Shown one piece after another: positions 1-64,000 of a stretch of DNA of 64,000 nucleotides. The notes beneath the pieces were generated by a model, which saw nothing but the letters and a program-made list of their open reading frames with translations, ran no database searches and was not told where the DNA came from. The stretch spans positions 62,001 to 126,000 of the forward strand of contig NZ_JAUQOM010000007.1 in the NCBI RefSeq assembly GCF_030580935.1. Reading direction: 5' to 3'. Source of the stretch: Sphingobium cyanobacteriorum (lineage in GTDB: Bacteria; Pseudomonadota; Alphaproteobacteria; Sphingomonadales; Sphingomonadaceae). Position numbers and translations under genes: made by a program. Within the stretch, counting starts at the first letter, position 1. Each line of letters starts with the position of its first letter.

Positions 1-64
1 GACCGAATTCGGCGGTGGCCGCCATAGCGGCCGCGTCGACAAACTCTCCCAGCCCGCGCTCTGA
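1..64 (+). CDS. rpiB: Ribose-5-phosphate isomerase B, C-terminal fragment (partial)
   Basis: Only the last 20 codons are in the window. The frame starting at base 2 reads [20 protein letters not shown] and stops at TGA 62-64. The GGRH...RV pattern resembles the end of RpiB, which interconverts ribose 5-phosphate and ribulose 5-phosphate in the pentose phosphate pathway. From memory rpiB often sits directly before glyA in sphingomonads, which fits the 11-bp gap to glyA. The fragment is short, so the assignment rests on this tail and on context. Confidence 0.6.
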
Positions 65-75
65 AAGGAATCCAG

Positions 76-1377
76 ATGAGCACCGACACCCTCGCCCCCG
101 CCATCCGCCAGGACGGCTTCTTCAGCGAAACCCTCGCCAGCGCGGACCCGGAAATCTTCGGCGCGATTGGCCAGGAACTCAAGCGCCAGCAGGACAAGAT
201 CGAACTGATCGCGTCCGAAAATATCGTGTCGAAGGCCGTGCTGGAAGCGGCGGGCTCCATCTTCACCAACAAATATGCCGAAGGCTATCCGGGCAAGCGC
301 TATTATGGCGGCTGCGAATATGCCGACGTGGTGGAAACGCTGGCGATCGAGCGCGCCAAGCAACTGTTCGGCGCCAACTTCGCCAATGTCCAGCCCAATA
401 GCGGCAGCCAGATGAACCAGGCCGTGTTCCTCGCCCTGCTCCAGCCGGGCGACACCTTCATGGGCCTCGATCTGTCGTCGGGCGGCCACCTGACCCACGG
501 GTCGCCGGTCAACATGAGCGGCAAATGGTTCAACCCCGTCCCCTACGGCGTGCGCGCCGACGACCATCTGATCGACATGGACGAGGTCGCCCGCATCGCC
601 CGCGAATGCAAGCCAAAGCTGATCATCTGCGGCGGCACCGCTTATTCGCGCGTGTGGGATTTCAAGCGTTTCCGCGAGATTGCCGACGAAGTGGGCGCCT
701 ACCTGCTCGCCGACATGTCGCATTTCTCCGGCCTGGTCGCCGGTGGCGCGCACCCCTCGCCGGTGCCGCACGCCCACGTCACCACCACCACGACCCACAA
801 GTCGCTGCGTGGCCCCCGTTCGGGCATCATCCTCAGCAATGACGAGGCGATCGCCAAGAAGCTGAACAGCGCGATCTTCCCCGGCCTTCAGGGCGGCCCG
901 CTGATGCACATCATCGCGGCCAAGGCGGTGGCGTTCAAGGAAGCGCTGACGCCGGAGTTCAAGGCGTATGCGCACCAGATCGTCGCCAACGCCCGCGCGC
1001 TCAGCGCCACACTGGCCGACGCGGGCCTGTCGATCGTGTCGGGCGGCACCGACAACCATCTGCTGCTGGTCGACCTGCGGCCCAAGAACACCACCGGCAA
1101 GGCGGCGGAAAAGGCGCTCGACCGCGCCTACATCACCTGCAACAAGAATAACGTGCCGTTCGACACGGCCAGCCCGTTCGTGACCTCCGGTGTCCGCCTC
1201 GGCACCCCCGCCGGCACGACCCGCGGCTTCGGCGAAGCGGAATTCCGGGAGATCGGCCAGTTGATTGCCGAGGTTGTCGAAGGCCTCAAGCGCAACGGCG
1301 ACGAAGGCGACGGCCAGGTCGAGGCCCATGTGCGCGAGAAGGTGCTGGCGCTGACGGGCCGCTTCCCGATCTATTGA
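76..1377 (+). CDS. glyA: Serine hydroxymethyltransferase
   Basis: PLP enzyme that converts serine and tetrahydrofolate to glycine and 5,10-methylene-THF, the main cytosolic source of one-carbon units. The 433-residue product has the usual family length. Early motifs include [19 protein letters not shown] and the [15 protein letters not shown] stretch. The PLP-lysine motif [17 protein letters not shown] lies about residue 235, and the C-terminal [16 protein letters not shown] region is intact. AAAGGA lies about 6 bases before the ATG, which supports this start. The gene follows the rpiB end by 11 bp and is followed by a hairpin terminator before nrdR. Confidence 0.98.
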
Positions 1378-1383
1378 GCAACA

Positions 1384-1494
1384 TGAAAGCCCCTCCCCTT
1401 CAGCGGAGGGGTTGGGGTGGGGCCTACCGGCTTAGGCAGCGTTAGCACAGGCCCACCCCCTGGCCCCCTCCCGCAAGCGAGAGGGGGAATTTTT
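1384..1494 (+). terminator. GC-rich hairpin pair between glyA and nrdR, with intrinsic terminator
   Basis: Two CCCCTC-type hairpins occupy this gap. The first pairs 1390-1396 (CCCCTCC) with 1405-1411 (GGAGGGG). The second pairs 1464-1474 with 1477-1487 and is followed by AATTTTT at 1488-1494, so it could end glyA transcription. The C-rich/G-rich arms resemble repeats elsewhere in the window (near 12.3, 25.0 and 49.95 kb), so this is probably a dispersed sphingomonad repeat that supplies a terminator. Confidence 0.6.
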
Positions 1495-1506
1495 GGGAGA
1501 ATGTGA

Positions 1507-1968
1507 ATGCGCTGCCCCTTCTGTTCCCATGAAGACAGCCAGGTGAAGGACAGCCGGCCGACGGAAGATGGCAACGCCATCCGCCGTCGCCGCCAGTGCG
1601 AAGCCTGCGGCGCGCGCTTCACCACGTTCGAACGCATCCAGCTTCGCGACATCTGGGTGGTCAAGAGCGAAGGCCGCAAGGAAGCGTTCGAGCGCGACAA
1701 GCTGGCCCGCTCGATCGGCATCGCCTGCCGCAAGCGCCCGATCGACCCCAGCCGGATCGAAAAGCTGATCTCCGGCATCCAGCGCCAGCTTGAAACCAGC
1801 GGCGACGGCGAAGTCCCCGCCCGCGCGATCGGCGAAATGGTGATGGAAGGCTTGAAACGGCTCGACAGCGTCGCCTATATCCGCTTCGCCAGCGTCTATA
1901 AGGACTTCACCGACGCCAGGGATTTCGAGGAATTCGCCGGCACGGTGAAGGCGGTCGGGCGTGAATAA
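1507..1968 (+). CDS. nrdR: Transcriptional repressor NrdR
   Basis: Zinc-ribbon plus ATP-cone repressor of ribonucleotide reductase genes. The N terminus [18 protein letters not shown] and the later [13 protein letters not shown] give the two CxxC pairs of the zinc ribbon (residues about 3-34). The remainder (about 49-139) is the ATP-cone, which senses ATP/dATP. At 153 residues it is the standard length. A GGGAGA Shine-Dalgarno sits about 7 bases before the ATG. Its 3' end overlaps the next gene's GTG start by 8 bases (GTGAATAA), indicating translational coupling. The glyA-nrdR pairing is common in proteobacteria. Confidence 0.97.
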
Positions 1969-2680
1969 ACCTTCCCCCGTCATCGTCCTGGTCCGCCCGC
2001 AACTGGGCGAGAATATCGGGAAGGCCGCCCGCGCGATGCTGAATTTCGGGCTGACCGAAATGCGGCTGGTGTCCCCGCGCGACGGCTGGCCCAATCCCGA
2101 TGCCGGGCCGACCGCCGCGGGTGCGGACTTCATCCTGGACAAGGCGCAGGTGTTCGAAACGCTGGCCGACGCGGTGGCCGACTGCGCCCATGTCTATGCC
2201 ACCACGGTCCGCAAGCGGGGCGTCACCAAGCCGGTCGTCACGCCGGAGGAAGCCGCGCGCGAAGTCCACGCCGCGCAGGGCCGCTGCGCCTATATATTCG
2301 GGCCGGAGCGATCCGGGCTGGAGACGGAGGATGTCGCCCTCGCCCGCAAGATATTGACCGTGCCGATCAACCCGGAATTCGGGTCACTCAACCTGGCGCA
2401 GGCGGTCATCCTGTGCGCCTATGAATGGTCGAAGCAGGCCGACCTGGCGCAACCGACCGTCACCGACCTGCTCGAACCCGCGCCGCAGGCAGAGTTGGAA
2501 GGCATGATCGAACAGCTCAACACGCTGCTGGAGAAGGTCGGCTATTTCTTCCCCCCCGACCGTGCGCCCGCGACCAGGCTGACGCTGCGCAACCTGCTGA
2601 CCAAGCCGGGCTGGAACCATCTGGAGGTCCGCACGCTGCGCGGCGTCCTGTCCCACCTCAACCGGCCGCGCGAACGCTAA
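1961..2680 (+). CDS. trmJ: tRNA/rRNA 2'-O-methyltransferase, TrmJ type (SPOUT)
   Basis: SpoU-class SAM-dependent RNA methylase, most likely the TrmJ enzyme that methylates the 2'-O of residue 32 in tRNA. The N-terminal [20 protein letters not shown] is SPOUT motif 1. [17 protein letters not shown] and then [16 protein letters not shown] form the knotted SAM-binding region. The 239-residue length fits. Translation starts at GTG 1961, overlapping the nrdR stop, with GAAGG 9 bases upstream. The stop overlaps the convergent chorismate mutase gene by 3-4 bases. The exact target (tRNA against rRNA) cannot be read from the sequence. Confidence 0.88.
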
Positions 2681-2973
2681 CTCCGCGTCCGGTCATACTC
2701 CGCCAGTTCATAGGCGATGGACGCTTCGACCAGTTGCTCCCACAGGTCGGCGATGATGTCGGCGGGCGCGCCGGTCCGTTCCGCCTCGTTCCGCGCCTGA
2801 TCGATCACCTGGCGCTTGCGCGCTTCGTCGCGCACGGCGCTGCGATCGGGCTTGATCCGGGCGGCGGCCCGCATATGGGCGAAGCGCTGGCCAAGCAGGG
2901 CGACAAGCTGGCGGTCGAGGGCGTCGACGCCGCCGCGCACCTCATCCATGGTGGTATAGCTGTCCGGGTTCAT
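2677..2973 (-). CDS. Chorismate mutase, AroQ type
   Basis: Small all-helical enzyme converting chorismate to prephenate for phenylalanine and tyrosine synthesis. The 98-residue product begins MNPDSYTTMDEVRGGVDALD and has the AroQ pattern: the R13/D17-type N-terminal helix (VRGGVDALDRQLVALLGQR), a central basic stretch KPDRSAVRDEARKRQVIDQA, and the C-terminal helix WEQLVEASIAYELAEYD. The open frame extends upstream, but ATG at 2971-2973 gives the family length. It is a free-standing mutase, not fused to prephenate dehydratase. It is transcribed divergently from rpsD. Confidence 0.9.
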   Translation of the reverse strand: MNPDSYTTMDEVRGGVDALDRQLVALLGQRFAHMRAAARIKPDRSAVRDEARKRQVIDQARNEAERTGAPADIIADLWEQLVEASIAYELAEYDRTRS

Positions 2974-3164
2974 GGCGATGCAATTAGGCGGCCGCCCCGC
3001 CGCTGTCGAGGGTTGACATGCAGGCCCGTTCTGGTCATAGGCGCGCCTTCGCAATTGGCTCCGCATCCCGGTGAAGCGGCGGCCCTGCCCCTGAGCGCTA
3101 CGGCGCAATACGGACGTAGGCGATACCGGGACCGACGTTAAACGCAATTGATCAAGGAATTATC

Positions 3165-3779
3165 ATGACGAAGCGCACCAGCGCCAAGTACAAGCTCGAC
3201 CGTCGCATGGGCGAGAATATCTGGGGCCGTCCCAAGTCGCCTGTCAACAAGCGCGAATATGGTCCCGGTCAGCACGGCCAGCGCCGCAAGGGCAAGATGT
3301 CCGACTATGGCATCCAGCTTCGCGCCAAGCAGAAGCTCAAGGGCTATTATGGCGACATCACCGAAAAGCAGTTCAAGAAGAACTATTTCGAAGCCAGCCG
3401 CATGAAGGGCGACACCGGCCAGAACCTGATCGGCCTGCTGGAGCGCCGCCTGGACGCCGTCGTCTATCGCGCCAAGTTTGCGCCGACCATCTTCTCGGCG
3501 CGTCAGATCGTGTCGCACGGCCACATCTATGTGAACGGCGTGAAGTGCAACATCGCGTCGCGTCTGGTGAAGCCGGGCGACGAAATCACCCTGGGCAAGA
3601 AGGCGCAGGAAATGGCGCTGGTCCTGGAAGCGCAGAACCTGCCTGAGCGCGATATCCCCGATTATGTGTCGCCGGACGGCGCCGCCAAGGTCACTTATGT
3701 TCGCGTGCCCACGCTGGACGAAGTGCCCTATCCGGTGAAGATGGAGCCCAATCTGGTCGTCGAATTCTATTCGCGCTGA
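3165..3779 (+). CDS. rpsD: 30S ribosomal protein S4
   Basis: Primary 16S rRNA-binding protein of the small subunit. The product is 204 residues with the N-terminal [19 protein letters not shown] region and the S4 RNA-binding domain around residues 93-155 ([20 protein letters not shown], then [19 protein letters not shown]). AAGGA sits a few bases before the ATG. It is a single-gene unit, away from the alpha operon, as in other alphaproteobacteria, and is followed by a strong intrinsic terminator. Confidence 0.99.
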
Positions 3780-3803
3780 TCCGTTCCGCACCCAAAGTTA
3801 CAG

Positions 3804-3838
3804 AAAAGGGCGGCCCTGCGAAGGAGCCGCCCTTTTCT
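3804..3838 (+). terminator. Intrinsic terminator of rpsD
   Basis: AAAAGGGCGGC at 3804-3814 pairs with GCCGCCCTTTT at 3826-3836 around an 11-base loop and runs into TTTTCTCTT. It starts 25 bp after the rpsD stop. Confidence 0.85.
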
Positions 3839-3911
3839 CTTGCGCACCATTCTTGCGCGACATTCCCGACGCTGGCATCACCTGTGCAATCGTACAATAA
3901 AGGTCATGTCC

Positions 3912-5594
3912 ATGCGTAGCTCCATCGCGGCGATCGCCGTCCTTCTCGCCCTTTCCGCCTGTGCCAGCGACGGTGCCGACACCTTGCCCGCCACGCCTTC
4001 CGCCACCGCGCCGATGGCCACTGAACCGTCGGTCGACACGATGAAGCGGCTGGTGCAGCTATTGTCCTCCGACGCCTATGAAGGGCGTGCGCCCGGCACG
4101 GCGGGCGAGGAAAAGACGCTGGCGCTGCTGGCGGACGAGTTCGGCAAGCTGGGCCTGCAACCAGGCAACAAGGGGAGCTGGTTCCAGGACGTGCCGCTGG
4201 TGGAGATAAACGCGAAAAATGTCTCGCCGCTGACCTTCACCGGCGGAAAAGCGCCCGTGACCGCCGCCTATGGGCCGGAAATGGTGATCGGCACCTATCG
4301 CACCAGCCAGCCCAGGATCGCGATCAAGGACAGCCCGGTGATATTCGTCGGCTATGGCATCAACGCCCCTGAAAAGGGGTGGAACGACTATGCCGGGCTG
4401 GACGTGAAGGGCAAGACGGTCATCATCCTGGTCAACGACCCCGATTATGAGACGCAGGGGCTGGCCGGCCCGTTCAACGGCCGGGCGATGACCTATTATG
4501 GCCGCTGGACCTACAAATATGAGGAAGCCGCGCGCCAGGGCGCGGCCGCCGCGATCATTGTGCATGACACGGTGCCGGCCGCCTATGGCTGGAACGTCGT
4601 GCAATCGAGCTGGACCGGGGCGCAGCATGTCGCCGACAGCGCGGACGGCAATGCCGGGCAGAGCCAGGCGATCGGCTGGATCCAGAAGGACAAGGCCACA
4701 GCATTGTTCGCCAGTGCGGGCCTGAACCTCGACGCGCAGATGGCGGCGGCGAAGAAGCCGGGCTTCAAGGCCGTGCCGCTGAACGGGGTGAAGGCGTCGC
4801 TGTCGTTCGACAATGACCTGCGCAAACATATGTCGAAAAATGTCGTCGCCCTGCTGCCGGGCAAGACGCGGCCGGACGAATATGTGCTCTACAGCGCGCA
4901 TTGGGATCATCTGGGCCATTGCCAGGCGGCACCCGATGGCGACGACATCTGCAACGGCGCGGTGGACAATGCCACCGGCACCGCCGCGCTGGTCGCGCTG
5001 GCGCAGGCCAATGTGAAGGCCGGCCCGACCGATCGCAGCCAGGTTTTCCTGGCCGTGACGGGCGAGGAATCCGGGCTGCTGGGATCGGCCTATTATGGCA
5101 ATAATCCGGTATTCCCGTTCAGCAGGACGGTGGGCGGCGTCAACATGGACGCGCTCAGCGTCGCGGGGCTGGCGAAGAATGTCGTGGTGATCGGCAAGGG
5201 CAAGTCACAGCTCGACGCCTATCTCGACCGGGCGCTGACCGCGCAGGGCCGCGTCGCATCCGACGAGCCGACCCCGGAAAAGGGCTTCTATTATCGATCC
5301 GACCATTTCAGCTTCGCCAAGCATGGCCTGCCGATGCTCTATTTCGAAGGGGGCGAGGATCTGGTCCAGGGCGGCACAGCGGCGGGGCTGGCCGCAGCGG
5401 AGGACTATACCAAGAACCGCTATCATGGCCCCAAGGACGAATATGATCCCAATTGGGACTGGACCGGGGTGCTCGCCGACCTGAAACTTTATTATATGGT
5501 GGGCCGCGACCTGGCGACCACGACGGACTGGCCAAACTGGGTAGCCGGCGACGAATTTCGCGCCATCCGCGACAAGGACCGGGCCGGGCAATAA
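3912..5594 (+). CDS. M28 family zinc metallopeptidase, lipoprotein
   Basis: Predicted periplasmic aminopeptidase tethered by lipid. The N terminus MRSSIAAIAVLLALSACAS is a signal peptide with an LSAC lipobox. A PA-like insertion (about residues 130-300) precedes the M28 catalytic part. Candidate zinc ligands and catalytic residues are the His of YSAHWDHLGH, the Asp of NGAVDNATGTAAL, the Glu pair of TGEESGLLGS, the Asp of GVNMDALS and the His of SDHFSFAKHGLP. ATG 3912 is preferred over ATG 3906 because AAAGG (3899-3903) is 8 bases away. The product is 560 residues. Substrate is unknown. Confidence 0.9.
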   Translation: MRSSIAAIAVLLALSACASDGADTLPATPSATAPMATEPSVDTMKRLVQLLSSDAYEGRAPGTAGEEKTLALLADEFGKLGLQPGNKGSWFQDVPLVEINAKNVSPLTFTGGKAPVTAAYGPEMVIGTYRTSQPRIAIKDSPVIFVGYGINAPEKGWNDYAGLDVKGKTVIILVNDPDYETQGLAGPFNGRAMTYYGRWTYKYEEAARQGAAAAIIVHDTVPAAYGWNVVQSSWTGAQHVADSADGNAGQSQAIGWIQKDKATALFASAGLNLDAQMAAAKKPGFKAVPLNGVKASLSFDNDLRKHMSKNVVALLPGKTRPDEYVLYSAHWDHLGHCQAAPDGDDICNGAVDNATGTAALVALAQANVKAGPTDRSQVFLAVTGEESGLLGSAYYGNNPVFPFSRTVGGVNMDALSVAGLAKNVVVIGKGKSQLDAYLDRALTAQGRVASDEPTPEKGFYYRSDHFSFAKHGLPMLYFEGGEDLVQGGTAAGLAAAEDYTKNRYHGPKDEYDPNWDWTGVLADLKLYYMVGRDLATTTDWPNWVAGDEFRAIRDKDRAGQ

Positions 5595-5624
5595 GGACGC
5601 CGCCGGGCCTATTCCCCCGCCGGC

Positions 5625-6077
5625 CTATTCCCCCGCCGGGGCATAGGTCCAGTTCTGCGCCTGGCTGCCGTCCATCCGGGCCGTTTCGGCCATCAGCAGG
5701 CGGCCTTCGCGCCAATAGCGGATGCGCTGGGGATAATCATGGTCCGGGTTGGCGAAGATGATGTCGCGCACCCCCTGCGACACCAGCGGAAAAATGGTCG
5801 CCGGGCCGCCTTCGGGCGCGCCGTGGAAGGCCAGCGATCCATCGGCGGCACGCACGATCCGCATCACCTCCCAGGAACGCAGGCTCTCCCCCCGCCCCGT
5901 CCGGCCCATGCCGATCATCGTGCCGCCCCGCGGCAGGGTCCAGACTTCCTCGGTCCAGCGGTCGTCGCGCTGCTGCAACCATTCCCCGGTCAGCCAGTCG
6001 GGCAGTTCCGCCGCGCCGCCCGTCGCCGACAGGGCCAGCAGCAGGGTCGCCGCGACAAACGAAACTCTTCTCTTCAT
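5625..6077 (-). CDS. DUF6265 family protein, secreted
   Basis: 150-residue protein with a Sec signal peptide (MKRRVSFVAATLLLALSATGGAA) and a mature domain opening LPDWLTGEWLQQ. It continues with WTEEVWTLPRGGTMIGMGRT and RDIIFANPDHDYPQRIRYWR, the pattern of DUF6265 lipocalin-like proteins of unknown function. The stop codon lies inside a 16-bp tandem duplication (5608-5639). It is convergent with the M28 peptidase gene and divergent from aguA, with a 98-bp shared promoter region. Confidence 0.75.
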   Translation of the reverse strand: MKRRVSFVAATLLLALSATGGAAELPDWLTGEWLQQRDDRWTEEVWTLPRGGTMIGMGRTGRGESLRSWEVMRIVRAADGSLAFHGAPEGGPATIFPLVSQGVRDIIFANPDHDYPQRIRYWREGRLLMAETARMDGSQAQNWTYAPAGE

Positions 6078-6175
6078 GGCCTTCGCCCTCTGTCCAGACC
6101 CGATGCGGCGCGCTATGGAGCGCGCATAAATCCCGCTATCACGGATCGGCCCCCGGCCGAGCAAGGACAAAAGTG

Positions 6176-7174
6176 ATGACTTTCCGTATGCCCGCCGAAT
6201 GGGCGTCGCACGACTGGACCTGGATCGGCTTTCCGGCCAATCCCGCCGAATGGCCCGGCGCGTTCGATGCGGCCCGCGCGCAGATCGCCGCCTTTGCCTC
6301 CGCGCTCCATGCAGGCGGCAAGGGCGAGGACGTGCGGCTGGTTGTGAACAACGAAGTTGACGCCTCCGCGGCACGCGCACTGGTCGCATCAGGTGTAACT
6401 TTCGTTGTTCAGCATCTGGGCGACATATGGCTGCGCGACACCGCGCCGATCGCGGTGCTGAACGGCGCGGACGGCAGGGAGCACGGCCGCGCGCTGGTCG
6501 ATTTCGGCTTCAACGGCTGGGGCGGCAAGTACCGGATGCCCGGTGACGAGGATATCGGCGCGCGGCTGGCCGCGACCACCGGCCTGCCCGTATCGACCCA
6601 GAATTGGGTGTTCGAGGGCGGGGCGATCGACACCGACGGCACCGGCCTGTTCGTCACGACCGAACAATGCCTGCTGAACCCCAATCGCAACCCGGACCTG
6701 GATCGCGGCAAGATCGAGACATTGCTGGCGGGCAGCCTGGGCCTGTCCGACATGCTGTGGCTGGGCGACGGGTTGCTGAACGATCATACCGACGGCCATG
6801 TCGACAATCTGGCGCGCTTCGTGGCGCCCGGCACGCTCGCGCTGCCGATCGCGACCACCGATGACGATCCCAACGCCGGAATCTATGCCGACGCCCGCGC
6901 CCGCGCCAGGGCCTTTGGCGTTGATGTGGTCGACATGCCCTCGCCCGGCCGGGTGCTGGTGGACGGGGAAGCGATTCCGGCGAGCTACATGAATTTCTAT
7001 GTCGGCAACGCCGCCGTCATCGTGCCCATCTATGGCCAGCCCAACGATCAGCCCGCGCTCGACGCCCTGCGCCCCTTCTTCCCCGGCCGGGAGATTGTAG
7101 GATTGCGCGGCGATGCCATATTGTCAGGCGGCGGCAGCTTCCATTGTTGCAGCCAGCAGATGCCATCGGCCTGA
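6176..7174 (+). CDS. aguA: Agmatine deiminase
   Basis: Converts agmatine to N-carbamoylputrescine plus ammonia, the first step of the arginine-decarboxylase route to putrescine. The 332-residue protein has the guanidine-modifying enzyme fold, with substrate-binding motifs WIGFPAN near the start, DIWLRDTAP and FNGWGGKY in the middle, and the nucleophile at the C terminus in GGGSFHCCSQQ (Cys324 by position). ATG 6176 has AAGGA 8 bases upstream. The next enzyme of the pathway, aguB, follows after 21 bp. Confidence 0.95.
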   Translation: MTFRMPAEWASHDWTWIGFPANPAEWPGAFDAARAQIAAFASALHAGGKGEDVRLVVNNEVDASAARALVASGVTFVVQHLGDIWLRDTAPIAVLNGADGREHGRALVDFGFNGWGGKYRMPGDEDIGARLAATTGLPVSTQNWVFEGGAIDTDGTGLFVTTEQCLLNPNRNPDLDRGKIETLLAGSLGLSDMLWLGDGLLNDHTDGHVDNLARFVAPGTLALPIATTDDDPNAGIYADARARARAFGVDVVDMPSPGRVLVDGEAIPASYMNFYVGNAAVIVPIYGQPNDQPALDALRPFFPGREIVGLRGDAILSGGGSFHCCSQQMPSA

Positions 7175-7195
7175 CGGGTTCGGGGACAGACAGAC

Positions 7196-8044
7196 ATGAC
7201 CAAAGTAACCGTTGCCGCGCTCCAGCTCGGCTTTTCCGACGACATGGGCGCGAATATCGCCAAGGTCGCGGACCATGTGCGCAAGGCCGCGATGCGGGGC
7301 GCGAAGATCATCCTGCCGCCAGAACTGTTCGAAGGCCCCTATTTCTGCCGGGTGGAGGATGAAGCCCTGTTCGCCCGCGCGCAGCCGGTGGACGAGCATC
7401 CCGCCGTGCAGGAAATGCGCAAGCTGGCGAAGGAACTGGGCGTCTATATCCCGACCAGCTTCTTCGAGCGCGACGGCCACCATTATTACAACTCGCTCGC
7501 CATGATAGACGATGCGGGCGAGATCATGGGCGTCTATCGCAAGAGCCATATCCCCGATGGTCCCGGCTATGAGGAGAAATATTATTTCCGCCCCGGCAAT
7601 AGCGGGTTCAAGGTGTGGGATACCAAATATGGCACCATCGGCGTCGGCATCTGCTGGGACCAATGGTATCCCGAAACCGCGCGCTGCATGGCGCTGATGG
7701 GGGCGGAAATGCTGTTCTACCCGACCGCGATCGGTTCCGAACCCTATGACGCGGAATTGGACACCAGCCGCATGTGGCGGCGCGCGATGATCGGCCATGC
7801 GGTCAGCAATTGCATGCCGGTGATCGCCGCCAACCGGATCGGCGACGAGGACGGGCAGTTGTTCTACGGCCACAGCTTCATCAGCGATGAATGGGGCGAT
7901 TTCGTCGCGGAAGCCGATGCCAGGGACCATGGCGCGCTGGTCGCTACGCTGGACCTGGCCAAGGCGAAGATTCATCGCGCCGGCATGGGCTTCTTCCGCG
8001 ACCGCCGGCCCGACCTTTATGGCCGGATCGCCCAGGATGTCTGA
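7196..8044 (+). CDS. aguB: N-carbamoylputrescine amidase
   Basis: Nitrilase-superfamily amidase that hydrolyses N-carbamoylputrescine to putrescine, CO2 and ammonia. The 282-residue protein has all three catalytic elements: Glu in ILPPELFEGPYFC, Lys in YRKSHIPDGPGYEEK and Cys in IGVGICWDQWYPE. It forms a two-enzyme putrescine unit with aguA just upstream. Its last codons overlap the start of a small ORF (ATGTCTGA). Confidence 0.95.
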   Translation: MTKVTVAALQLGFSDDMGANIAKVADHVRKAAMRGAKIILPPELFEGPYFCRVEDEALFARAQPVDEHPAVQEMRKLAKELGVYIPTSFFERDGHHYYNSLAMIDDAGEIMGVYRKSHIPDGPGYEEKYYFRPGNSGFKVWDTKYGTIGVGICWDQWYPETARCMALMGAEMLFYPTAIGSEPYDAELDTSRMWRRAMIGHAVSNCMPVIAANRIGDEDGQLFYGHSFISDEWGDFVAEADARDHGALVATLDLAKAKIHRAGMGFFRDRRPDLYGRIAQDV

Positions 8045-8270
8045 GCCGGACATGACCCCATCGCCGGACGACAAGGACGACGATCTCAGCCGGCCGCAGA
8101 AGCGCCTGCTCAAGCGGCTCTACAATGCCCGCACCATCCCGGTGATCGCGGACGACCGGCCGTTCCTGACGTACAGGGATGCGTCGCGCTATCTGCTGTC
8201 GCTCGCCATCGATGCGCGCGAAGCCGCCTATGCGCAAATGAAGGCGCAGGTCCGGGACAAGGTGCGCTAG
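8037..8270 (+). CDS. Small conserved-looking protein of unknown function
   Basis: 77-residue acidic-then-basic protein: N-terminal SEPDMTPSPDDKDDDLS, then RPQKRLLKRLYNARTIPVI and an Ala-rich C-terminal helix. I do not recognise a named family. The ATG at 8037 overlaps the aguB stop by 8 bases, and an alternative ATG lies at 8052. Codon use matches the neighbours and the frame ends one base before the proposed folK start, so it is probably a real coupled gene between aguB and folK. Confidence 0.6.
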   Translation: MSEPDMTPSPDDKDDDLSRPQKRLLKRLYNARTIPVIADDRPFLTYRDASRYLLSLAIDAREAAYAQMKAQVRDKVR

Positions 8271-8271
8271 G

Positions 8272-8766
8272 CTGGCGCACGGCCCCTATCTCTATGCATT
8301 GGCGCTGGGATCGAACCGGCCGCTCTCCGCCCGCCGCACGCCCAAAAGGCTGCTGGCGGAGGCGGTGGCCCTGATCGGCGCATCGGCGCGGGTGCTGGCG
8401 GTATCGCCGACCATCATGACGCCGCCGCTCGGCCCGTCCGCGCGCCTTTACGCCAATGGCGCGCTGCTGGTGGAAAGCCCCCTGTCGCCGCCTGCCCTGC
8501 TGGCCCTGCTCCAGACGATCGAGGCGCGGCTCGGCCGCCGTCGCCATCGTCGCTGGGGCGCGCGCAGCATCGACATCGACATCATCCTCTGGTCGGGCGG
8601 CATCTGGCGCAGCCATATGCTCACCATCCCCCACGCCGCCTGCCGGAGCCGCGCCTTCGTCCTGACCCCGCTGATGATGGTGGCGCGGGACTGGCGCGAC
8701 CCGCTGACCGGGCTGGCCGTGCGCCATCTCCACGCCCGCCTGCAAAAAGGCAAACGCCAAGGTTGA
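8272..8766 (+). CDS. folK: HPPK, 6-hydroxymethyl-dihydropterin pyrophosphokinase (probable CTG start)
   Basis: Transfers pyrophosphate from ATP to 6-hydroxymethyl-7,8-dihydropterin in folate synthesis. The family signature RWGARSIDIDIILW matches the HPPK consensus RWGPRTLDLDIML, followed by LTIPHAACRSRAFVLTPL. The conserved N-terminal strand (YLYALALGSN, compare AYIAIGSN in the E. coli enzyme) begins before the first ATG/GTG/TTG in this frame (TTG 8299). The only upstream candidate is CTG 8272, which has AAGG 9 bases upstream and gives 164 residues. If TTG is used the protein loses the first strand. Confidence 0.85.
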   Translation: MAHGPYLYALALGSNRPLSARRTPKRLLAEAVALIGASARVLAVSPTIMTPPLGPSARLYANGALLVESPLSPPALLALLQTIEARLGRRRHRRWGARSIDIDIILWSGGIWRSHMLTIPHAACRSRAFVLTPLMMVARDWRDPLTGLAVRHLHARLQKGKRQG

Positions 8767-8809
8767 CCATCCGCCCCGTCGCCATTAGGGCGACCTCCAC
8801 CGCACGGAC

Positions 8810-8885
8810 GGGTCCATAGCTCAGTCGGTAGAGCAACTGACTTTTAATCAGTAGGTCGCTGGTTCGAACCCAGCTGGACTCACCA
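8810..8885 (+). tRNA. tRNA-Lys (UUU)
   Basis: The acceptor arm GGGTCCA pairs with TGGACTC (one G-T wobble), and 3' ACCA is encoded. The D arm is AGCTCAGTCGGTAGAGC. The anticodon stem ACTGA/TCAGT encloses loop CTTTTAA with anticodon TTT at 8843-8845. The T arm GCTGGTTCGAACCCAGC is intact. Confidence 0.98.
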
Positions 8886-8960
8886 TCCCTTCACGCCATG
8901 CCCGTTGCACTTGCAGCGACAGCCGCACCCGGCGATTGGGACTGCTGACCCTTGGCTGGA

Positions 8961-10694
8961 TCAGAAGGCGTCTGCGGCCAACGCCATGATGGAGGCTTCG
9001 CCCGCCGCTATGCCCGTGGCCAAGCCATGGGCCTGCGGCAGCACGCGCAGAGCGAAATAGTCGGCCACGGCGCGCTTGGCCTGATGCAACGGGCTGTCGT
9101 CCTGCGCCGCCTGCGCCATCCGGGTCCACATCCAGCCCAGTGACACCAACGCGAACAGCCGCAGATAATCGACCGCCGCAGCCCCTGTCGCCGTTACACC
9201 CGCGCCGCGCAACGCAGCGGTCGCATCCCGCAGCAATGCCAGGGCATCGCGCGTGCGCGCCGCCACCAGGATCGTCCCGGCGGCATCCAGATCGGCCATG
9301 ATCAGATCGAAATAGCCTTCGACCACCAGGCCGTCCGCCAGCGCCAGTTTGCGCCCGACCAGATCCATCGCCTGCACCCCGTTGGTGCCTTCGTAAATCT
9401 GGGCGATGCGGGCATCGCGGACATATTGCTCCATGCCCCATTCGCGAATATAGCCATGGCCACCAAACACCTGCTGCGCCTGCACCGCGCTTTCAAATCC
9501 CATGTCGGTGAAGGCCGCCTTCACCACCGGGGTCAGCAGCGCCACCAGCGCATCGGCCCTGGCCCGCTCGGCCGCGTCAGGATGATGATGCGCCCGGTCG
9601 AGTTGCAATGCGGTCCATCCCCCCAGCGCGCGCCCGGCCTCCACAAAAGCGCGGATATTGAGCAGCATCCGCCGCACATCGGCATGCTCGATGATCGCCA
9701 CCGGCCCGCGCGCGCCATCGGCGCTGCGGCCCTGCAACCGTTCCCTGGCATAGCCTGCGGCCTGCTGATAGGCGGCCCCGGCGACGCCCAATCCCTGGAC
9801 ACCGACCATCAGCCGCTCCGCATTCATCATCGTGAACATCGCGGCCAGCCCCTTGTGCGGCTCACCGACCAGCCAGCCGGTCGCGTCATCATAATTCATG
9901 ACGCAGGTAGGCTGGGCGTGGATGCCCATCTTCTTTTCCAGCGCACCCACGGACATGCTGTTGCGCACCGTGAAGTCGCCCTGCGCATCGGGCAGATATT
10001 TGGGCACCAGGAACAGGCTGATCCCCTTTACCCCCTCCGGGGCGTCGGGCAGGCGGGCGAGCACGAGATGGATGACATTGCCGCCAAAATCATGATCGCC
10101 CGATGATATGAATATCTTCTGCCCGGTCACGGCATAGCGGCCATCGGCCTGCGGCGCCGCCCTGGTCTTGAGCAGGGCAAGATCGGTGCCCGCACCGCTT
10201 TCAGTCAACGCCATGGCGCCGGTCCATGCGCCGCTCACCATCGGCGGCAGCCAGGTGGCTTTCAACGCATCGCTGGCATGGGCCGCGATCGCTTCGCACG
10301 CGCCGCGCGTCAGGCCGGGGAACAGGCCGAAGGACAGGTTCGTCGCGGACAGCATTTCATCCAGCCAGAGCTGGAGGATGAAGGGCAGCCCCTGCCCGCC
10401 ATGGGCCGGATCGGCAGACATGGACGCCCAGCCAGCCGCCACGAAATCTCGCCAGGCATCGGGGAAACCGGCCGGCGTCACGACGCCGCCATCGACCAGG
10501 CGACAGCCCTGCTCATCGCCATGCCGGTTGAGCGGATGGAGCCGCTGGGCGCACATGCGCCCTGCTTCCTCCAGCACCGCGACGGCAAGATCGCCATCCA
10601 CCTCCTGGCCCGTTTCCGCCATCGCCCGGTCAAAGCCGAGCACATGCGTCAGCAGGAAGCGATAATCGTCGATCGGCGGAACATAGTCGAACAT
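8961..10694 (-). CDS. Acyl-CoA dehydrogenase (DmdC-like, with C-terminal extension)
   Basis: FAD-dependent acyl-CoA dehydrogenase catalysing alpha,beta-dehydrogenation. The 577-residue length and N-terminal MFDYVPPIDDYRFLLTHVLG match the longer subfamily that is often annotated 3-methylmercaptopropionyl-CoA dehydrogenase and carries an extra C-terminal domain. Seen motifs are GAMALTESGAGTDL (FAD and substrate binding), VFGGHGYIREWGMEQYVRD and IAQIYEGTNGVQAMDLVGRK near residues 425-465. ATG 10694 has an AGGAGAGG-like Shine-Dalgarno upstream. Several homologues of different chain-length preference are usual per genome, so the substrate is open. Confidence 0.9.
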   Translation of the reverse strand: MFDYVPPIDDYRFLLTHVLGFDRAMAETGQEVDGDLAVAVLEEAGRMCAQRLHPLNRHGDEQGCRLVDGGVVTPAGFPDAWRDFVAAGWASMSADPAHGGQGLPFILQLWLDEMLSATNLSFGLFPGLTRGACEAIAAHASDALKATWLPPMVSGAWTGAMALTESGAGTDLALLKTRAAPQADGRYAVTGQKIFISSGDHDFGGNVIHLVLARLPDAPEGVKGISLFLVPKYLPDAQGDFTVRNSMSVGALEKKMGIHAQPTCVMNYDDATGWLVGEPHKGLAAMFTMMNAERLMVGVQGLGVAGAAYQQAAGYARERLQGRSADGARGPVAIIEHADVRRMLLNIRAFVEAGRALGGWTALQLDRAHHHPDAAERARADALVALLTPVVKAAFTDMGFESAVQAQQVFGGHGYIREWGMEQYVRDARIAQIYEGTNGVQAMDLVGRKLALADGLVVEGYFDLIMADLDAAGTILVAARTRDALALLRDATAALRGAGVTATGAAAVDYLRLFALVSLGWMWTRMAQAAQDDSPLHQAKRAVADYFALRVLPQAHGLATGIAAGEASIMALAADAF

Positions 10695-10811
10695 CGGGCC
10701 TCTCCTGTCTGTGCCGCGCATTTATACCAAACATCTGTTACAGTCAATATGGGCATCAGCCCGATGGCTGAGACGCCTGCCTCGGCCGGCCGTCAATCCC
10801 TGTCCCATATC

Positions 10812-10856
10812 CCTGGACAAGGAGGGGCGCAGACACTGCGCACCTCCTTGTCCAGG
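10812..10856. repeat. 21-bp inverted repeat (strong stem-loop) downstream of the glutathione reductase gene
   Basis: Arms 10812-10832 and 10836-10856 are complementary at 20 of 21 positions around a 3-base loop (ACA). The stem opens CCTGGACAAGGAGG. It lies 15 bp past the gor stop codon and about 117 bp before the acyl-CoA dehydrogenase start, both on the minus strand. There is no T-run on either side, so it may protect the gor mRNA 3' end or be a mobile repeat, and not a classical terminator. Confidence 0.7.
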
Positions 10857-10871
10857 AAAAGGCGAATGGCT

Positions 10872-12218
10872 CTATTTCAACAGCACCAGTTCCTCGGCCA
10901 TGCTGGGATGCAGGGCGACAGTGTCGTCGAAATCCTGCTTGGTCAGCCCCGCCTTCACCGCGATCGCGGCGGCCTGTAATATCTCCGGCGCATCCGGCCC
11001 GATCATGTGCAGTCCGATCACCCTGTCCGTGGTCGCGTCCACGATCATCTTGTAGAGCGCCCGCTCTTCCCGCCCGGCCAGCACATTCTTCATCGGCCGG
11101 AAGTCGGATGTATAGACCTTCACCGTGCCATATTTATTCTTGGCCTCCGCCTCGGTCAGGCCAACGCCTGCCAGCGGCGGATGGCTGAACACCGCCGACG
11201 GCACGCAGCCATAGTCCACCTTGCGCCTGTTGCCGCCGAACACGGTGTCGGCAAAGGCATGGCCTTCCCGGATCGCCACCGGGGTCAGTTGCAGCCGGTC
11301 GGTGACATCGCCCACCGCATAGATGCTCTCGCAACTGGTCTGGCTATAGTCGTCGACCTTGATCGCGCCCTTGTCGGTCAGTTCGACCCCGGCCGTCTCC
11401 AGCCCCAGCCCCTCCGTCAGCGGCTTGCGCCCGGTCGCGAACAGCACGACATCGGCCGCCACCGGATCGCCATCCTTGAAGCGGACGCAGAGCGTGCCGT
11501 CGTCATTCTTCTCGATCCGCTCCATCTTCGCGTTGAAGCGGAAATTGATCCCCTTGGTCATGGAAATCTGGAGCAGCCGGTCGCGGATCTGCGTGTCATA
11601 GCCGCGCAGCAGGTCGCTGCCGCGGTTGACCATCGTGACATGGCTGCCCAACTGGTGGAAGATGCCGGCAAATTCATTGGCGATATAGCCGCCGCCGACG
11701 ATCACGATGCGCCTGGGGCATTCCTCCAGATGGAACACCTCGTTGCTGGTGATGCCATGTTCGGCGCCCTCCAGTTCGGGGACGACCGGCCAGGCCCCGG
11801 TCGCGACCAGGATCGTCTTGGCGCTGACCTCGCGCCCGCTGGCCAATTTGATGCCATGTGGTCCGGTGATCGTTGCCCGCTCACGGATCACCTCAACCTT
11901 GTGGCTGTCGAGCGTGTTGCCATACAGGCCCTCCAGCCGGTCGACCTCCGCCAGAACATTGTCGCGCAGCGTCGTCCATTCAAAGCCGCATTCGGGCACG
12001 TCCCAGCCAAAGCGCCGCGCATCCTTCAGATCCTCGGCGAAATGCGCGCCATAGATGAGGAGCTTCTTGGGCACGCAGCCGCGAATGACGCAGGTGCCCC
12101 CGACCCGGAACGCCTCGGCCACCGCAACCTTCGCCCCATGCGCCGCCGATACCCGCGACGCCCGCACGCCACCCGATCCTGCACCGATGACGAAAAGGTC
12201 GAAATCAAACTCGCTCAT
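10872..12218 (-). CDS. gor: Glutathione-disulfide reductase
   Basis: NADPH-dependent flavoenzyme reducing GSSG to GSH. The 448-residue protein starts MSEFDFDLFVIGAGSGGVRA (FAD-binding GxGxxG) and has the redox-active disulfide in GGTCVIRGCVPKK (Cys43, Cys48). The NADPH-binding segment is VIVGGGYIANEFAGIFHQLG, and the C-terminal interface carries the His-Pro motif VALHPSMAEELVLL. The CVIRGCVPKK form separates it from mercuric reductase and lipoamide dehydrogenase. It is monocistronic between pgi and the acyl-CoA dehydrogenase gene, all on the minus strand. Confidence 0.95.
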   Translation of the reverse strand: MSEFDFDLFVIGAGSGGVRASRVSAAHGAKVAVAEAFRVGGTCVIRGCVPKKLLIYGAHFAEDLKDARRFGWDVPECGFEWTTLRDNVLAEVDRLEGLYGNTLDSHKVEVIRERATITGPHGIKLASGREVSAKTILVATGAWPVVPELEGAEHGITSNEVFHLEECPRRIVIVGGGYIANEFAGIFHQLGSHVTMVNRGSDLLRGYDTQIRDRLLQISMTKGINFRFNAKMERIEKNDDGTLCVRFKDGDPVAADVVLFATGRKPLTEGLGLETAGVELTDKGAIKVDDYSQTSCESIYAVGDVTDRLQLTPVAIREGHAFADTVFGGNRRKVDYGCVPSAVFSHPPLAGVGLTEAEAKNKYGTVKVYTSDFRPMKNVLAGREERALYKMIVDATTDRVIGLHMIGPDAPEILQAAAIAVKAGLTKQDFDDTVALHPSMAEELVLLK

Positions 12219-12284
12219 GCCTGGCCTCCGATTGGACAGGCGCGGATATGGCGGGTGCAGGGGCCAGTTACAAATGGGAAAACC

Positions 12285-12366
12285 GGATTCCTCCCCTGCA
12301 AGGGGTGAGTCAAATGGAGGCAGACGACTCCATTTGACGCGCACGCCGCGAGTGGCGGAGGGGTAT
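12285..12366. repeat. Dispersed intergenic repeat with an 11-bp perfect inverted repeat
   Basis: The gap between gor and pgi holds a composite repeat. CCTCCCCTGCAAGGGG-like sequence (from 12290) is followed by GTCAAATGGAG (12309-12319), which pairs perfectly with CTCCATTTGAC (12328-12338) around an 8-base loop, then a further GGAGGGG near 12357. It has no coding potential and resembles the C/G-rich repeats at 1.4, 25.0 and 49.95 kb. Confidence 0.55.
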
Positions 12367-12434
12367 CGCCCTTACAGGAACGCGCCCTCCCTCTGGCCTT
12401 GGGCCATCCACCGTCCCTTACAGCGGAGGATTTT

Positions 12435-13955
12435 TCAGCCGTCCCCCAGCGCGATCCCGATCAGCGCCATGGTCGAAGGATCGAAACCGAGCGCCCCGTC
12501 CGCCTCGATCGACTTGGCGATTTCCTTGCCCAGTTCGACGCCGAACTGGTCGAACGGATTGATCCCCATCAACACCGCATTGGCGAAGGTGCGATGCTCG
12601 TAGAAAGCGATCAGCGCGCCCAAAGCCTCCGGCGTCACATCGTCCATCAGAATCGTCGTGGACGGCCGGTTGCCGGGATAGGCCCGCGCCGGGTCCGCGT
12701 CATTATCCTTGCCGCGCAGCAGCGCCGCCCCCTGCGCGAAGCAGTTGACCAGCAGCGCGCGGTGATGCGCCGGGTCGAGCGCATGGCCCGGCTCGATCGA
12801 AGCGATGAACTCGACCGGCGACAGGATCGTCCCCTGATGCAGCAACTGGAACACCGCATGCTGCGCATCGGTGCCCACCCCGCCCCAGGTGATCGGCGCG
12901 GTCGGTCCTGCCACGGCAACGCCATCGCGGGTCACGCTCTTGCCATTGCTCTCCATCTCCAGTTGCTGGAGGTAGGAGGGCAGCAGTGCCAGCCGCTCGT
13001 CATAGGCGAACAGCGCGCGGGTCTGGCACCCCAGCACCCGCGTATAATATTGGTCCACGAACGCCGCGATCAGCGGGGCATTCTCGCTCGGATCGGACAG
13101 GCGGAAATGGCGGTCCATCGCCGCCGCCCCTTCCAGCAGGCTCTCGAACGCATCCCAGCCCAGCGCCAGCGCGGCCGGAAAGCCGATCGAGGACCAGAGC
13201 GAATAGCGCCCGCCCACCGACTCGGCGAAAGGCAGGACGCGGGTTTCGTCCACGCCCCATTCCATCGCCTTGTCCGGTGCGGCGGTCAGTGCGATCACCT
13301 TGCCATAGGGATCTTCGACGCCCGCCTCGACCATCCAGTTGATCGCGCTCGCCGCGTTCAGCATCGTCTCGCTGGTGGTGAAGGTCTTGGACGCGATCGC
13401 GATCAGCGTGGCATGGGGGTCGAACCCCTCGATCGCGCGCTCCAGCGCAGTGCCATCGACATTGGACACGATGCCCACATCATAGCGCACCCCGTCGCCG
13501 TCCAGCGCATCGACGATCAGCTTCGGCCCCAGCGCCGACCCGCCGATGCCGATATGCAATATGTGGCGCACATCGCCCAGCGCGCCCGCCTCGATCGCGT
13601 CGATCAGCGCGCGCATCCGGTTGTGCAGCGCCTTGGCCATGGCGACGCTCTGCGCATTGCCCTCGCCCCGCTCGGCGGGATGCTCGGCGGCGCGGCCCTC
13701 GCTGTTGTTGACCGGCTCGCCCGCGAACAGCGCGTCGCGCCAGTGCGCGAAATCCTGTTCGCGCGCCAGGGTCTGGAACGCGCCCAGCAAGTCTTCGGTC
13801 AGATGGGTCTTGGACCAGTCGAACCGCAACGGCCCTTGGCTGACCACCAGTTTGGAGAGGCGATCGGGGTCGGTGGTGAAGATGCTCTTGAGATCGGCTT
13901 GCGGAAGCGCGGCGATCGCCGCCAGTGCAGGGCTGCTAAGTGCAGAACGGGGCAT
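12435..13955 (-). CDS. pgi: Glucose-6-phosphate isomerase
   Basis: Interconverts glucose 6-phosphate and fructose 6-phosphate. The 506-residue protein has ILHIGIGGSALGPKLIVDAL and SKTFTTSETMLNA (sugar-phosphate binding). The SIS domain continues with EFIASIEPGHALDPAHHR and the signature NPFDQFGVELGKEIAKSI near the C terminus. ATG 13955 begins MPRSALSSPALAAI. Upstream in-frame codons are not needed for the family length. It is read divergently from lepB. Confidence 0.97.
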   Translation of the reverse strand: MPRSALSSPALAAIAALPQADLKSIFTTDPDRLSKLVVSQGPLRFDWSKTHLTEDLLGAFQTLAREQDFAHWRDALFAGEPVNNSEGRAAEHPAERGEGNAQSVAMAKALHNRMRALIDAIEAGALGDVRHILHIGIGGSALGPKLIVDALDGDGVRYDVGIVSNVDGTALERAIEGFDPHATLIAIASKTFTTSETMLNAASAINWMVEAGVEDPYGKVIALTAAPDKAMEWGVDETRVLPFAESVGGRYSLWSSIGFPAALALGWDAFESLLEGAAAMDRHFRLSDPSENAPLIAAFVDQYYTRVLGCQTRALFAYDERLALLPSYLQQLEMESNGKSVTRDGVAVAGPTAPITWGGVGTDAQHAVFQLLHQGTILSPVEFIASIEPGHALDPAHHRALLVNCFAQGAALLRGKDNDADPARAYPGNRPSTTILMDDVTPEALGALIAFYEHRTFANAVLMGINPFDQFGVELGKEIAKSIEADGALGFDPSTMALIGIALGDG

Positions 13956-14131
13956 GACTATTCCCTTATGACGTTGGTCGATATCGACGCTGCACCTGTC
14001 GATTCGCCCCCTACCTAGACAGGTCGCCGCGCTTATGCACCCTCTGCCGTGCTTGACGCGGCCTTTACGACACCGCAAAAGCCGCGAGCGCCCCTTTTGT
14101 CGGGCCGATATGAAGGAAAAGACGAACGCCC

Positions 14132-15007
14132 ATGGCTGCCAAATCGGAAACGCGGGACTTTCTATGGTTTCTCGCCAAGCTCGGGCTGTTCGTCCTGATC
14201 CTCCGCAGCTTCATCATATCGCCCTTCAACATTCCCTCGGAATCGATGCAGCCGCGCCTGCTGATCGGCGACTATCTGCTCGTTTCAAAATGGAACTACG
14301 GATACAGCAAATATAGCATTACTGGCCGAGGCCTGCTCGGTGCTATATTCAGCTCCAAAGGTGACGAAGCGCGCCCACCTAGCGACACATCATCTCATAG
14401 ATTGTTCGGCTCACTGCCCCAGCGCGGCGACGTGGTGGTGTTCAAGGCCCCGCCAAACCAGAAGAACGACTATATCAAGCGCGTCATCGGCCTGCCCGGT
14501 GACATGATCGCGGTGCGCGGCGGAACCGTCTATCTGAACGGCGCGGCCATCCCCAAGCAGAAGGTCGCCGATCTGGTCATCCCGGTGACGCCGAACATGA
14601 CCGACGCGGCCGCCAGGGAAGGCGCAGCATCCCCCTGCTACCGCCCCGATTTCGAGGAGGCAGCGCCCGGCGGCGGCAAGCAGTGCCGTTACCCCCAGTA
14701 TCGCGAAACCCTGCCCGGCGGCAAAAGCTATAATGTCCTCGACCTTGTGCCCGACGGCGCGGCGGATGATCGCGACACCGTGCTGGTGCCCGAAGGCAAG
14801 CTGTTCATGATGGGCGACAATCGCGATCGCAGCGCCGACAGCCGCTTCCCGGCGGTCGACGGCGGCGGCATCGGCCTCGTCCCCCAGGAAAATCTGGTCG
14901 GCAAGGCGATGATCTCTGTCTTTTCGACCGATGGCAGCGCCAACTGGCTGCTGCCCTGGACATGGGTTTCGGCCGCGCGCTGGAGCCGGATCGGGGAAGG
15001 CTTTTGA
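14132..15007 (+). CDS. lepB: Signal peptidase I
   Basis: Membrane-anchored serine protease that removes signal peptides of exported proteins. A single N-terminal TM helix (about residues 12-32, LWFLAKLGLFVLILRSFII) precedes the nucleophile in PSESMQPRL (Ser38). The general base Lys is in NDYIKRVIGLPGD (Lys116), and MMGDNRDRSADSR is the box-E motif. Residues about 53-93 are encoded by a patch of lower GC and unlike codon use (14285-14410). It heads the lepB-rnc-era cluster, typical of alphaproteobacteria, and ends in TTGA overlapping a candidate rnc start. Confidence 0.96.
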   Translation: MAAKSETRDFLWFLAKLGLFVLILRSFIISPFNIPSESMQPRLLIGDYLLVSKWNYGYSKYSITGRGLLGAIFSSKGDEARPPSDTSSHRLFGSLPQRGDVVVFKAPPNQKNDYIKRVIGLPGDMIAVRGGTVYLNGAAIPKQKVADLVIPVTPNMTDAAAREGAASPCYRPDFEEAAPGGGKQCRYPQYRETLPGGKSYNVLDLVPDGAADDRDTVLVPEGKLFMMGDNRDRSADSRFPAVDGGGIGLVPQENLVGKAMISVFSTDGSANWLLPWTWVSAARWSRIGEGF

Positions 15008-15009
15008 CA

Positions 15010-15687
15010 TTGAGCGTGCCACGGCCTGACACCGATGCCTGGCTGAAGGATCTGATCGGCCGCGCACCGCGCAACCGGGCGACGTTCGAACAGGCGCTGA
15101 CCCATGGCAGCGCCAAGTCGCTCAACTATGAGCGGCTGGAATTTCTGGGCGATCGCATCCTTGGCCTGCTGATCGGCGAATGGGTGTTCGAACGCTATGC
15201 CGACGAACCCGAAGGCAAGCTGTCGCGCCGCTACAATGCGCTGGTATCGGGCGAAACCTGCGCGGACATCGCTCGTGCCGCCGGCGTGCCCAGACATCTG
15301 ATCCTGGGCAAGCAGGCGCGCGACGATGGCGCGGCCGACAGCGACAATGTGCTGGGCGACGTGATGGAGGCGCTGATCGGCGCGCTCTATCTGGAGGCGG
15401 GCCTGGAAGAAGCACGCGCGCTCGTCCGCCGCCTCTGGGGCAACCGCGTCGACACCCAGACCAGCGCGCCGCGCCACCCCAAATCCTATCTTCAGGAATG
15501 GGCCGCAGCCAACAAGCGCAAGCCCCCCGAATATGCGCTGATCGACCGCTCCGGCCCGCAACATGCGTTGCGCTTCACGGTGAAAGTGTCGATCAACGGC
15601 GCGGGCGAAGCCAGCGCCACCGGCGCATCGAAACAGGAAGCCGAAACCGCAGCAGCCAAGGCGCTGATCGAGAAACTGGCGGGTTGA
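15010..15687 (+). CDS. rnc: Ribonuclease III
   Basis: Double-strand-specific endoribonuclease for rRNA and mRNA processing. The N-terminal catalytic domain has ERLEFLGDRILGLLIGEW (Glu44, Asp48) and DNVLGDVMEALIGALYLEAG with the second acidic pair. The C-terminal dsRNA-binding domain (about 155-225) contains PKSYLQEWA and SKQEAETAAAKALIEKL. No ATG is available near the start. TTG 15010 has GGAAGG 9 bases upstream (225 residues), while TTG 15004 would overlap the lepB stop. The gene is translationally linked to lepB and followed 200 bp later by era. Confidence 0.94.
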   Translation: MSVPRPDTDAWLKDLIGRAPRNRATFEQALTHGSAKSLNYERLEFLGDRILGLLIGEWVFERYADEPEGKLSRRYNALVSGETCADIARAAGVPRHLILGKQARDDGAADSDNVLGDVMEALIGALYLEAGLEEARALVRRLWGNRVDTQTSAPRHPKSYLQEWAAANKRKPPEYALIDRSGPQHALRFTVKVSINGAGEASATGASKQEAETAAAKALIEKLAG

Positions 15688-15757
15688 CGCGCGCCATTCT
15701 CTCCCCGCGTTCACCCTGTTTCTTCTCGGCGCGCGCTGCGCTACAACCATCATCTTC

Positions 15758-15840
15758 CGTCACCCCCGCGAAAGCCGGAATCTCACTTTTTGTCGAAGCG
15801 ATGGATGAAAAGAGAGATGCCAGCCTTCGCTGGCATGACG
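15758..15840. repeat. Imperfect palindromic intergenic repeat (REP-like)
   Basis: The rnc-era gap contains arms 15758-15784 (starting CGTCACCCCCGCGAAAG) and 15814-15840 (ending TTCGCTGGCATGACG), complementary at about 20 of 27 positions around a 29-base middle. CGTCA and TGACG form the outer ends. This is the form of a dispersed REP-like element common in sphingomonad genomes, as I recall them. Confidence 0.6.
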
Positions 15841-15887
15841 ATATCCCTATAGCTGGGCAGACAGGCTCAGCGCGAACGGAGTAGAAT

Positions 15888-16796
15888 TTGGACGTTTCAG
15901 ATACCAATCAGCGCTGCGGCGTCGTCGCCATCGTAGGCGCCCCGAACGCGGGCAAGTCCACGCTGGTGAACGCGCTGGTCGGGCAGAAGGTGGCGATCAC
16001 CAGCCCCAAGGCACAGACCACGCGCACCCGCGTCATGGGTGTCGCGATCGAGGGTGACGCCCAACTGGTGCTGGTCGACACTCCCGGCATCTTCGCGCCC
16101 AAGCGCCGGCTGGACCGCGCCATGGTGCAGGCGGCCTGGGGCGGCGCGCAGGGGGCGGACCTGATCGCCCTGATCGTCGATGGCAAGGCGGGCCTTGGCC
16201 CCAAGATGGAACCGATCGTCGAGGCGCTGGTCCATCGCCCCGAACGCAAATGGCTGATCCTCAACAAGGTCGATATCGCCATCAAGGAAAAGCTGCTGGT
16301 CCACACCCAGAAACTCTATGAGCGTGTCGGCTTTGAGGAGACGTTCTTCATCTCCGCCCAGACCGGCGACGGGCTGGCCCAGCTCAAGACCGCCTTCGCC
16401 AATGCCATGCCGCAAGGACCATGGCATTTCCCCGAAGATCAGGTGTCCGACGCCACCGACCGGATGCTGGCCGCGGAAATCACCCGCGAACAGCTTTATC
16501 ACCAGCTCCACGCCGAACTTCCCTATGCGGCGGCCGTGGATACCGAACAATATAAGGAGCGCGAGGACGGATCGGTCGAGATCCATCAGCAGATCCTCGT
16601 CGCCCGCCCGACCCAGCGCGCCATCGTGCTGGGCAAGGGCGGTCAGCGGCTCAAGGAAATCGGGTCGAAGGCGCGCGCCGAACTGGCCGACCTGCTGGGC
16701 GTCAAGGTCCATCTCTACCTGCACGTCAAGGTGAAGGAGGATTGGGAGAACGACCGCTTCATCTACCGCGACATCGGGCTGGACTGGGTGGAATGA
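15888..16796 (+). CDS. era: GTPase Era
   Basis: Essential GTPase that binds 16S rRNA and couples 30S maturation to growth. The P-loop is GAPNAGKST (residues 17-25), switch II is DTPGIFAPKRRLD, and NKVD gives G4. The C-terminal KH domain contains VLGKGGQRLKEIGSKAR. The 302-residue length is typical. The start is TTG 15888, with GGAG 6 bases upstream. A downstream ATG would delete the GTPase N terminus. It is the third member of lepB-rnc-era. Confidence 0.97.
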   Translation: MDVSDTNQRCGVVAIVGAPNAGKSTLVNALVGQKVAITSPKAQTTRTRVMGVAIEGDAQLVLVDTPGIFAPKRRLDRAMVQAAWGGAQGADLIALIVDGKAGLGPKMEPIVEALVHRPERKWLILNKVDIAIKEKLLVHTQKLYERVGFEETFFISAQTGDGLAQLKTAFANAMPQGPWHFPEDQVSDATDRMLAAEITREQLYHQLHAELPYAAAVDTEQYKEREDGSVEIHQQILVARPTQRAIVLGKGGQRLKEIGSKARAELADLLGVKVHLYLHVKVKEDWENDRFIYRDIGLDWVE

Positions 16797-16841
16797 GCCC
16801 GCGGAAATAGCTTGTTTACCCTGTGCGCTTATGTAGCGCGC

Positions 16842-17555
16842 ATGAGGGGTTATCAGAGGATATTGGCGGGCATAGGCTTTTCGGTTGCCGCGACCATGGC
16901 GTCGATGGCCATCATGTCGCGCTTTCCCGGCCTGGAAATCCCCCTCCCCTACTGGATCTTCGGCTTCTGCGCGCCGCTTTTCATCTCGACCCCGGTATGC
17001 CTGCTCATGCACCGGCAGGCGGAACAGAAACGGCGGCTGAACGTCTCCTTGCACCAGGCCCTGATCGAACTGCGGCACCTGACGGAGATCGACCAGATGA
17101 CCGGACTGCTCAACCGGGCGACATTCCTTGCGCGGCTGGCGGTGCAGAAGGACGCCCGCCCAGGGGCCTGCCTGCTGATCGATGTTGATCATTTCAAGGC
17201 GATCAACGACGCATTCGGTCATGCCGTGGGCGACCGCGTGCTCAAGGCGATCGCGGAGCGGCTTCAGTCGTCCGTCAGGAAAGACGATCTATGCGGCCGG
17301 CTGGGCGGGGAGGAATTCGCCATCTATCTGGCCGGCGTTGGCGAAGCGGAAGCCGCCGCCATGGCGGAACGGCTGTGCCAGGCGGTCAGCGCGCTTGCGG
17401 TAGAAACGCATGACGTCAGCATCCGCCCGACCATCAGCATCGGGGCGGCCCATGCCTGTGGCAGCCCCGACGCCGATCATATGCTGCAACGCGCCGACAT
17501 GGCGATGTATCGCGCCAAGGCGAACGGACGCAATCAGGTCCGCCTCGCCGCCTGA
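16842..17555 (+). CDS. Diguanylate cyclase (GGDEF) with membrane anchor
   Basis: Makes cyclic di-GMP from two GTP. Two hydrophobic segments (about residues 8-27 and 38-56) form an N-terminal anchor with no extra sensor domain. The GGDEF domain (about 80-235) has the active-site GGEEF (155-159) and an intact inhibitory RxxD site (RKDD, 146-149) five residues before it, so product inhibition is expected. ATG 16842 was chosen; a TTG at 16812 would add 10 residues. It stands 45 bp after era and converges with topA. Confidence 0.93.
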   Translation: MRGYQRILAGIGFSVAATMASMAIMSRFPGLEIPLPYWIFGFCAPLFISTPVCLLMHRQAEQKRRLNVSLHQALIELRHLTEIDQMTGLLNRATFLARLAVQKDARPGACLLIDVDHFKAINDAFGHAVGDRVLKAIAERLQSSVRKDDLCGRLGGEEFAIYLAGVGEAEAAAMAERLCQAVSALAVETHDVSIRPTISIGAAHACGSPDADHMLQRADMAMYRAKANGRNQVRLAA

Positions 17556-17557
17556 CA

Positions 17558-20182
17558 TTATTCCGCCGCCGCCTTCTTCTTCGCCGGTGCTTTCTTGGCG
17601 GCCGGCTTCTTTGCCGCGCCGTCCGCCTTGGCCGCAGGCTTCTTCGCCGCCGCTGCCTTCTTGGGCGCGGCCTTCTTCTTCGCGCCCTTTTTGGCCGGTG
17701 CCGCCGCAGCGCGCGCGTCGATCAGTTGCGCGGCTTCCTCCAGCGTCAACTGGTCCTTGTCGACCGTCTTAGGCAAGGTCGCATTGGTGGTGCCGTCGGT
17801 GACATAGGCGCCATAGCGGCCCTCCATCAGCTTGATCTCCGCCTCGGTGCGCGGATGCGCGCCCAGTATCTTTAGCGGTTCGCGCCCCGCGCTGCGCGGT
17901 CCGCGTTGCGCCGCCTCGGCCAGCTTCACGACGGCGCTGTTCATGCCGACCTCGAATATCTCGGCGGTGTTCGCCAGCCGCCCATATTTGCCGTCATGCA
18001 GCAGATAGGGACCAAAGCGCCCGATATTCGCCATGATCGGCAGGCCAGTCTCCGGGTGCAATCCCACTTCGCGCGGCAGGCTGAGCAGCTTGACCGCCCA
18101 GTCCAGCGTCATCTCCCCATCGGGCAGATCCTTGGGGATGGAGCCGCGCTTGGCCTCCTTGCCCTCGCCCATTTCGATATAGGGACCAAAGCGGCCGGAC
18201 TTCTTCACGATGTCCTGCCCGGTTTCGGGATGCTGGCCCAGGATTTCCGGCCCCGTATCCTCACCCTCCTTGCCGCCGGGCTGCCCGAACTTGCGGGTAT
18301 ATTTGCATTCGGGATAGTTGGAGCAGGCGATGAACGCCCCGAACCGTCCGCCCCGCAACGACAATTGCCCGTCGCCGCACAGGGGGCAGGCGCGCGGGTT
18401 GCTGCCGTCCGCTTTGGGCGGGAACAGCATTGGCTCCAGATATTTGTCCAGCGCCGCCGTGATGTCGGACGGCTTCTGCTCCATCACCTCGGCGGTCTTG
18501 GGCTTGAAGTCCTTCCAGAAGGCTTCGAGCACTTCCTGCCACTGCGCGCGGCCACCGCTGATCTCGTCCAGTTCGTCCTCAAGACCCGCGGTGAAATCAT
18601 AGGAGACATAGCGTTCGAAGAAGCGCTCCAGAAATGCCGTCACCAGCCGCCCGCTCTCCTCGGCAAAGAAGCGGTTCTTCTCGATCCGCACATAGTTGCG
18701 GTCCTTGAGCACCTGCAAGGTGGACGCATAGGTGGACGGACGCCCGATCCCCAGTTCCTCCAGCCGCTTGACCAGCGATGCTTCGGAATAGCGCGGCGGC
18801 GGCTGGGTGAAATGCTGTTCGGCGCTTACAGACTTCTTGGCCGGGGTGTCGCCCTGCGCCATGCGCGGCAGCAGCTTGCTGTCGTCTTCGTCCCCCGACC
18901 CGGCATGTTTGCCGGGGTCGGCACCATTAACGTCGTCGCGCCCTTCCTCGTAAAGGGCGAGGAAGCCCGGAAAGATCACCACCTGGCCAGTGGCGCGCAG
19001 CGTGTGGCTGCCGCTGCCGTCGACCAGATCAATCGTCGTCCGCTCCAGCCGGGCGGACGCCATCTGGCTCGCCAGCGCGCGCTTGAAGATCAGGTCATAG
19101 AGGCGCGCATGGTCGCCGCTGCCCACCTTGTCGCGACCAAATTCAGTCGGGCGGATGGCTTCATGCGCTTCCTGCGCATTCTTGGCCTTGGTCTGATACT
19201 GGCGTGGCTTTTCGGGCAGGTAGCCGCCGTCATAGCGATCAGCGATCGCCCGCCTCGCGGCGGAAATGGCGCTGCCGTCCATCTGCACGCCATCGGTCCG
19301 CATATAGGTGATCGCGCCATCCTCATAGAGTTGCTGCGCGATCCGCATCGTGTGGCTGGCCGAAAAACCCAGCTTCCGTGCGGCTTCCTGTTGCAGGGTC
19401 GATGTGGTGAAGGGCGCGGGCGGATTGCGGCTGACCGGCTTCGTCTCGACCTTGTCGACGGTGAAGCGCCCGGCCTCCACATCGGCCTTGGCGGCCATGG
19501 CGTCGCCTTCCTTGCCGATGGTCAGGCGGTCGATCTTCTCGCCCTTCCAGCGGACGAGCCGCGCGGTAAAGGCCTGTCCGCCCTGCTCCATCTCGGCCGC
19601 GACCGACCAATATTCCTGGGGCGTGAAACTCTCGATCTCGCGCTCGCGCTCCACCACCAGCCGCAGGGCGACCGACTGGACGCGGCCGGCCGATTTGGCG
19701 CCGGGCAGCTTGCGCCACAGCACCGGCGAGAGGGTGAAGCCCACCAGATAATCGAGCGCCCGGCGGGCGCGATAGGCGTCGATCAGATCCTCGTCCAATG
19801 CGCGCGGCTTTGCCATCGCGTCCAGCACCGCCGTCTTGGTGATGGCATTGAACGTCACCCGGTCCACCTGGCTCGGCAGCGCCTTCTTGGCCCGCAGCAC
19901 CTCCTGCACATGCCAGCTTATCGCTTCCCCTTCGCGATCAGGGTCAGTCGCCAGAATGAGGCGCGTCGCCGTCTTGGCCGCGTCGCTGATGGCCTTGAGC
20001 TGCTTGCCCTTGTCGCCATAATTTTCCCACGACATGGCAAAGCCGTCGTCGGGATCGACCGACCCGTCCTTGGCCGGCAGATCGCGGATATGGCCATAGC
20101 TGGCGAGGACATGGAAATCCCCACCCAGATATTTCTCGATGGTCTTCGCCTTGGCCGGCGATTCGACGATGACAAGCTGCAT
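17558..20182 (-). CDS. topA: DNA topoisomerase I
   Basis: Type IA topoisomerase relaxing negative supercoils. The 874-residue protein has the TOPRIM domain (LVIVESPAKAKTIEKYLG, then DPDREGEAISWHV) and the active-site Tyr in GAITYMRTDGVQM. One complete four-Cys zinc ribbon (CPLCGDGQLSLRGG...CSNYPEC) is followed by three degenerate repeats of the HPETGxPI...GRFGPY type, as in other alphaproteobacterial TopA. The last 50 or so residues are almost only Lys, Ala and Pro, a DNA-binding tail. It may share a minus-strand unit with dprA and plsY. Confidence 0.97.
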   Translation of the reverse strand: MQLVIVESPAKAKTIEKYLGGDFHVLASYGHIRDLPAKDGSVDPDDGFAMSWENYGDKGKQLKAISDAAKTATRLILATDPDREGEAISWHVQEVLRAKKALPSQVDRVTFNAITKTAVLDAMAKPRALDEDLIDAYRARRALDYLVGFTLSPVLWRKLPGAKSAGRVQSVALRLVVEREREIESFTPQEYWSVAAEMEQGGQAFTARLVRWKGEKIDRLTIGKEGDAMAAKADVEAGRFTVDKVETKPVSRNPPAPFTTSTLQQEAARKLGFSASHTMRIAQQLYEDGAITYMRTDGVQMDGSAISAARRAIADRYDGGYLPEKPRQYQTKAKNAQEAHEAIRPTEFGRDKVGSGDHARLYDLIFKRALASQMASARLERTTIDLVDGSGSHTLRATGQVVIFPGFLALYEEGRDDVNGADPGKHAGSGDEDDSKLLPRMAQGDTPAKKSVSAEQHFTQPPPRYSEASLVKRLEELGIGRPSTYASTLQVLKDRNYVRIEKNRFFAEESGRLVTAFLERFFERYVSYDFTAGLEDELDEISGGRAQWQEVLEAFWKDFKPKTAEVMEQKPSDITAALDKYLEPMLFPPKADGSNPRACPLCGDGQLSLRGGRFGAFIACSNYPECKYTRKFGQPGGKEGEDTGPEILGQHPETGQDIVKKSGRFGPYIEMGEGKEAKRGSIPKDLPDGEMTLDWAVKLLSLPREVGLHPETGLPIMANIGRFGPYLLHDGKYGRLANTAEIFEVGMNSAVVKLAEAAQRGPRSAGREPLKILGAHPRTEAEIKLMEGRYGAYVTDGTTNATLPKTVDKDQLTLEEAAQLIDARAAAAPAKKGAKKKAAPKKAAAAKKPAAKADGAAKKPAAKKAPAKKKAAAE

Positions 20183-20246
20183 TCAGGCCCCGATTTGGAA
20201 ATCTCTTACGTACACGCGCGAGTGTGTAGGGGGGCAGAGGAAGCCG

Positions 20247-20891
20247 TCAAGCATTCTGCTGCCGTCGGCGCACCATCTCCATCAGGACCGCCAGCAGCAA
20301 GGCGACGCCACTGCCCAGCCACATGGCGTCCTGCCGCAGCATCGGAAACAGCGATGCTCCCGTCACCGCCCCGATGACCAGGCCAAGCCATAGCAGCGCA
20401 TAGCCGCCCCAGCCGGGATGCCGCCTGCCGGTGATGAAGCCCGCCAGCCCCAGGCCGATCCGCACCAGGCTGCCCGTCATGTAGGTCAGCCCCAGGGGCG
20501 CCTGCCCCTCCCTTTCGAATATGGTGTTTTCCGCGCCCATGGCCAGCGCCAGCAAACCGGCCGTCCAGAGCGGCGGATGCCGGATCATGAGCGCCGCCGC
20601 CGCCAGCAGCGCCGCAACCAGCAGCAATATGATCGCGCTTTGTCGTCGCCCCGCGCCCGCACCGGCAATCGCCCCGCCAACGACCCCGGCGACAAAGCAC
20701 AGGATGAGGATGCCGGCCGCCATCGCATCGCTCCTGGCCCCCGCGATGCCGACCGCCAGCCGCGTCGAATTGCCGCTCATGAAGGACACGAAGAAACCCG
20801 ATGTCGTCAGAAAGCCGAGCGCGTCGACATAGCCCGCCAGAAAGGCCAACGCGATGGCGATCACGCGCATAGGACGATCAAACCGGATCAT
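20247..20891 (-). CDS. DUF1275 (YoaK-like) membrane protein
   Basis: 214-residue integral membrane protein with about six hydrophobic helices. The N-terminal LAFLAGYVDALGFLTTSGFFVSFMSGN motif (read in two parts) and later GAENTIFEREGQAPLGLTYMTGS are typical of the DUF1275/YoaK family, whose function is not established. It lies between topA and dprA on the minus strand with 64- and 44-bp gaps. Confidence 0.85.
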   Translation of the reverse strand: MIRFDRPMRVIAIALAFLAGYVDALGFLTTSGFFVSFMSGNSTRLAVGIAGARSDAMAAGILILCFVAGVVGGAIAGAGAGRRQSAIILLLVAALLAAAALMIRHPPLWTAGLLALAMGAENTIFEREGQAPLGLTYMTGSLVRIGLGLAGFITGRRHPGWGGYALLWLGLVIGAVTGASLFPMLRQDAMWLGSGVALLLAVLMEMVRRRQQNA

Positions 20892-20935
20892 GATGGCGCC
20901 CCGACAATCATGACAGAATGGTCACGGCAGAATGA

Positions 20936-22018
20936 TCATGATCGGGCAACCCGTCCACCGGCATGGCGCTCCAGTCCGCCCGCCAGTTCCAGTTCCAGCA
21001 GCACCGTCTGCACCACGGCGGGCGACAGGCCCGACAGGCGGATGACTTCATCCACCGCGACCGCCGCCGGCCCCAGCAGCCCGATCACCGCCACCCGATC
21101 CTGATCCGCCACGTCGCTCGACACCGGCTCGCCCAGAAATTCGAAGCTGCCCTGCCGCACCATCCTGGGATCGAAGCCGCCGATCGCCTCCATCACGTCC
21201 GCGCCATTCTGCACCAGCGTCGCCCCCTCCCGGATCAACTGGTTGCATCCCTGCGCGCGCGGATCAATGGGCGATCCCGGCACCGCCATCACCTCGCGCC
21301 CCGCTTCGGCGGCCAGTCGCGCCGTGATGAGCGACCCGGACTTTGGCGCCGCCTCCACCACCACGGTCCCCAGCGCCAGCCCCGCGATGATCCGGTTGCG
21401 TGCGGGAAAATGCCGCGCCAGCGGCTGGACGCCGGGCGGATGCTCCGTGACGAGCAGGCCGTCTTCCGCCACCTGCCCCTGCAAATCCCTGTTTTCCGGC
21501 GGAAAGACGATATCGATCCCGCAGGCGATGACACCGATCGTACCACTGGCGATCGATCCGCGATGCGCTTCGGTATCGATCCCCCGCGCCAGCCCCGACA
21601 CCACCACCGCGCCCCGCTGCCCCAGATCCTGCGCCAGGGTGCGGGCAAAGCGGCACGCCGCCGCCGAGGCATTGCGCGCGCCGACCATCGCCACGCAGGG
21701 CCGCGCCGCCAGCGCGCCATCGCCCCGCATGATCAGCGCGGGTGGCGCGCCTTCCATCTGGTCGAGCAGCGCGGGATAATCGGCATCGCCCATCAACAGA
21801 TAACGTGCCCCCAGCGCACGGGTCGCCGCTATTTCCCGCTCCACTGCGCCAGCCTCCGCCACGCTCGCCCGGCCACCGCCGCGCTGCGCCAGATCGGGAA
21901 TGGCGCGCAAAGCCTCTCCCGCCGTGCCGAAACGCGCCAGCAATTGCCGATAGCTGACCGGGCCGATCCGGGGAGAGCGGATCAGCCGCAATCGGTCGAA
22001 CCGCTCCCGCTCGCTCAT
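20936..22018 (-). CDS. dprA: DNA-processing protein DprA
   Basis: Loads RecA on incoming single-stranded DNA during transformation. The 360-residue product has an N-terminal SAM-like helical part (MSERERFDRLRLIRSPRIGP) and the Rossmann-type DprA core with VAMVGARNASAAACRFA, VVSGLARGIDTEAHRGS and ARNRIIAGLALGTVVVEAAP. A C-terminal winged-helix-like domain (about 290-350) follows. ATG 22018 overlaps the plsY stop by 4 bases (ATGA), so the two are coupled. With comEC in the same window it points to at least ancestral natural competence. Confidence 0.94.
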   Translation of the reverse strand: MSERERFDRLRLIRSPRIGPVSYRQLLARFGTAGEALRAIPDLAQRGGGRASVAEAGAVEREIAATRALGARYLLMGDADYPALLDQMEGAPPALIMRGDGALAARPCVAMVGARNASAAACRFARTLAQDLGQRGAVVVSGLARGIDTEAHRGSIASGTIGVIACGIDIVFPPENRDLQGQVAEDGLLVTEHPPGVQPLARHFPARNRIIAGLALGTVVVEAAPKSGSLITARLAAEAGREVMAVPGSPIDPRAQGCNQLIREGATLVQNGADVMEAIGGFDPRMVRQGSFEFLGEPVSSDVADQDRVAVIGLLGPAAVAVDEVIRLSGLSPAVVQTVLLELELAGGLERHAGGRVARS

Positions 22019-22659
22019 TCGCCAGCCGGGTCGTTTGCGGCCGGGCCGCTCTGGATGGCTCCGCTCCTGGCCTTGCCGATCTTCGGCTCCTCGCCCCTGG
22101 CCAGCCGCGCGATATTCGCCCGATGCCGCCACAGCACGATCAGCGCCAGCGCGAGCGCCACCGGCACAAGGTCGCCCCGTCCGAACGCCGTCATCGCGAT
22201 CGGCGCGCTGACCGCCGCCGCCATGCCGCCGACCGACGACCATTTCGTCCCGAACAAAGCCGCCAGCCATACCGCCGCGAAAATACACCCGGCCGGCCAG
22301 AACAGCGCCGTCACCACCCCCATCATCGTCGCCACGCCCTTGCCCCCGGCAAAGCGCAGCCAGACCGGATAGCAATGGCCGATGAACGCCATCGCCCCCG
22401 CCATCGCCCCGCCGCCATCGACAAGGCTGCCGCCGATCAGCACCGCCGCCGCGCCCTTGAACAGATCCAGCAGCAATGTCGCCGCCGCCAGCCCCTTGCG
22501 TCCCGTCCGTAGCACATTGGTCGCGCCGATATTGCCCGACCCGATCTGTCGCAGGTCGCCCGCGCCGGTGGCACGGGTCAGGATCAGCCCGAACGGGATG
22601 GAGCCGAGCAGATAGCCCAGCACAAGCACGAAAGCGGGAAGCAGCCAGGAAGGTGTCAT
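22015..22659 (-). CDS. plsY: Glycerol-3-phosphate acyltransferase PlsY
   Basis: Membrane enzyme transferring acyl groups from acyl-phosphate to glycerol 3-phosphate, the first step of phospholipid synthesis. The 214-residue protein starts MTPSWLLPAFVLVLGYLLGS. The three family motifs are GSIPFG, GSGNIGATNVLRTGRK (phosphate binding) and GGKGVATMMGV. Five or so TM helices are visible. The stop overlaps the dprA start. ATG 22659 is chosen by family length although the frame stays open well upstream. Confidence 0.95.
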   Translation of the reverse strand: MTPSWLLPAFVLVLGYLLGSIPFGLILTRATGAGDLRQIGSGNIGATNVLRTGRKGLAAATLLLDLFKGAAAVLIGGSLVDGGGAMAGAMAFIGHCYPVWLRFAGGKGVATMMGVVTALFWPAGCIFAAVWLAALFGTKWSSVGGMAAAVSAPIAMTAFGRGDLVPVALALALIVLWRHRANIARLARGEEPKIGKARSGAIQSGPAANDPAGE

Positions 22660-22788
22660 GAAAATCGCCAATGGAAGTTGCGCGCGACCATAGCGTGACA
22701 GACGCAACGGGCAATGCGTATGTTGACGGCCGCCGCTGTTGACAGCACTGGTGTTGACAGGGAATGGCCCGGCCGCGACACAGCGGCC

Positions 22789-23592
22789 ATGACGGTCGCA
22801 CCAGACGCTCCCATCCTCTTCTTCGATTCCGGCGTCGGCGGGCTTTCGATCCTCGCCCCGGCGCGCGCCGTGCTGCCCACCGCGCCGATCGTCTATGCCG
22901 CCGACAGCGCCGGCTTCCCCTATGGCACCAGGAGCGAGGCGGAAATCGCCGCGCGCGTCCCCGCCCTGCTGGGCCGGCTCGTGGAACGCTACCGCCCGCG
23001 CCTCGCCGTCATCGCCTGCAACACCGCCTCCACCATCGCGCTGAGCCATGTCCGCGCCGCGCTCGACATTCCGGTGGTCGGCACCGTCCCGGCGATCAAG
23101 CCGGCCGCCCTTCTGTCGAAAAGCCGCGTGTTCGGTGTCCTCGGCACCGACGCCACCGTGCGCCAACCCTATGTCGACAGGCTTGCCGCCGAACATGGCG
23201 CGGACTGCACCGTGCTGCGCCACGGTTCGGCCGCGCTGGTGCAACTGGCCGAAGCGAAGCTGCGCGGCGAAACGCTCGACCCGCAGGTCGCCCGCGATGC
23301 GCTCGCCGGCCTGATCGACCAGCCGGGCGGGCAAGAAATGGACATGGTCGTCCTCGCCTGCACCCATTTCCCGCTGGTGGAGCAGGAACTGGCCGCCGCC
23401 GCGCCGCACCCCATGGGCTTCGTCCATGGCGGCGACGGCATCGCCCGGCGCATCGCCTATCTGACCCAGGGCCAGCCCTGGCCGGATGCCCCCGCCCCCG
23501 GTATCGCGATATTCACCCGCCTTGACGAACGGCAGGCCGCGCTCCGCCCCGCACTCGCCCGCTACGGCCTCGACCATATCGACGCGCTTTGA
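22789..23592 (+). CDS. murI: Glutamate racemase
   Basis: Supplies D-glutamate for peptidoglycan. The 267-residue protein has ILFFDSGVGGLSILAPA (catalytic Asp of the DSG motif), the first catalytic Cys in VIACNTASTIAL, and the second Cys in VLACTHFPLVEQEL. ATG 22789 (MTVAPDAPILFFDSG) gives the normal family length. An ATG at 22714 would add an unlikely 25 residues. It is divergent from plsY. Confidence 0.96.
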   Translation: MTVAPDAPILFFDSGVGGLSILAPARAVLPTAPIVYAADSAGFPYGTRSEAEIAARVPALLGRLVERYRPRLAVIACNTASTIALSHVRAALDIPVVGTVPAIKPAALLSKSRVFGVLGTDATVRQPYVDRLAAEHGADCTVLRHGSAALVQLAEAKLRGETLDPQVARDALAGLIDQPGGQEMDMVVLACTHFPLVEQELAAAAPHPMGFVHGGDGIARRIAYLTQGQPWPDAPAPGIAIFTRLDERQAALRPALARYGLDHIDAL

Positions 23593-23772
23593 CCAGGGGG
23601 TAGGCCATTTGTCCAATGGCCAATTCCTTCTTTCGCACGGATAGGTATTTCTCCCTAAGGCTGGGATCGTTTATCGCTGGTAATGGGGACCGCAGGCGGG
23701 TAAATGCGGCCACGAGGCAGAGGAAGGCGCGACAAAAAGAACAGCGCGCGAGCGAACGGGAAGACAGGCGGC

Positions 23773-24999
23773 GTGAATTACAAGCATATTTTTTCGCAAG
23801 CGATCGACCGCCTTCATGAAGAAGGCCGTTACCGGGTGTTCATCGACATTCTGCGCAATCGCGGTGCCTATCCCAATGCGCGCTGCTTCCACGGGCATAA
23901 TGGCCCGAAACCGATCACCGTCTGGTGCTCCAACGACTATCTCGCCATGGGCCAGCACCCCAAGGTGGTCGCCGCCATGGAAGAAGCGCTCCATGATGTC
24001 GGCGCCGGTTCCGGCGGCACCCGCAATATCGGCGGCAACACCCATTATCATATCGATCTGGAGGCTGAACTGGCCGACCTGCACGGCAAGGAAGGCGCCT
24101 TGCTCTTCACGTCGGGCTATGTCTCGAACGAAGCGACGCTCGCCACCCTTGCCAAGCTGCTGCCGGGCTGCATCGTCTTTTCCGATGAATTGAACCATGC
24201 CAGCATGATCGCGGGCATCCGCAATTCGGGCTGCGAAAAGCGCGTGTTCCGCCACAATGACGTCGATCATCTGCGCGAGCTTCTGGCCGCAGAAGATCCC
24301 GAAGCACCCAAGCTGATCGCGTTCGAAAGCGTCTATTCGATGGACGGCGATGTCGCCCCGATCGCCGCGATCTGCGACCTGGCCGACGAATTCAACGCGC
24401 TCACCTATCTGGACGAAGTCCATGCCGTGGGCATGTATGGCGCGCGCGGCGGCGGCATTTCCGAACGCGACGATGTCGCCGGCCGCCTGACCATCATCGA
24501 AGGCACGCTGGGCAAGGCGTTCGGCGTCATGGGCGGCTATATCGCCGCCGACCAGATGATCATCGACGTGATCCGCAGCTATGCGCCCGGCTTCATCTTC
24601 ACCACCTCCCTGTCGCCGGTGCTGGTGGCCGGCGTGCTGGCCAGCGTGCGCCACCTGAAAGGCTCCAGCGAGGAACGCGAAGGCCAGCAGGCATCCGCCG
24701 CCCTGCTCAAGCAATTGATGGCCGACGCCGGCCTGCCGGTCATGCCTTCGGTCACGCATATCGTGCCGCTGATGGTCGGCGACCCGGTCAAGGCCAAGCG
24801 GATCAGCGACATATTGCTCGCCGAATATGGCGCCTATGTGCAGCCGATCAATTACCCCACCGTGCCGCGCGGCACCGAACGGCTGCGCTTCACCCCAGGC
24901 CCCGCCCATACCGAAGCGATGATGCGCGATCTGGTGTCGGCGCTGGTCGAAATCTGGGATCGGCTCGACCTGGAAAAAGCCGAGCGGCAGGCGGCATAA
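23773..24999 (+). CDS. hemA: 5-aminolevulinate synthase
   Basis: PLP enzyme condensing glycine with succinyl-CoA, the alphaproteobacterial (Shemin) entry to haem synthesis. The 408-residue form begins at GTG 23773 ([20 protein letters not shown]), which matches the usual N terminus of the family. ATG 23704 would add 23 basic residues. Motifs are [44 protein letters not shown] and the PLP-lysine region [16 protein letters not shown]. hemH, the last step of the pathway, lies 34 kb away in this window. Confidence 0.97.
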
Positions 25000-25010
25000 A
25001 TATTGCTGAC

Positions 25011-25114
25011 CCTCCCTGCGCCGCAGGCGTGGGGAGGAGGGACCGCTGCCAAAGGCTGGCGCAGGGGCACCTCGCCGGCATGGCGCATATGCCGCCCCTT
25101 CGTCCCTCCCCACT
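25011..25114. repeat. Intergenic inverted repeat upstream of trpG
   Basis: GTGGGGAGGAGGGAC at 25029-25043 is matched by GTCCCTCCCCAC at 25102-25113 in inverted orientation, with CCTCCCTGCGCCGCAGG at the left edge. The sequence is of the same C/G-rich dispersed class as those at 1.4 and 12.3 kb. It fills almost the whole hemA-trpG gap. Confidence 0.5.
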
Positions 25115-25149
25115 TCCCCCCGCGCCAATCCCGCGCTAAAGCCCTGTCC

Positions 25150-25740
25150 ATGATCCTCGTCATCGACAATTATGACAGCTTCACCTGGAACCTGGTCCAT
25201 TATCTGATGGAATTGGGGGCTGAGGTCGAAGTCGTCCGCAACGACGCCATTTCAGCCGGGCAGGCGCTATCGAGCGGGGCCAGGGCGTTTCTGCTTTCCC
25301 CCGGACCCTGCACCCCCAATGAAGCCGGTGTCAGCCTGGACCTGGTCGCCGCCTGCGCCGACGCGGGGGCGCCGTTGCTGGGCGTGTGCCTGGGCCATCA
25401 GGCGATCGGCCAGCATTTTGGCGGTCAGGTGGTGCGGGGCGGCCTGATGCATGGCAAGACATCGCCGGTCAGCCATGACGGCACCGGCCTGTTCGCGGGC
25501 CTTCCCTCCCCCTTCACCGCGACCCGCTATCATTCGCTGATCGTGGAAAATATCCCCGACAGCCTGGTGGTCAACGCCACCAGCGAGGACGGATCGGTCA
25601 TGGGTTTCCGCCATGCGACCCTGCCGATCCATTCGGTCCAGTTCCACCCGGAAAGCATCGCCACCGAATATGGCCATGACATGCTGGCCAATTTCATGAC
25701 GATCGCCGGCCTGCCGGTGCAGGCACGCGAAGCGGCCTGA
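25150..25740 (+). CDS. trpG: Anthranilate synthase component II / aminodeoxychorismate synthase glutaminase
   Basis: Class I glutamine amidotransferase giving ammonia to chorismate for anthranilate (and possibly p-aminobenzoate). The 196-residue protein starts [19 protein letters not shown]. The nucleophile is in [17 protein letters not shown], and the His-Glu pair is in [13 protein letters not shown]. No trpE is adjacent. The upstream neighbour is hemA, across a repeat. Downstream trpD is 157 bp away. Without trpE it could serve both trpE and pabB products. Confidence 0.94.
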
Positions 25741-25897
25741 CGCCCTGCCATCCGGGATGGCCGGGCCGTCATCGCGCAGCCGCTTTTCGAATAGACCCGC
25801 AATAGGAAATCATATTTCAAGACTTGCGGGAAAAGTAGGCAGTCAAGCGCCTGCACCCTCTCGACTCTGCTGCCCCGCGCCGACTAAGGCAGGGGCG

Positions 25898-26890
25898 ATG
25901 ACCCGCCTGCCCGATCCTTCCGCGCCGCTCTCCGCCGATGCGGCCGCCAGCGCCTTCGACCTGTTGTTCGACGCCGATCTGCCCGAAGCGGAGATCGCCT
26001 CCTTCCTCGTCACCATGGCCCGGCGCGGCGAAAGCGCGACAGAAATCGCCGCCGCAGCCCGTGCCATGCGGGCGCGCATGATATCGGTCAGCGCCCCTGT
26101 CGGCGCGATCGACGTTTGCGGCACGGGGGGCGACGGCCATCATACGCTGAACGTCTCCACGGCTGTATCACTCGTTGTCGCAGCAGCTGGCGTGCCGGTC
26201 GCCAAACATGGCAACCGCGCCGCATCGTCCAAGGCCGGCGCCGCCGACACGCTCGAAGCCCTTGGCCTGAACCTCGACAAGGCCGCCGCGACGGCAGAGG
26301 CGACCCTCGCCGACCTTGGCATCTGCTTCCTCTTCGCGCAAAATTATCACCCCGCGCTCAAACGCCTTGGCCCGGTCCGCAAGGCGATCGGCGAACGCAC
26401 CATCTTCAACCTGATGGGCCCGCTCGCCAACCCGGCCAATGTTCGCCGCCAGCTCGTGGGCATCGCCCGTCCAGCCTATGTGCCGATCTATGCCGAAGCG
26501 CTGGCCGAACTGGGCGTCGACCGGGCGATGATCGTGTCGGGGGACGAAGGGCTGGACGAACTCTCGCTCGCCGGGGGCAATGACATGGCGGAGGTGAAAG
26601 GACATGATCTGGTCGCCATGCACCGCCTGACGGCTGCCGATCTTGGTCTTGCGACACATCCGGTCACGGCGATCCGCGGTGGCGACGCCGCGCATAATGC
26701 GGCGGCCCTGCGCGCGCTGCTTCTGGGTGAAACGGGGCCATATCGCGACGCGGTACTGCTGAACGCCGCCGCCGCCCTTGTCGTCGCCGATGCTGTCCAC
26801 GACCTGCGCGAGGGCGTGGCAGAGGCCGCCGAAACGCTCGATCGTGGCCTGGCCAACGCGCTTCTCAATTGCTGGATTGCCTATTCATGA
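25898..26890 (+). CDS. trpD: Anthranilate phosphoribosyltransferase
   Basis: Attaches phosphoribose from PRPP to anthranilate. The 330-residue protein has [18 protein letters not shown] (PRPP loop), [21 protein letters not shown] and [21 protein letters not shown] 25898 has AGGGG just upstream. It overlaps trpC by 4 bases (ATGA). Part of a trp/mo biosynthetic run. Confidence 0.97.
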
Positions 26891-27678
26891 CCAACAAGCT
26901 GATCGAAATCTGCGACTTTAAGCGCACGGATGTCGCCCGCCGCAAGGCCGCGACCACCATGGCCTCGCTTCATGCCCGCGCCAGCGAACAGACGCCACCA
27001 CGCGGTTTCCGCAAGGCGCTGGACGACGCCGCACGCTCCGGTTTCGGCCTGATCGCGGAAGTGAAGAAAGCCAGCCCGTCCAAAGGGCTGATCCGCGCGG
27101 ACTTCGATCCGCCCGCCCATGCCCAGGCCTATGCGGCGGGCGGCGCGGCCTGCCTGTCGGTGCTGACCGACGAACCCTATTTCCAGGGGCATGACGATTA
27201 TCTGATGGCCGCCCGGTCCGCCTGCGCCATCCCCGTGCTGCGCAAGGATTTTATCGTCGATCCCTGGCAGGTGCTTGAAAGTCGCTCGCTTGGCGCCGAC
27301 GCCATCCTCATCATCGTCGCCGCGCTGGATGATGGACAGATGCAGGAGATTGAGGACGCCGCGCTGGGCCTTGGCATGGACGCATTGATCGAAGTGCATG
27401 ACGAGGCGGAAATGGAACGCGCCCTCACACTGCGGTCGCGCCTGATCGGCGTCAACAATCGCGACCTGCGCGATTTTTCCGTCGATTTCGCCCGTACCTA
27501 TGATCTGGTGGGCAAGGCGCCGGCCGGTTGCACCTTCGTCGCGGAAAGCGGCCTGACCGGCCATGCCGACCTGGTCGCCATGGCCGGTCATGGCGTGCGC
27601 TGCTTCCTGGTCGGCGAAACGCTGATGCGCCAGGCCGATGTCGAGGCGGCGACTCGCAATCTGCTGACCGGCGCATGA
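26887..27678 (+). CDS. trpC: Indole-3-glycerol phosphate synthase
   Basis: TIM-barrel enzyme closing the indole ring. The 263-residue protein has [21 protein letters not shown] near residues 55-75, [22 protein letters not shown], the [15 protein letters not shown] segment and VAESGL. It is not fused to TrpF. Start and stop codons overlap trpD and moaC (ATGA both sides), so the genes are translationally coupled. Confidence 0.97.
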
Positions 27679-28148
27679 CCGGCCTGACCCATCTGGACGC
27701 GGACGGCGCGGCCCGCATGGTCGATGTTTCGGCCAAGGCGGTAACGGCGCGGGAGGCTGTCGCCACCGGCCGGATCGACATGATCGGGGAAGCCGCCGGC
27801 GCCATCGCGCAGGGCCTGGTCAAGAAAGGGGACGTGCTTGCCGTGGCGCGGGTCGCGGGCATCATGGCCGCCAAGCGCACCGCCGATCTCATCCCGCTCT
27901 GCCATCCGATCGCGCTCAGCGCCGTGACGGTCGATTTCGATCTGGATGCCAGCGGAGTCACCGTCACTGCCACCGCCCGCACCGCCGGGCAGACGGGCGT
28001 GGAGATGGAGGCGCTGACCGCCGCGTCGGTTGCCCTGCTCACCATCTATGACATGGCCAAGGCGCTGGACAAGTCCATGATGATTGGCGGCGTCTGCCTG
28101 ATCGCCAAGAGCGGCGGCAAGTCAGGCGACTGGCGGCGCGCGTCATGA
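27675..28148 (+). CDS. moaC: Cyclic pyranopterin monophosphate synthase
   Basis: Second step of molybdenum cofactor synthesis, acting on the MoaA product. The 157-residue protein has [18 protein letters not shown], then the active-site region [16 protein letters not shown] and the C-terminal [20 protein letters not shown] with KALDKSM. It is coupled to trpC and moeA by ATGA overlaps. A molybdoenzyme candidate lies at 59.9-62.2 kb. Confidence 0.97.
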
Positions 28149-29326
28149 GCCTGCTGCCGGTCGCGCAGGCGCAGGCGCGCCTCTTCGCGCTCGCCCGCCG
28201 GCTGCCGGTCGAAACCGTTCCGGTCGGGCAGGCCGTGGGTCGCTGGCTGGCGCAGGATCTCGTGGCATTGCGTGACCAGCCCTGGGCCGACCTGTCAGCC
28301 ATGGATGGCTATGCCGTGCGTGCGGCCGAATATCCCGGTCCATGGCGCGTTGCGGGAGAAAGCGCGGCCGGCGTGGCGACACCCGCGCCCCTCGCGCCTG
28401 GAGAAGCCGTTCGCATCTTCACCGGCGCGCCGCTGCCGCCCGGCGCCGACGCCATATTGATTCAGGAAAACGCCATCCCCGACGGCGACATCCTGACCGC
28501 CAGCGCCGATCCGCTGCCCGTTGGCCGTCATATCCGCGCCGCCGCGTCGGACTTCGCCCGCAATGCCACGCTGCTTGCGGCTGGCGCGCGCCTCGGCCCG
28601 GCCCGGATCGCCCTTGCCGTTCTGGGCGGCCATGGCGATGTGCCGGTTTGTGCAAAGCCCAGGGTCGCGCTGCTCTCCACCGGCAATGAACTGGTGCCGC
28701 CCGGCGCGCCCACCCCGCCCGGCTTCCTGCCGTCCTCCAACGCGCCGATGCTGGCGGCGATGCTCGCTGGCGTGCCCTGCGATATCATCGACCTTGGCAT
28801 CGTGCCCGACGATCTCGACGCCATGGTCGCCGCCCTGAAGCGCGCGGCGCAGGCCGATATCATCGTGTCGACAGGAGGCGCGTCGGTCGGCGATCATGAT
28901 CTGGTGCGCCCGGCTTTCGTCCAGGCGGGCGGTTCGCTCGATTTCTGGAAGATCGCGATGCGCCCCGGCAAGCCGCTGATGGCCGGTCGCCTGGGTGACG
29001 CCCTGTTCCTCGGCCTGCCCGGCAATCCGGTGTCGGCCTTCGTCACTGCCACATTGTTCCTGCTGCCGCTCGTGCGCCATATCAGCGGCGCGACCGATCC
29101 ATTGCCGCTTGTGGGCGAAGCCGTGCTGGCCGGCCCCCTGCCCGCGATCGGCGACCGCGACGATTATCTGCGTGCCTGGCGCAGCCCTGACGGCCTCGTC
29201 TCCGTCACCTCGCAGGACAGCGCCGCCTCCGCCGCCATGGCGCAGGCCGACTGCCTGATCCTGCGCCCGGCGCGATCGCCGGCAGCCGCACCTGGCGAGC
29301 GCGTCATGGTGTTGCCGCTGCCTTGA
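28145..29326 (+). CDS. moeA: Molybdopterin molybdenumtransferase MoeA
   Basis: Inserts molybdate into adenylated molybdopterin. The 393-residue protein has [17 protein letters not shown] (domain I/III), the [14 protein letters not shown] segment, [14 protein letters not shown] (the MoCF fold), [14 protein letters not shown] and [18 protein letters not shown]. It is translationally coupled to moaC. The 79-bp gap downstream is the lexA promoter. Confidence 0.96.
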
Positions 29327-29362
29327 GGCATCGCATCGAAAGCCGTTGACTAATCTCCATGT

Positions 29363-29388
29363 GTTTCCTATGCGTTCCTCATACGTTC
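29363..29388 (+). promoter_or_regulatory. Tandem LexA (SOS) operator upstream of lexA
   Basis: GTTC at 29374-29377 and GTTC at 29385-29388 are separated by exactly 7 bases, the alphaproteobacterial SOS box GTTC-N7-GTTC. A third repeat GTTT at 29363-29366 keeps the same spacing on the left, so three half-sites lie in 11-bp phase. They stop 17 bp before the lexA ATG, overlapping the expected promoter, which predicts autorepression. Confidence 0.85.
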
Positions 29389-29405
29389 CATGGAGGACCG
29401 CAGCG

Positions 29406-30086
29406 ATGTTGACGCCCAAGCAGCAGGAATTGCTGAGCTTCATTCAGACCCGGCTGGAGGAGGCCGGCGTCTCGCCTTCATTTGAGGAGATGAAGGATGC
29501 GCTCGACCTGCGTTCCAAGTCGGGCATCCACCGCCTGATCAATGCGCTGGAGGAGCGCGGCTTCATCCGCCGCCTCCCCAACCGTGCCCGCGCGCTTGAG
29601 GTGCTCAAGCTGCCTGATGCGATGCACCGCGCGCCTGCGCCGCCGGCCCCTGCCAAGCCCAAGGTCACGTCGCCCGCGCCCATTTTGCCAACGGCCGCCA
29701 ATGACGTGATCGAAATTCCGCTGCACGGCCGCATCGCCGCCGGCGTGCCGATCGAGGCGATGGAGGGGCAGACGATGCTGTCCGTTCCCGCCGCCTTATT
29801 GGGGGCTGGCGATCATTATGCGCTGGAAGTGTCTGGCGACTCGATGATGGAGGCCGGTATTCTGGATGGCGACTTCGCCCTGATCCAGCGCACGGAAACC
29901 GCGCGCGAGGGGCAGATCGTCGTCGCCCTGATCGACGAGGCGGAAGCAACGCTCAAATATTTCCGGCGCGAAGGCAGCCGGGTCCGGCTCGACCCGGCCA
30001 ACGCCGCCTATGAACCGCAAATCTACGATTCGCGTCAGGTCCGCATCCAGGGCAAGCTCGCCGGGCTTTTGCGCCGCTATAACTGA
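29406..30086 (+). CDS. lexA: SOS repressor LexA
   Basis: Repressor of the DNA-damage response, inactivated by RecA-stimulated self-cleavage. The 226-residue protein has an N-terminal winged helix ([19 protein letters not shown], then [16 protein letters not shown]). The scissile Ala112-Gly113 is in [10 protein letters not shown], Ser146 is in [16 protein letters not shown] and Lys184 in [15 protein letters not shown] lies 9 bases before ATG 29406. A tandem SOS box is directly upstream. Its 3' end overlaps the convergent comEC by 10 bases. Confidence 0.98.
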
Positions 30087-32224
30087 GTGCGTCGCGGCCC
30101 TGGGCGGGCGATCCACGGATGCGCGTCACCGGCTCCATGAACGGTGTGAACTTCGCCTGTTTTCAGGCTGATGGACAGGCCGCCGGTGCGCGACAGCAAC
30201 CGGCGGTCGATCTTCAGCCAGCGCGGGCGGCACCATCGGGGCAGACCGCGATCGCTGATCACGATGTCCGCCGCCGCGCAATCCCGCGCGAAATCGCGCC
30301 GCCCGATCAGCACATTGCTGCGGGTGAAAAGCAGATTCCAGCTTCGTCCGCCCTCCTTCAGCCGCAGGGCGCACAGGTCGGTCGAACAGCGCGCGTCCGG
30401 CAACTGCGCGATCGCTGTCAGGGCGCCGTCATAGCCCGCGCTTTCGGACAGGACATCGCGCACATAGTCCCCCGCCCGGTCGCGCAGGATAGCCATTCCC
30501 CTGCTCGTCCGTACCGCGACATGCCGCCCGTCTGCGGTGACGAGAATGTCAGGCGGAGAGGCCAGAAACGTCGCCACTATGCCGGTCAGGACCGGAACCA
30601 GCCCCAGCCACCGCCACCCCGTCCGCCACAACAGGCACCATAGCAACCCGACGACCGTGATCCCGAACAATGGCATGCCCATGGTCGGCGCCAGCAGGGT
30701 CGCCATCGGGCTGGCCGCCACGCCATGGGCCAGCAGCAGCAACAGATTGAGCGCCTGTTGCGTCAGCCACCAGGCCGGCGCGCCCAGTCCCACGACATCC
30801 AGCAACAGCGCCAGCGCCTCCAGCGGCATGACCACGAAGGTGGTGAGCGGAATCGCGACCAGATTGGCAAAGGCGCCCAGCACCCCGGCCTTGTGAAAAT
30901 GGAACAGCGCGATCGGCATCAGCACCAGTTCGACCGCGATGCCGGTCGCCAGCGTGACGGCCAGCACACGGCCGAATCTGCCAATCACCCCTTCGTCCCG
31001 CGCGGCGGCAAAGGCGCGAAAGCGCGGATGCTCGGCCAGTGCCACCAGCGCCGTCACCGCAGCGAAGCTCATCTGGAAACTCGGCCCCGTCAGCGCCTCC
31101 GGCCAGAAAAACAGCACCAGCAGCGCGCCCGCCGCCACCAGTCGCAGCGTGATGGCGTCGCGCCCCATCGCCAGCCCGCCCAGCACCAGCAACGCCGCGA
31201 TGCAGGACCGCAGCGTCGGCACCTCCGCCCCGGTCAGCCAGGTATAGCCGATCCCGGCCAGCGCCCCGCCGGCTGCGGCGATCAGCATCAATGGCCAGTG
31301 CAAGGCGGCACGCTGGCTCAGGGCCATCGTCCGCATCAGCAGGAATATGACCGCGCCGATCAGCGCCGTCACATGCAGGCCGCTGATCGACAGAAGATGG
31401 GCAAGGCCGCTCCGTCGCATCGCTTCGGCATCGGCTTCCGCGATCGCGCCCTGATCCCCTGTGGCCAGCGCGGCGGCAATGCCCTCCGCCGGTCCATCGA
31501 CCTTGTCCAATATGTGGCCGAACAATCGCGCCCGCAGCGGTGGCGCCACGGTCGATGGCCGCAACATCTCCACCGGCTTCAACGCCTTGCCGGTCGCACC
31601 AATGCCCTGGAAATAGGCGCGCGCGGCAAAATCATAGCCGCCCGGCACACTGGGCGGCGCGGGCGGCATCAGCCGCACCCGAAACCGGATCAGCGCACCC
31701 TCTCCCAGCCCCCTGGGCATGTCTGCATCGGCGATGTTCACCCGCACCAACGCCGGCAGAGCGGGGGCGTCGACCGGGCGCAACCGCACGCGGACAATGC
31801 CCTGCGCCGGCACCCGTTGCACCGACAGCACCTCCCCCGTCATCTGCACGAACCGCGCCCGCGCCAGTGGCGGCTGCCCCAGCAATGTCGCCTTGCCCCA
31901 GACCAGCAGGCATCCCATGCAGGCCAGGATTGCACCTGCGACAATCATCCGCCGCAACCGCCCGCCCGGCGGCAGCATGGCTCCCGCGCAGGCGATTCCC
32001 AGCGCCCCGCAACAAAAGGCCAGCCAGGTCATCGCATGGGGCAGAATGAACCAGGCGGCGATGCCTGCGCTCAGCCCGATCGGCGCCCACAGCCCGATCT
32101 GTTCGCGCTCCGCTTCGAGCCATGCCTCCACCCTGGCCAGCGTCGCCTTGGCCGACGCGGCAGCCTTCCCGCCAAGGGAGGTTTGTCGTGGCTCAAAAGC
32201 CATGCTAGGGGGCATCGGATTCAT
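30077..32224 (-). CDS. comEC: ComEC/Rec2 family competence protein
   Basis: Polytopic channel for single-stranded DNA uptake. The 715-residue protein has an N-terminal hydrophobic part and OB-like DUF4131 region (about 45-200). The Competence domain (about 235-520) contains [20 protein letters not shown]. The C-terminal region (about 545-700) looks like a reduced beta-lactamase-like domain: I do not see an HxHxDH nuclease motif. ATG 32224 is the first start; MAFEPRQ at 32203 is an alternative. It is divergent from gltX and overlaps the lexA end. Confidence 0.88.
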
Positions 32225-32252
32225 GGGTCAGCGAAGGCGAATGTCAAAGAAT

Positions 32253-33695
32253 ATGACGGCAAGTGCAACGGGAATGAACAAGGCTGTGGTGACCCGTTTC
32301 GCCCCGTCGCCAACCGGCTTCCTCCATATCGGCGGCGCCCGCACCGCGCTCTTCAACTGGCTGTTCGCGCGTCATCATGGCGGCAAGTTCCTGCTCCGCA
32401 TCGAGGATACCGACCGTGCCCGTTCCACCGACGAAGCGGTAGCCGCGATCTTTGACGGCCTGGACTGGCTGGGCCTCCGCGGTGACGAACCGGCGGTTTT
32501 CCAGTTCGAACGCACGCCGCGCCATGCCGAGGTCGCGAACCAGTTGCTCGCATCGGGCCATGCCTATCGCTGCTACGCCACGCCCGAAGAACTGGCGGAA
32601 CTGCGCGAACAGCAGCGCGCCGCCAGGCAGCCAATGCGCTATGATGGCCGCTGGCGCGATCGTGCCCCCGAAGACGCGCCCGCCGGCGCGCCCTTCGTCA
32701 TCCGTATCAAGGCGCCGCGCGAAGGCGAAACGGTGATCGAGGATGCGGTGCAGGGCCGCGTCGTCGTCCAGAATGTGGAACTGGACGACATGATCCTGCT
32801 GCGCTCCGACGGCACGCCAACCTATATGCTTGCCGTCGTGGTCGATGACCATGACATGGGCGTCACCCATGTCATTCGCGGCGACGATCATCTCAACAAT
32901 GCCTTTCGCCAGCTCAGCATCATAAGGGCGATGGGTTGGGAAGAGCCGACTTATGCCCACATTCCGCTGATCCACGGATCGGACGGCGCGAAATTGTCCA
33001 AGCGCCACGGCGCGCTGGGCGTCGATGCCTATCGCGACGAGATGGGGATGCTGCCCGAAGCGGTGCTCAACTATCTGCTCCGCCTGGGCTGGGGCCATGG
33101 CGACGAGGAAATCTTGCCCGTAGCCCGCGCGATCGAACTGTTCGATATCGCCGGGGTCGGCCGTTCACCATCGCGCTTTGACATCAAGAAGCTGGAAAAT
33201 CTGAACGGCCATTATCTGCGCGAAGCGGACGACTCGCGCCTCGCCGCCCTTGTCGCGCCCCGCGTGGCAGCACGGCTGGGCAAGACGCTGGACGAAAAGC
33301 AGTCGGATATTCTGGTCCAGGCGATGGCTTCGTTAAAGCCGCGCGCCAAAAATCTTAATGAAATTGCCGAGGGCGCCGAATTTCTGTTCAAAAATTGCCC
33401 GCTTGATTTTGACGAAAAGGCGTCGGCTCTGCTAGACGATTCCGCGCGCGCGCTGCTGGCCAAGACAGCCGACGTTCTCCAGCCCGTCCAGTTCTGGACG
33501 GTAGAAGCGATCGAAGACGCAATACGCCGCGTGGCGGAGGATGCCGGCCTGGGACTGGGCAAGGTGGCGCAACCGCTGCGGGCAGCGCTGACCGGCCGTA
33601 CCGTCTCGCCGGGTATTTTCGATGTCCTCTTCCTTCTGGGGAAAGAGGAGAGCTTGGAACGACTGGCCGCGGCAGGGCACGCAACGGTCGGTTGA
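32253..33695 (+). CDS. gltX: Glutamate--tRNA ligase
   Basis: Charges tRNA-Glu (possibly also tRNA-Gln before amidation). The catalytic Rossmann fold begins [20 protein letters not shown] (HIGH motif as HIGG). [13 protein letters not shown] follows, then the KMSKS-class loop [17 protein letters not shown] and a helical anticodon-binding C terminus. Three in-frame ATGs (32241, 32253, 32274) are possible. 32253 gives 480 residues and none has a clean Shine-Dalgarno. gltA follows after 20 bp. Confidence 0.96.
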
Positions 33696-33715
33696 TGGGA
33701 CTCAAGGAGAACAAC

Positions 33716-35002
33716 ATGTCGGATAACAATGCCAATTTGACCGTCGGGGGGGAGAGCAAGGACTATGCCATCATGGATGGCACTGTCGGCCCGCAGGTCA
33801 TCGACGTGCGCAAGCTTTACGCCAATACCGGCATGTTCACCTATGATCCGGGCTTCACCTCGACCGCCAGTTGCGAATCCGGCCTGACCTATATCGACGG
33901 TGACGAAGGCATCCTGCTGCATCGCGGCTATCCGATCGGCCAGCTCGCCGAACAGTCCAGCTTCATGGAAGTCTGCTATCTGCTGCTGAACGGTGAACTG
34001 CCCTCGGCCAAGGAACTGGCTGAATTCACCACCACCATCACGCGCCACACCATGGTGCATGAACAGCTTACGACCTTCTATCGCGGCTTCCGTCGCGATG
34101 CCCATCCGATGGCGATCATGTGCGGCGTGGTGGGCGCGCTGTCCGCTTTCTACCATGATTCGACCGACATCAACGACCCGGCCCAGCGCACCATCGCCAG
34201 CCATCGCCTGATCGCCAAGATGCCGACCATCGCGGCGATGGCGTATAAATATTCGGTGGGCCAGCCCTTCGTCTATCCGCGCAACGACCTGTCCTACACC
34301 GCCAATTTCCTGCGCATGACCTTCTCGGTCCCGGCCGAGGAATATGAGCCGGACCCAGTCATCGTGGATGCGATGGACAAGATCTTCATCCTGCACGCCG
34401 ACCATGAACAGAATGCCTCGACATCGACCGTGCGCCTGGCCGGCTCGTCGGGCGCCAATCCGTTCGCCTGCATCGCGGCCGGTATCGCCTGCCTCTGGGG
34501 CCCGGCGCATGGCGGCGCGAACGAAGCCGCCCTCAACATGCTGCGCGAAATCGGCACTGTCGACCGCATTCCCGAATATATCGCCCGCGCCAAGAACAAG
34601 GATGATCCGTTCCGCCTGATGGGCTTTGGCCATCGCGTGTATAAAAATTACGATCCGCGCGCGACCGTGATGCAAAAGACCGCGAAGGACGTGCTGGAAA
34701 AGCTGGGCGTCAACGATCCGGTTTTCGATGTCGCCAAGGAACTGGAAAAGATCGCGCTCAACGATCCTTATTTCGTCGAAAAGAAGCTCTATCCCAATGT
34801 CGACTTCTATTCGGGCGTGATCCTGTCGGCCATCGGCTTCCCGACCGAAATGTTCACCGTGCTCTTCGCCCTTGCCCGCACCGTCGGCTGGGTCGCGCAG
34901 TGGAACGAGATGATTTCGGACCCAGCGCAGAAGATCGGCCGTCCGCGTCAGCTCTACACTGGCCCGACGCAGCGCGATTATGTCCCGGTGGACAAGCGCT
35001 GA
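33716..35002 (+). CDS. gltA: Citrate synthase
   Basis: Condenses oxaloacetate and acetyl-CoA, entry to the TCA cycle. The 428-residue type II (hexameric, NADH-sensitive class) protein has [39 protein letters not shown] (catalytic His region), [16 protein letters not shown] and [14 protein letters not shown], with the catalytic Asp near [15 protein letters not shown] lies 6 bases before ATG 33716. It ends in an intrinsic terminator. Confidence 0.98.
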
Positions 35003-35026
35003 TCGGCAGCCCCCCGGAAAAGAGAA

Positions 35027-35052
35027 CGGCGCCCAACCGGGCGCCGTTTTCA
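35027..35052 (+). terminator. Intrinsic terminator of gltA
   Basis: AACGGCGCCC (35027-35036) and GGGCGCCGTT (35041-35050) form a perfect 10-bp stem with loop AACC, followed by TTTTC. It starts 25 bp after the gltA stop. Confidence 0.85.
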
Positions 35053-35084
35053 TTTACGGGAAGGGTCGGTCAAACAGGTCGGAC

Positions 35085-35846
35085 TTAAATCCCGCCTGGG
35101 GTCACGATCCAGCCCCCCCGCTCCAGCGCGGCGCCAAGGTCCGCGACGCAGGCGTCAATCCGGGCCGCGTCTGTCGAACGAATCACGAAATTCGCGCCCG
35201 TGCGCCCTTCGCGGAAAAACGGGTAACTGCCGATCTGGCAGCCATCATGTGCACGCTCCGTCGCGGACAGCAGATCGGCGATCTCGCTTTCCGCCACCCA
35301 GCAGCCGATCGTCGCCGACAGCAGCGGCAGCCCCCCCTCCAGCGTGCCGGTCAGGCTGTCGAGCATTCCGGCGGTGATATAGGGGACGCCCGCCATGATG
35401 AAGATATTGCCGTGGCGGATGCCCGGCGCGCCCGACATGCGATTTTCGATCAGGCTGGCCCCGGCCGGCACCCGCGCCATGCGCAATCGCGCTTCGGTCA
35501 GCCCTCCGCGCGTCTCATAATAGCCCAGCAGGATGGCGCGCGCGCCTTCGTGGATTTCCACATCCACGCCCAGCGCCCCCGCGATCGCATCGACCGTGAT
35601 GTCGTCATGCGTCGGGCCGATGCCGCCGGTGGTGAACAGATAATCGTTGCGCGCCCGCAGGATGTTGACCGCTTCGACAATTGCGTCCTGATCATCAGCC
35701 ACCACCCGCACTTCGCGCAGCCGGATGCCCTGTACATTGAGCCAGGCCGCAATCTGCGCGACATTCTTGTCCTGGGTGCGACCGGAGAGAATCTCGTCGC
35801 CGATCACGATCAGCGCTGCGGTCCAGATGCGGTTCGGATCGGCCAT
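35085..35846 (-). CDS. CinA-like molybdopterin-binding (MoCF) domain protein
   Basis: 253-residue protein of the competence/damage-inducible CinA N-terminal family. MoCF-domain motifs include ALIVIGDEILSGRTQDKN and LFTTGGIGPTHDDITVDAIA, with PGIRHGNIFIMAGVPYI later. The C-terminal nicotinamide-nucleotide amidase domain of full CinA is absent, so the activity is likely ADP-ribose pyrophosphatase-like or unknown. ATG 35846 (MADPNRIWTAALIVIGD) is preferred; 35858 is possible. It is convergent with gltA. Confidence 0.88.
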   Translation of the reverse strand: MADPNRIWTAALIVIGDEILSGRTQDKNVAQIAAWLNVQGIRLREVRVVADDQDAIVEAVNILRARNDYLFTTGGIGPTHDDITVDAIAGALGVDVEIHEGARAILLGYYETRGGLTEARLRMARVPAGASLIENRMSGAPGIRHGNIFIMAGVPYITAGMLDSLTGTLEGGLPLLSATIGCWVAESEIADLLSATERAHDGCQIGSYPFFREGRTGANFVIRSTDAARIDACVADLGAALERGGWIVTPGGI

Positions 35847-35881
35847 GGCCACGCCCATAGCCTGCACGGCCCGCAATGCCT

Positions 35882-35953
35882 AGTGCGGTGGATTTGAAAT
35901 TCGCCACATTTTTGGCAAGGCTGGGAGCCGATTTCAAATCCATAAACCGCACT
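35882..35953. mobile_element. 72-bp element with long terminal inverted repeats (MITE-like)
   Basis: The left end AGTGCGGTGGATTTGAAAT (35882-35900) is matched by the reverse complement of 35931-35953, identical except for a 4-base insertion (TTAT) after AGTGCGGT. The 30-base middle is TTCGCC...GAGCCG. No clear target duplication is visible. It lies between the divergent cinA-like and map genes and has no coding sense. The size and ends fit a small non-autonomous element or a structured repeat. Confidence 0.6.
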
Positions 35954-36074
35954 GGAAGCCATTATTCCATAGCAACCCTCATGAATCTGAAGTGCGTTCA
36001 AAGCCTGCCCGACCAGGGGACGAACTTCCGATCGGGTCACTAGCCGCCCTCTCGCATTATCCGCTACCTGCGCT

Positions 36075-36080
36075 TATAAT
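36075..36080 (+). promoter_or_regulatory. TATAAT -10-like hexamer next to the map start
   Basis: A perfect TATAAT ends 6 bases before the first map ATG (36087). If used as a -10 element, transcription would begin at or within a few bases of the ATG, giving a leaderless mRNA, or the true start is ATG 36099 or 36105. No good -35 is visible about 17 bases upstream. Confidence 0.35.
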
Positions 36081-36086
36081 CGCATC

Positions 36087-36917
36087 ATGACCGAATATAT
36101 GACGATGACGGCCGATGCGCCGGTTTCGCGCTCTGCCGCGATCAAGCTCTATGACGAAGCGGGTTTTGCCGGGATGCGAAAGGCCGGGCGGCTGGCGGCG
36201 GAGATCCTCGATGCGCTCGTGCCCCATGTGGTGCCGGGCGTGGCCACGGGCGAACTGGACGACATCGTTCGCCGCATGACCCTGGACGGCGGCGGCGTGC
36301 CGGCGACGCTGGGCTATCGCGGCTATACCCATAGCTGCTGCACCTCGATCAACAATGTCATCTGTCACGGCATCCCCGGCGATTATCGGCTGAAGGACGG
36401 CGATGTCGTCAATATCGACGTGACGCCGATGGTTGATGGCTGGCATGGCGACACCAGCCGCATGTTCATCGCCGGCGAAACATCGATCAAGGCGCGGCGC
36501 CTGGTCGAAGTGACGTATGAATGCCTGATGCTGGGCATCGAGCAGGCGAAGCCCGGCAATCATCTGGGCGATATCGGTCATGTGATCCAGCGTCATGCCG
36601 AAAAGCACCGTTATGGCGTGGTCCGCGATTTCTGCGGCCATGGCCTGGGCCGCGTGTTCCACGACAGCCCGGAAGTCGTCCATGTCGGCCGCCCCGGCAC
36701 CGGCCCGGAATTGAAGCCCGGCATGTTCTTCACGATCGAACCGATGATCAACATCGGCAAGCCCGGCGTGAAGATGATGGACGATGGCTGGACCGCCGTG
36801 ACGCGCGACCGGAGCCTGTCGGCGCAGTTCGAACATAGCATCGGCATCACCGAGACGGGGTGCGAGATTTTCACCAAAAGTCCCGCCGGTCTGGATTGCC
36901 CGCCCTACGGCATGTGA
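36087..36917 (+). CDS. map: Methionine aminopeptidase, type I
   Basis: Removes the initiator Met from nascent proteins. The 276-residue protein has all five metal ligands: the Asp pair in VVNIDVTPMVDGWHGDTSRM, His in CGHGLGRVFHD, Glu in FTIEPMINIGKPG and Glu in QFEHSIGITETG. The N-terminal part has MRKAGRLAAEILDAL. ATG 36087 is the first of several (36099, 36105), and the ~20 residues before the conserved core are poorly constrained. It is followed by a 9-bp hairpin (36959-36979). Confidence 0.97.
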   Translation: MTEYMTMTADAPVSRSAAIKLYDEAGFAGMRKAGRLAAEILDALVPHVVPGVATGELDDIVRRMTLDGGGVPATLGYRGYTHSCCTSINNVICHGIPGDYRLKDGDVVNIDVTPMVDGWHGDTSRMFIAGETSIKARRLVEVTYECLMLGIEQAKPGNHLGDIGHVIQRHAEKHRYGVVRDFCGHGLGRVFHDSPEVVHVGRPGTGPELKPGMFFTIEPMINIGKPGVKMMDDGWTAVTRDRSLSAQFEHSIGITETGCEIFTKSPAGLDCPPYGM

Positions 36918-36958
36918 TCATCGCCGACATGCCCAAAAAACAGGCATCAGGTTATGGA

Positions 36959-36979
36959 ATTGCCCGGAATCCGGGCAAT
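36959..36979. repeat. 9-bp perfect inverted repeat in the map-glnB gap
   Basis: ATTGCCCGG (36959-36967) and CCGGGCAAT (36971-36979) form a perfect stem with loop AAT, 41 bp after map. There is no T-run. It could be a weak map terminator or a regulator site for glnB. Confidence 0.45.
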
Positions 36980-37028
36980 ATGGACAAATATTGCTGCATC
37001 GCCGAAAGCTTTCCTAGCGATTCGCCAT

Positions 37029-37497
<469 letters not shown>

Positions 37498-37588
37498 TCA
37501 TCCGTGATTGTGCCGGCTGACCGGGGGCCGGCGAATGGGACTTCAACAACCCCTTCGGGGGGGCATTTCAACAGAAGGGCAACTGCAC

Positions 37589-39001
37589 ATGGCCAACACG
37601 CCAAAAGACATCCTGAAGATCATCGAGGAAAAGGAGATCGAATGGGTCGATGTCCGCTTCACCGACACGAAGGGCGCCTGGCACCATCTGACCATGTGCG
37701 CCGGCGTGATCGGCGAAGATGAACTGACCGACGGCCTGATGTTCGACGGCTCCTCGATCGAGGGCTGGAAGGAAATCAATGAATCGGACATGATCCTCAA
37801 GCCTGATCTGGACGCGGTCTATGTCGATCCGTTCAGCGCCACGCCGATGCTGATCCTGGTCTGCGACATTATCGAACCCGAAGACGGCTCGCTCTATGCC
37901 CGCGATCCGCGCTCGACCGCCAAGCGCGCCGAAGCCTTCCTCAAGACCACCGGCCTTGGCGACACCGTTTACATCGGCCCGGAGCCGGAATTCTTCATGT
38001 TCGACGACGTGAAGTTCGAAAACACCTATAACGCCAGCTCGTACAAGCTGGACGATGTGGAATTGCCGACCAACAGCAACACCACCTATGAAGGCGGCAA
38101 CATGGGCCACCGCCCGCGCGCCAAGGGTGGTTATTTCCCGGTCGGTCCGGTCGATGTCACCACCGACATTCGCGCCGAAATGGTGTCCACCCTGCTCGAA
38201 ATGGGCCTGCCCATGGACAAGCATCACCATGAAGTCGCGGGCAGCCAGCACGAACTGGGCCTGACCTTCGGCAAGCTGGTCGAAACCTGTGACCGCATCC
38301 AGATCTACAAATATGTCGTGAAGATGGTTGCCCAGGCCTATGGCAAGACCGCGACCTTCATGCCCAAGCCGATCAAGGCCGACAATGGTTCGGGGATGCA
38401 CACCCACATTTCGATCTGGAACGAAGGCAAGAACACCTTTGCCGGCGACGGCTATGCCGGCCTGTCGGAAACCTGCCTGTTCTTCATCGGCGGCGTCATC
38501 AAGCACGCCAAGGCAATCAACGCCTTCACCAACCCGACCACCAACAGCTACAAGCGTCTGGTGCCCGGTTTCGAAGCGCCCGTGCTGCTCGCCTACTCGG
38601 CGCGCAACCGTTCGGCGTCGTGCCGTATCCCCTATGGTGCCGGCACCAAGGCGAAGCGCGTCGAATTCCGCTTCCCCGATCCGCTCGCCAACAGCTATCT
38701 CGCCACTTCGGCACTGCTGATGGCCGGCATCGACGGGATCGAGAACAAGATTCACCCCGGCGGCCCGATGGACAAGAATCTGTATGACCTGCCGCCCGCC
38801 GAACTGGCCGAAGTCCCGACCGTTTGCGGTTCGCTCCGCGAAGCACTCGAAAGCCTCGCTGCCGACCACGACTTCCTGCTGAAGGGCGGCGTGTTCACCA
38901 AGGATCAGATCGATGCCTATATCGAACTGAAATGGCCCGAAGTCTATGCGTGGGAAATGGCGCCGTCGCCGGTCGAATTCGACATGTATTACAGCGGCTG
39001 A
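37589..39001 (+). CDS. glnA: Glutamine synthetase, type I
   Basis: Assimilates ammonia into glutamine. The 470-residue protein has [33 protein letters not shown], the NGSGMHTH-type motif as [39 protein letters not shown] and the adenylylation-site region NLYDLPPAE (Tyr near 398). AAGGG lies 9 bases before ATG 37589. It is expected to be controlled by adenylylation and, with glnB, by nitrogen status. An intrinsic terminator follows. Confidence 0.98.
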
Positions 39002-39024
39002 TCCTGTCAGGACGCTATTTTGGC

Positions 39025-39058
39025 AAAGGCCCGGTCGCACACAGCGGCCGGGCCTTTT
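39025..39058 (+). terminator. Intrinsic terminator of glnA
   Basis: AAAGGCCCGG (39025-39034) pairs with CCGGGCCTTTT (39048-39058) around a 13-base loop and runs into TTTTCCTTT, 23 bp after the glnA stop. Confidence 0.8.
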
Positions 39059-39090
39059 CCTTTGCGCCGCCCGCGTCCAGATTGCCGGCC

Positions 39091-40137
39091 ATGAACCCGC
39101 TCGACTCGCTAGGCCTGTCCGTCCCGATCATCCAGGCACCGATGGCGGGCACCTCCACGCCGGACATGGCGGCCGCGGTCAGCAACGCCGGCGCGCTGGG
39201 ATCGATCGCCCTCGGCGCGGTGGATGCGCCGGCCGCGCGCGCCATGATCGATGCCGTGCGTGCACGCACCGATCGCCCGTTCAACGTCAATCTGTTCGTC
39301 CACACCCCGGCGCAAGCGAAGCCCGACGTCGAACAGCGCTGGATCGCGGCGCTTGCGCCCCTTTTTGCGCAATATGGCGCAAAGCCACCGCCAGCGCTGC
39401 GCGAAATCTACCCCAGCTTCGCGGTGGATGACGCGATGCTGGCCATGCTGCTGGATGCGAAACCCGCCATCGTCAGCTTCCATTTCGGCCTGCCCGACGC
39501 ACGCCGTATCACCGCGCTCAAGGGTGCCGGCTGCTTGCTGCTCGCCACCGCCACCAGTCTGGACGAAGCGCTTGCGGCCAAAGCAGCCGGAATCGACGCA
39601 ATCGTGGCGCAGGGGTTCGAAGCGGGCGGCCATCGCGGCATGTTCGATCCGCAGGCGCCGGACGCATGCCTCGGCACCATGGTCCTTGCCCGCCTGCTGG
39701 TCGCGCGATGCGGCCTGCCCGTCATCGCTGCCGGTGGCATCATGGACGGGCGTGGCGTGCGGGCGGCGCTTGCCCTGGGCGCGATCGCCGCCCAGCTCGG
39801 CACCGCCTTCATCGCCTGCCCGGAAAGCAGCGCCGACGCAGCCTATCGCAGCGCGCTATTCAGCCCGGTCGCCTGTCAGACAATGATGGTCAGCGCCATT
39901 TCCGGCCGCCCGACCCGTTGCCTTGCCAACAGCTTCACCCTCTGGGCCGCGGCACAGGACGCGCAAACGCCAGACTATCCGATCGCCTATGACGCCGGGA
40001 AGGCGCTCAACCAGGCCGCCAGGGCCGCAGGAGAATACGGCTATGGCGCGCAATGGGCCGGACAGGGTGCACCATTGGCGCGCTGCCTGCCTGCTGCCGA
40101 CCTGATCGCAACGCTGGTCGCGGAAATGCGCGCTTAA
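39091..40137 (+). CDS. Nitronate monooxygenase family flavoprotein
   Basis: FMN-dependent oxidase of the 2-nitropropane dioxygenase/NMO family, oxidising alkyl nitronates such as propionate 3-nitronate. The 348-residue TIM-barrel has VPIIQAPMAGTSTPDMAAAV at the N terminus, SFHFGLPDARRITALKGAG, the catalytic His region AIVAQGFEAGGHRGMF and the FMN phosphate site PVIAAGGIMDGRGVRAALALGA. Physiological substrate is uncertain. Its stop overlaps the convergent chpT stop by 3-4 bases. Confidence 0.9.
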   Translation: MNPLDSLGLSVPIIQAPMAGTSTPDMAAAVSNAGALGSIALGAVDAPAARAMIDAVRARTDRPFNVNLFVHTPAQAKPDVEQRWIAALAPLFAQYGAKPPPALREIYPSFAVDDAMLAMLLDAKPAIVSFHFGLPDARRITALKGAGCLLLATATSLDEALAAKAAGIDAIVAQGFEAGGHRGMFDPQAPDACLGTMVLARLLVARCGLPVIAAGGIMDGRGVRAALALGAIAAQLGTAFIACPESSADAAYRSALFSPVACQTMMVSAISGRPTRCLANSFTLWAAAQDAQTPDYPIAYDAGKALNQAARAAGEYGYGAQWAGQGAPLARCLPAADLIATLVAEMRA

Positions 40138-40787
40138 CCCCGATCGGGAATCGACGCGCCGAACAACAGCACCGCCTCACCCGGTGGTGAAAGCGCGATC
40201 TCGCCGCGCGCCTCGACCACCAGTTGCCGGGTCATCCAGGCCGCCGCCGTTCGCGATGCCAAACCCTCGATCGGCAATGTCCCCGCCAGCGCCCCACGCA
40301 GGTCCGGGTCCAGCACGACTTTCGGCCCCTCGGCGCGCACGACGATCTCTGTCACGCCCGGCCGCGTTTCCGCGCCGATATCGAGTTGTCCGCCACGCAC
40401 CAGGGCGTCACCCGCAATCAGCGCCAGATTGAGCAATATCTTCGCCGCCAGCTTGTCGAGCAGTTGTTCCTCGACCATCCAGCCGACCTTCACCCGGCCG
40501 GTGGTCGCGAACATGCCCTCGATCGCCACCCGCGCCTCATGTGGTGGCACCGCGTCGCCAAAGCCACCGGCCGAACCGAATGCCAGACGGAAGAATTTCA
40601 GCTTGTTGGCCGATGTCCGCGCACTTTCACCCAGCAAATCCAGGCAGCGCGCGCGCATTTCCGGGTCCGTCTCGTCCGCCATCAGCTCCAGGCCATTGTT
40701 CAGCGCGCCGACGGGACTGAGCAGGTCATGGCACAGGCGCGAGCAAAGCAGGCTGGCAAATTCGATGCTGTCGGTGGGATTGGTCAT
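40134..40787 (-). CDS. chpT: Histidine phosphotransferase ChpT
   Basis: Relay protein passing phosphate from CckA to CtrA/CpdR, the alphaproteobacterial cell-cycle and motility switch. The 217-residue protein has a DHp-like helical hairpin with the phosphorylated His in LCSRLCHDLLSPVGALNNGL (His20). A degenerate ATPase-like C-terminal domain (about 85-215) lacks ATP-binding motifs, as in the family. Monocistronic, convergent with the NMO gene. Confidence 0.92.
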   Translation of the reverse strand: MTNPTDSIEFASLLCSRLCHDLLSPVGALNNGLELMADETDPEMRARCLDLLGESARTSANKLKFFRLAFGSAGGFGDAVPPHEARVAIEGMFATTGRVKVGWMVEEQLLDKLAAKILLNLALIAGDALVRGGQLDIGAETRPGVTEIVVRAEGPKVVLDPDLRGALAGTLPIEGLASRTAAAWMTRQLVVEARGEIALSPPGEAVLLFGASIPDRG

Positions 40788-40885
40788 GCTGTTCGGGATC
40801 GCCGGATAAGAGGTCAGGAAAAGCGTGTTTTCTGGCTAATGCGCTGCCCTGCCGCGCGATGCAAGCCCGGCCTGCCGCCTTTCCA

Positions 40886-41287
40886 TCACACACTGTCGAG
40901 CAACATTTTGGTGAAATGGGCATTAACCGCCGTCCCCGGCCCTGCCCGCCATAAAGTCGCATCGCCACCACCGACGATCAACCACAAACGTCCATCGGGT
41001 GCGGCGCAGGCCGCATCGGTCGCGGACGGCGCCGCCACGCCGGAGGGGTGGGAATGATAATGACCGATCACCGCCGGCCCACCCGCGCGCGCGGCGCGAT
41101 ACGCCGCGATCAATGTCGCCGGGTCCAGTTCGAAATGCCGCGACGGATCGGGCGCGACATTGACGGCAGGCACAATCGCCTCGATCACGCCCTCCCGCCC
41201 CAGCAGCAATCCGCACACCTCATCCCGGCTTGCGGCCGCAAGGGCCATGATATGGTCCAACAATGCCCTTGATATCGCAACCGTCAT
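40886..41287 (-). CDS. JAMM/MPN+ (Mov34) metallopeptidase-like protein
   Basis: 133-residue single-domain JAB1/MPN+ protein with the full zinc-binding motif: Glu23 in RDEVCGLLLG, then His78-Ser-His80-Pro with Ser88 and Asp91 (GHYHSHPSGVAAPSATD). Bacterial members act as isopeptidases on sulfur-carrier or ubiquitin-like proteins, but no such partner gene is adjacent here. It is 17 bp from, and divergent to, rluD. The substrate is unknown. Confidence 0.85.
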   Translation of the reverse strand: MTVAISRALLDHIMALAAASRDEVCGLLLGREGVIEAIVPAVNVAPDPSRHFELDPATLIAAYRAARAGGPAVIGHYHSHPSGVAAPSATDAACAAPDGRLWLIVGGGDATLWRAGPGTAVNAHFTKMLLDSV

Positions 41288-41304
41288 TCCTACATCCCTA
41301 GTCC

Positions 41305-42258
41305 ATGGTTCCGGGGGTTTCCATCATCGAAACGGCGATTGGCGAGGCGCAGCACGGTCTGCGGCTCGACCGCGCGCTCGCGGACCTGTTGCCCGACCTG
41401 TCCCGTGAACGGCTCAAGGCCCTGATCGGCGAAGGCCAGGTGCAAAGCCCGCAAGCGCCAAAGATTAACGCCTCCATGAAGGTCGCGGCCGGCCAGTCCT
41501 ACACCATCACCCTGCCTCCGCCGGTCGCCCTCGACACGGTGGCGCAGGATATTCCGTTGGACATCGTGCATGAAGATGCCGACCTCATCGTGGTGGACAA
41601 GCCCGCCGGGCTGGTCGTCCATCCCGCCGCCGGCAATCTGGACGGCACGCTGGTCAACGCCCTGCTCCACCATTGCGCCGGGCAATTGTCCGGCATCGGC
41701 GGCGTTGCGCGTCCGGGCATCGTTCATCGCATCGACAAGGATACGTCGGGCCTGCTGGTCGTTGCAAAGAACGACCGGGCGCATGAAGGACTGGCGCGCC
41801 AGTTCAAGGATCACAGCATCGACCGGCTCTATGCCGCCATCGTCTATGGCGTGCCCATGCCAGGCAGCGGCACGGTGGATCAGTGGATCGGCCGGTCCGA
41901 CGCTGATCGAAAGAAGATGGCGGTTCATCGGGAAGGACGCGGCAAACATGCGGTGACGCATTATCGCGTGCTGGAGCGGCTGAAAGGCGCGGCGATGGTC
42001 GAATGCCGGCTGGAAACCGGGCGCACCCATCAGGTCCGGGTGCATATGGCCCATCTGGGGCACCCCTTGATCGGTGATCCGGTTTACGGTAGAGACAGAA
42101 AAGGTTTCAAATCAATACTGGAAACGCTGGGTTTCAAAAGGCAGGCATTGCACGCCAAAACACTGGGGTTCATACATCCGGCAACGGAAAAGCCCCTCCT
42201 GTTCCAAAGTGCATTACCTACCGACATGCAGGAACTGTTAAGCGAGCTTCACGTATAG
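41305..42258 (+). CDS. rluD: 23S rRNA pseudouridine synthase, RluD type
   Basis: RluA-family enzyme that isomerises uridines (1911, 1915, 1917 in E. coli numbering for RluD). The 317-residue protein has an N-terminal S4-like domain (LDRALADLLPDLSRERLKAL), DLIVVDKPAGLVVHPAAGN, the catalytic Asp in VHRIDKDTSGLLVVAKND and the C-terminal RTHQVRVHMAHLGHPLIGD. Codon use shifts to lower GC in the last 170 bases. rpoH follows after 77 bp. Confidence 0.94.
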   Translation: MVPGVSIIETAIGEAQHGLRLDRALADLLPDLSRERLKALIGEGQVQSPQAPKINASMKVAAGQSYTITLPPPVALDTVAQDIPLDIVHEDADLIVVDKPAGLVVHPAAGNLDGTLVNALLHHCAGQLSGIGGVARPGIVHRIDKDTSGLLVVAKNDRAHEGLARQFKDHSIDRLYAAIVYGVPMPGSGTVDQWIGRSDADRKKMAVHREGRGKHAVTHYRVLERLKGAAMVECRLETGRTHQVRVHMAHLGHPLIGDPVYGRDRKGFKSILETLGFKRQALHAKTLGFIHPATEKPLLFQSALPTDMQELLSELHV

Positions 42259-42335
42259 AGTCTGACAAGTTTTGCGACGGCGCCTGTGACGCCTCTTCTG
42301 GGTCCCGCCGCGCAATGAAAGGGAAAGGTGACGAC

Positions 42336-43247
42336 ATGGCCAAGAGCAATGTCCCTGCGGTGCCGGCGCTGGGCGGTGAAGCCAGCCTCAACCGCTATCT
42401 GTCGGAAATCCGCAAGTTTCCGCTGCTCACCCCTGAGCAGGAATATATGCTGGCGAAGCGGTACGAGGAACATCAGGACCCCGAAGCCGCGGCGCAGCTC
42501 GTCACGTCGCACCTGCGGCTGGTGGCCAAGATCGCCATGGGCTATCGCGGCTATGGCCTGCCGGTCAGCGAACTGATCAGCGAAGGCAATATCGGCCTGA
42601 TGCAGGGCGTGAAGAAGTTCGAGCCCGATCGCGGCTTCCGCCTGGCGACCTACGCCATGTGGTGGATCAGGGCGTCGATCCAGGAATTCATCCTGCGTAG
42701 CTGGTCGCTGGTCAAGATGGGCACGACCGCATCGCAGAAGAAGCTCTTCTTCAACCTGCGCCGGATGAAGAACAGCATCGATGCATTCGAGGATGGCGAC
42801 CTCAAGCCCGCCGACGTGACCAAGATCGCGACCGATCTGGGCGTGTCGGAAGATGATGTCGTATCCATGAACCGCCGCATGGCGATGGGCGGCGACACGT
42901 CGCTCAACGTGCCGATGCGCGAGGATGGCGACGGCCAGTGGCAGGACTGGTTGCAGGATAATGACCCGCTTCAGGACGAGCGCGTCGCGGACGAGCAGGA
43001 GCGCGTGCAGCGGCACGACATGCTGGTCGAGGCGATGGACGACCTGAATGATCGCGAAAAGCATATCCTGGCCGAACGTCGCCTGGCCGAAGAGCCCAAG
43101 ACGCTGGAAGAATTGTCGCAGGTCTATGGCGTGTCGCGGGAGCGTGTCCGCCAGATCGAGGTGCGCGCCTTTGAAAAGCTGCAAAAGGCAATGATGCGGA
43201 TCGCTGGCGGCAAGCTGGAAAAAATGGCGCGCTTCGCCGCCGCCTGA
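42336..43247 (+). CDS. rpoH: RNA polymerase sigma factor RpoH (sigma-32)
   Basis: Heat-shock sigma factor. The 303-residue protein begins MAKSNVPAVPALGG and has region 2 (YRGYGLPVSELISEGNIGLM, GFRLATYAMWWIRASIQEF). The RpoH box TASQKKLFFNLRRMKN follows, then region 4 with YGVSRERVRQIEVRAFEKL. ATG 42336 has AAAGG 7 bases upstream; ATG 42315 would add 7 residues. An intrinsic terminator follows. The family often has two paralogues in alphaproteobacteria. Confidence 0.97.
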   Translation: MAKSNVPAVPALGGEASLNRYLSEIRKFPLLTPEQEYMLAKRYEEHQDPEAAAQLVTSHLRLVAKIAMGYRGYGLPVSELISEGNIGLMQGVKKFEPDRGFRLATYAMWWIRASIQEFILRSWSLVKMGTTASQKKLFFNLRRMKNSIDAFEDGDLKPADVTKIATDLGVSEDDVVSMNRRMAMGGDTSLNVPMREDGDGQWQDWLQDNDPLQDERVADEQERVQRHDMLVEAMDDLNDREKHILAERRLAEEPKTLEELSQVYGVSRERVRQIEVRAFEKLQKAMMRIAGGKLEKMARFAAA

Positions 43248-43271
43248 CCTGTTGCACCTGCCTCAAAAGAG

Positions 43272-43302
43272 AAAAGCCCCGGATCGCTCCGGGGCTTTTT
43301 TT
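43272..43302 (+). terminator. Intrinsic terminator of rpoH
   Basis: AAGCCCCGGA and TCCGGGGCTT form a 10-bp stem with a TCGC loop (43274-43297), followed by a run of seven T. It begins 25 bp after the rpoH stop. Confidence 0.9.
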
Positions 43303-43320
43303 ATGCAGCAGCAATCATGC

Positions 43321-44025
43321 TCAGGCTTCATCGAACCGGCTGCGCAGCACATCGGCAAAAGCGGCCACCCCCGCCTGCGGTCCTTTCGCACAGTTCCACA
43401 CAGCGCCGCTCACCGCCAGGAAATCAGCCCCGGCCGCCACCAGGGGCGCGGCATTATCAGCGGTAATACCACCGATCGCGACACAGGGCAGTTCGAACAG
43501 GGTCGTCCACCAACCCAGGATCGACGGATCGGGGCGATGCGATGTTGGCTTGGTCGTGGTGGGATAGAAAGCGCCGAAGGCGACATAGTCCGCCCCCGCC
43601 TCCCCGGCCTCCATCGCCAGATGCCGGCTGTCGTGACAGGTGACGCCGATCTGCACCTTTGGCCCCAGCAGCGTGCGCGCCAATCTGGGATCTCCATCCC
43701 CCTGCCCCAGATGAACGCCGTCAGCACCCAGCCGATGGGCGAGCGTCGCACTGTCGTTGATGATGAAGGCAATCTCACGATCGGCGCACAGCCTTTGCAG
43801 CGGTTCGGCCGCCCGTGCGATCGCATCCTCATCCAGTCCCTTGAGCCGCAACTGGAACGCCGCGACCTTGCCACCGTCGCATGCGGCCGCAAGCTGGCCG
43901 ACAAAGGCGTCATCGATCGACGGCGGGGAAATCAGGTAAAGCTGGCAGGTGGGGCGGAAGCCCTGCTCGAACTGGTCGGCGAAATGCGGATCGAGCGCCA
44001 GCTCTTCATCGGTAAAGTCGGTCAT
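43321..44025 (-). CDS. thiE: Thiamine phosphate synthase
   Basis: TIM-barrel enzyme joining HMP-PP and thiazole phosphate. The 234-residue protein carries an N-terminal extension of about 20 residues ([19 protein letters not shown]) before the barrel. Motifs are [31 protein letters not shown]-type ([12 protein letters not shown]), [16 protein letters not shown] and [21 protein letters not shown]. No TPP riboswitch is visible upstream. It sits 80 bp downstream of the class I aldolase gene. Confidence 0.93.
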
Positions 44026-44067
44026 GTCCGCGCATTAGACGATGCAGCGATCGCAGGAAAGCCGGCA

Positions 44068-44098
44068 ATGCCGGGCGCGCCTTTTGCCCGCCCGGCAT
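44068..44098 (-). terminator. Hairpin after the aldolase gene
   Basis: ATGCCGGGCG (44068-44077) pairs with CGCCCGGCAT (44089-44098) around an 11-base loop, 7 bp past the aldolase stop on the minus strand. There is no T-run after it, so it may act as a partial terminator or mRNA stabiliser before thiE. Confidence 0.5.
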
Positions 44099-44105
44099 GT
44101 CACAG

Positions 44106-45011
44106 TCAGGCTGCGACCGGCTGCTTGGCGGTCGATGCACCATAGATTTCATCAATCGCTTCGCCCAGCGAGGCATTGAATTCATCATCGGTCATCTGAT
44201 GGCGCAAGTCATTCAGCAGGGCGCGGCTGAAGCTGGCGATGATGCCGCGATTCCTGGCCAGTTCGACACAGGCTTCGGGACGGGCGAAGCCACCCGACAG
44301 GGCGACGACGCGCAGCACGGCGGGATGATCGACCAGCGGGTCGAACAGGCCGGGCCTGGCAGGCAGCGACAGCTTCAGCATGACCTGAACACCGTCGGGC
44401 AAAGCATCCAGATTCTTGAGGATTTCCTCCAGCAGGATCTGGTCGGCCTCGGCCCGTTCAGGCGACTTGATGTTCACTTCCGGTTCGATGATCGGCATCA
44501 GGCCGGCAGCCAGAACCTGTCGGCCGACTTCGAACTGCTGCGCAACCACGGCGGCGATGCCTTCGCGGTTGGCAAGGTTCACGACCGAACGCTCCTTGGT
44601 GCCGAACATGCCCAGCGCCTTGGAACGGTGCAGCAGGGTATCGAGATCAGGATTGGGCTTCATCAACTGCACGCCATTCGCCTCGTCCTCCAGGCCCTTG
44701 TCGATCTTGATGAAGGGCACCACGCCACGTTCCAGCAGCGCCTGCGGGGTCGGCTTGCCATCGACCATGCCGTCCATGGTGCGTTCGAACAGGATCGCGC
44801 CCAGCACCTTGTCGCCGGTGAAGGCAGGCGACGTGATGACACGGCTGCGCATCGCATGGATCAGGCCGTACATTTCTTCTTCGGTGGACCAGGCGCTTTC
44901 ATCGACGCCATAGCCCTTGAGCGCCTTGGGGGTCGATCCGCCGCTCTGGTCGAGCGCGGCGATGAAGCCATTCCCGTCCGCGATCTTCTGCTTCATATCC
45001 TGATCCAGCAT
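44106..45011 (-). CDS. Fructose-bisphosphate aldolase, class I
   Basis: Schiff-base aldolase of glycolysis and gluconeogenesis. The 301-residue protein has FIAALDQSGGSTPKALKGYG at the N terminus, VPFIKIDKGLEDEANGVQLM, LMPIIEPEVNI and VQVMLKLSLPARPGLFDPLV (the KLSLP lysine is the likely Schiff base), then VVALSGGFAR. ATG 45011 has AGAAGG 9 bases upstream, so an upstream GTG (45017) is less likely. It marks the last core gene before the accessory segment. Confidence 0.94.
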   Translation of the reverse strand: MLDQDMKQKIADGNGFIAALDQSGGSTPKALKGYGVDESAWSTEEEMYGLIHAMRSRVITSPAFTGDKVLGAILFERTMDGMVDGKPTPQALLERGVVPFIKIDKGLEDEANGVQLMKPNPDLDTLLHRSKALGMFGTKERSVVNLANREGIAAVVAQQFEVGRQVLAAGLMPIIEPEVNIKSPERAEADQILLEEILKNLDALPDGVQVMLKLSLPARPGLFDPLVDHPAVLRVVALSGGFARPEACVELARNRGIIASFSRALLNDLRHQMTDDEFNASLGEAIDEIYGASTAKQPVAA

Positions 45012-45956
45012 CTGCACATACCTTCTCTTTATGGCGCGCCACCGTGCGGGCGGGCGAGGAAATAGATGTTCGACAGATGCTCCATCACCTGCCGGCCGGG
45101 TACGACTGTATAATTATGATCGCCGGTTGTCCGGCTGTTAGCCAGTCCCATGCCGCACCGCAAGAAGCATCGCTGCGGTTGCCGGGACAATACGTGCAGC
45201 CATCCGGGCCACGTTTCGGCGCGCAACCCTGAAGGGAAAATCGGGACATGGAACGAACGGGACGGATATGATGGCGGGCATCGGGCGGATGCGGGGGGCT
45301 GATGCTCACGCAGTTGCCCGGCCAAACCGTGGCGCTCAACTTCTGGGCAATCCGGGCATCCCTGCCCCAGAAGCCACCGACGCCCGACGCCTGCTATAGT
45401 GCCTACCGAAGGGCTGGTGCGCGACCCAGTCTGTGGTGAACGGGTATCGGGTCAAAAATACCCAGATTCATGGGAATGCACTGGGAATATTGCCGAATGT
45501 TGGCTGTGAGACATCGGTGTCACCCATTTTTTCGCCCAAGCTTAAAAGGCTCACGGGGGCAATTCCTATTGGGCGGAACTGGGAATTTTCCAGCCTCATT
45601 CCATGCTCAATATTCTAACTAGCCGAAGAAAACGGCCTACCGGACGACCCCGAAATTCTTCCACCTCATGACGATCGGGTGATGACCTGCCCCGCGTGGC
45701 TTCATTACACTTGACGATATCTTCCTAACAATCCGCCAAAACGGCGACGCTGCTGCTGGACAGGGGCGAACGAACGCATCAAGCTTGGAGTCAGAAACCG
45801 CCTTCCGCGCCGGGTGCTCGCGGATGGCGTTGGAATGACCGCATAAATTTGCGGCATGCCAGCGAATCGGTCTTCGCGCGGAAGGCGGACTATGTCCGCT
45901 ACCCGCTCAGCCGGGATGGATCATCTCCGAGAACTGACGAGCCGAAGGGGGGCATC
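45012..45956. other. 945-bp non-coding stretch of lower GC, accessory-region left flank
   Basis: No convincing gene, RNA or promoter is seen. The middle (about 45430-45720) is clearly lower in GC than the rest of the window. Short open frames (for example 45433-45618) have no Shine-Dalgarno or family match. Small hairpins occur at 45439-45462 (GGGTAT/ATACCC). An 11-bp inverted repeat, CGCCTTCCGCG at 45799-45809 and CGCGGAAGGCG at 45877-45887, lies 70 bp before the patatin gene. Confidence 0.6.
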
Positions 45957-48602
45957 ATGTCGGGCACACGCGCCAAGACTTTCGAAACGGTGACCAGGAG
46001 CGAACAGATCAAGCTCAAAGCCCGGCGCAAGGCGCTTGGCGTCGCGGACGACAAGAATGTCGCGGGCCTCGCCCTGTCAGGCGGAGGCATTCGCAGCGCG
46101 ACTTTCTCGCTCGGCTTTCTCCAGGCCCTGAGCGCGCGAGGCTGCATTCCGAACATCGACTATCTTTCAACGGTCTCGGGCGGCAGTTATATCGGAAGCT
46201 TCTTCGGGGCCCTCTTCGTGACGTCCAAGGCTCGTGGCGACACACCCGACGCCGTGACAAGGCCGGATTTCGATCCCAAGAAGCCGCTTCAATCCCCGCT
46301 CGGCACCGAAGCCGTGCGACGACTTCGCGATTCGGGCAGATATCTTACGCCTGCCGGCACCAGCGACGCATTTTTCGGCGCCTCTGTCGTCATGCGCAAC
46401 TGGGTTGCGCTGCAGCTTGCCATCGGTCCGACCGTATTGCTGGCCTTCTGGATCCTGTGTACCGCGCAACTGGAACTCAAGACCATGGGCCTGTTTGACC
46501 ATGGAGTGCTCAAAAACTGGAAACCGTCGGTCAACATCATCCTGGGCATCGGCTGCATGGCCGCACTGGCGCTTGTTCTGGGGCGTGGTGCTGCCTACTG
46601 GCTGACCCGACGCGACTGGATTCCGGGCGCGCGTTGGAAACGGGTCACGGGCAATTTCTATTTCTGGGGCATCGGTCTTTTCATCGCCTTCATGAGCGCG
46701 CCGTGGTGGGCCAGCCAATGGCTTCTCGCGTGGGTTCCCGCGCCCGGCTTGCCATCGGCCTTCGCCGCCGCGGTCGCGACCATCGCCCTTCTCTCCCATG
46801 TGGGGGCGGAGGCCGCGCATGGCGGCATCGTCTATTCTCGGACCCCTCCCAACGCTTCTCCCGCAGAGATCGCCGAACAGCGTCGGCGCGATCAGCGTAA
46901 TCCACGCCTCCTCATCTCGGCGGAGGACCGGGTTCGTACAGCACTGAGCGGCGGCATGGCGAGCGCGCTCATGCTGTTTCTTCTGTGCCTGGCCCTTCTG
47001 ACCGTGGACAGGCTGGCGTCGGGTGCCATCACAAACGCGATCGTAACCGCAAAGGCGTTTTTCGCGGCGCTCGGCGAGGGGAAGATCTGGCAAAGCCTCG
47101 CCAGCGCCTGGCCGATCGCCGCGGCGGCCGGCCCGCCACTGCTGAGTTTCCTCAGCAACAGGGCGCTCAACGCAACCAAGGATGAGAGCGGGCGGAAAGG
47201 CCGGATCACGGGCCGCCTGGCTGGCGCGCTGCCAACGCTGCTCGTCATCGGCGCCGTGCTGCTCCTCCTGCTCTGGATCCTACTCTGGAGCGCAGTCGCC
47301 CATTACTTCTTCGAACAGGACATTCAGGTCGGGACTGCAAGGGTGGTCCTCATCGCGCTGGTGATTGTTAATCTGTGCCAGTCGCTGTCCTTTTCGTTCA
47401 TCAATCTCTCGTCGCTCTCGACATTTTACGCCGCGCGCCTGCGGCGAGCCTATATCGGCGCTTCAAGCTATGGCCGGGAGGCCACCAACGGCCGCCAAGA
47501 CGACCCGCAGGACTGGATCGATGTCGAAGGCTACTATCGCGACGGAATCGCCAATGGGGCGCCCTTGCATCTCATCAATGTGACGATCGCCGAGACGATC
47601 GCCGGCACTTCCAATCTGGTCGCGCGCGATCGCAAGGGAAAGCCGATGCATCTCTCTCCAGCGGGGCTCGCCTATGAAGGCGACACGCCCGGCACCACCG
47701 TCGCGCGGGGTGTCCGCTGGGGCGAGGAACTGCCGCTGGCCAATTGGATCGCGATATCGGGAGCGGCAGTATCGGCCGCCATCGGCTCAGGAACTTCGCT
47801 TGCGACGTCCATCCTCGCCACTCTGTCCAATGTGCGCCTGGGCTATTGGTGGAAACAGGATAGAAAGCGCCGCCCGCTCGGCCCTCTTTGGTCGGGTTGG
47901 CGCGATACCGTACAGAATTATCTGCTCCTGGAACTTCGCGGTGCGTTCGACGGAACACGACGGCAGCGCTGGTATCTGACCGATGGCGGACATTTCGAGA
48001 ATATGGGCGTCTATCCGCTGCTCCAGCGCAGGCTGCCCTTCATCATCGCCTGCGACAATGGCGCCGATCCCCAGTATCGCATGTCCGATCTCATGCGCCT
48101 TATCGGCCGGGCAAAGACTGACCTGGGCGTCATCATCCGGTTCGCCGAAGAGGCTGATCTCACGGTGTTGCTGGGCAAGGATTCACCCTTGTCCGAGACG
48201 ATTGTCCCGTTGTCATCACTTATCAAGCCTGCCTCGACGACAACGCCCGACAAGGCGATCGCGGCGCTGGCTTTCATAACCTATGCCGACCAGACGCAGG
48301 GCAAGCTGCTGCTGGTAAAGCCACGGCTCAATTTTTCGGAACCGCCCGAAATCCTAGCCTATCACAGCCAGCATGGTTGCCAGGATTTCCCGCAGCAAAC
48401 GACAGGCGACCAGTTTTTCGACGAAGAACAATGGGAAGCCTATCGTGCGTTGGGAGAGCGGGCCGGACAGGCGCTGTTTCCAGACAAGATGGCCGACCAG
48501 GGCGCATGGACCCCGGCCGGCGCGTTGACGCATCGCCTGCCGGCAAACCAGGCTGGGACGGCCGTCGTCAAGGACCAGCCTAAGAAAGACCTGCCGACAT
48601 GA
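45957..48602 (+). CDS. Patatin-like phospholipase with multi-pass membrane insertion
   Basis: 881-residue protein. The patatin oxyanion loop is in VAGLALSGGGIRSATFSLGF (GGGIR, residues 42-46). The nucleophile elbow DYLSTVSGGSYIGS places Ser74 with Thr in place of the first Gly of GxSxG. The catalytic Asp is in YLTDGGHFENMGVYPL (Asp676). Between them, residues about 150-540 hold some seven to nine hydrophobic segments (for example 150-172, 192-215, and TLLVIGAVLLLLLWILLWS). ATG 45957 has GAAGGGG 6 bases upstream. It is expected to be a membrane-embedded lipid acyl hydrolase. Proteins of this size are sometimes named RpoH suppressor in rhizobia, as I recall. The stop overlaps the next ORF (ATGA). 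Confidence 0.88.
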   Translation: MSGTRAKTFETVTRSEQIKLKARRKALGVADDKNVAGLALSGGGIRSATFSLGFLQALSARGCIPNIDYLSTVSGGSYIGSFFGALFVTSKARGDTPDAVTRPDFDPKKPLQSPLGTEAVRRLRDSGRYLTPAGTSDAFFGASVVMRNWVALQLAIGPTVLLAFWILCTAQLELKTMGLFDHGVLKNWKPSVNIILGIGCMAALALVLGRGAAYWLTRRDWIPGARWKRVTGNFYFWGIGLFIAFMSAPWWASQWLLAWVPAPGLPSAFAAAVATIALLSHVGAEAAHGGIVYSRTPPNASPAEIAEQRRRDQRNPRLLISAEDRVRTALSGGMASALMLFLLCLALLTVDRLASGAITNAIVTAKAFFAALGEGKIWQSLASAWPIAAAAGPPLLSFLSNRALNATKDESGRKGRITGRLAGALPTLLVIGAVLLLLLWILLWSAVAHYFFEQDIQVGTARVVLIALVIVNLCQSLSFSFINLSSLSTFYAARLRRAYIGASSYGREATNGRQDDPQDWIDVEGYYRDGIANGAPLHLINVTIAETIAGTSNLVARDRKGKPMHLSPAGLAYEGDTPGTTVARGVRWGEELPLANWIAISGAAVSAAIGSGTSLATSILATLSNVRLGYWWKQDRKRRPLGPLWSGWRDTVQNYLLLELRGAFDGTRRQRWYLTDGGHFENMGVYPLLQRRLPFIIACDNGADPQYRMSDLMRLIGRAKTDLGVIIRFAEEADLTVLLGKDSPLSETIVPLSSLIKPASTTTPDKAIAALAFITYADQTQGKLLLVKPRLNFSEPPEILAYHSQHGCQDFPQQTTGDQFFDEEQWEAYRALGERAGQALFPDKMADQGAWTPAGALTHRLPANQAGTAVVKDQPKKDLPT

Positions 48603-48704
48603 TCCGGGTGGCACGGACAGATCCGCGGTTTTCCTCGCTTTATCGCGCCACGGTCGCGCGCGGCTGGGACAAGCTGCGCGCCTATTACGCGCTCGACCCG
48701 CTAG

Positions 48705-49852
48705 CACTACTTTGGCAGAAATGTGGAATGCGGTGGTGATAGCGCCGTTCCGCAATTCGGACAGCAGCGCGACGGCGGACGTAACAGGCGATCAAGGATG
48801 GCCTGACGGACGGCCGGGAAACTCGGCTGGGGTGGCGGACCGGAGAGTCTTTTTTTCCGCCCCGCCTGAGCGAGCCTTCATGTTTGGAGGAAGGCATAGG
48901 CGATCATTGTCATGAGCGCATGGCGATGCAGCCCGGTCCACGAGCGACCTTCGAAATGGTCGAGATCGAGTTCCTCCTTGAGTTGCTGATGCGCCTGTTC
49001 GCATATCCAGCGCGCCTTGATGGCGCCAGCGACGTCCTTGATCGGCGTGTCGGCGGGAAGATCAGTTGCACGTCTGCGGGATAGATCTTCTGGTGACGGG
49101 GAACGCCGACGGCCCAGCACAATCCTCGATCGCTGAGCGCCTGCCGGAAGGGCGCTGACAGGCCGTAGCCGGCATCCGCAAGGACGCAGCCACAGCGCAC
49201 GCCGGCAGCCAGGACGCGGTCGATCTCCTCAATGGCGATGTCAGGCTTTGTGCGATAGGCTTGGAACGCTTCGGGCACGCCCGCCCTTGTCATCCGGGGC
49301 GTATCGTTAGTCCAGCTTTCCGGCAGGAACAGTCGCAGGCCCAGCATGAGCGGAACTTCCCCCGAGGCCAGCGTCAACCGATACCAGCGTCTGGCAATTG
49401 GCGTTCTTGCCCAGGGCCGAGGCATACTGAGGGGCAACACCGACCGACGCATTGCCCTTCTTCGGCAAGGCCGTGTCGTCGATGATCAGCCACGCTTTCT
49501 CGCCGCCGACGAGATCATCGGCCTGTTGCCACAACGTCGCTTCCAGCGGTGCGCTGTCCCAAAGCCTCGCCCCGATGAAATGGTGGAGCCGGTCATAGCT
49601 GAGTGCTTCGGCGCGTGCCGCCATCGGCTGGATACTCTTGCGATCACCCGGACCGATCAGTCCCGCAATATAGGCCGGGCACATCCGCCGCCGCATCTTA
49701 TTGCCAAGCCTCTTTAAAAACGGCTCAAGCCAGCGTTCCAGAGCGCGCTGCCACTCCGTATCCACAGCCAGCCTCCATCAAAGCTGGCTCCCCATGAATC
49801 ACGCATCCCACGTCAGGGGAATCCCAAAAGTCATTTTTCTGCCAAAGTAGTG
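48705..49852 (-). mobile_element. Degenerate IS701-family insertion sequence
   Basis: The ends are perfect 17-bp inverted repeats: CACTACTTTGGCAGAAA at 48705-48721 and its complement at 49836-49852. Flanks are CTAG on the left and ATAG on the right, a nearly matching 4-bp target site (from memory the family makes 4-bp duplications of this kind). At 1148 bp it is shorter than the roughly 1.4-1.5 kb I expect, in agreement with an internal deletion in its transposase gene. Confidence 0.85.
48707..49765 (-). pseudogene. IS701-family transposase, frameshifted, internally deleted and with nonsense codon
   Basis: The N-terminal part (frame from 49765: MDTEWQRALERWLEPFLKRL, IDDTALPKKGNASVGVAPQY with the first catalytic Asp) breaks at an extra G near 49378. 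It continues in a second frame from LTLASGEVPLMLGLRLFLPES through [15 protein letters not shown] to [10 protein letters not shown]. It then jumps, at a short repeat near 49050-49065, to [20 protein letters not shown] in a third frame. The portion normally between these blocks (on the order of 100 residues) is missing. TGA at 48878-48880 interrupts the C terminus after AFLQT, and the frame goes on to TAG inside the terminal repeat. It cannot make active transposase. Confidence 0.85.
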
Positions 49853-49866
49853 ATAGAGCATCAGGC

Positions 49867-49892
49867 CCTGTTCCCGCGCCGTCGGGAACAGG
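49867..49892. repeat. 10-bp perfect stem-loop right of the IS
   Basis: CCTGTTCCCG (49867-49876) and CGGGAACAGG (49883-49892) pair perfectly around CGCCGT. It lies 15 bp outside the IS right end, inside the proposed interrupted ORF. Confidence 0.6.
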
Positions 49893-49941
49893 CAGCGCCA
49901 TACTGCGCCTGGCAAGGCCGCTATGATATTGCGATCAACGT

Positions 49942-49965
49942 CATCCTCCCCGGCAGGGGAGGATG
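49942..49965. repeat. 10-bp perfect stem-loop, C/G-rich dispersed repeat
   Basis: CATCCTCCCC and GGGGAGGATG pair perfectly with loop GGCA. This is the same CCTCCCC/GGGGAGG class as the gaps at 1.4, 12.3 and 25.0 kb, and probably marks the boundary where unique accessory sequence ends before mlaA. Confidence 0.55.
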
Positions 49966-50020
49966 CGCTTCGCTTGGTGGGACACCAGGCCGGGTTTGCA
50001 AAGCACAGCATTGCCAAATG

Positions 50021-50060
50021 AAAAGGGCGTCATGCGCACAGAGAGAATGACGCCCTTTCT
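50021..50060 (-). terminator. Strong hairpin downstream of mlaA
   Basis: AAAGGGCGTCAT (50022-50033) and ATGACGCCCTTT (50047-50058) form a perfect 12-bp stem around 13 bases. Read on the minus strand it follows the mlaA stop by about 20 bp and ends in CCCTTTTC. Confidence 0.75.
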
Positions 50061-50078
50061 GATCTTCGGCCGCTTCGC

Positions 50079-51050
50079 CTATTGCGGCGCATCCGTCGCA
50101 GGCGCGTCCACCTCATCCGCATAGGGATCGGGCAGCACGACCTTGGGCGCATCCTTCTTGCCCGGCGTGCGGATCCCGTCGCCATAGATGGGCACGACCG
50201 GCTCCGCCGGCACGCGCCCGTGCAGCGCGTCGATCTCCGCCTGCCGCTGCTTGAGATAGAGGGTCTTGTAAACGGTATAGGGGTCATCCTCCTTGCGGAT
50301 GGCCGTGATCGTCTCGTCAAATGCGGCGCGCTCGCCCAACTGGTTCAGGACGGTCGCGGGAATGACATAGGCGGGCTTGAACACTTTGGGGCCGAGCGCG
50401 AAGGGCAGGATCAGCTTGTCCGCCGTGTCGCCGATGATATCGCGCAGCGTGGTCGGCCCGACAATCGGCAGATACATATACGGTCCAGGCCCGACACCAT
50501 AGAAGCCCAGCGTATTGGCGATGCCATTTTCGCGATGGGGCAGGTTGAACGGCTTGCGCCGGGCGACATCGAACAGGCCGACAAAGCCCAGGGTCGAATT
50601 GACCCCGAAACGCCCGGCCGTCTCGAACGCCTTGCCCGGCTTGAACTGGAGCAGATAGGCGGCCGCCACGATCGGCTCCCCCAGATTGGAGAAGAAGTTG
50701 CGCAACCCCTTGCGCACAGGGCGGGGCAGGCCCTTGTTATAGGCTTTGGCGACCGGCTCCACCACCGCCTTGTCCACCGACTGCACCGCCTCGAAACTCT
50801 TGGCGTTGAGCTGCTCCAGCGGATCGCCCTTGGGCGCGCCCTTGTCGCCGGTGACGACGATATCCTGCGCGCCCTCCTGCGGCGGTGCGGACGGGGGCAC
50901 GGGGGCAGGCGCGGATATGGCAACCGGCGGCGCGGATGGCGCGCCATCCTGCATCGCGATCACCTCGACCGTAACGGCCAGTTGCGGCGCTGCGGCTTGC
51001 GCCTGCGTGCCTATCATCATCATTCCCGCAGCAACGGCCGGCACCAGCAT
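50079..51050 (-). CDS. mlaA: MlaA/VacJ family outer-membrane lipid asymmetry protein
   Basis: Outer-membrane partner of the Mla system that removes misplaced phospholipids. The 323-residue protein has the MlaA core with DPLEQLNAKSFEAVQSVDKAV, VRKGLRNFFSNLGEPIVAAA, FGVNSTLGFVGLFDVAR, FYGVGPGPYMYLPIVGPTTL and YTVYKTLYLKQRQAEIDALH. The N terminus is a cleavable signal peptide (MLVPAVAAGMMMIGTQAQA) without a lipobox Cys. A Pro/Ala-rich linker (about 35-65) precedes the core, and a 45-residue tail follows. Other mla genes are not in the window. Confidence 0.92.
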   Translation of the reverse strand: MLVPAVAAGMMMIGTQAQAAAPQLAVTVEVIAMQDGAPSAPPVAISAPAPVPPSAPPQEGAQDIVVTGDKGAPKGDPLEQLNAKSFEAVQSVDKAVVEPVAKAYNKGLPRPVRKGLRNFFSNLGEPIVAAAYLLQFKPGKAFETAGRFGVNSTLGFVGLFDVARRKPFNLPHRENGIANTLGFYGVGPGPYMYLPIVGPTTLRDIIGDTADKLILPFALGPKVFKPAYVIPATVLNQLGERAAFDETITAIRKEDDPYTVYKTLYLKQRQAEIDALHGRVPAEPVVPIYGDGIRTPGKKDAPKVVLPDPYADEVDAPATDAPQ

Positions 51051-51280
51051 GTTCTTATCCTAACAGCAGTCCTGCGCTCTCCCCGCACGACCCTTCAAAC
51101 AGCCTGAATGTCCCGGACATGTCCCGTCCGTATTACATCGGGCATACAGTGCGGCTAGAGGTGGTGGCGATGGCCGTCAATAGCAAGGCGGCGCCACCGG
51201 CCCGCTGGACAAGGCCGCTCACCGCAGCCCGGTGCGCCATCATACAGTTTGATACAATTTCTTTCCTCGTCCGGTTTGCA

Positions 51281-51300
51281 ATTGCGAGTCGTTCGCGTTA
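51281..51300 (+). promoter_or_regulatory. Fur-like iron-responsive operator upstream of the PepSY-apbE operon
   Basis: ATTGCGAGTCGTTCGCGTTA has an imperfect dyad (TTGCGA...TTCGCG) and lies 40 bp before the PepSY-protein ATG. It shares ATTGCGA-x-T-x-GTTC with a site in front of the TonB-dependent receptor gene (57846-57864). The match to a Fur/iron box is by eye only. Confidence 0.45.
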
Positions 51301-51340
51301 TTGGGTCGCATCCTTTCTTGCAGGACTGCCCGCTTTCCCG

Positions 51341-51988
51341 ATGCACGGAACCGCCCCTATCCAGACCCAGAAAAACAGGAAGAGCGCCAGGGCCTTCTGG
51401 ATGAAGCAGCTACACACCTGGCATTGGGTGAGTTCGGCGATCAGCCTGATCGGCCTGCTGCTGTTCGCCTTCACCGGCATCACGCTCAACCACGCCGCCG
51501 ATGTCGAGGGCGCGCCGCGAACGGTCGAAAAAAGCGCCACCCTGCCCGCCAACCTGTTGCGGCAGGTCGCGGCCGACGATGCGCCCGACGCGAAGAAGCC
51601 GCTGCCCGCCCCGGTCGCCGCCTGGGTGGAAAACAGCATCGGCCAGAGCGGTGCCGGCATCGCCGAATGGTCCGCCGACGAAGTCTATCTCGCCCTGCCC
51701 CGCCCCGGCGGCGACGGCTGGGTCGCGATCGACCGGCATAGCGGCGCCGTGACCAGCGAAGCGACCAGCCGTGGCTGGATCAGCTACCTGAACGATCTGC
51801 ACAAGGGCCGCAACGCCGGCACCGCCTGGACATGGTTCATCGACATTTTCGCGGTCGCCTGCTTCCTCTTCGCGCTGACCGGCCTGCTGCTGCTTCAGCT
51901 TCATGCAAAGAAGCGCCCGTCCACCTGGCCGCTGGTCGCGGCCGGCCTCGCCATCCCGGCGATCCTCGCCATCCTCTTCATCCACTAA
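51341..51988 (+). CDS. PepSY-associated transmembrane protein (iron/flavin electron transfer module)
   Basis: 215-residue inner-membrane protein with three hydrophobic helices (about 29-50, 165-187 and 196-213) and a periplasmic PepSY-like loop of about 110 residues (GDGWVAIDRHSGAVTSEATSR). His25, His28, His51, His154 and His188 sit at helix edges and could bind b-type haem for transmembrane electron flow (inference). ATG 51341 (MHGTAPIQTQKNRKSARAFW) is chosen over upstream starts because it follows the Fur-like site. It is first of a four-gene operon with DUF2271, DUF4198 and apbE genes. Confidence 0.85.
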   Translation: MHGTAPIQTQKNRKSARAFWMKQLHTWHWVSSAISLIGLLLFAFTGITLNHAADVEGAPRTVEKSATLPANLLRQVAADDAPDAKKPLPAPVAAWVENSIGQSGAGIAEWSADEVYLALPRPGGDGWVAIDRHSGAVTSEATSRGWISYLNDLHKGRNAGTAWTWFIDIFAVACFLFALTGLLLLQLHAKKRPSTWPLVAAGLAIPAILAILFIH

Positions 51989-51999
51989 CGGGGGAATTT

Positions 52000-52524
52000 A
52001 TGCAGATCCGCCACAGCCTGTTGCTGACCGGCACCGCCGCGCTCGGCGTCGCCGCCGCGCCCGCCAGCGCGCAGACGCTGAACCTCAGCGTCGCCATCCC
52101 GCGCCTGTCGGTCGCCGAATATCACCGCCCCTATGTCGCCATCTGGATCGAGAAGGAGGGCGCTGCGCCCCGTACCCTGTCGGTCTGGTATGATGTCGAC
52201 AAGGCCAAGGGCGAAGGCACCAAATGGCTGCGTGACGTGCGCCAGTGGTGGCGCGCATCGGGGCGGACGATGCGCTTCCCGGCCGATGGCGTGACTGGCG
52301 CGACCCGCGCGCCCGGCGACCAGAAGATCGCCTTCACCGCCGGCAGGGGGCCGCTCGGTCCACTCGCGCCCGGCAACTACACGCTGCTGGTCGAGGCCGC
52401 ACGCGAAGTGGGCGGGCGTGAAGTCCTCCGCCTGCCCTTTTCCTGGCCGCCCCGTCCGGGCGCAACGGTCAAGGCCGCAGGCAGCAGCGAACTGGGCGCG
52501 ATAACCCTCACCTTCGGCAAATAA
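52000..52524 (+). CDS. DUF2271 periplasmic protein with ApbE flavinylation motif
   Basis: 174-residue exported protein with signal peptide MQIRHSLLLTGTAALGVAAA and cleavage after ASA-Q. The DUF2271 core includes YHRPYVAIWIEKEGAAPRTL, LRDVRQWWRASGRT and a final ELGAITLTFGK. The segment PADGVTGATRAPG contains D96-G-V-T-G-A-T102, the form of sites to which ApbE attaches FMN (last Thr). This suggests it is a periplasmic flavoprotein receiving electrons from the PepSY protein. The start is 12 bp after the previous stop. Confidence 0.85.
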   Translation: MQIRHSLLLTGTAALGVAAAPASAQTLNLSVAIPRLSVAEYHRPYVAIWIEKEGAAPRTLSVWYDVDKAKGEGTKWLRDVRQWWRASGRTMRFPADGVTGATRAPGDQKIAFTAGRGPLGPLAPGNYTLLVEAAREVGGREVLRLPFSWPPRPGATVKAAGSSELGAITLTFGK

Positions 52525-52531
52525 GGGGACG

Positions 52532-53371
52532 ATGACGATGAAGGCCAAATATCTCATCACCGGCGCGCTCGCCGCGCTGATGCTCTCCGGCGCGGCGCAG
52601 GCCCATCGCCAGTGGATGCTGCCATCCTCCACCACCCTGTCGGGCAATGACAGTTGGGTGACGGTGGACGCGGCCGTGTCCAACGACCTGTTTTATTTCG
52701 AACATGTGGCGATGCCGACCGACTCGATCGTCGTCACCGAACCGGACGGTGCGACCGGCAGGATCGAAAATGCCGCCAAGGGCCGCTATCGTTCCACATT
52801 CGATGTCCACCTGACCAAGCCCGGCACCTATCGCATCGCCAGCGTGACGACCGGGGTGATGGGCAGCTACATGCTGAACGGCAAGCAGGAACGGTTGCCG
52901 CGCGGCACCACCAGGGACAAGCTGGCCAGCATCATCCCCGCCGGCGCGACCGATGTGCAGACCGCCGACATGGCCAGCCGCAACGAGATTTTCGTGACGC
53001 TGGGCGCGCCGACGACGACCCTCTTCACGCCGACCGGCACCGGCATCGAACTGGCCCCCGTCACCCACCCCAATGACCTGGTGGCGGGCGAAGCCGCAAC
53101 CTTCCAGTTCCTGCTCGACGGCAAGCCGGCCGCTGGCCTGAAAGTCACGGTCATCCCCGGCGGCATTCGCTACCGCGACGCGCTGGGCCAGATCGACCTT
53201 GTGGCCGACCAGGACGGCAAGGTCGCGGTCACATGGCCCAACCCCGGCCCCTACTGGCTGAACGCCAGCCTGGGCGGCGGCCGTGAAGGCGGCGGCGAAG
53301 GGCGTCCCGCCGCCGGTCCGCTGCCCCGCCGGGCCAGCTATGTCACCACATTGGAAGTGCTGGCCCCCTGA
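52532..53371 (+). CDS. DUF4198 domain periplasmic protein
   Basis: 279-residue exported protein: signal peptide MTMKAKYLITGALAALMLSG with cleavage at AQA-H, then HRQWMLPSSTTLSGNDSWVT, whose N-terminal His may bind metal. The DUF4198 beta-rich core continues with TFDVHLTKPGTYRIAS and AATFQFLLDGKPAAGLKV, and a Gly/Arg-rich loop before the end. DUF4198 proteins are linked to metal (Ni/Co/Fe) uptake loci. AAGGGG precedes the ATG. The stop CTGA overlaps the proposed apbE start. Confidence 0.85.
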   Translation: MTMKAKYLITGALAALMLSGAAQAHRQWMLPSSTTLSGNDSWVTVDAAVSNDLFYFEHVAMPTDSIVVTEPDGATGRIENAAKGRYRSTFDVHLTKPGTYRIASVTTGVMGSYMLNGKQERLPRGTTRDKLASIIPAGATDVQTADMASRNEIFVTLGAPTTTLFTPTGTGIELAPVTHPNDLVAGEAATFQFLLDGKPAAGLKVTVIPGGIRYRDALGQIDLVADQDGKVAVTWPNPGPYWLNASLGGGREGGGEGRPAAGPLPRRASYVTTLEVLAP

Positions 53372-54345
53372 TCCAGCCCGATTCCGGCGTCCGTGTCGCG
53401 ATCGCGCCCGGCCTGTCGCCCGAACAATTTGTCGGGCGACGGCGCAGCGGCGCTGTCGTCCTTCTGGGCGGCCCCACCATGGGCACCAACTGGTCGGCGC
53501 AGATCGTCGATCCGCCCGCCGGCTGCGCCGCCATGATAGAGGGCGTGCTGGCCGGCATCATCGCCCAGATGAGCCATTGGGAAGCGGACTCCGCCATCAG
53601 CCGCTTCAACCGCACACCGCCGGGCACATGGATGCCGCTGCCGGCCGCCATGCTGACGGTGCTGCGCGCCGGCATCGCGATGGCGCGGCTGTCGGGCGGG
53701 GCGTTCGATCCCGCGATCGGCCGGCTGGTCGACCATTGGGGCTTCGGCCCCGCGCACCGGCCGGCATCGCCCACCGCCCTTGCCGCCCCCTGGACCCGGA
53801 TCGAGACAGAGGGCGACCGCGCCCGCCGCCTGGCCGATGTCACGCTCGATTTCTCCGGCATTGCCAAGGGGCATGCCGTCGATGCGGTCGCGGCCGCGCT
53901 GCGCGGGCTGGGCGTCGCCAGCTTCCTGGTCGAAATCGGCGGCGAACTGCGCGGTGATGGCATAAAGCCCGATATCCAGCCCTGGTGGGTCGATGTCGAA
54001 GCGCCGCCGGGCCTGGCCGTGCCCATCCTGCGCATCGCGCTTTGCGGCCTGTCGGTCGCCACGTCGGGCGACTATCGCCGCTTCCGGCTGGAGGGCGACC
54101 GCCGCCTGTCGCACAGCATCGACCCGCGCACCGGCACCCCGATCGCACCGGGCGTCGCCTCCGTCACCGTCCTGCACGACAGCGCGATGATGGCCGACGC
54201 CTGGGCCACCGCCATCACCGTGCTCGGCCCGGACAAGGGCATGACCCTCGCCACCCGCCACGACCTCGCCGCCCGCCTCGTCCTGCGCACGGACAGCGGC
54301 GCGCAGGAATATATGACGCCCAAACTGGCGGCGATGCTGGAATGA
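53368..54345 (+). CDS. apbE: FAD:protein FMN transferase ApbE (probable CTG start)
   Basis: Transfers FMN from FAD to Thr/Ser of target proteins outside the cytoplasm. Motifs are PTMGTNWSAQ, WEADSAISRFN, GGAFDPAIGRLVDHWGFG, VTLDFSGIAKGHAVDAVA, LVEIGGELRGDG and SHSIDPRTGTPIAPGVASV, then MMADAWATAITVLGP. The first ATG (53479) starts exactly at the conserved MGT and has no Shine-Dalgarno. The 37 codons before it read as coding sequence, back to CTG 53368 in the DUF4198 stop (CTGA), with GGAAG 10 bases upstream. The product is 325 residues from CTG or 288 from ATG. The likely target is the DUF2271 protein. Confidence 0.88.
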   Translation: MIQPDSGVRVAIAPGLSPEQFVGRRRSGAVVLLGGPTMGTNWSAQIVDPPAGCAAMIEGVLAGIIAQMSHWEADSAISRFNRTPPGTWMPLPAAMLTVLRAGIAMARLSGGAFDPAIGRLVDHWGFGPAHRPASPTALAAPWTRIETEGDRARRLADVTLDFSGIAKGHAVDAVAAALRGLGVASFLVEIGGELRGDGIKPDIQPWWVDVEAPPGLAVPILRIALCGLSVATSGDYRRFRLEGDRRLSHSIDPRTGTPIAPGVASVTVLHDSAMMADAWATAITVLGPDKGMTLATRHDLAARLVLRTDSGAQEYMTPKLAAMLE

Positions 54346-54698
54346 TGGGAAGCATGGGGGGCAGGCACAACTGCGCGCAGGCCCGCCCCCTTTGATAAAA
54401 ACGCCCTGCATCTCCCTAAAAAACCGCGCTCTTCCAATGTAGGATAATCTCTGATCTATCCTGTCGGATGACTCCACGCCGCGCGCCGCCACCGCCCCGC
54501 CGACCCGTGCCCCGCCCGGCGCGTCGCCGGCGCGTGACAGAGGCGTGGCAGGCGCGTCACTGTGACCTTGATGGCGCGCCGGTGGCGCGTCGCCATGGCC
54601 TACCCGACGCTTTGCGCGCACAATCCACGCACTTTTGCCGAAAAAAATGCGACGACGGTGTGAACTTCGGCGGGGGATCGATGCCGTGACCCTTCCGC
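54346..54698. other. 353-bp gap between convergent apbE and piuC, very GC-rich, no gene seen
   Basis: The core (54480-54600) is rich in GGCGCGT: the 11-mer GGCGCGTCGCC occurs at 54518-54528 and 54584-54594, with two further GGCGCGT copies between. A frame at 54468-54689 is Arg/Pro-rich with no recognisable features and is not called. No clear intrinsic terminator is seen for either gene. Confidence 0.5.
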
Positions 54699-55382
54699 CT
54701 ATGCCTCCGCCCAGCGGCGCAACAGGTTGTGATACACGCCGGTCAGGCGGATCACCTCGTCATGGCCCTGCCCCAGCGCCGCCGCCACACCCTGTACGCT
54801 GCGGTCGAGGTCGAACAGCATCTGCCGCGCGCCATCGTCGCGGATCATCGACTGGAGCCAGAAGAAGCTCGCCACCCGCCGCCCGCGCGTCACCGGATCG
54901 ACCCGGTGCAGCGAGGAGGACGGATAGAGCACCGCATGGCCTGCGGGCAGCTTCACCTGCTGCACGCCGAAATGGGTTTCGATCGTCAGCTCGCCGCCAT
55001 CATAGGCATCCGGTTCCTCCAGAAAGACCGTGACCGACAGGTCGGACCGGACGCGAAAGCCGGTCGCGGCCTGGATGCGGACCGCATTGTCGACATGCAC
55101 GCCGAACGCCTGTCCGCCGGCATAGCTGTTGAAGAGCGGCGGAAAAATCTTGAGCGGCAGGGCAGCGGCGATGAACAGCGGCGACCGGCCAAGTGCATCC
55201 AGGATCATCTGCCCCGCCCGCTTCGCGGCGTCGCTGTCCTCCGGCAGTTGCAGGTTGCGCTTGGCCAGCGCCGACTGGTGGCCGGATGTAACATTGCCGT
55301 CGACCCAGTCGGCAGCGTCGATCAGGGCGCGGATGGCGGCAACGCCATCGGCGTCGAGCAGGTCGGGAATGGCGATGAGCAT
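54699..55382 (-). CDS. PKHD-type Fe(II)/2-oxoglutarate hydroxylase, PiuC/YbiX family
   Basis: 227-residue 2OG-dependent dioxygenase. The metal triad is His96-x-Asp98 in [10 protein letters not shown] and His159 in [15 protein letters not shown], with Arg166-169 for 2-oxoglutarate. Family members are named PiuC or YbiX and occur next to Fiu/PiuA-type catechol siderophore receptors, as here. ATG 55382 ([14 protein letters not shown]) gives the family length. It is 61 bp downstream of the receptor gene on the minus strand. Confidence 0.93.
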
Positions 55383-55443
55383 GGCGTCGATTGCTAGGCC
55401 AAGGGGGACGGGCGGGCAACCACCCATCCCCCTGCTGCGCGGA

Positions 55444-57813
55444 TCAGAAGCTGTAGAAGAGGCTGAGCCGCGCGGCGCGCCCTTCGCCCGGTGCCGCCCA
55501 GCCACCCGACACGACACCCGTGGTCGCGCTGATATTGTTGCGGATGCCGGTATAGTAATGCTTGTCGAACAGATTCTGGACATTGAGCTGCGCGGTCAGG
55601 CCGTTGTCGAAATTCCAAGACAGGAAGGCGCGGTGGACCCAATAGTCGTCCGACCGATACTGAGTGCGGTTGAACAGGTTGGACTGGTTGAGCGCGAAGC
55701 TGCCCTGATAGGTGACGCCATAACCAAGTTCCAGGCCGAAGGGCAGGCGGTAGCTGGTGTAGAGGCTGCCCGAATGTTTGGGCGTCTGGATGAGGGCGTC
55801 GCCCTTCGCCGGATCGGGCAGAGCCGCGCTGTTGGCACACGCGGCGCGCGGGCTGGCGATGCAGTCGTTCGACGTCCCCTGCACGATCTTGCTGTCAAGA
55901 TAGGTGTAGTTGGCGAAGATCAGCCATTGCGGCGTGATGTTGCCGGTCAGGCCCAGCGCGACGCCGTCGACCCGCGAATGGCCGTCGAGCACCTGGAAGG
56001 TCGCGCCGGAGGCCGGGTCGTTGGTCGACACGCGGTAATTGGTGCGCTCGTTGCGGAACAACGCGGCGGTGGCGAGCAGCTTGCCGCCCATCAGGTTCGC
56101 CTTCGCGCCGATTTCGTAACTGCGCGCGGTTTCCGGGGCGACATCGCAATAATTGACGAAGGTGGCGCCCGATCCGGTGGTGCAGCCGGCGCGGACCGTG
56201 GCCGACGACGGCGTCTTGCTGTTGGCGTAGGCGGCATAGAGGCTGACATCGTCGGTCGGCTTGAACACCGCGCCGATACGATAGGAAAACAGGCTTTCCT
56301 TGCTGCGCTGGACGATACCGGGTGTGGTGCCGCCGCCCGCCGAAGGCAAGGCCACCGTATCGGCGCGGAAGATGTTGCGCACATCCTCATAGCGCAGGCC
56401 GCCATTCAGTTCGAACCGGCCAAATTCGATGGTATCGAACGCATAGATCGCAAGGTTGCGGTTTTCGCCATCGCTGTGGCCGGAGACGATGGCATTGACC
56501 GGCCCGGTCCAGCCGGTGTTCGGATTGGCAAGGCTGATATCCGGTTCAGCCAGCGTCGCGCCCGCCGGGGTCCGCAGCAGGTTGGCGCTGGTCAGGCGAT
56601 AATCCTCCTGCGTGGCGGACGCGCCGATGACGAGCGTGTTGCGGACACCGCCAGCGTCGCCGGTGACGATGCGCAGGTCGGTCTGGCTGTAGAGAAGGTC
56701 ATTGAGCTGATCGCGGACAAGGCCACGCGGGCCGGACGGGCGATAGGTGCCGGCGGCCATGCCGGTTGGACAGGCAAGCGGCGTCTTGAGGTCGATCGCG
56801 GTCACCGGCTGCACCCCACCGGGCAGGCAATAGGTGCCCTGCGGCGCGCTGGTGACGCTGTCCTGACGGATTCGCTGCCAGCGGCCGAGCGTCCGCAGCG
56901 AAACGGCGTCGCTGAACTGGTGCGCGAAGATGGCGGTGAAACGGTCGATATCGATATCCTGCCGGTCGAGATTGGCGATGCCGAAATAGTCGCTGTCGTC
57001 GACGCCGGGCAGCGGACCGTCCAGATTGGCGTTCGCGAAGAAGGGCACGCCATAGACTGGGGTGTTGCGGTCCTGCTGGTGGAAATAGGACAGGGTCAGG
57101 CTGGTCGGACCGTCCATGCCGAGCTTGACCGAAGGTGCAATGGCCCAGCGCTTGAAACGCTCGACATCGCGGCCCGGCAGATCGTTGCGGTGAAACATCG
57201 CGTTCAGGCGGACGCCGATGAATTCCGACGCCCGGATGTTACTGTCGAGCGTGGCGCGATAATAATCGTCGGTGCCCACGCCCGCCTCGACGATGGTGAG
57301 GCTGTCGGCCTGCGGCACCTTCGACACGAGGTTGATCGTGCCACCGACCGAGCCGGACCCGTTATAGACCGAGTTCGCGCCGTTATAGACTTCGACCTGC
57401 TGCATGTTGAACGGGTCGGTGCGGCTATATTGCGCGCTGTCGCGCACGCCGTCCTGGGTGATGTCGTTGTTGGCCGAATAGCCGCGCAGGTTGATGCTAT
57501 CGCCATAGCCGCCGCCGCCCTCGCCCGCGCCGAAGGTGATGCCCGGCACGGTGGTCAGCACGTCGCGCAAGGTCAGCAGATTCTGCTTCTTGATCGTCTG
57601 GTCGGAAATGATGGTGATGGTCTGCGGCGTGTCGAGCACCGGCGCGGTATTCTTGGGATTGACGGTCTGGTCGGCGTAGATTTCGCCGGTGACGACGATG
57701 GAATCCTGCGCCATGACGGGCGCGGGCGCATCTGCCGCCTGGGCGGGCGCGGTCGCCAGTGCGCCGACACAGCTCAGGGCGAGGAAAGAAACGGAATTTG
57801 CGGCAACGGCCAT
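55444..57813 (-). CDS. TonB-dependent siderophore receptor (Fiu/PiuA-like)
   Basis: 789-residue outer-membrane receptor. Signal peptide (cleavage near AQA-A), a TonB-box-like QDSIVVTGE about residue 36, then the plug domain with [57 protein letters not shown] and [20 protein letters not shown]. The beta-barrel ends ARLSLFYSF with a terminal Phe. There is no N-terminal signalling (STN) domain. The piuC-type neighbour supports a catecholate/monomeric siderophore substrate. Two Fur-like sites lie just upstream. Confidence 0.93.
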
Positions 57814-57845
57814 GGATGGTTCCCCTGTTTGGATGGGGGACGGCT

Positions 57846-57864
57846 ATTGCGAATAGTTCTTAAT
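57846..57864 (-). promoter_or_regulatory. Fur-like operator 1 upstream of the receptor gene
   Basis: ATTGCGAATAGTTCTTAAT, an imperfect dyad (TTGCGAAT/GTTCTTAA), lies about 33 bp before the receptor ATG. It is similar to 51281-51300 and to the second site at 57873-57891. Confidence 0.5.
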
Positions 57865-57872
57865 GTCAACGC

Positions 57873-57891
57873 TAATGCGAACAATTCCTAT
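57873..57891 (-). promoter_or_regulatory. Fur-like operator 2 upstream of the receptor gene
   Basis: TAATGCGAACAATTCCTAT is an imperfect dyad 27 bp from operator 1 and overlaps the stop codon of the RHH gene. Tandem sites suggest strong iron repression of the receptor. Confidence 0.45.
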
Positions 57892-58157
57892 GAACGAAAT
57901 TCACGCATGCGATCGAACAGCCAGCACCGGATGGCGCTGGCAAGGTTGGGTGCGGGATCTGCGGCAAGGCGCGCAACATCGATGCGCGCGATCAGGGCAT
58001 TGATGGGAAGCCCCTCCTGCGCTGCCGCCCGGCGCAGCGCATCCCAGAAAATCGGTTCGAGGCTGATTGCCGTCTGATGACCGGCAATGGTCACGCTCCG
58101 CTTGATCGGCGGCGCGAAGGGCGGCCCGGAAGGTTGGTCAGGGCCGCCCGTCATCAT
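57888..58157 (-). CDS. Ribbon-helix-helix domain protein
   Basis: 89-residue protein with IKRSVTIAGHQTAISLEPIF followed by two helices (WDALRRAAAQEGLPINALIA and LASAIRCWLFDRMRE), the pattern of RHH_4-type proteins. It may be a small DNA-binding regulator. The start ATG 58157 overlaps the phbB stop (TGATG). It lies between phbB and the siderophore receptor. Its target is unknown. Confidence 0.8.
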   Translation of the reverse strand: MMTGGPDQPSGPPFAPPIKRSVTIAGHQTAISLEPIFWDALRRAAAQEGLPINALIARIDVARLAADPAPNLASAIRCWLFDRMREFRS

Positions 58158-58879
58158 CAATACATATGCTGGCCGCCGTTGATCGACAGCGTGCTGCCGG
58201 TCACGAAACCGCCCTCTTCACTACAGAAGAAGGCCACGCCGCGCGCGATCTCGCTGGCCTGGCCAAGGCGGCCGACCGGGATTTTCGCCACGATCTTTTC
58301 CAGCACCGGCGCTGGCACGGCGGCGACCATGTCGGTGTCGATATAGCCCGGCGCGATGGCGTTCACCGTCACCCCGACCTTTGCGCCCTCCTGTGCCAAA
58401 GCCTTGGTGAAGCCATGGATGCCCGACTTGGCGGCGGCATAGTTGACCTGGCCATATTGGCCGGCCTGGCCGTTGATCGAGCCGATATTGACGATACGGC
58501 CCCAGCCGCGTTCCCGCATCCCGCCAAATGTCGCCTTGGCCATGTTGAAGCAACCGCCCAGGTTGATGCGCATCACCTCATTCCAGTCGTCGAAGCTCAT
58601 CTTCGCGAGCACGCCGTCGCGGGTGATGCCCGCATTGTTGACGACGATATCGACCGGGCCAAGCGCTTCGGTCACGGCGGCGCAGCCATCGAGACATGCC
58701 TGATGATCGCCCACATCCCATTTGAAGGAGGCAATGCCCGTGGCGTCGCTGAAAGCCTTCGCCTTCTCCTCATTACCGGCATAGTTGGCCGCAACGGTAT
58801 AGCCCATATCCTTGAGCGCCAGGCTGATCGCCTCGCCGATGCCCCGCGTTCCGCCCGTCACGATCGCCACTCTCGACAT
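58157..58879 (-). CDS. phbB: Acetoacetyl-CoA reductase
   Basis: NADPH-dependent SDR making (R)-3-hydroxybutyryl-CoA for polyhydroxyalkanoate. The 240-residue protein has VAIVTGGTRGIGEAIS, NNAGITRDGVLAKM, the catalytic Ser/Tyr/Lys in IVNIGSINGQAGQYGQVNYA and AAKSGIHGF, and the C terminus SINGGQHMY, which is typical of PhbB rather than FabG. GAGGA lies 6-10 bases before ATG 58879. No phaA or phaC is nearby. hemH is 24 bp upstream. Confidence 0.93.
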   Translation of the reverse strand: MSRVAIVTGGTRGIGEAISLALKDMGYTVAANYAGNEEKAKAFSDATGIASFKWDVGDHQACLDGCAAVTEALGPVDIVVNNAGITRDGVLAKMSFDDWNEVMRINLGGCFNMAKATFGGMRERGWGRIVNIGSINGQAGQYGQVNYAAAKSGIHGFTKALAQEGAKVGVTVNAIAPGYIDTDMVAAVPAPVLEKIVAKIPVGRLGQASEIARGVAFFCSEEGGFVTGSTLSINGGQHMY

Positions 58880-58903
58880 ATCAGCGTCCTCTTCCAAAGC
58901 GGG

Positions 58904-59905
58904 TCAGTCGATCCAACCCGAAAGTTCGCGGCTCATAAGCCTCTGGTAGAGAATGATAGCGTCGGCCGACGCATTTAGACAGGGCAAATAGGCGAAATTT
59001 TCACCACCTTGAGCCAAAAAAACATCTTTCGCGCGCAGGGCTATTTCCTCTAGTGTCTCAAGGCAATCCGCCGAGAATCCTGGTGTTATAACAACTATGT
59101 TGCGCACACCGTTTTTAACCAGATCGGTGAGCGTCGCTTCCGTTTCCGGTTCAAGCCACCTTGCCCGGCCGAAGCGCGACTGAAAGCTCATATGCACCGG
59201 CAAGGACAGGGCTTCGCGCAGCAGGCGGACGGTCTTGACCGACTGGCAATGATAGGGGTCGCCCAGATGCAGCGTGCGTTCGGGCATGCCGTGGAAACTG
59301 GCGAGCAGCGCGTCGGGCGTGAAGTCGAGCGCCGCGACATGGCGTTCGACCGAGGCCACCAGCGCGGCGATATAGGCCGGGTCGTCATGATAGGGCGGCA
59401 GGGTGCGGATGGCAGGCTGCCAGCGCATCGCCTTCAGCGCGGCGAAGGCGGCATCGTTCGCTGTCGCCGTCGTCGCGGCGCTATATTGCGGATAGAGCGG
59501 CGCCAGCAGGATGCGGTTGCAGCCCGCCGCCTTCATTGCCGCCAGCCGATCGGCGATGGCCGGATTGCCATAGCGCATCGCCCAGTCGACCCTCACCATG
59601 TCGCCCATCGCGACTTGCAGCGCCTGCGCGGTGGCGCGGGTGTGAACGGCGAGCGGCGACCCGTCATCGGTCCACACCTGTTGATAGGCATGGGCGGATT
59701 TCTTCGGCCGGGTCGTCAGGATCACGCCGCGCAGGATCGGCTGCCAGACCAGCGGGGGGATTTCGACCACGCGCCGGTCGGACAGGAACTCCGCCAGATA
59801 GCGCCGCACCGATTTGGCATCGGGCGCATCGGGCGTGCCGAGATTGATGAGGAGGACACCGACCTTGGGCGTCGGGATGGCGGGATGGTCCGGGGGGATG
59901 GTCAT
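58904..59905 (-). CDS. hemH: Ferrochelatase
   Basis: Inserts Fe2+ into protoporphyrin IX. The 333-residue protein has VGVLLINLGTPDAPDAKSVR, LLAPLYPQYSAATTATAND, the catalytic His in DALLASFHGMPERTL, YHCQSVKTVRLL and SFQSRFGRARWLEPETE, and late NIVVITPGFSADCLETLEEI. The last 200 bases (58904-59110) are lower in GC than the rest of the gene. ATG 59905 overlaps the stop of the molybdenum hydroxylase gene (ATGA). Confidence 0.96.
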   Translation of the reverse strand: MTIPPDHPAIPTPKVGVLLINLGTPDAPDAKSVRRYLAEFLSDRRVVEIPPLVWQPILRGVILTTRPKKSAHAYQQVWTDDGSPLAVHTRATAQALQVAMGDMVRVDWAMRYGNPAIADRLAAMKAAGCNRILLAPLYPQYSAATTATANDAAFAALKAMRWQPAIRTLPPYHDDPAYIAALVASVERHVAALDFTPDALLASFHGMPERTLHLGDPYHCQSVKTVRLLREALSLPVHMSFQSRFGRARWLEPETEATLTDLVKNGVRNIVVITPGFSADCLETLEEIALRAKDVFLAQGGENFAYLPCLNASADAIILYQRLMSRELSGWID

Positions 59906-62169
59906 GCGGTTCCCACTAGCGGAAGGCTGCGCAGCCTTTGCCCTGTCCATGTGTACAGGGCGTTGGCGATGGCGGGGGCAACCAGCGGCGCGGCGAGATC
60001 GCCGACCCCTGCGGGATCGGCGGTGCTGCGCATCAGTTCGACCGTCACTTCGCCGATGTCACCGAGGCGCGGCAGGTTCATGCGCCCCAGCAAGGCACGG
60101 GTCGGCAGGCTGCGCTCATAGGGAACGGACGCGCCCATGGCATAGGCCAGACCATAGATCAGCCCGCCCTCAATCTGTTGCCGGGCGATATCGGGATTGA
60201 CCTGATCGCCGGCATCGACCGCGGCGACGATCCGGCTGACGCTCAACCGCGCACCATCCATCGCGGCCTCGACCAGGACAGCGGCATAGGCGCCGTCCAT
60301 CATATGGGTCGCAATCCCCTGCCCGCTACCCGGCACCCCGCCCTGCCAGCCCCCCATGGCGGCGGCGGTGGAGAGGCAATGGGCCAGGCGCGGATTGCCG
60401 CCCAGCATCTGGATGCGGAAGGACATGGCCTCCATATTGGCCAGATGCGCCAGTTCATCGACGAAACTTTCGGTGAAGAAGGCGCCGTGCAGATGGGCGT
60501 TGCCGCGCGTGAACCCCAATGGCAGGCCGACATCGGCCGGATAATGATCGACCGCCCAGTTGGGAATGGCATAGGGCGGGGCCATGCCGGCGACCGCCAG
60601 CCGGGTCGCCGTATCGGCTGCGCCCGCCGCCGCTTCATGGGGCAGCGCGCCGCCGGCGATCCGCGCCCAGGTCTGCGTCAGGGCGCAGGGGGTCGCGACC
60701 TTGGCCAGCCAGCCTTCGATCGCGCCGTTACGGCCAAGCTTCGCCGCCATGCGGGCATGGGCGGGCGCGCCGGGGCGATCCTGGATCACATCTTCCAGCC
60801 GCGACCATTGCAGTTGCACCGGACGGCCCATGTCGCGGGCGATGAGCGCGGCCTGCACCCCGGCCTCCCAGTCCATCTTGCGGCCGAAGGAGCCGCCGGC
60901 ATGGAGCGGATAGAGCGTCACCGCGCGGGGCGAGAGGCCGAGCGCATCGGCGATGGCGTCGCGGGCAAGGCCGGGCGCCTGCGTCGCCATCCACACTTCC
61001 GCGCCGTCATCGTTGACGCGCGCGGTGGCGCAGAGCGGTTCCAGCGCCAGATGCAGGCCGGCATCGACCTGATATTCGCTGGCGAGGATGGTCGCCCCCT
61101 CAAACACCGGGAGCAGATCGCCCTGCGCATAGAGCCGGCGACCGGATGCACCGGAAAAAGCCTTCTCCAGCCTTTCGTCGATGCTGGCGCTGCTGACCGG
61201 CGCGCCGCGCAGGGTGAATACCGGATCGGCAAGGTCCAGCGCCTTGTTCGCCGCCCATGTGTTGCTGGCGACCGCCGCGACCCAGCGGTCCTGCCGCACC
61301 AGTTTCAGAAAGCCGGTAACGCCAGCGGGCGCGCGCGTGTCGAGGCCCGCCAGCAGCGCATCGCCGATCGGCCCCTGCCGGATCGAGGCATAGACCATGT
61401 CGGGCAGGCGGACGTCGGCGGCGAAATTATGGCTGCCATCGATCTTGGACGGGGTATCGAGGCGTGGCAGATCCTGCCCCGACAGGCGGCCATCCTGCCC
61501 CTGGCGCAGCGGCAATATGGCCGGCAGGTCGAAGTTCACACCGTCGCTGGCAATTTCGCCGATCTTCATCCGCCGCTCGGCCCCGTCGGAAATCAGACCG
61601 TCCTGAATGTCGCAGCTTTCCCATGCGATGCCCCAGCGCGCCGCCGCCGCCTTGCACAACAGCACCCGCGCGGCCGCGCCCGCATCGCGATAGGCGTCAT
61701 GGAACATCGGCACCGAAGTACCGCCGCCGGTCAGCATCAGCGCGCTGCGGGTCGCATATTGGCCGATCGCCCAGTCGCCCGCGTCGCCCAGCAGCCGTGT
61801 CCAGTCGGTTGCCAGCCATTGGCGCGCCAGCAACGTGTTGGCGTAGAGCGGGCTGAGCGGCGCGCTTTGCACCGCGACGGTGCGCCAGTCGGCGCCCAGT
61901 TCGTCCGCCAGTATCTGCGGCAGGACGGTGGTGACGCCCTGCCCCATTTCGGTCTGCGGCACGATGACGATGATCTGGCCGGCCCGGTCGATCTTGAGGA
62001 AGGCGTTGACGACCGTTTCATCCGGTCCGGCATTCAGATTGGGCTGGTAGCTGCGCGGCCAGACGCCCCAGGCGATCAGCAACCCCGCCGCCGCGCCGCC
62101 GCCGACCAGCAATGTCCGCCGGTCGATGCCCCTGTTCCTGTCCGTTCGCTTCCGCGGTGCGCGCGCCAT
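59902..62169 (-). CDS. Molybdenum hydroxylase large subunit (IorB-like), Tat-exported, without small subunit
   Basis: 755-residue xanthine dehydrogenase-family molybdopterin-binding protein similar to isoquinoline 1-oxidoreductase beta subunit. A Tat signal (GIDRRTLLVGGGAAAGLLIA, Arg17-Arg18) precedes the body. Family motifs are VIVPQTEMGQGVTTVLPQIL, HAGGSFGRKMDWEAGVQAAL, LQWSRLEDVIQDRPGAPAHA and EGGLIYGLAYAMGA. The [2Fe-2S] partner subunit (IorA) that normally precedes it is absent: the neighbours are a CoA-binding protein and hemH. Electron acceptor and substrate are unknown. Confidence 0.88.
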   Translation of the reverse strand: MARAPRKRTDRNRGIDRRTLLVGGGAAAGLLIAWGVWPRSYQPNLNAGPDETVVNAFLKIDRAGQIIVIVPQTEMGQGVTTVLPQILADELGADWRTVAVQSAPLSPLYANTLLARQWLATDWTRLLGDAGDWAIGQYATRSALMLTGGGTSVPMFHDAYRDAGAAARVLLCKAAAARWGIAWESCDIQDGLISDGAERRMKIGEIASDGVNFDLPAILPLRQGQDGRLSGQDLPRLDTPSKIDGSHNFAADVRLPDMVYASIRQGPIGDALLAGLDTRAPAGVTGFLKLVRQDRWVAAVASNTWAANKALDLADPVFTLRGAPVSSASIDERLEKAFSGASGRRLYAQGDLLPVFEGATILASEYQVDAGLHLALEPLCATARVNDDGAEVWMATQAPGLARDAIADALGLSPRAVTLYPLHAGGSFGRKMDWEAGVQAALIARDMGRPVQLQWSRLEDVIQDRPGAPAHARMAAKLGRNGAIEGWLAKVATPCALTQTWARIAGGALPHEAAAGAADTATRLAVAGMAPPYAIPNWAVDHYPADVGLPLGFTRGNAHLHGAFFTESFVDELAHLANMEAMSFRIQMLGGNPRLAHCLSTAAAMGGWQGGVPGSGQGIATHMMDGAYAAVLVEAAMDGARLSVSRIVAAVDAGDQVNPDIARQQIEGGLIYGLAYAMGASVPYERSLPTRALLGRMNLPRLGDIGEVTVELMRSTADPAGVGDLAAPLVAPAIANALYTWTGQRLRSLPLVGTA

Positions 62170-62207
62170 CCCCGCCTGATAGAGGGGCGTGGCGCGGATG
62201 CCTAGCG

Positions 62208-62642
62208 TTAATCGGCGGAGATCGGCGCAAGCCCCAGCCGGGGGATTTCGATCGCGGGGCAGCGATCCATCACCACCTTCAGGCCTGCCGCTTCGGCGCG
62301 GGCGGCGGCGGCATCGTTGATGACCCCGATCTGGAGCCAGACCGATTGCGCTCCGATCGCGATGGCTTCGTCCACAGCCTCCCCCGCCGCGCCGGGACGA
62401 CGAAAGATGTCGACCATGTCAATCGACACACCGATGTCGGACAGGCGACCCCAGACAAATTCGCCATGGACATGTTCGCCCGCGATCTGCGGATTGACGG
62501 GCAGCACCCGATAGCCATGCCCTTGCAGGAAGCGCATCACGCCATAGCTGGGACGATCGGGCCGGTCGGAAATGCCGACGAGCGCGATGGTACGGGTTTG
62601 GGCAAGCAGGGTGGCTATGGCCTGCGGGTCGGTGAACGGCAT
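62208..62642 (-). CDS. CoA-binding domain protein (YccU type)
   Basis: 144-residue Rossmann-fold protein with TIALVGISDRPDRPSYGVMR, HGYRVLPVNPQIAGEHVHGE, VDMVDIFRRPG-type segment and VWLQIGVINDAAAARAEAAG with the terminal DRCPAIEIPRL. It matches the small CoA_binding_2 family of unknown physiological role. AGGAG lies just before ATG 62642. Confidence 0.88.
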   Translation of the reverse strand: MPFTDPQAIATLLAQTRTIALVGISDRPDRPSYGVMRFLQGHGYRVLPVNPQIAGEHVHGEFVWGRLSDIGVSIDMVDIFRRPGAAGEAVDEAIAIGAQSVWLQIGVINDAAAARAEAAGLKVVMDRCPAIEIPRLGLAPISAD

Positions 62643-62764
62643 GGGCGTCTCCTTCGCTGTCGAGATGGGGATGCCGCCGGGCGATGCAAGCCGTCACCGA
62701 TTGAAGGACCATCCCTGCCCCGTTGGGCAAGCCCGTCCATTCGGTCAGGGAGAAGGGGAAAAGG

Positions 62765-63730
62765 TCAGGCCGTCGCCTTGAGCCAGTCCGCGACCTTCCG
62801 TGCAATCGCGTGGAAGGCGCCGGCATGGGGCCCTTCGCCGGCCGCCGGGGGATCGCCAGCGTCAGACCGGCTGCGAATGTCGATCGCCAGCGGAATACGG
62901 CCGAGGAAAGGCATGGACAGGTCGCCCGCTGTGCTTTCCGCGCCGCCCTGACCAAAGGGATCGGAGACTTCGCCGCAATGGGGGCAGGCATAGCCGGCCA
63001 TATTTTCCACCAGCCCGACCATCGGCACGCCGGCCTGGTTGAACAGGCTGACCGCGCGGGTAGCGTCGATCAGCGCCAGATCCTGCGGCGTGGACACGAT
63101 CACCGCGCCGGCCGGCTTGTGCTTTTGAACCATCGACAATTGGATATCGCCGGTGCCGGGCGGCATGTCGACCACCAGCAATTCGGCATCGCCCCAATGC
63201 GCGTCGATCAGTTGCGACAGCGCATTGCCCGCCATCGGCCCGCGCCATGCCAGCGCCTTGCCCGGTTCGACCAGATGCGCCATCGACAGCATCGGGATGC
63301 CCAGCGTGCCGGTGACAGGCACCAGCTTCTTGTCGCGGGCGACCGGCTTCTGGTCCTCGCTGTCCATCAGTTTCGCCTGCGACGGGCCATAAATGTCGGC
63401 ATCGACCAGCCCGACCCGGATTCCCAGTCGATGCAAGGCGACGGCGAGATTGGCGGACAGGGTGGATTTGCCCACCCCGCCCTTGCCCGACGCGATGGCA
63501 AGGATGCGCAAGGCCCTGCGTTCAGCGGTCATGGCCAGTCGCACGTCCGTCACCCCCGGCACCGTCAGGGCGCCTTCGCGGATCGCGGCGGCCAGGCCGT
63601 CACGCTGTTCCATGGACAATCCGCCCACGTCGAGCGCGATCGTCATCACCCCGTCCCTGACGCGCGGGGGGCTGGCACGGCCGTCGGTCAGGGCGGTCAG
63701 GCGGGCGGCGAAATCGTCTAGATCGGTCAT
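62765..63730 (-). CDS. apbC: Mrp/NBP35 family Fe-S cluster carrier ATPase
   Basis: 321-residue P-loop ATPase that carries [4Fe-4S] clusters to apo-proteins. An N-terminal MIP18-like domain (about 1-90) is followed by the deviant Walker A IASGKGGVGKSTLSANLAVA, the VDADIYGPSQAKL segment, and the cluster-binding CxxC in NMAGYACPHCGEVSDPFGQG. It is divergent from hflK, as in many proteobacteria. Alternative symbol: mrp. Confidence 0.95.
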   Translation of the reverse strand: MTDLDDFAARLTALTDGRASPPRVRDGVMTIALDVGGLSMEQRDGLAAAIREGALTVPGVTDVRLAMTAERRALRILAIASGKGGVGKSTLSANLAVALHRLGIRVGLVDADIYGPSQAKLMDSEDQKPVARDKKLVPVTGTLGIPMLSMAHLVEPGKALAWRGPMAGNALSQLIDAHWGDAELLVVDMPPGTGDIQLSMVQKHKPAGAVIVSTPQDLALIDATRAVSLFNQAGVPMVGLVENMAGYACPHCGEVSDPFGQGGAESTAGDLSMPFLGRIPLAIDIRSRSDAGDPPAAGEGPHAGAFHAIARKVADWLKATA

Positions 63731-63803
63731 GGCGAGGCTCTCTAGGAAAGTTTCGCAGCCTTTGGCACTGTTTTTCGTGAAAAAGCCTTCCTATAGATGA
63801 AGC

Positions 63804-64000
63804 ATGAAAAGACTATCCGGGTGGATGCCCGCAATCGCAGCAATGGTTCAAGGCCCCTGGGGCGGCAAGAATGACGGCCCTGACGGGGACGGGCAGAAGG
63901 GCGGCGATGGCGGCCCGCGCAATCCGTGGACCCAGCCGGGCAAATCCGGCGGTGGCCAGAAAGGCCCTTCCGCAATCGAGGAATTGCTGCGCCGGGGCCG
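63804..64000 (+). CDS. hflK: FtsH protease modulator HflK, N-terminal fragment (partial)
   Basis: 65 codons before the window ends. ATG 63804 opens MKRLSGWMPAIAAMVQGPWG, then a Gly/Pro-rich stretch with GGPRNPWTQPG and finally AIEELLRRG, the N-terminal pattern of HflK before its transmembrane helix and SPFH domain. MVQGPWGG at 63843 is an alternative start. Assigned from composition and the mrp-hflK context, so moderately sure. Confidence 0.7.
   Translation, partial: MKRLSGWMPAIAAMVQGPWGGKNDGPDGDGQKGGDGGPRNPWTQPGKSGGGQKGPSAIEELLRRG

Follow-up and report, generated by a model that had tools for sequence, protein, structure and literature searches.

Several described systems resemble parts of the locus studied here. 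PepSY-like flavinylation clusters combine a PepSY membrane protein (PF16357 or PF03929) with a DUF2271 protein carrying the motif [S/T]GA[S/T], a DUF4198 protein and an ApbE; a link to Fur and a role in iron reduction have been proposed for them, 231 clusters with a TonB protein were reported, and in A. ursilacus the DUF2271 protein is flavinylated by its ApbE on the Thr of this motif (PMC8238504). A Caulobacter counterpart, the Fur-repressed operon CC3059-3063, encodes a transporter-like protein, DUF2271, DUF4198 and ApbE, and is derepressed by iron limitation and by loss of fur (PMC3751524). Insertions in it reduced fitness in the presence of EDTA (PMC12004947). A second type of set consists of a receptor gene and a PKHD hydroxylase gene that are adjacent on one strand, as in CciT-CciO, Fiu-YbiX and PiuA-PiuC (PMC12004947, PMC12004943). 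PepSY genes have been reported as neighbours of this pair (PMC12004943), and in pathogens homologues of its receptor have been tied to resistance against cefiderocol (PMC12004947).

In a window of 64,000 nucleotides from Sphingobium cyanobacteriorum, we analyzed a locus in which both sets occur together. We put the probability at roughly 55% that it is a ferric reductase cluster under Fur control, of the PepSY-like flavinylation type, beside a Fiu/PiuC import arm. This reading draws on gene content, conservation, linkage, a DUF4198 fold match and an ApbE that shows no recognizable leader; the stepwise mechanism that goes with it is what we infer. The core of the cluster is not new. The joined mechanism put forward in the earlier note, in which electrons from a PepSY haem protein reach a covalently bound FMN of DUF2271 and reduce ferric siderophores, had already been published in outline, as had the iron role of the type (PMC8238504), and is less novel than suggested. 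Added here are the DUF2271-PiuC linkage, the apparently leaderless ApbE, the proposed CTG start, the DUF4198 fold and the missing flavodoxin-type reductase. Compared with the system as described in PMC8238504, the window differs in the joined PiuC/Fiu arm, the ApbE without recognizable leader and the proposed CTG start; compared with the Caulobacter operon as described in PMC3751524, it lacks the flavoprotein reductase gene.

Gene content, regulation and the putative flavin carrier

Pfam matches were obtained for all six genes and bear out the family assignments of the earlier note. On the plus strand lie genes for a PepSY_TM_like_2 membrane protein (51341-51988, E 2.1e-78), a DUF2271 protein (52000-52524, 3.4e-45), a DUF4198 protein (52532-53371, 1.7e-56) and an ApbE FMN transferase (53368-54345 from the proposed start, 5.7e-72). 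They are convergent with two genes on the minus strand, encoding a PiuC/YbiX/CciO-type PKHD hydroxylase (54699-55382; PKHD_C 1.7e-20 and 2OG-FeII_Oxy_3 5.8e-13) and a Fiu-like TonB-dependent siderophore receptor (55444-57813; TonB receptor barrel 1.6e-49). This convergence with a flavin reductase operon sets the pair apart from CciT-CciO, Fiu-YbiX and PiuA-PiuC as described (PMC12004947, PMC12004943). The PiuC start at 55382 was taken from an NCBIfam match beginning at residue 68 of the open reading frame. An NCBIfam search with the PepSY, DUF2271 and DUF4198 proteins of the window gave no match.

Fur-box-like palindromes (no strand assigned) precede both arms, one upstream of the PepSY gene (51281-51299; ATTGCGAGTCGTTCGCGTT; 14 of 18 template positions) and one upstream of the receptor gene (57846-57864; 15 of 18), although these scores are circular because the template was designed with knowledge of a consensus and of the sites in the window. 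A second site upstream of the receptor gene (57873-57891; TAATGCGAACAATTCCTAT; no strand assigned) was spotted by eye. Positions 51281 and 57891, the outer limits given to the module in the earlier note, are ends of two Fur-box-like palindromes. Relatives, which are not independent of one another, scored 12-15, whereas control genes and shuffles averaged about 9-11; averaged over five control genes, the upstream regions showed no such boxes, and a score of 13 was also reached by 2/15 MlaA controls and 3/680 shuffles. Judging from these boxes the cluster is probably Fur-regulated, and iron shortage would derepress both arms. The tie to iron that had been suggested for the cluster holds.

The DUF2271 protein carries the motif D96-GVTGA-T102 (52285-52305), in which TGAT at residues 99-102 fits [S/T]GA[S/T]; the earlier note had named this motif, and its Asp and Thr are indeed residues 96 and 102. 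Among the window protein and 53 relatives T102 was invariant (54/54) and residue 99 always Thr or Ser (54/54), with G100 and A101 kept in 53 and D96 in 48 of the 54. The motif makes the protein a putative carrier of covalent FMN on T102, which would reduce ferric chelates brought in by the Fiu-like receptor. Its N-terminus appears signal peptide-like by eye, the leader threshold being insensitive (passed by 14/88 DUF2271 and 51/91 DUF4198 rows). It is the only DUF2271 in the genome, a genome search for FMN_bind found none, and a PDB sequence search with the protein returned no relative.

Site of flavin attachment and start of apbE

The ApbE is the sole one detected in the genome (PF02424, 242.9 bits; best PDB match FAD:protein FMN transferase 5mgy, E 1.5e-54), and its catalytic region is conserved in the alignment (H212 and D240 in 51/51, T244 in 50/51). 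Read from any point between 53287 and 53479, the protein shows no hydrophobic leader; the N-terminal leader with lipobox of canonical periplasmic lipoprotein ApbEs is not seen. ApbEs linked to DUF2271 (75 rows, of which 12 repeat a locus already included, leaving 63 distinct) mostly show no export signal, though DUF2271 has a signal-like N-terminus. FMN is probably attached to DUF2271 before export rather than in the periplasm, since most linked ApbEs show no leader, DUF2271 has a signal-like N-terminus and no other ApbE was detected in the genome. Of the periplasmic flavin envisaged in the earlier note, the flavinylation motif stands, but attachment is likelier to precede export.

A fuller version of this idea, to which we give slightly less than even odds, is that in DUF2271-type clusters a leaderless ApbE flavinylates the unfolded precursor in the cytosol and the FMN-bearing chain is then exported, with a CUG start coupled to the DUF4198 stop in sphingomonads. 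ApbE, translationally coupled to DUF4198, would transfer FMN from cytosolic FAD to T102, and export would follow. We know of no precedent for Sec export of a flavinylated chain. ApbE can act on a tag of seven residues within the cytosol, both in E. coli and in yeast (PMC12052999). A cytosolic Klebsiella ApbE likewise has no signal peptide, but it acts on a fumarate reductase that is itself cytosolic (PMC12052999), whereas the target in the window has a signal-like N-terminus. The main text of PMC8238504 yielded no passage on leaderless ApbE.

It is possible, at appreciably lower probability, that the reductase is the same and ApbE is periplasmic like the lipoprotein ApbEs, arriving by a route invisible in sequence. 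Most ApbEs studied so far are secreted, and for one of them a form kept in the cytosol failed to replace the periplasmic enzyme (PMC12052999); the signal-like N-terminus of DUF2271 itself would fit periplasmic action, and of the four linked ApbE rows that passed the leader threshold one, L051, is clearly lipoprotein-like. Against this, a leader is absent in nearly all linked ApbEs but present in 29/29 truly unlinked ones (the best rows of a score-ranked list, not a random sample), after three leaderless rows of the 32-row control (L072-L074), which came from PF10029 fetches, had been placed with the linked set. The insensitive threshold means that this result also rests on reading of the N-terminus, where the conserved ApbE block is not hydrophobic, which likewise speaks against a periplasmic ApbE.

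For the apbE start, we propose a CTG overlapping the DUF4198 stop as the best candidate in sphingomonads; the usual ATG start would be 53479. In Caulobacter dnaA a CUG was seen in toeprints but was unused in vivo (PMC8443254). A DUF4198-ApbE frameshift fusion exporting ApbE was considered and rejected, as the codon before TGA is CCC, GGC, CTC, TCC or GCC, with no common slippery run, and in many relatives from the Betaproteobacteria an ATG stands directly ahead of the conserved N-terminal block.

Linkage of the receptor and hydroxylase to the reductase

The hydroxylase belongs to the PKHD-type Fe(II)/2OG dioxygenase family (NF003973, 380 bits, cut-off 336; PF18331, 73.2, cut-off 22) and falls below the YbiX equivalog cut-off (245.4 vs 399). 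The receptor passes TIGR01783 (TonB-dependent siderophore receptor; 250.3 bits vs cut-off 223.5) and matches Fiu in the PDB (6bpm, E 2.3e-74), but misses the NCBIfam Fiu equivalog cut-off (355.8 vs 686 bits) and is therefore called Fiu-like only. PiuC would act in the cytosol on the substrate of this receptor.

Linkage and the Fur-like boxes of both arms lead us to propose that the reductase may be supplied by the Fiu-like receptor. DUF2271 and PiuC lay at most 10 kb apart in 10 of the 19 genomes having both, a count that scores genes on different contigs as unlinked (4/19) and excludes genomes with DUF2271 only below cut-off (3/33). That the arms adjoin merely because iron genes cluster, the reductase serving other iron sources with no tie to the receptor, is unlikely but has some support: the two genes were not within 10 kb in the other 9/19, only 20 of 53 close relatives show PiuC in the fetched flank, and the receptor/hydroxylase pair of Caulobacter lies away from CC3059-3063, the two arms being at separate loci (PMC12004947). 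On the other hand, linkage was seen in members of five families, with the genes in several different orders, and FeoB, another iron-uptake gene, was within 10 kb of DUF2271 in 0/22 genomes (nearest about 18 kb, in G024), a control weakened in fragmented assemblies, with most of the 22 having the genes on different contigs.

DUF4198 and the PepSY protein

The role of DUF4198 had been left open in the earlier note, and we found that the protein matches metal-binding DUF4198/Zcp proteins in its fold and in having an N-terminal His. Its model (alignment of 39/54 sequences) matched metal-bound Zcp with Z 18.8 and the Ni-bound DUF4198 9GCB with Z 14.4 (203 aligned, rmsd 5.6 Å, both ranges beginning at residue 1). 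The predicted mature N-terminal His (residue 25, codon at 52604, plus strand) is kept in 52/54 sequences, with Pro in two close relatives; the equivalent of H34 is absent from seven more distant PepSY-linked rows. Fold and N-terminal His suggest a ferrous-iron acceptor, which would bind released Fe(II) via this His and hand it on, probably to FeoB, present elsewhere in the genome. Fold and N-terminal His position (Ni form) are common to the described proteins (PMC12537917; PDB 9GCB, 9MHL, 9MHM), although identity is only about 13-15% and the second ligand, His18 in IsDUF4198, appears to differ by alignment. No publication on Zcp turned up in a literature search.

It is improbable that DUF4198, perhaps with the whole cluster, serves nickel or another metal rather than iron. 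In the genome, a third DUF4198 (L057) adjoins a HupE/UreJ-like gene. The solved DUF4198 prefers Ni, bound by IsDUF4198 with a Kd of 18 nM, and Fe is not among the metals tried in the section concerned of PMC12537917. However, the Fur-like boxes, the siderophore-type receptor and the iron-responsive Caulobacter counterpart (PMC3751524) speak against nickel, and in the linked DUF4198 the residue aligned with His17 of paralogue L056 is Trp, so that its site may be unlike the one that binds Ni. Our relatives include Hydrogenophaga IBVHS1 (L027), the source of the DUF4198 from which PMC12537917 started; its published signal peptide is unlike that of the linked DUF4198 and was not found elsewhere in L027.

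The PepSY protein (PF16357, 263 bits, cut-off 27; PF03929, 47.8, cut-off 28.8) adjoins PF10029 and PF02424 genes and thus belongs to the PepSY-like system, defined by PF03929 or PF16357 inside a flavinylation-associated cluster. The five His residues pointed out in the earlier note are present and conserved among the window and 53 relatives: H154, H188 and H215 in 54/54, H28 in 53/54 (the exception is a truncated row) and H51 in 49/54 (Asn in L035, L040, L046 and L050; one row truncated). Conserved His sit at the ends of three predicted helices; towards the cytosol H28 and H188 would hold haem, and on the outer face H154 would do so together with either H51 or H215. Through these, electrons would cross the inner membrane and reduce FMN on DUF2271. 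No electron-input protein is encoded in this cluster; a flavodoxin-type reductase, found in the loci of most non-sphingomonad relatives, is missing from it. Neither Foldseek with the model (alignment of 35/54 sequences; no match at E <= 0.001) nor a PDB sequence search gave a relative. In structural comparison FoxB ranked first, weakly (Z 5.4, rmsd 11.3 Å); this siderophore reductase is likewise a PepSY-type membrane protein and has His-bound haem, but is larger, with 365 residues in the PDB chain (7ABW; PMC11334425). We rejected as very improbable that the protein is a siderophore permease and no reductase, as predicted for PepSY proteins that have 4-8 helices and are encoded next to iron-responsive receptors (PMC7190382), given its three predicted helices, invariant helix-end His and the weak first rank of FoxB.

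On the ferric reductase reading, the receptor/PKHD-hydroxylase pair and the PepSY/DUF2271 flavin reductase, both widespread in iron uptake, become parts of a single pathway that can be tested, and DUF4198 gains a specific candidate role. If ApbE acts before export, the usual view of periplasmic flavin installation fails for DUF2271-type clusters, and the question arises whether a chain already carrying flavin can go through the export machinery. If this is true, clusters of this class would also not need FAD to be exported.

Composition and linkage of the two arms

Pfam profile matches placed six genes in the families and at the positions proposed by the earlier note (51281-57891). The sequence also confirmed the D96 and T102 that it had singled out in the DUF2271 protein, within DGVTGAT; residues D96-T102 fit the published flavinylation motif D-x-x-[S/T]-G-A-[S/T], for which a 2025 review gives a minimal length of seven residues (PMC12052999). 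The 53 relatives were loci fetched by a DUF2271 profile search of genome contigs, so that their DUF2271 is present by construction; PepSY and DUF4198 genes were likewise found in 53/53 and ApbE in 50, the match being absent from L024 and from L009 and L018, which lie at contig ends. Across window and relatives T102 was invariant, residue 99 was always Thr or Ser, G100 and A101 were each kept in 53/54 and D96 in 48/54. The cluster adds one more example to the PepSY-like flavinylation systems already described in print, and sits beside a Fiu/PiuC arm. About 1.5 kb away, on the minus strand (48910-49765), DDE_5 transposase matches were split across two overlapping frames (profile positions 1-118 and 117-230).

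In a linkage survey of 249 genomes of the phylum, DUF2271 scored above the Pfam cut-off in 30, PKHD_C in 44 and both in 19. Ten of these 19, from five families, had the two within 10 kb (G000, G155, G214, G241, G119, G031, G082, G090, G094, G154), against about 0.11 expected from random placement. The remaining nine carried them far apart on the same contig (G024, G127, G220, G058, G062) or on separate contigs (G175, G126, G196, G210). FeoB, a further iron-uptake gene taken as control, lay within 10 kb of DUF2271 in 0/22 genomes with both, mostly on another contig, and came nearest in G024 (about 18 kb). PiuC was seen in the fetched flank of 20/53 relatives. The arms were convergent in sphingomonads and, with intervening genes, in Hydrogenophaga; the receptor-hydroxylase pair stood upstream on the same strand in L035, L043, L050, L062, L064 and L065, upstream and divergent in L063, and downstream on the same strand in L066. 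Once the two members of this pair are set aside as each other's best neighbours, a PepSY gene is reported to be among those ranking next, in <25% of genomes (PMC12004943), and a Fur regulon table of S. maltophilia includes both PepSY and the pair (PMC6240677). The literature searched yielded no paper tying the flavin reductase mechanistically to the hydroxylase pair.

A Fur-like palindrome ends 41 nt upstream of the PepSY start and further ones precede the receptor. Scored on an 18-position template that was drawn with the window sites and a Fur consensus in view, the best sites in L001-L021 averaged 13.71/18 upstream of PepSY (n=21) and 13.69 upstream of the receptor (n=13), compared with 9.8 for MlaA (n=15), 10.9 for SDR (n=11), 9.9 for DUF4198 (n=21), 9.3 for ApbE (n=19) and 9.2 for PiuC (n=12) as control genes, and 9.8 and 9.9 for shuffles. 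Several betaproteobacterial relatives had sites like ATTGAGAATCATTATCATT upstream of PepSY. A small minus-strand ORF (57888-58157, 89 aa), whose product may be a ribbon-helix-helix protein, has a stop that overlaps the second Fur-like box. One SDR gene separates the receptor arm from an upstream minus-strand gene for ferrochelatase, an Fe(II) consumer (58904-59950, E 2e-106). In Caulobacter, operon CC3059-3063 is derepressed when iron is limiting or fur is lost (PMC3751524).

Putative electron path and metal acceptor

In the PepSY model (pLDDT 84.1, pTM 0.68), residues 22-49, 161-191 and 193-214 of the window protein form three long helices. H154, H188 and H215, the final residue, were conserved in 54/54 proteins, H28 in 53/54 and H51 in 49/54. 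Together with the model helices, these histidines suggest one haem on the inner side at H28/H188 and another on the outer side at H154 with H51 or H215. FoxB was the top VIA match, a weak one (Z 5.4, 149 aligned, rmsd 11.3 A), and a Foldseek search with the model returned no significant match, so that FoxB is a possible relative.

Homologues of a flavodoxin/NAD-binding reductase, which is 467 aa long in L027, were present in the fetched loci of 31/53 relatives (L024-L053 and L011) and absent from the window and from the rest of L001-L023. The single Flavodoxin_1 match of the own genome, which we take to be WrbA, was not similar to the L027 reductase; FAD_binding_1 had no match there, a weak negative since the L027 reductase also lacks a match to that model. 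Our guess at the electron donor of the window cluster would be quinol.

DUF4198 is a candidate ferrous-iron acceptor. Its predicted mature form began with His in 52/54 proteins, and mature H34 and H155 were each present in 52/54; in L020 and L023 Pro replaced the N-terminal His while the rest of the cluster was kept. The model (pLDDT 88.9) matched the copper, zinc and cobalt forms of Zcp (Z 18.8, 18.8 and 18.6) and an Ideonella DUF4198 with bound nickel (9GCB, Z 14.4), where aligned ranges begin at residue 1 in both. The latter binds Ni by its N-terminal His and His18 (Kd 18 nM; PMC12537917), and the modelled window protein would share the N-terminal ligand position. A term search of the main text of that paper found no mention of iron, PepSY, DUF2271 or ApbE. 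The ligand set probably varies among linked proteins, because in our alignment the position of His17 in the paralogue L056 is mostly Trp (W42, 50/54) and seven more distant, PepSY-linked rows (L068, L070, L071, L075, L077, L099, L103) lacked an H34 equivalent and kept the N-terminal His. The own genome has three paralogues (L055, L056, L057), each with an A-x-A-H-type mature start, in three settings: the flavin cluster, beside a TonB receptor and a presumably EF-hand-like protein, and beside a gene we take to be HupE/UreJ-like.

Start and location of ApbE

DUF2271-adjacent ApbEs frequently opened with a brief conserved block, RVLIP or RIAIP, some 20-30 residues ahead of MGT, where the usual ATG of window apbE (53479) would lie. 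The window open frame before it (53287-53478) held no ATG, GTG or TTG, and a candidate CTG start overlaps the DUF4198 stop as CTGA (within 53365-53479). This overlap, with no ATG, GTG or TTG between CTG and block, occurred in 21/21 loci (window and 20 sphingomonad-type relatives); L019 and L021 had a usual start codon far upstream, within the DUF4198 gene. CTGA also appeared in L058-L061, L067 and the more distant L069; L067 has an ATG two codons after CTG, L059 an ATG far upstream, and L058 a CTG immediately before RIAIP, where other relatives have ATG. In a gap-free alignment of nine relatives the block showed the pattern expected of coding sequence, with divergence of 0.105, 0.105 and 0.293 by codon position and a synonymous share of 0.42 versus 0.11 and 0.14 in other frames; the first nine codons did not display this pattern. 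Codon bias may partly explain the invariant C before the stop. The CTG is a candidate non-standard apbE start in sphingomonads.

No export signal is recognisable in the window ApbE, and inspected N-termini of DUF2271-adjacent ApbEs with the block often had no hydrophobic leader. The leader threshold, a hydrophobicity test, was passed by 4/75 DUF2271-linked ApbE rows (63 distinct places), namely L051 (lipoprotein-like), L053 (start upstream of the block), L068 and L071, and by 29/32 unlinked rows, 26 with a lipobox; the three others had originally been fetched for DUF2271. The threshold is insensitive, as 14/88 DUF2271 proteins passed and most of their signals were missed; by eye, DUF2271 N-termini look like Sec-type signals. 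The own genome had one detectable ApbE, and no FMN_bind protein was found in it.

According to the 2025 review (PMC12052999), most ApbEs are secreted; the cytosolic one it cites, in Klebsiella, differs from the present case in that its target is a fumarate reductase that is soluble. In the main text of the eLife paper (PMC8238504), term searches found no mention of a cytosolic or signal-less ApbE. FMN attachment to the unfolded DUF2271 precursor would be chemically plausible, because in both E. coli and yeast ApbE can act on short tags within the cytosol (PMC12052999). The point worth testing in this cluster is the site of flavinylation.
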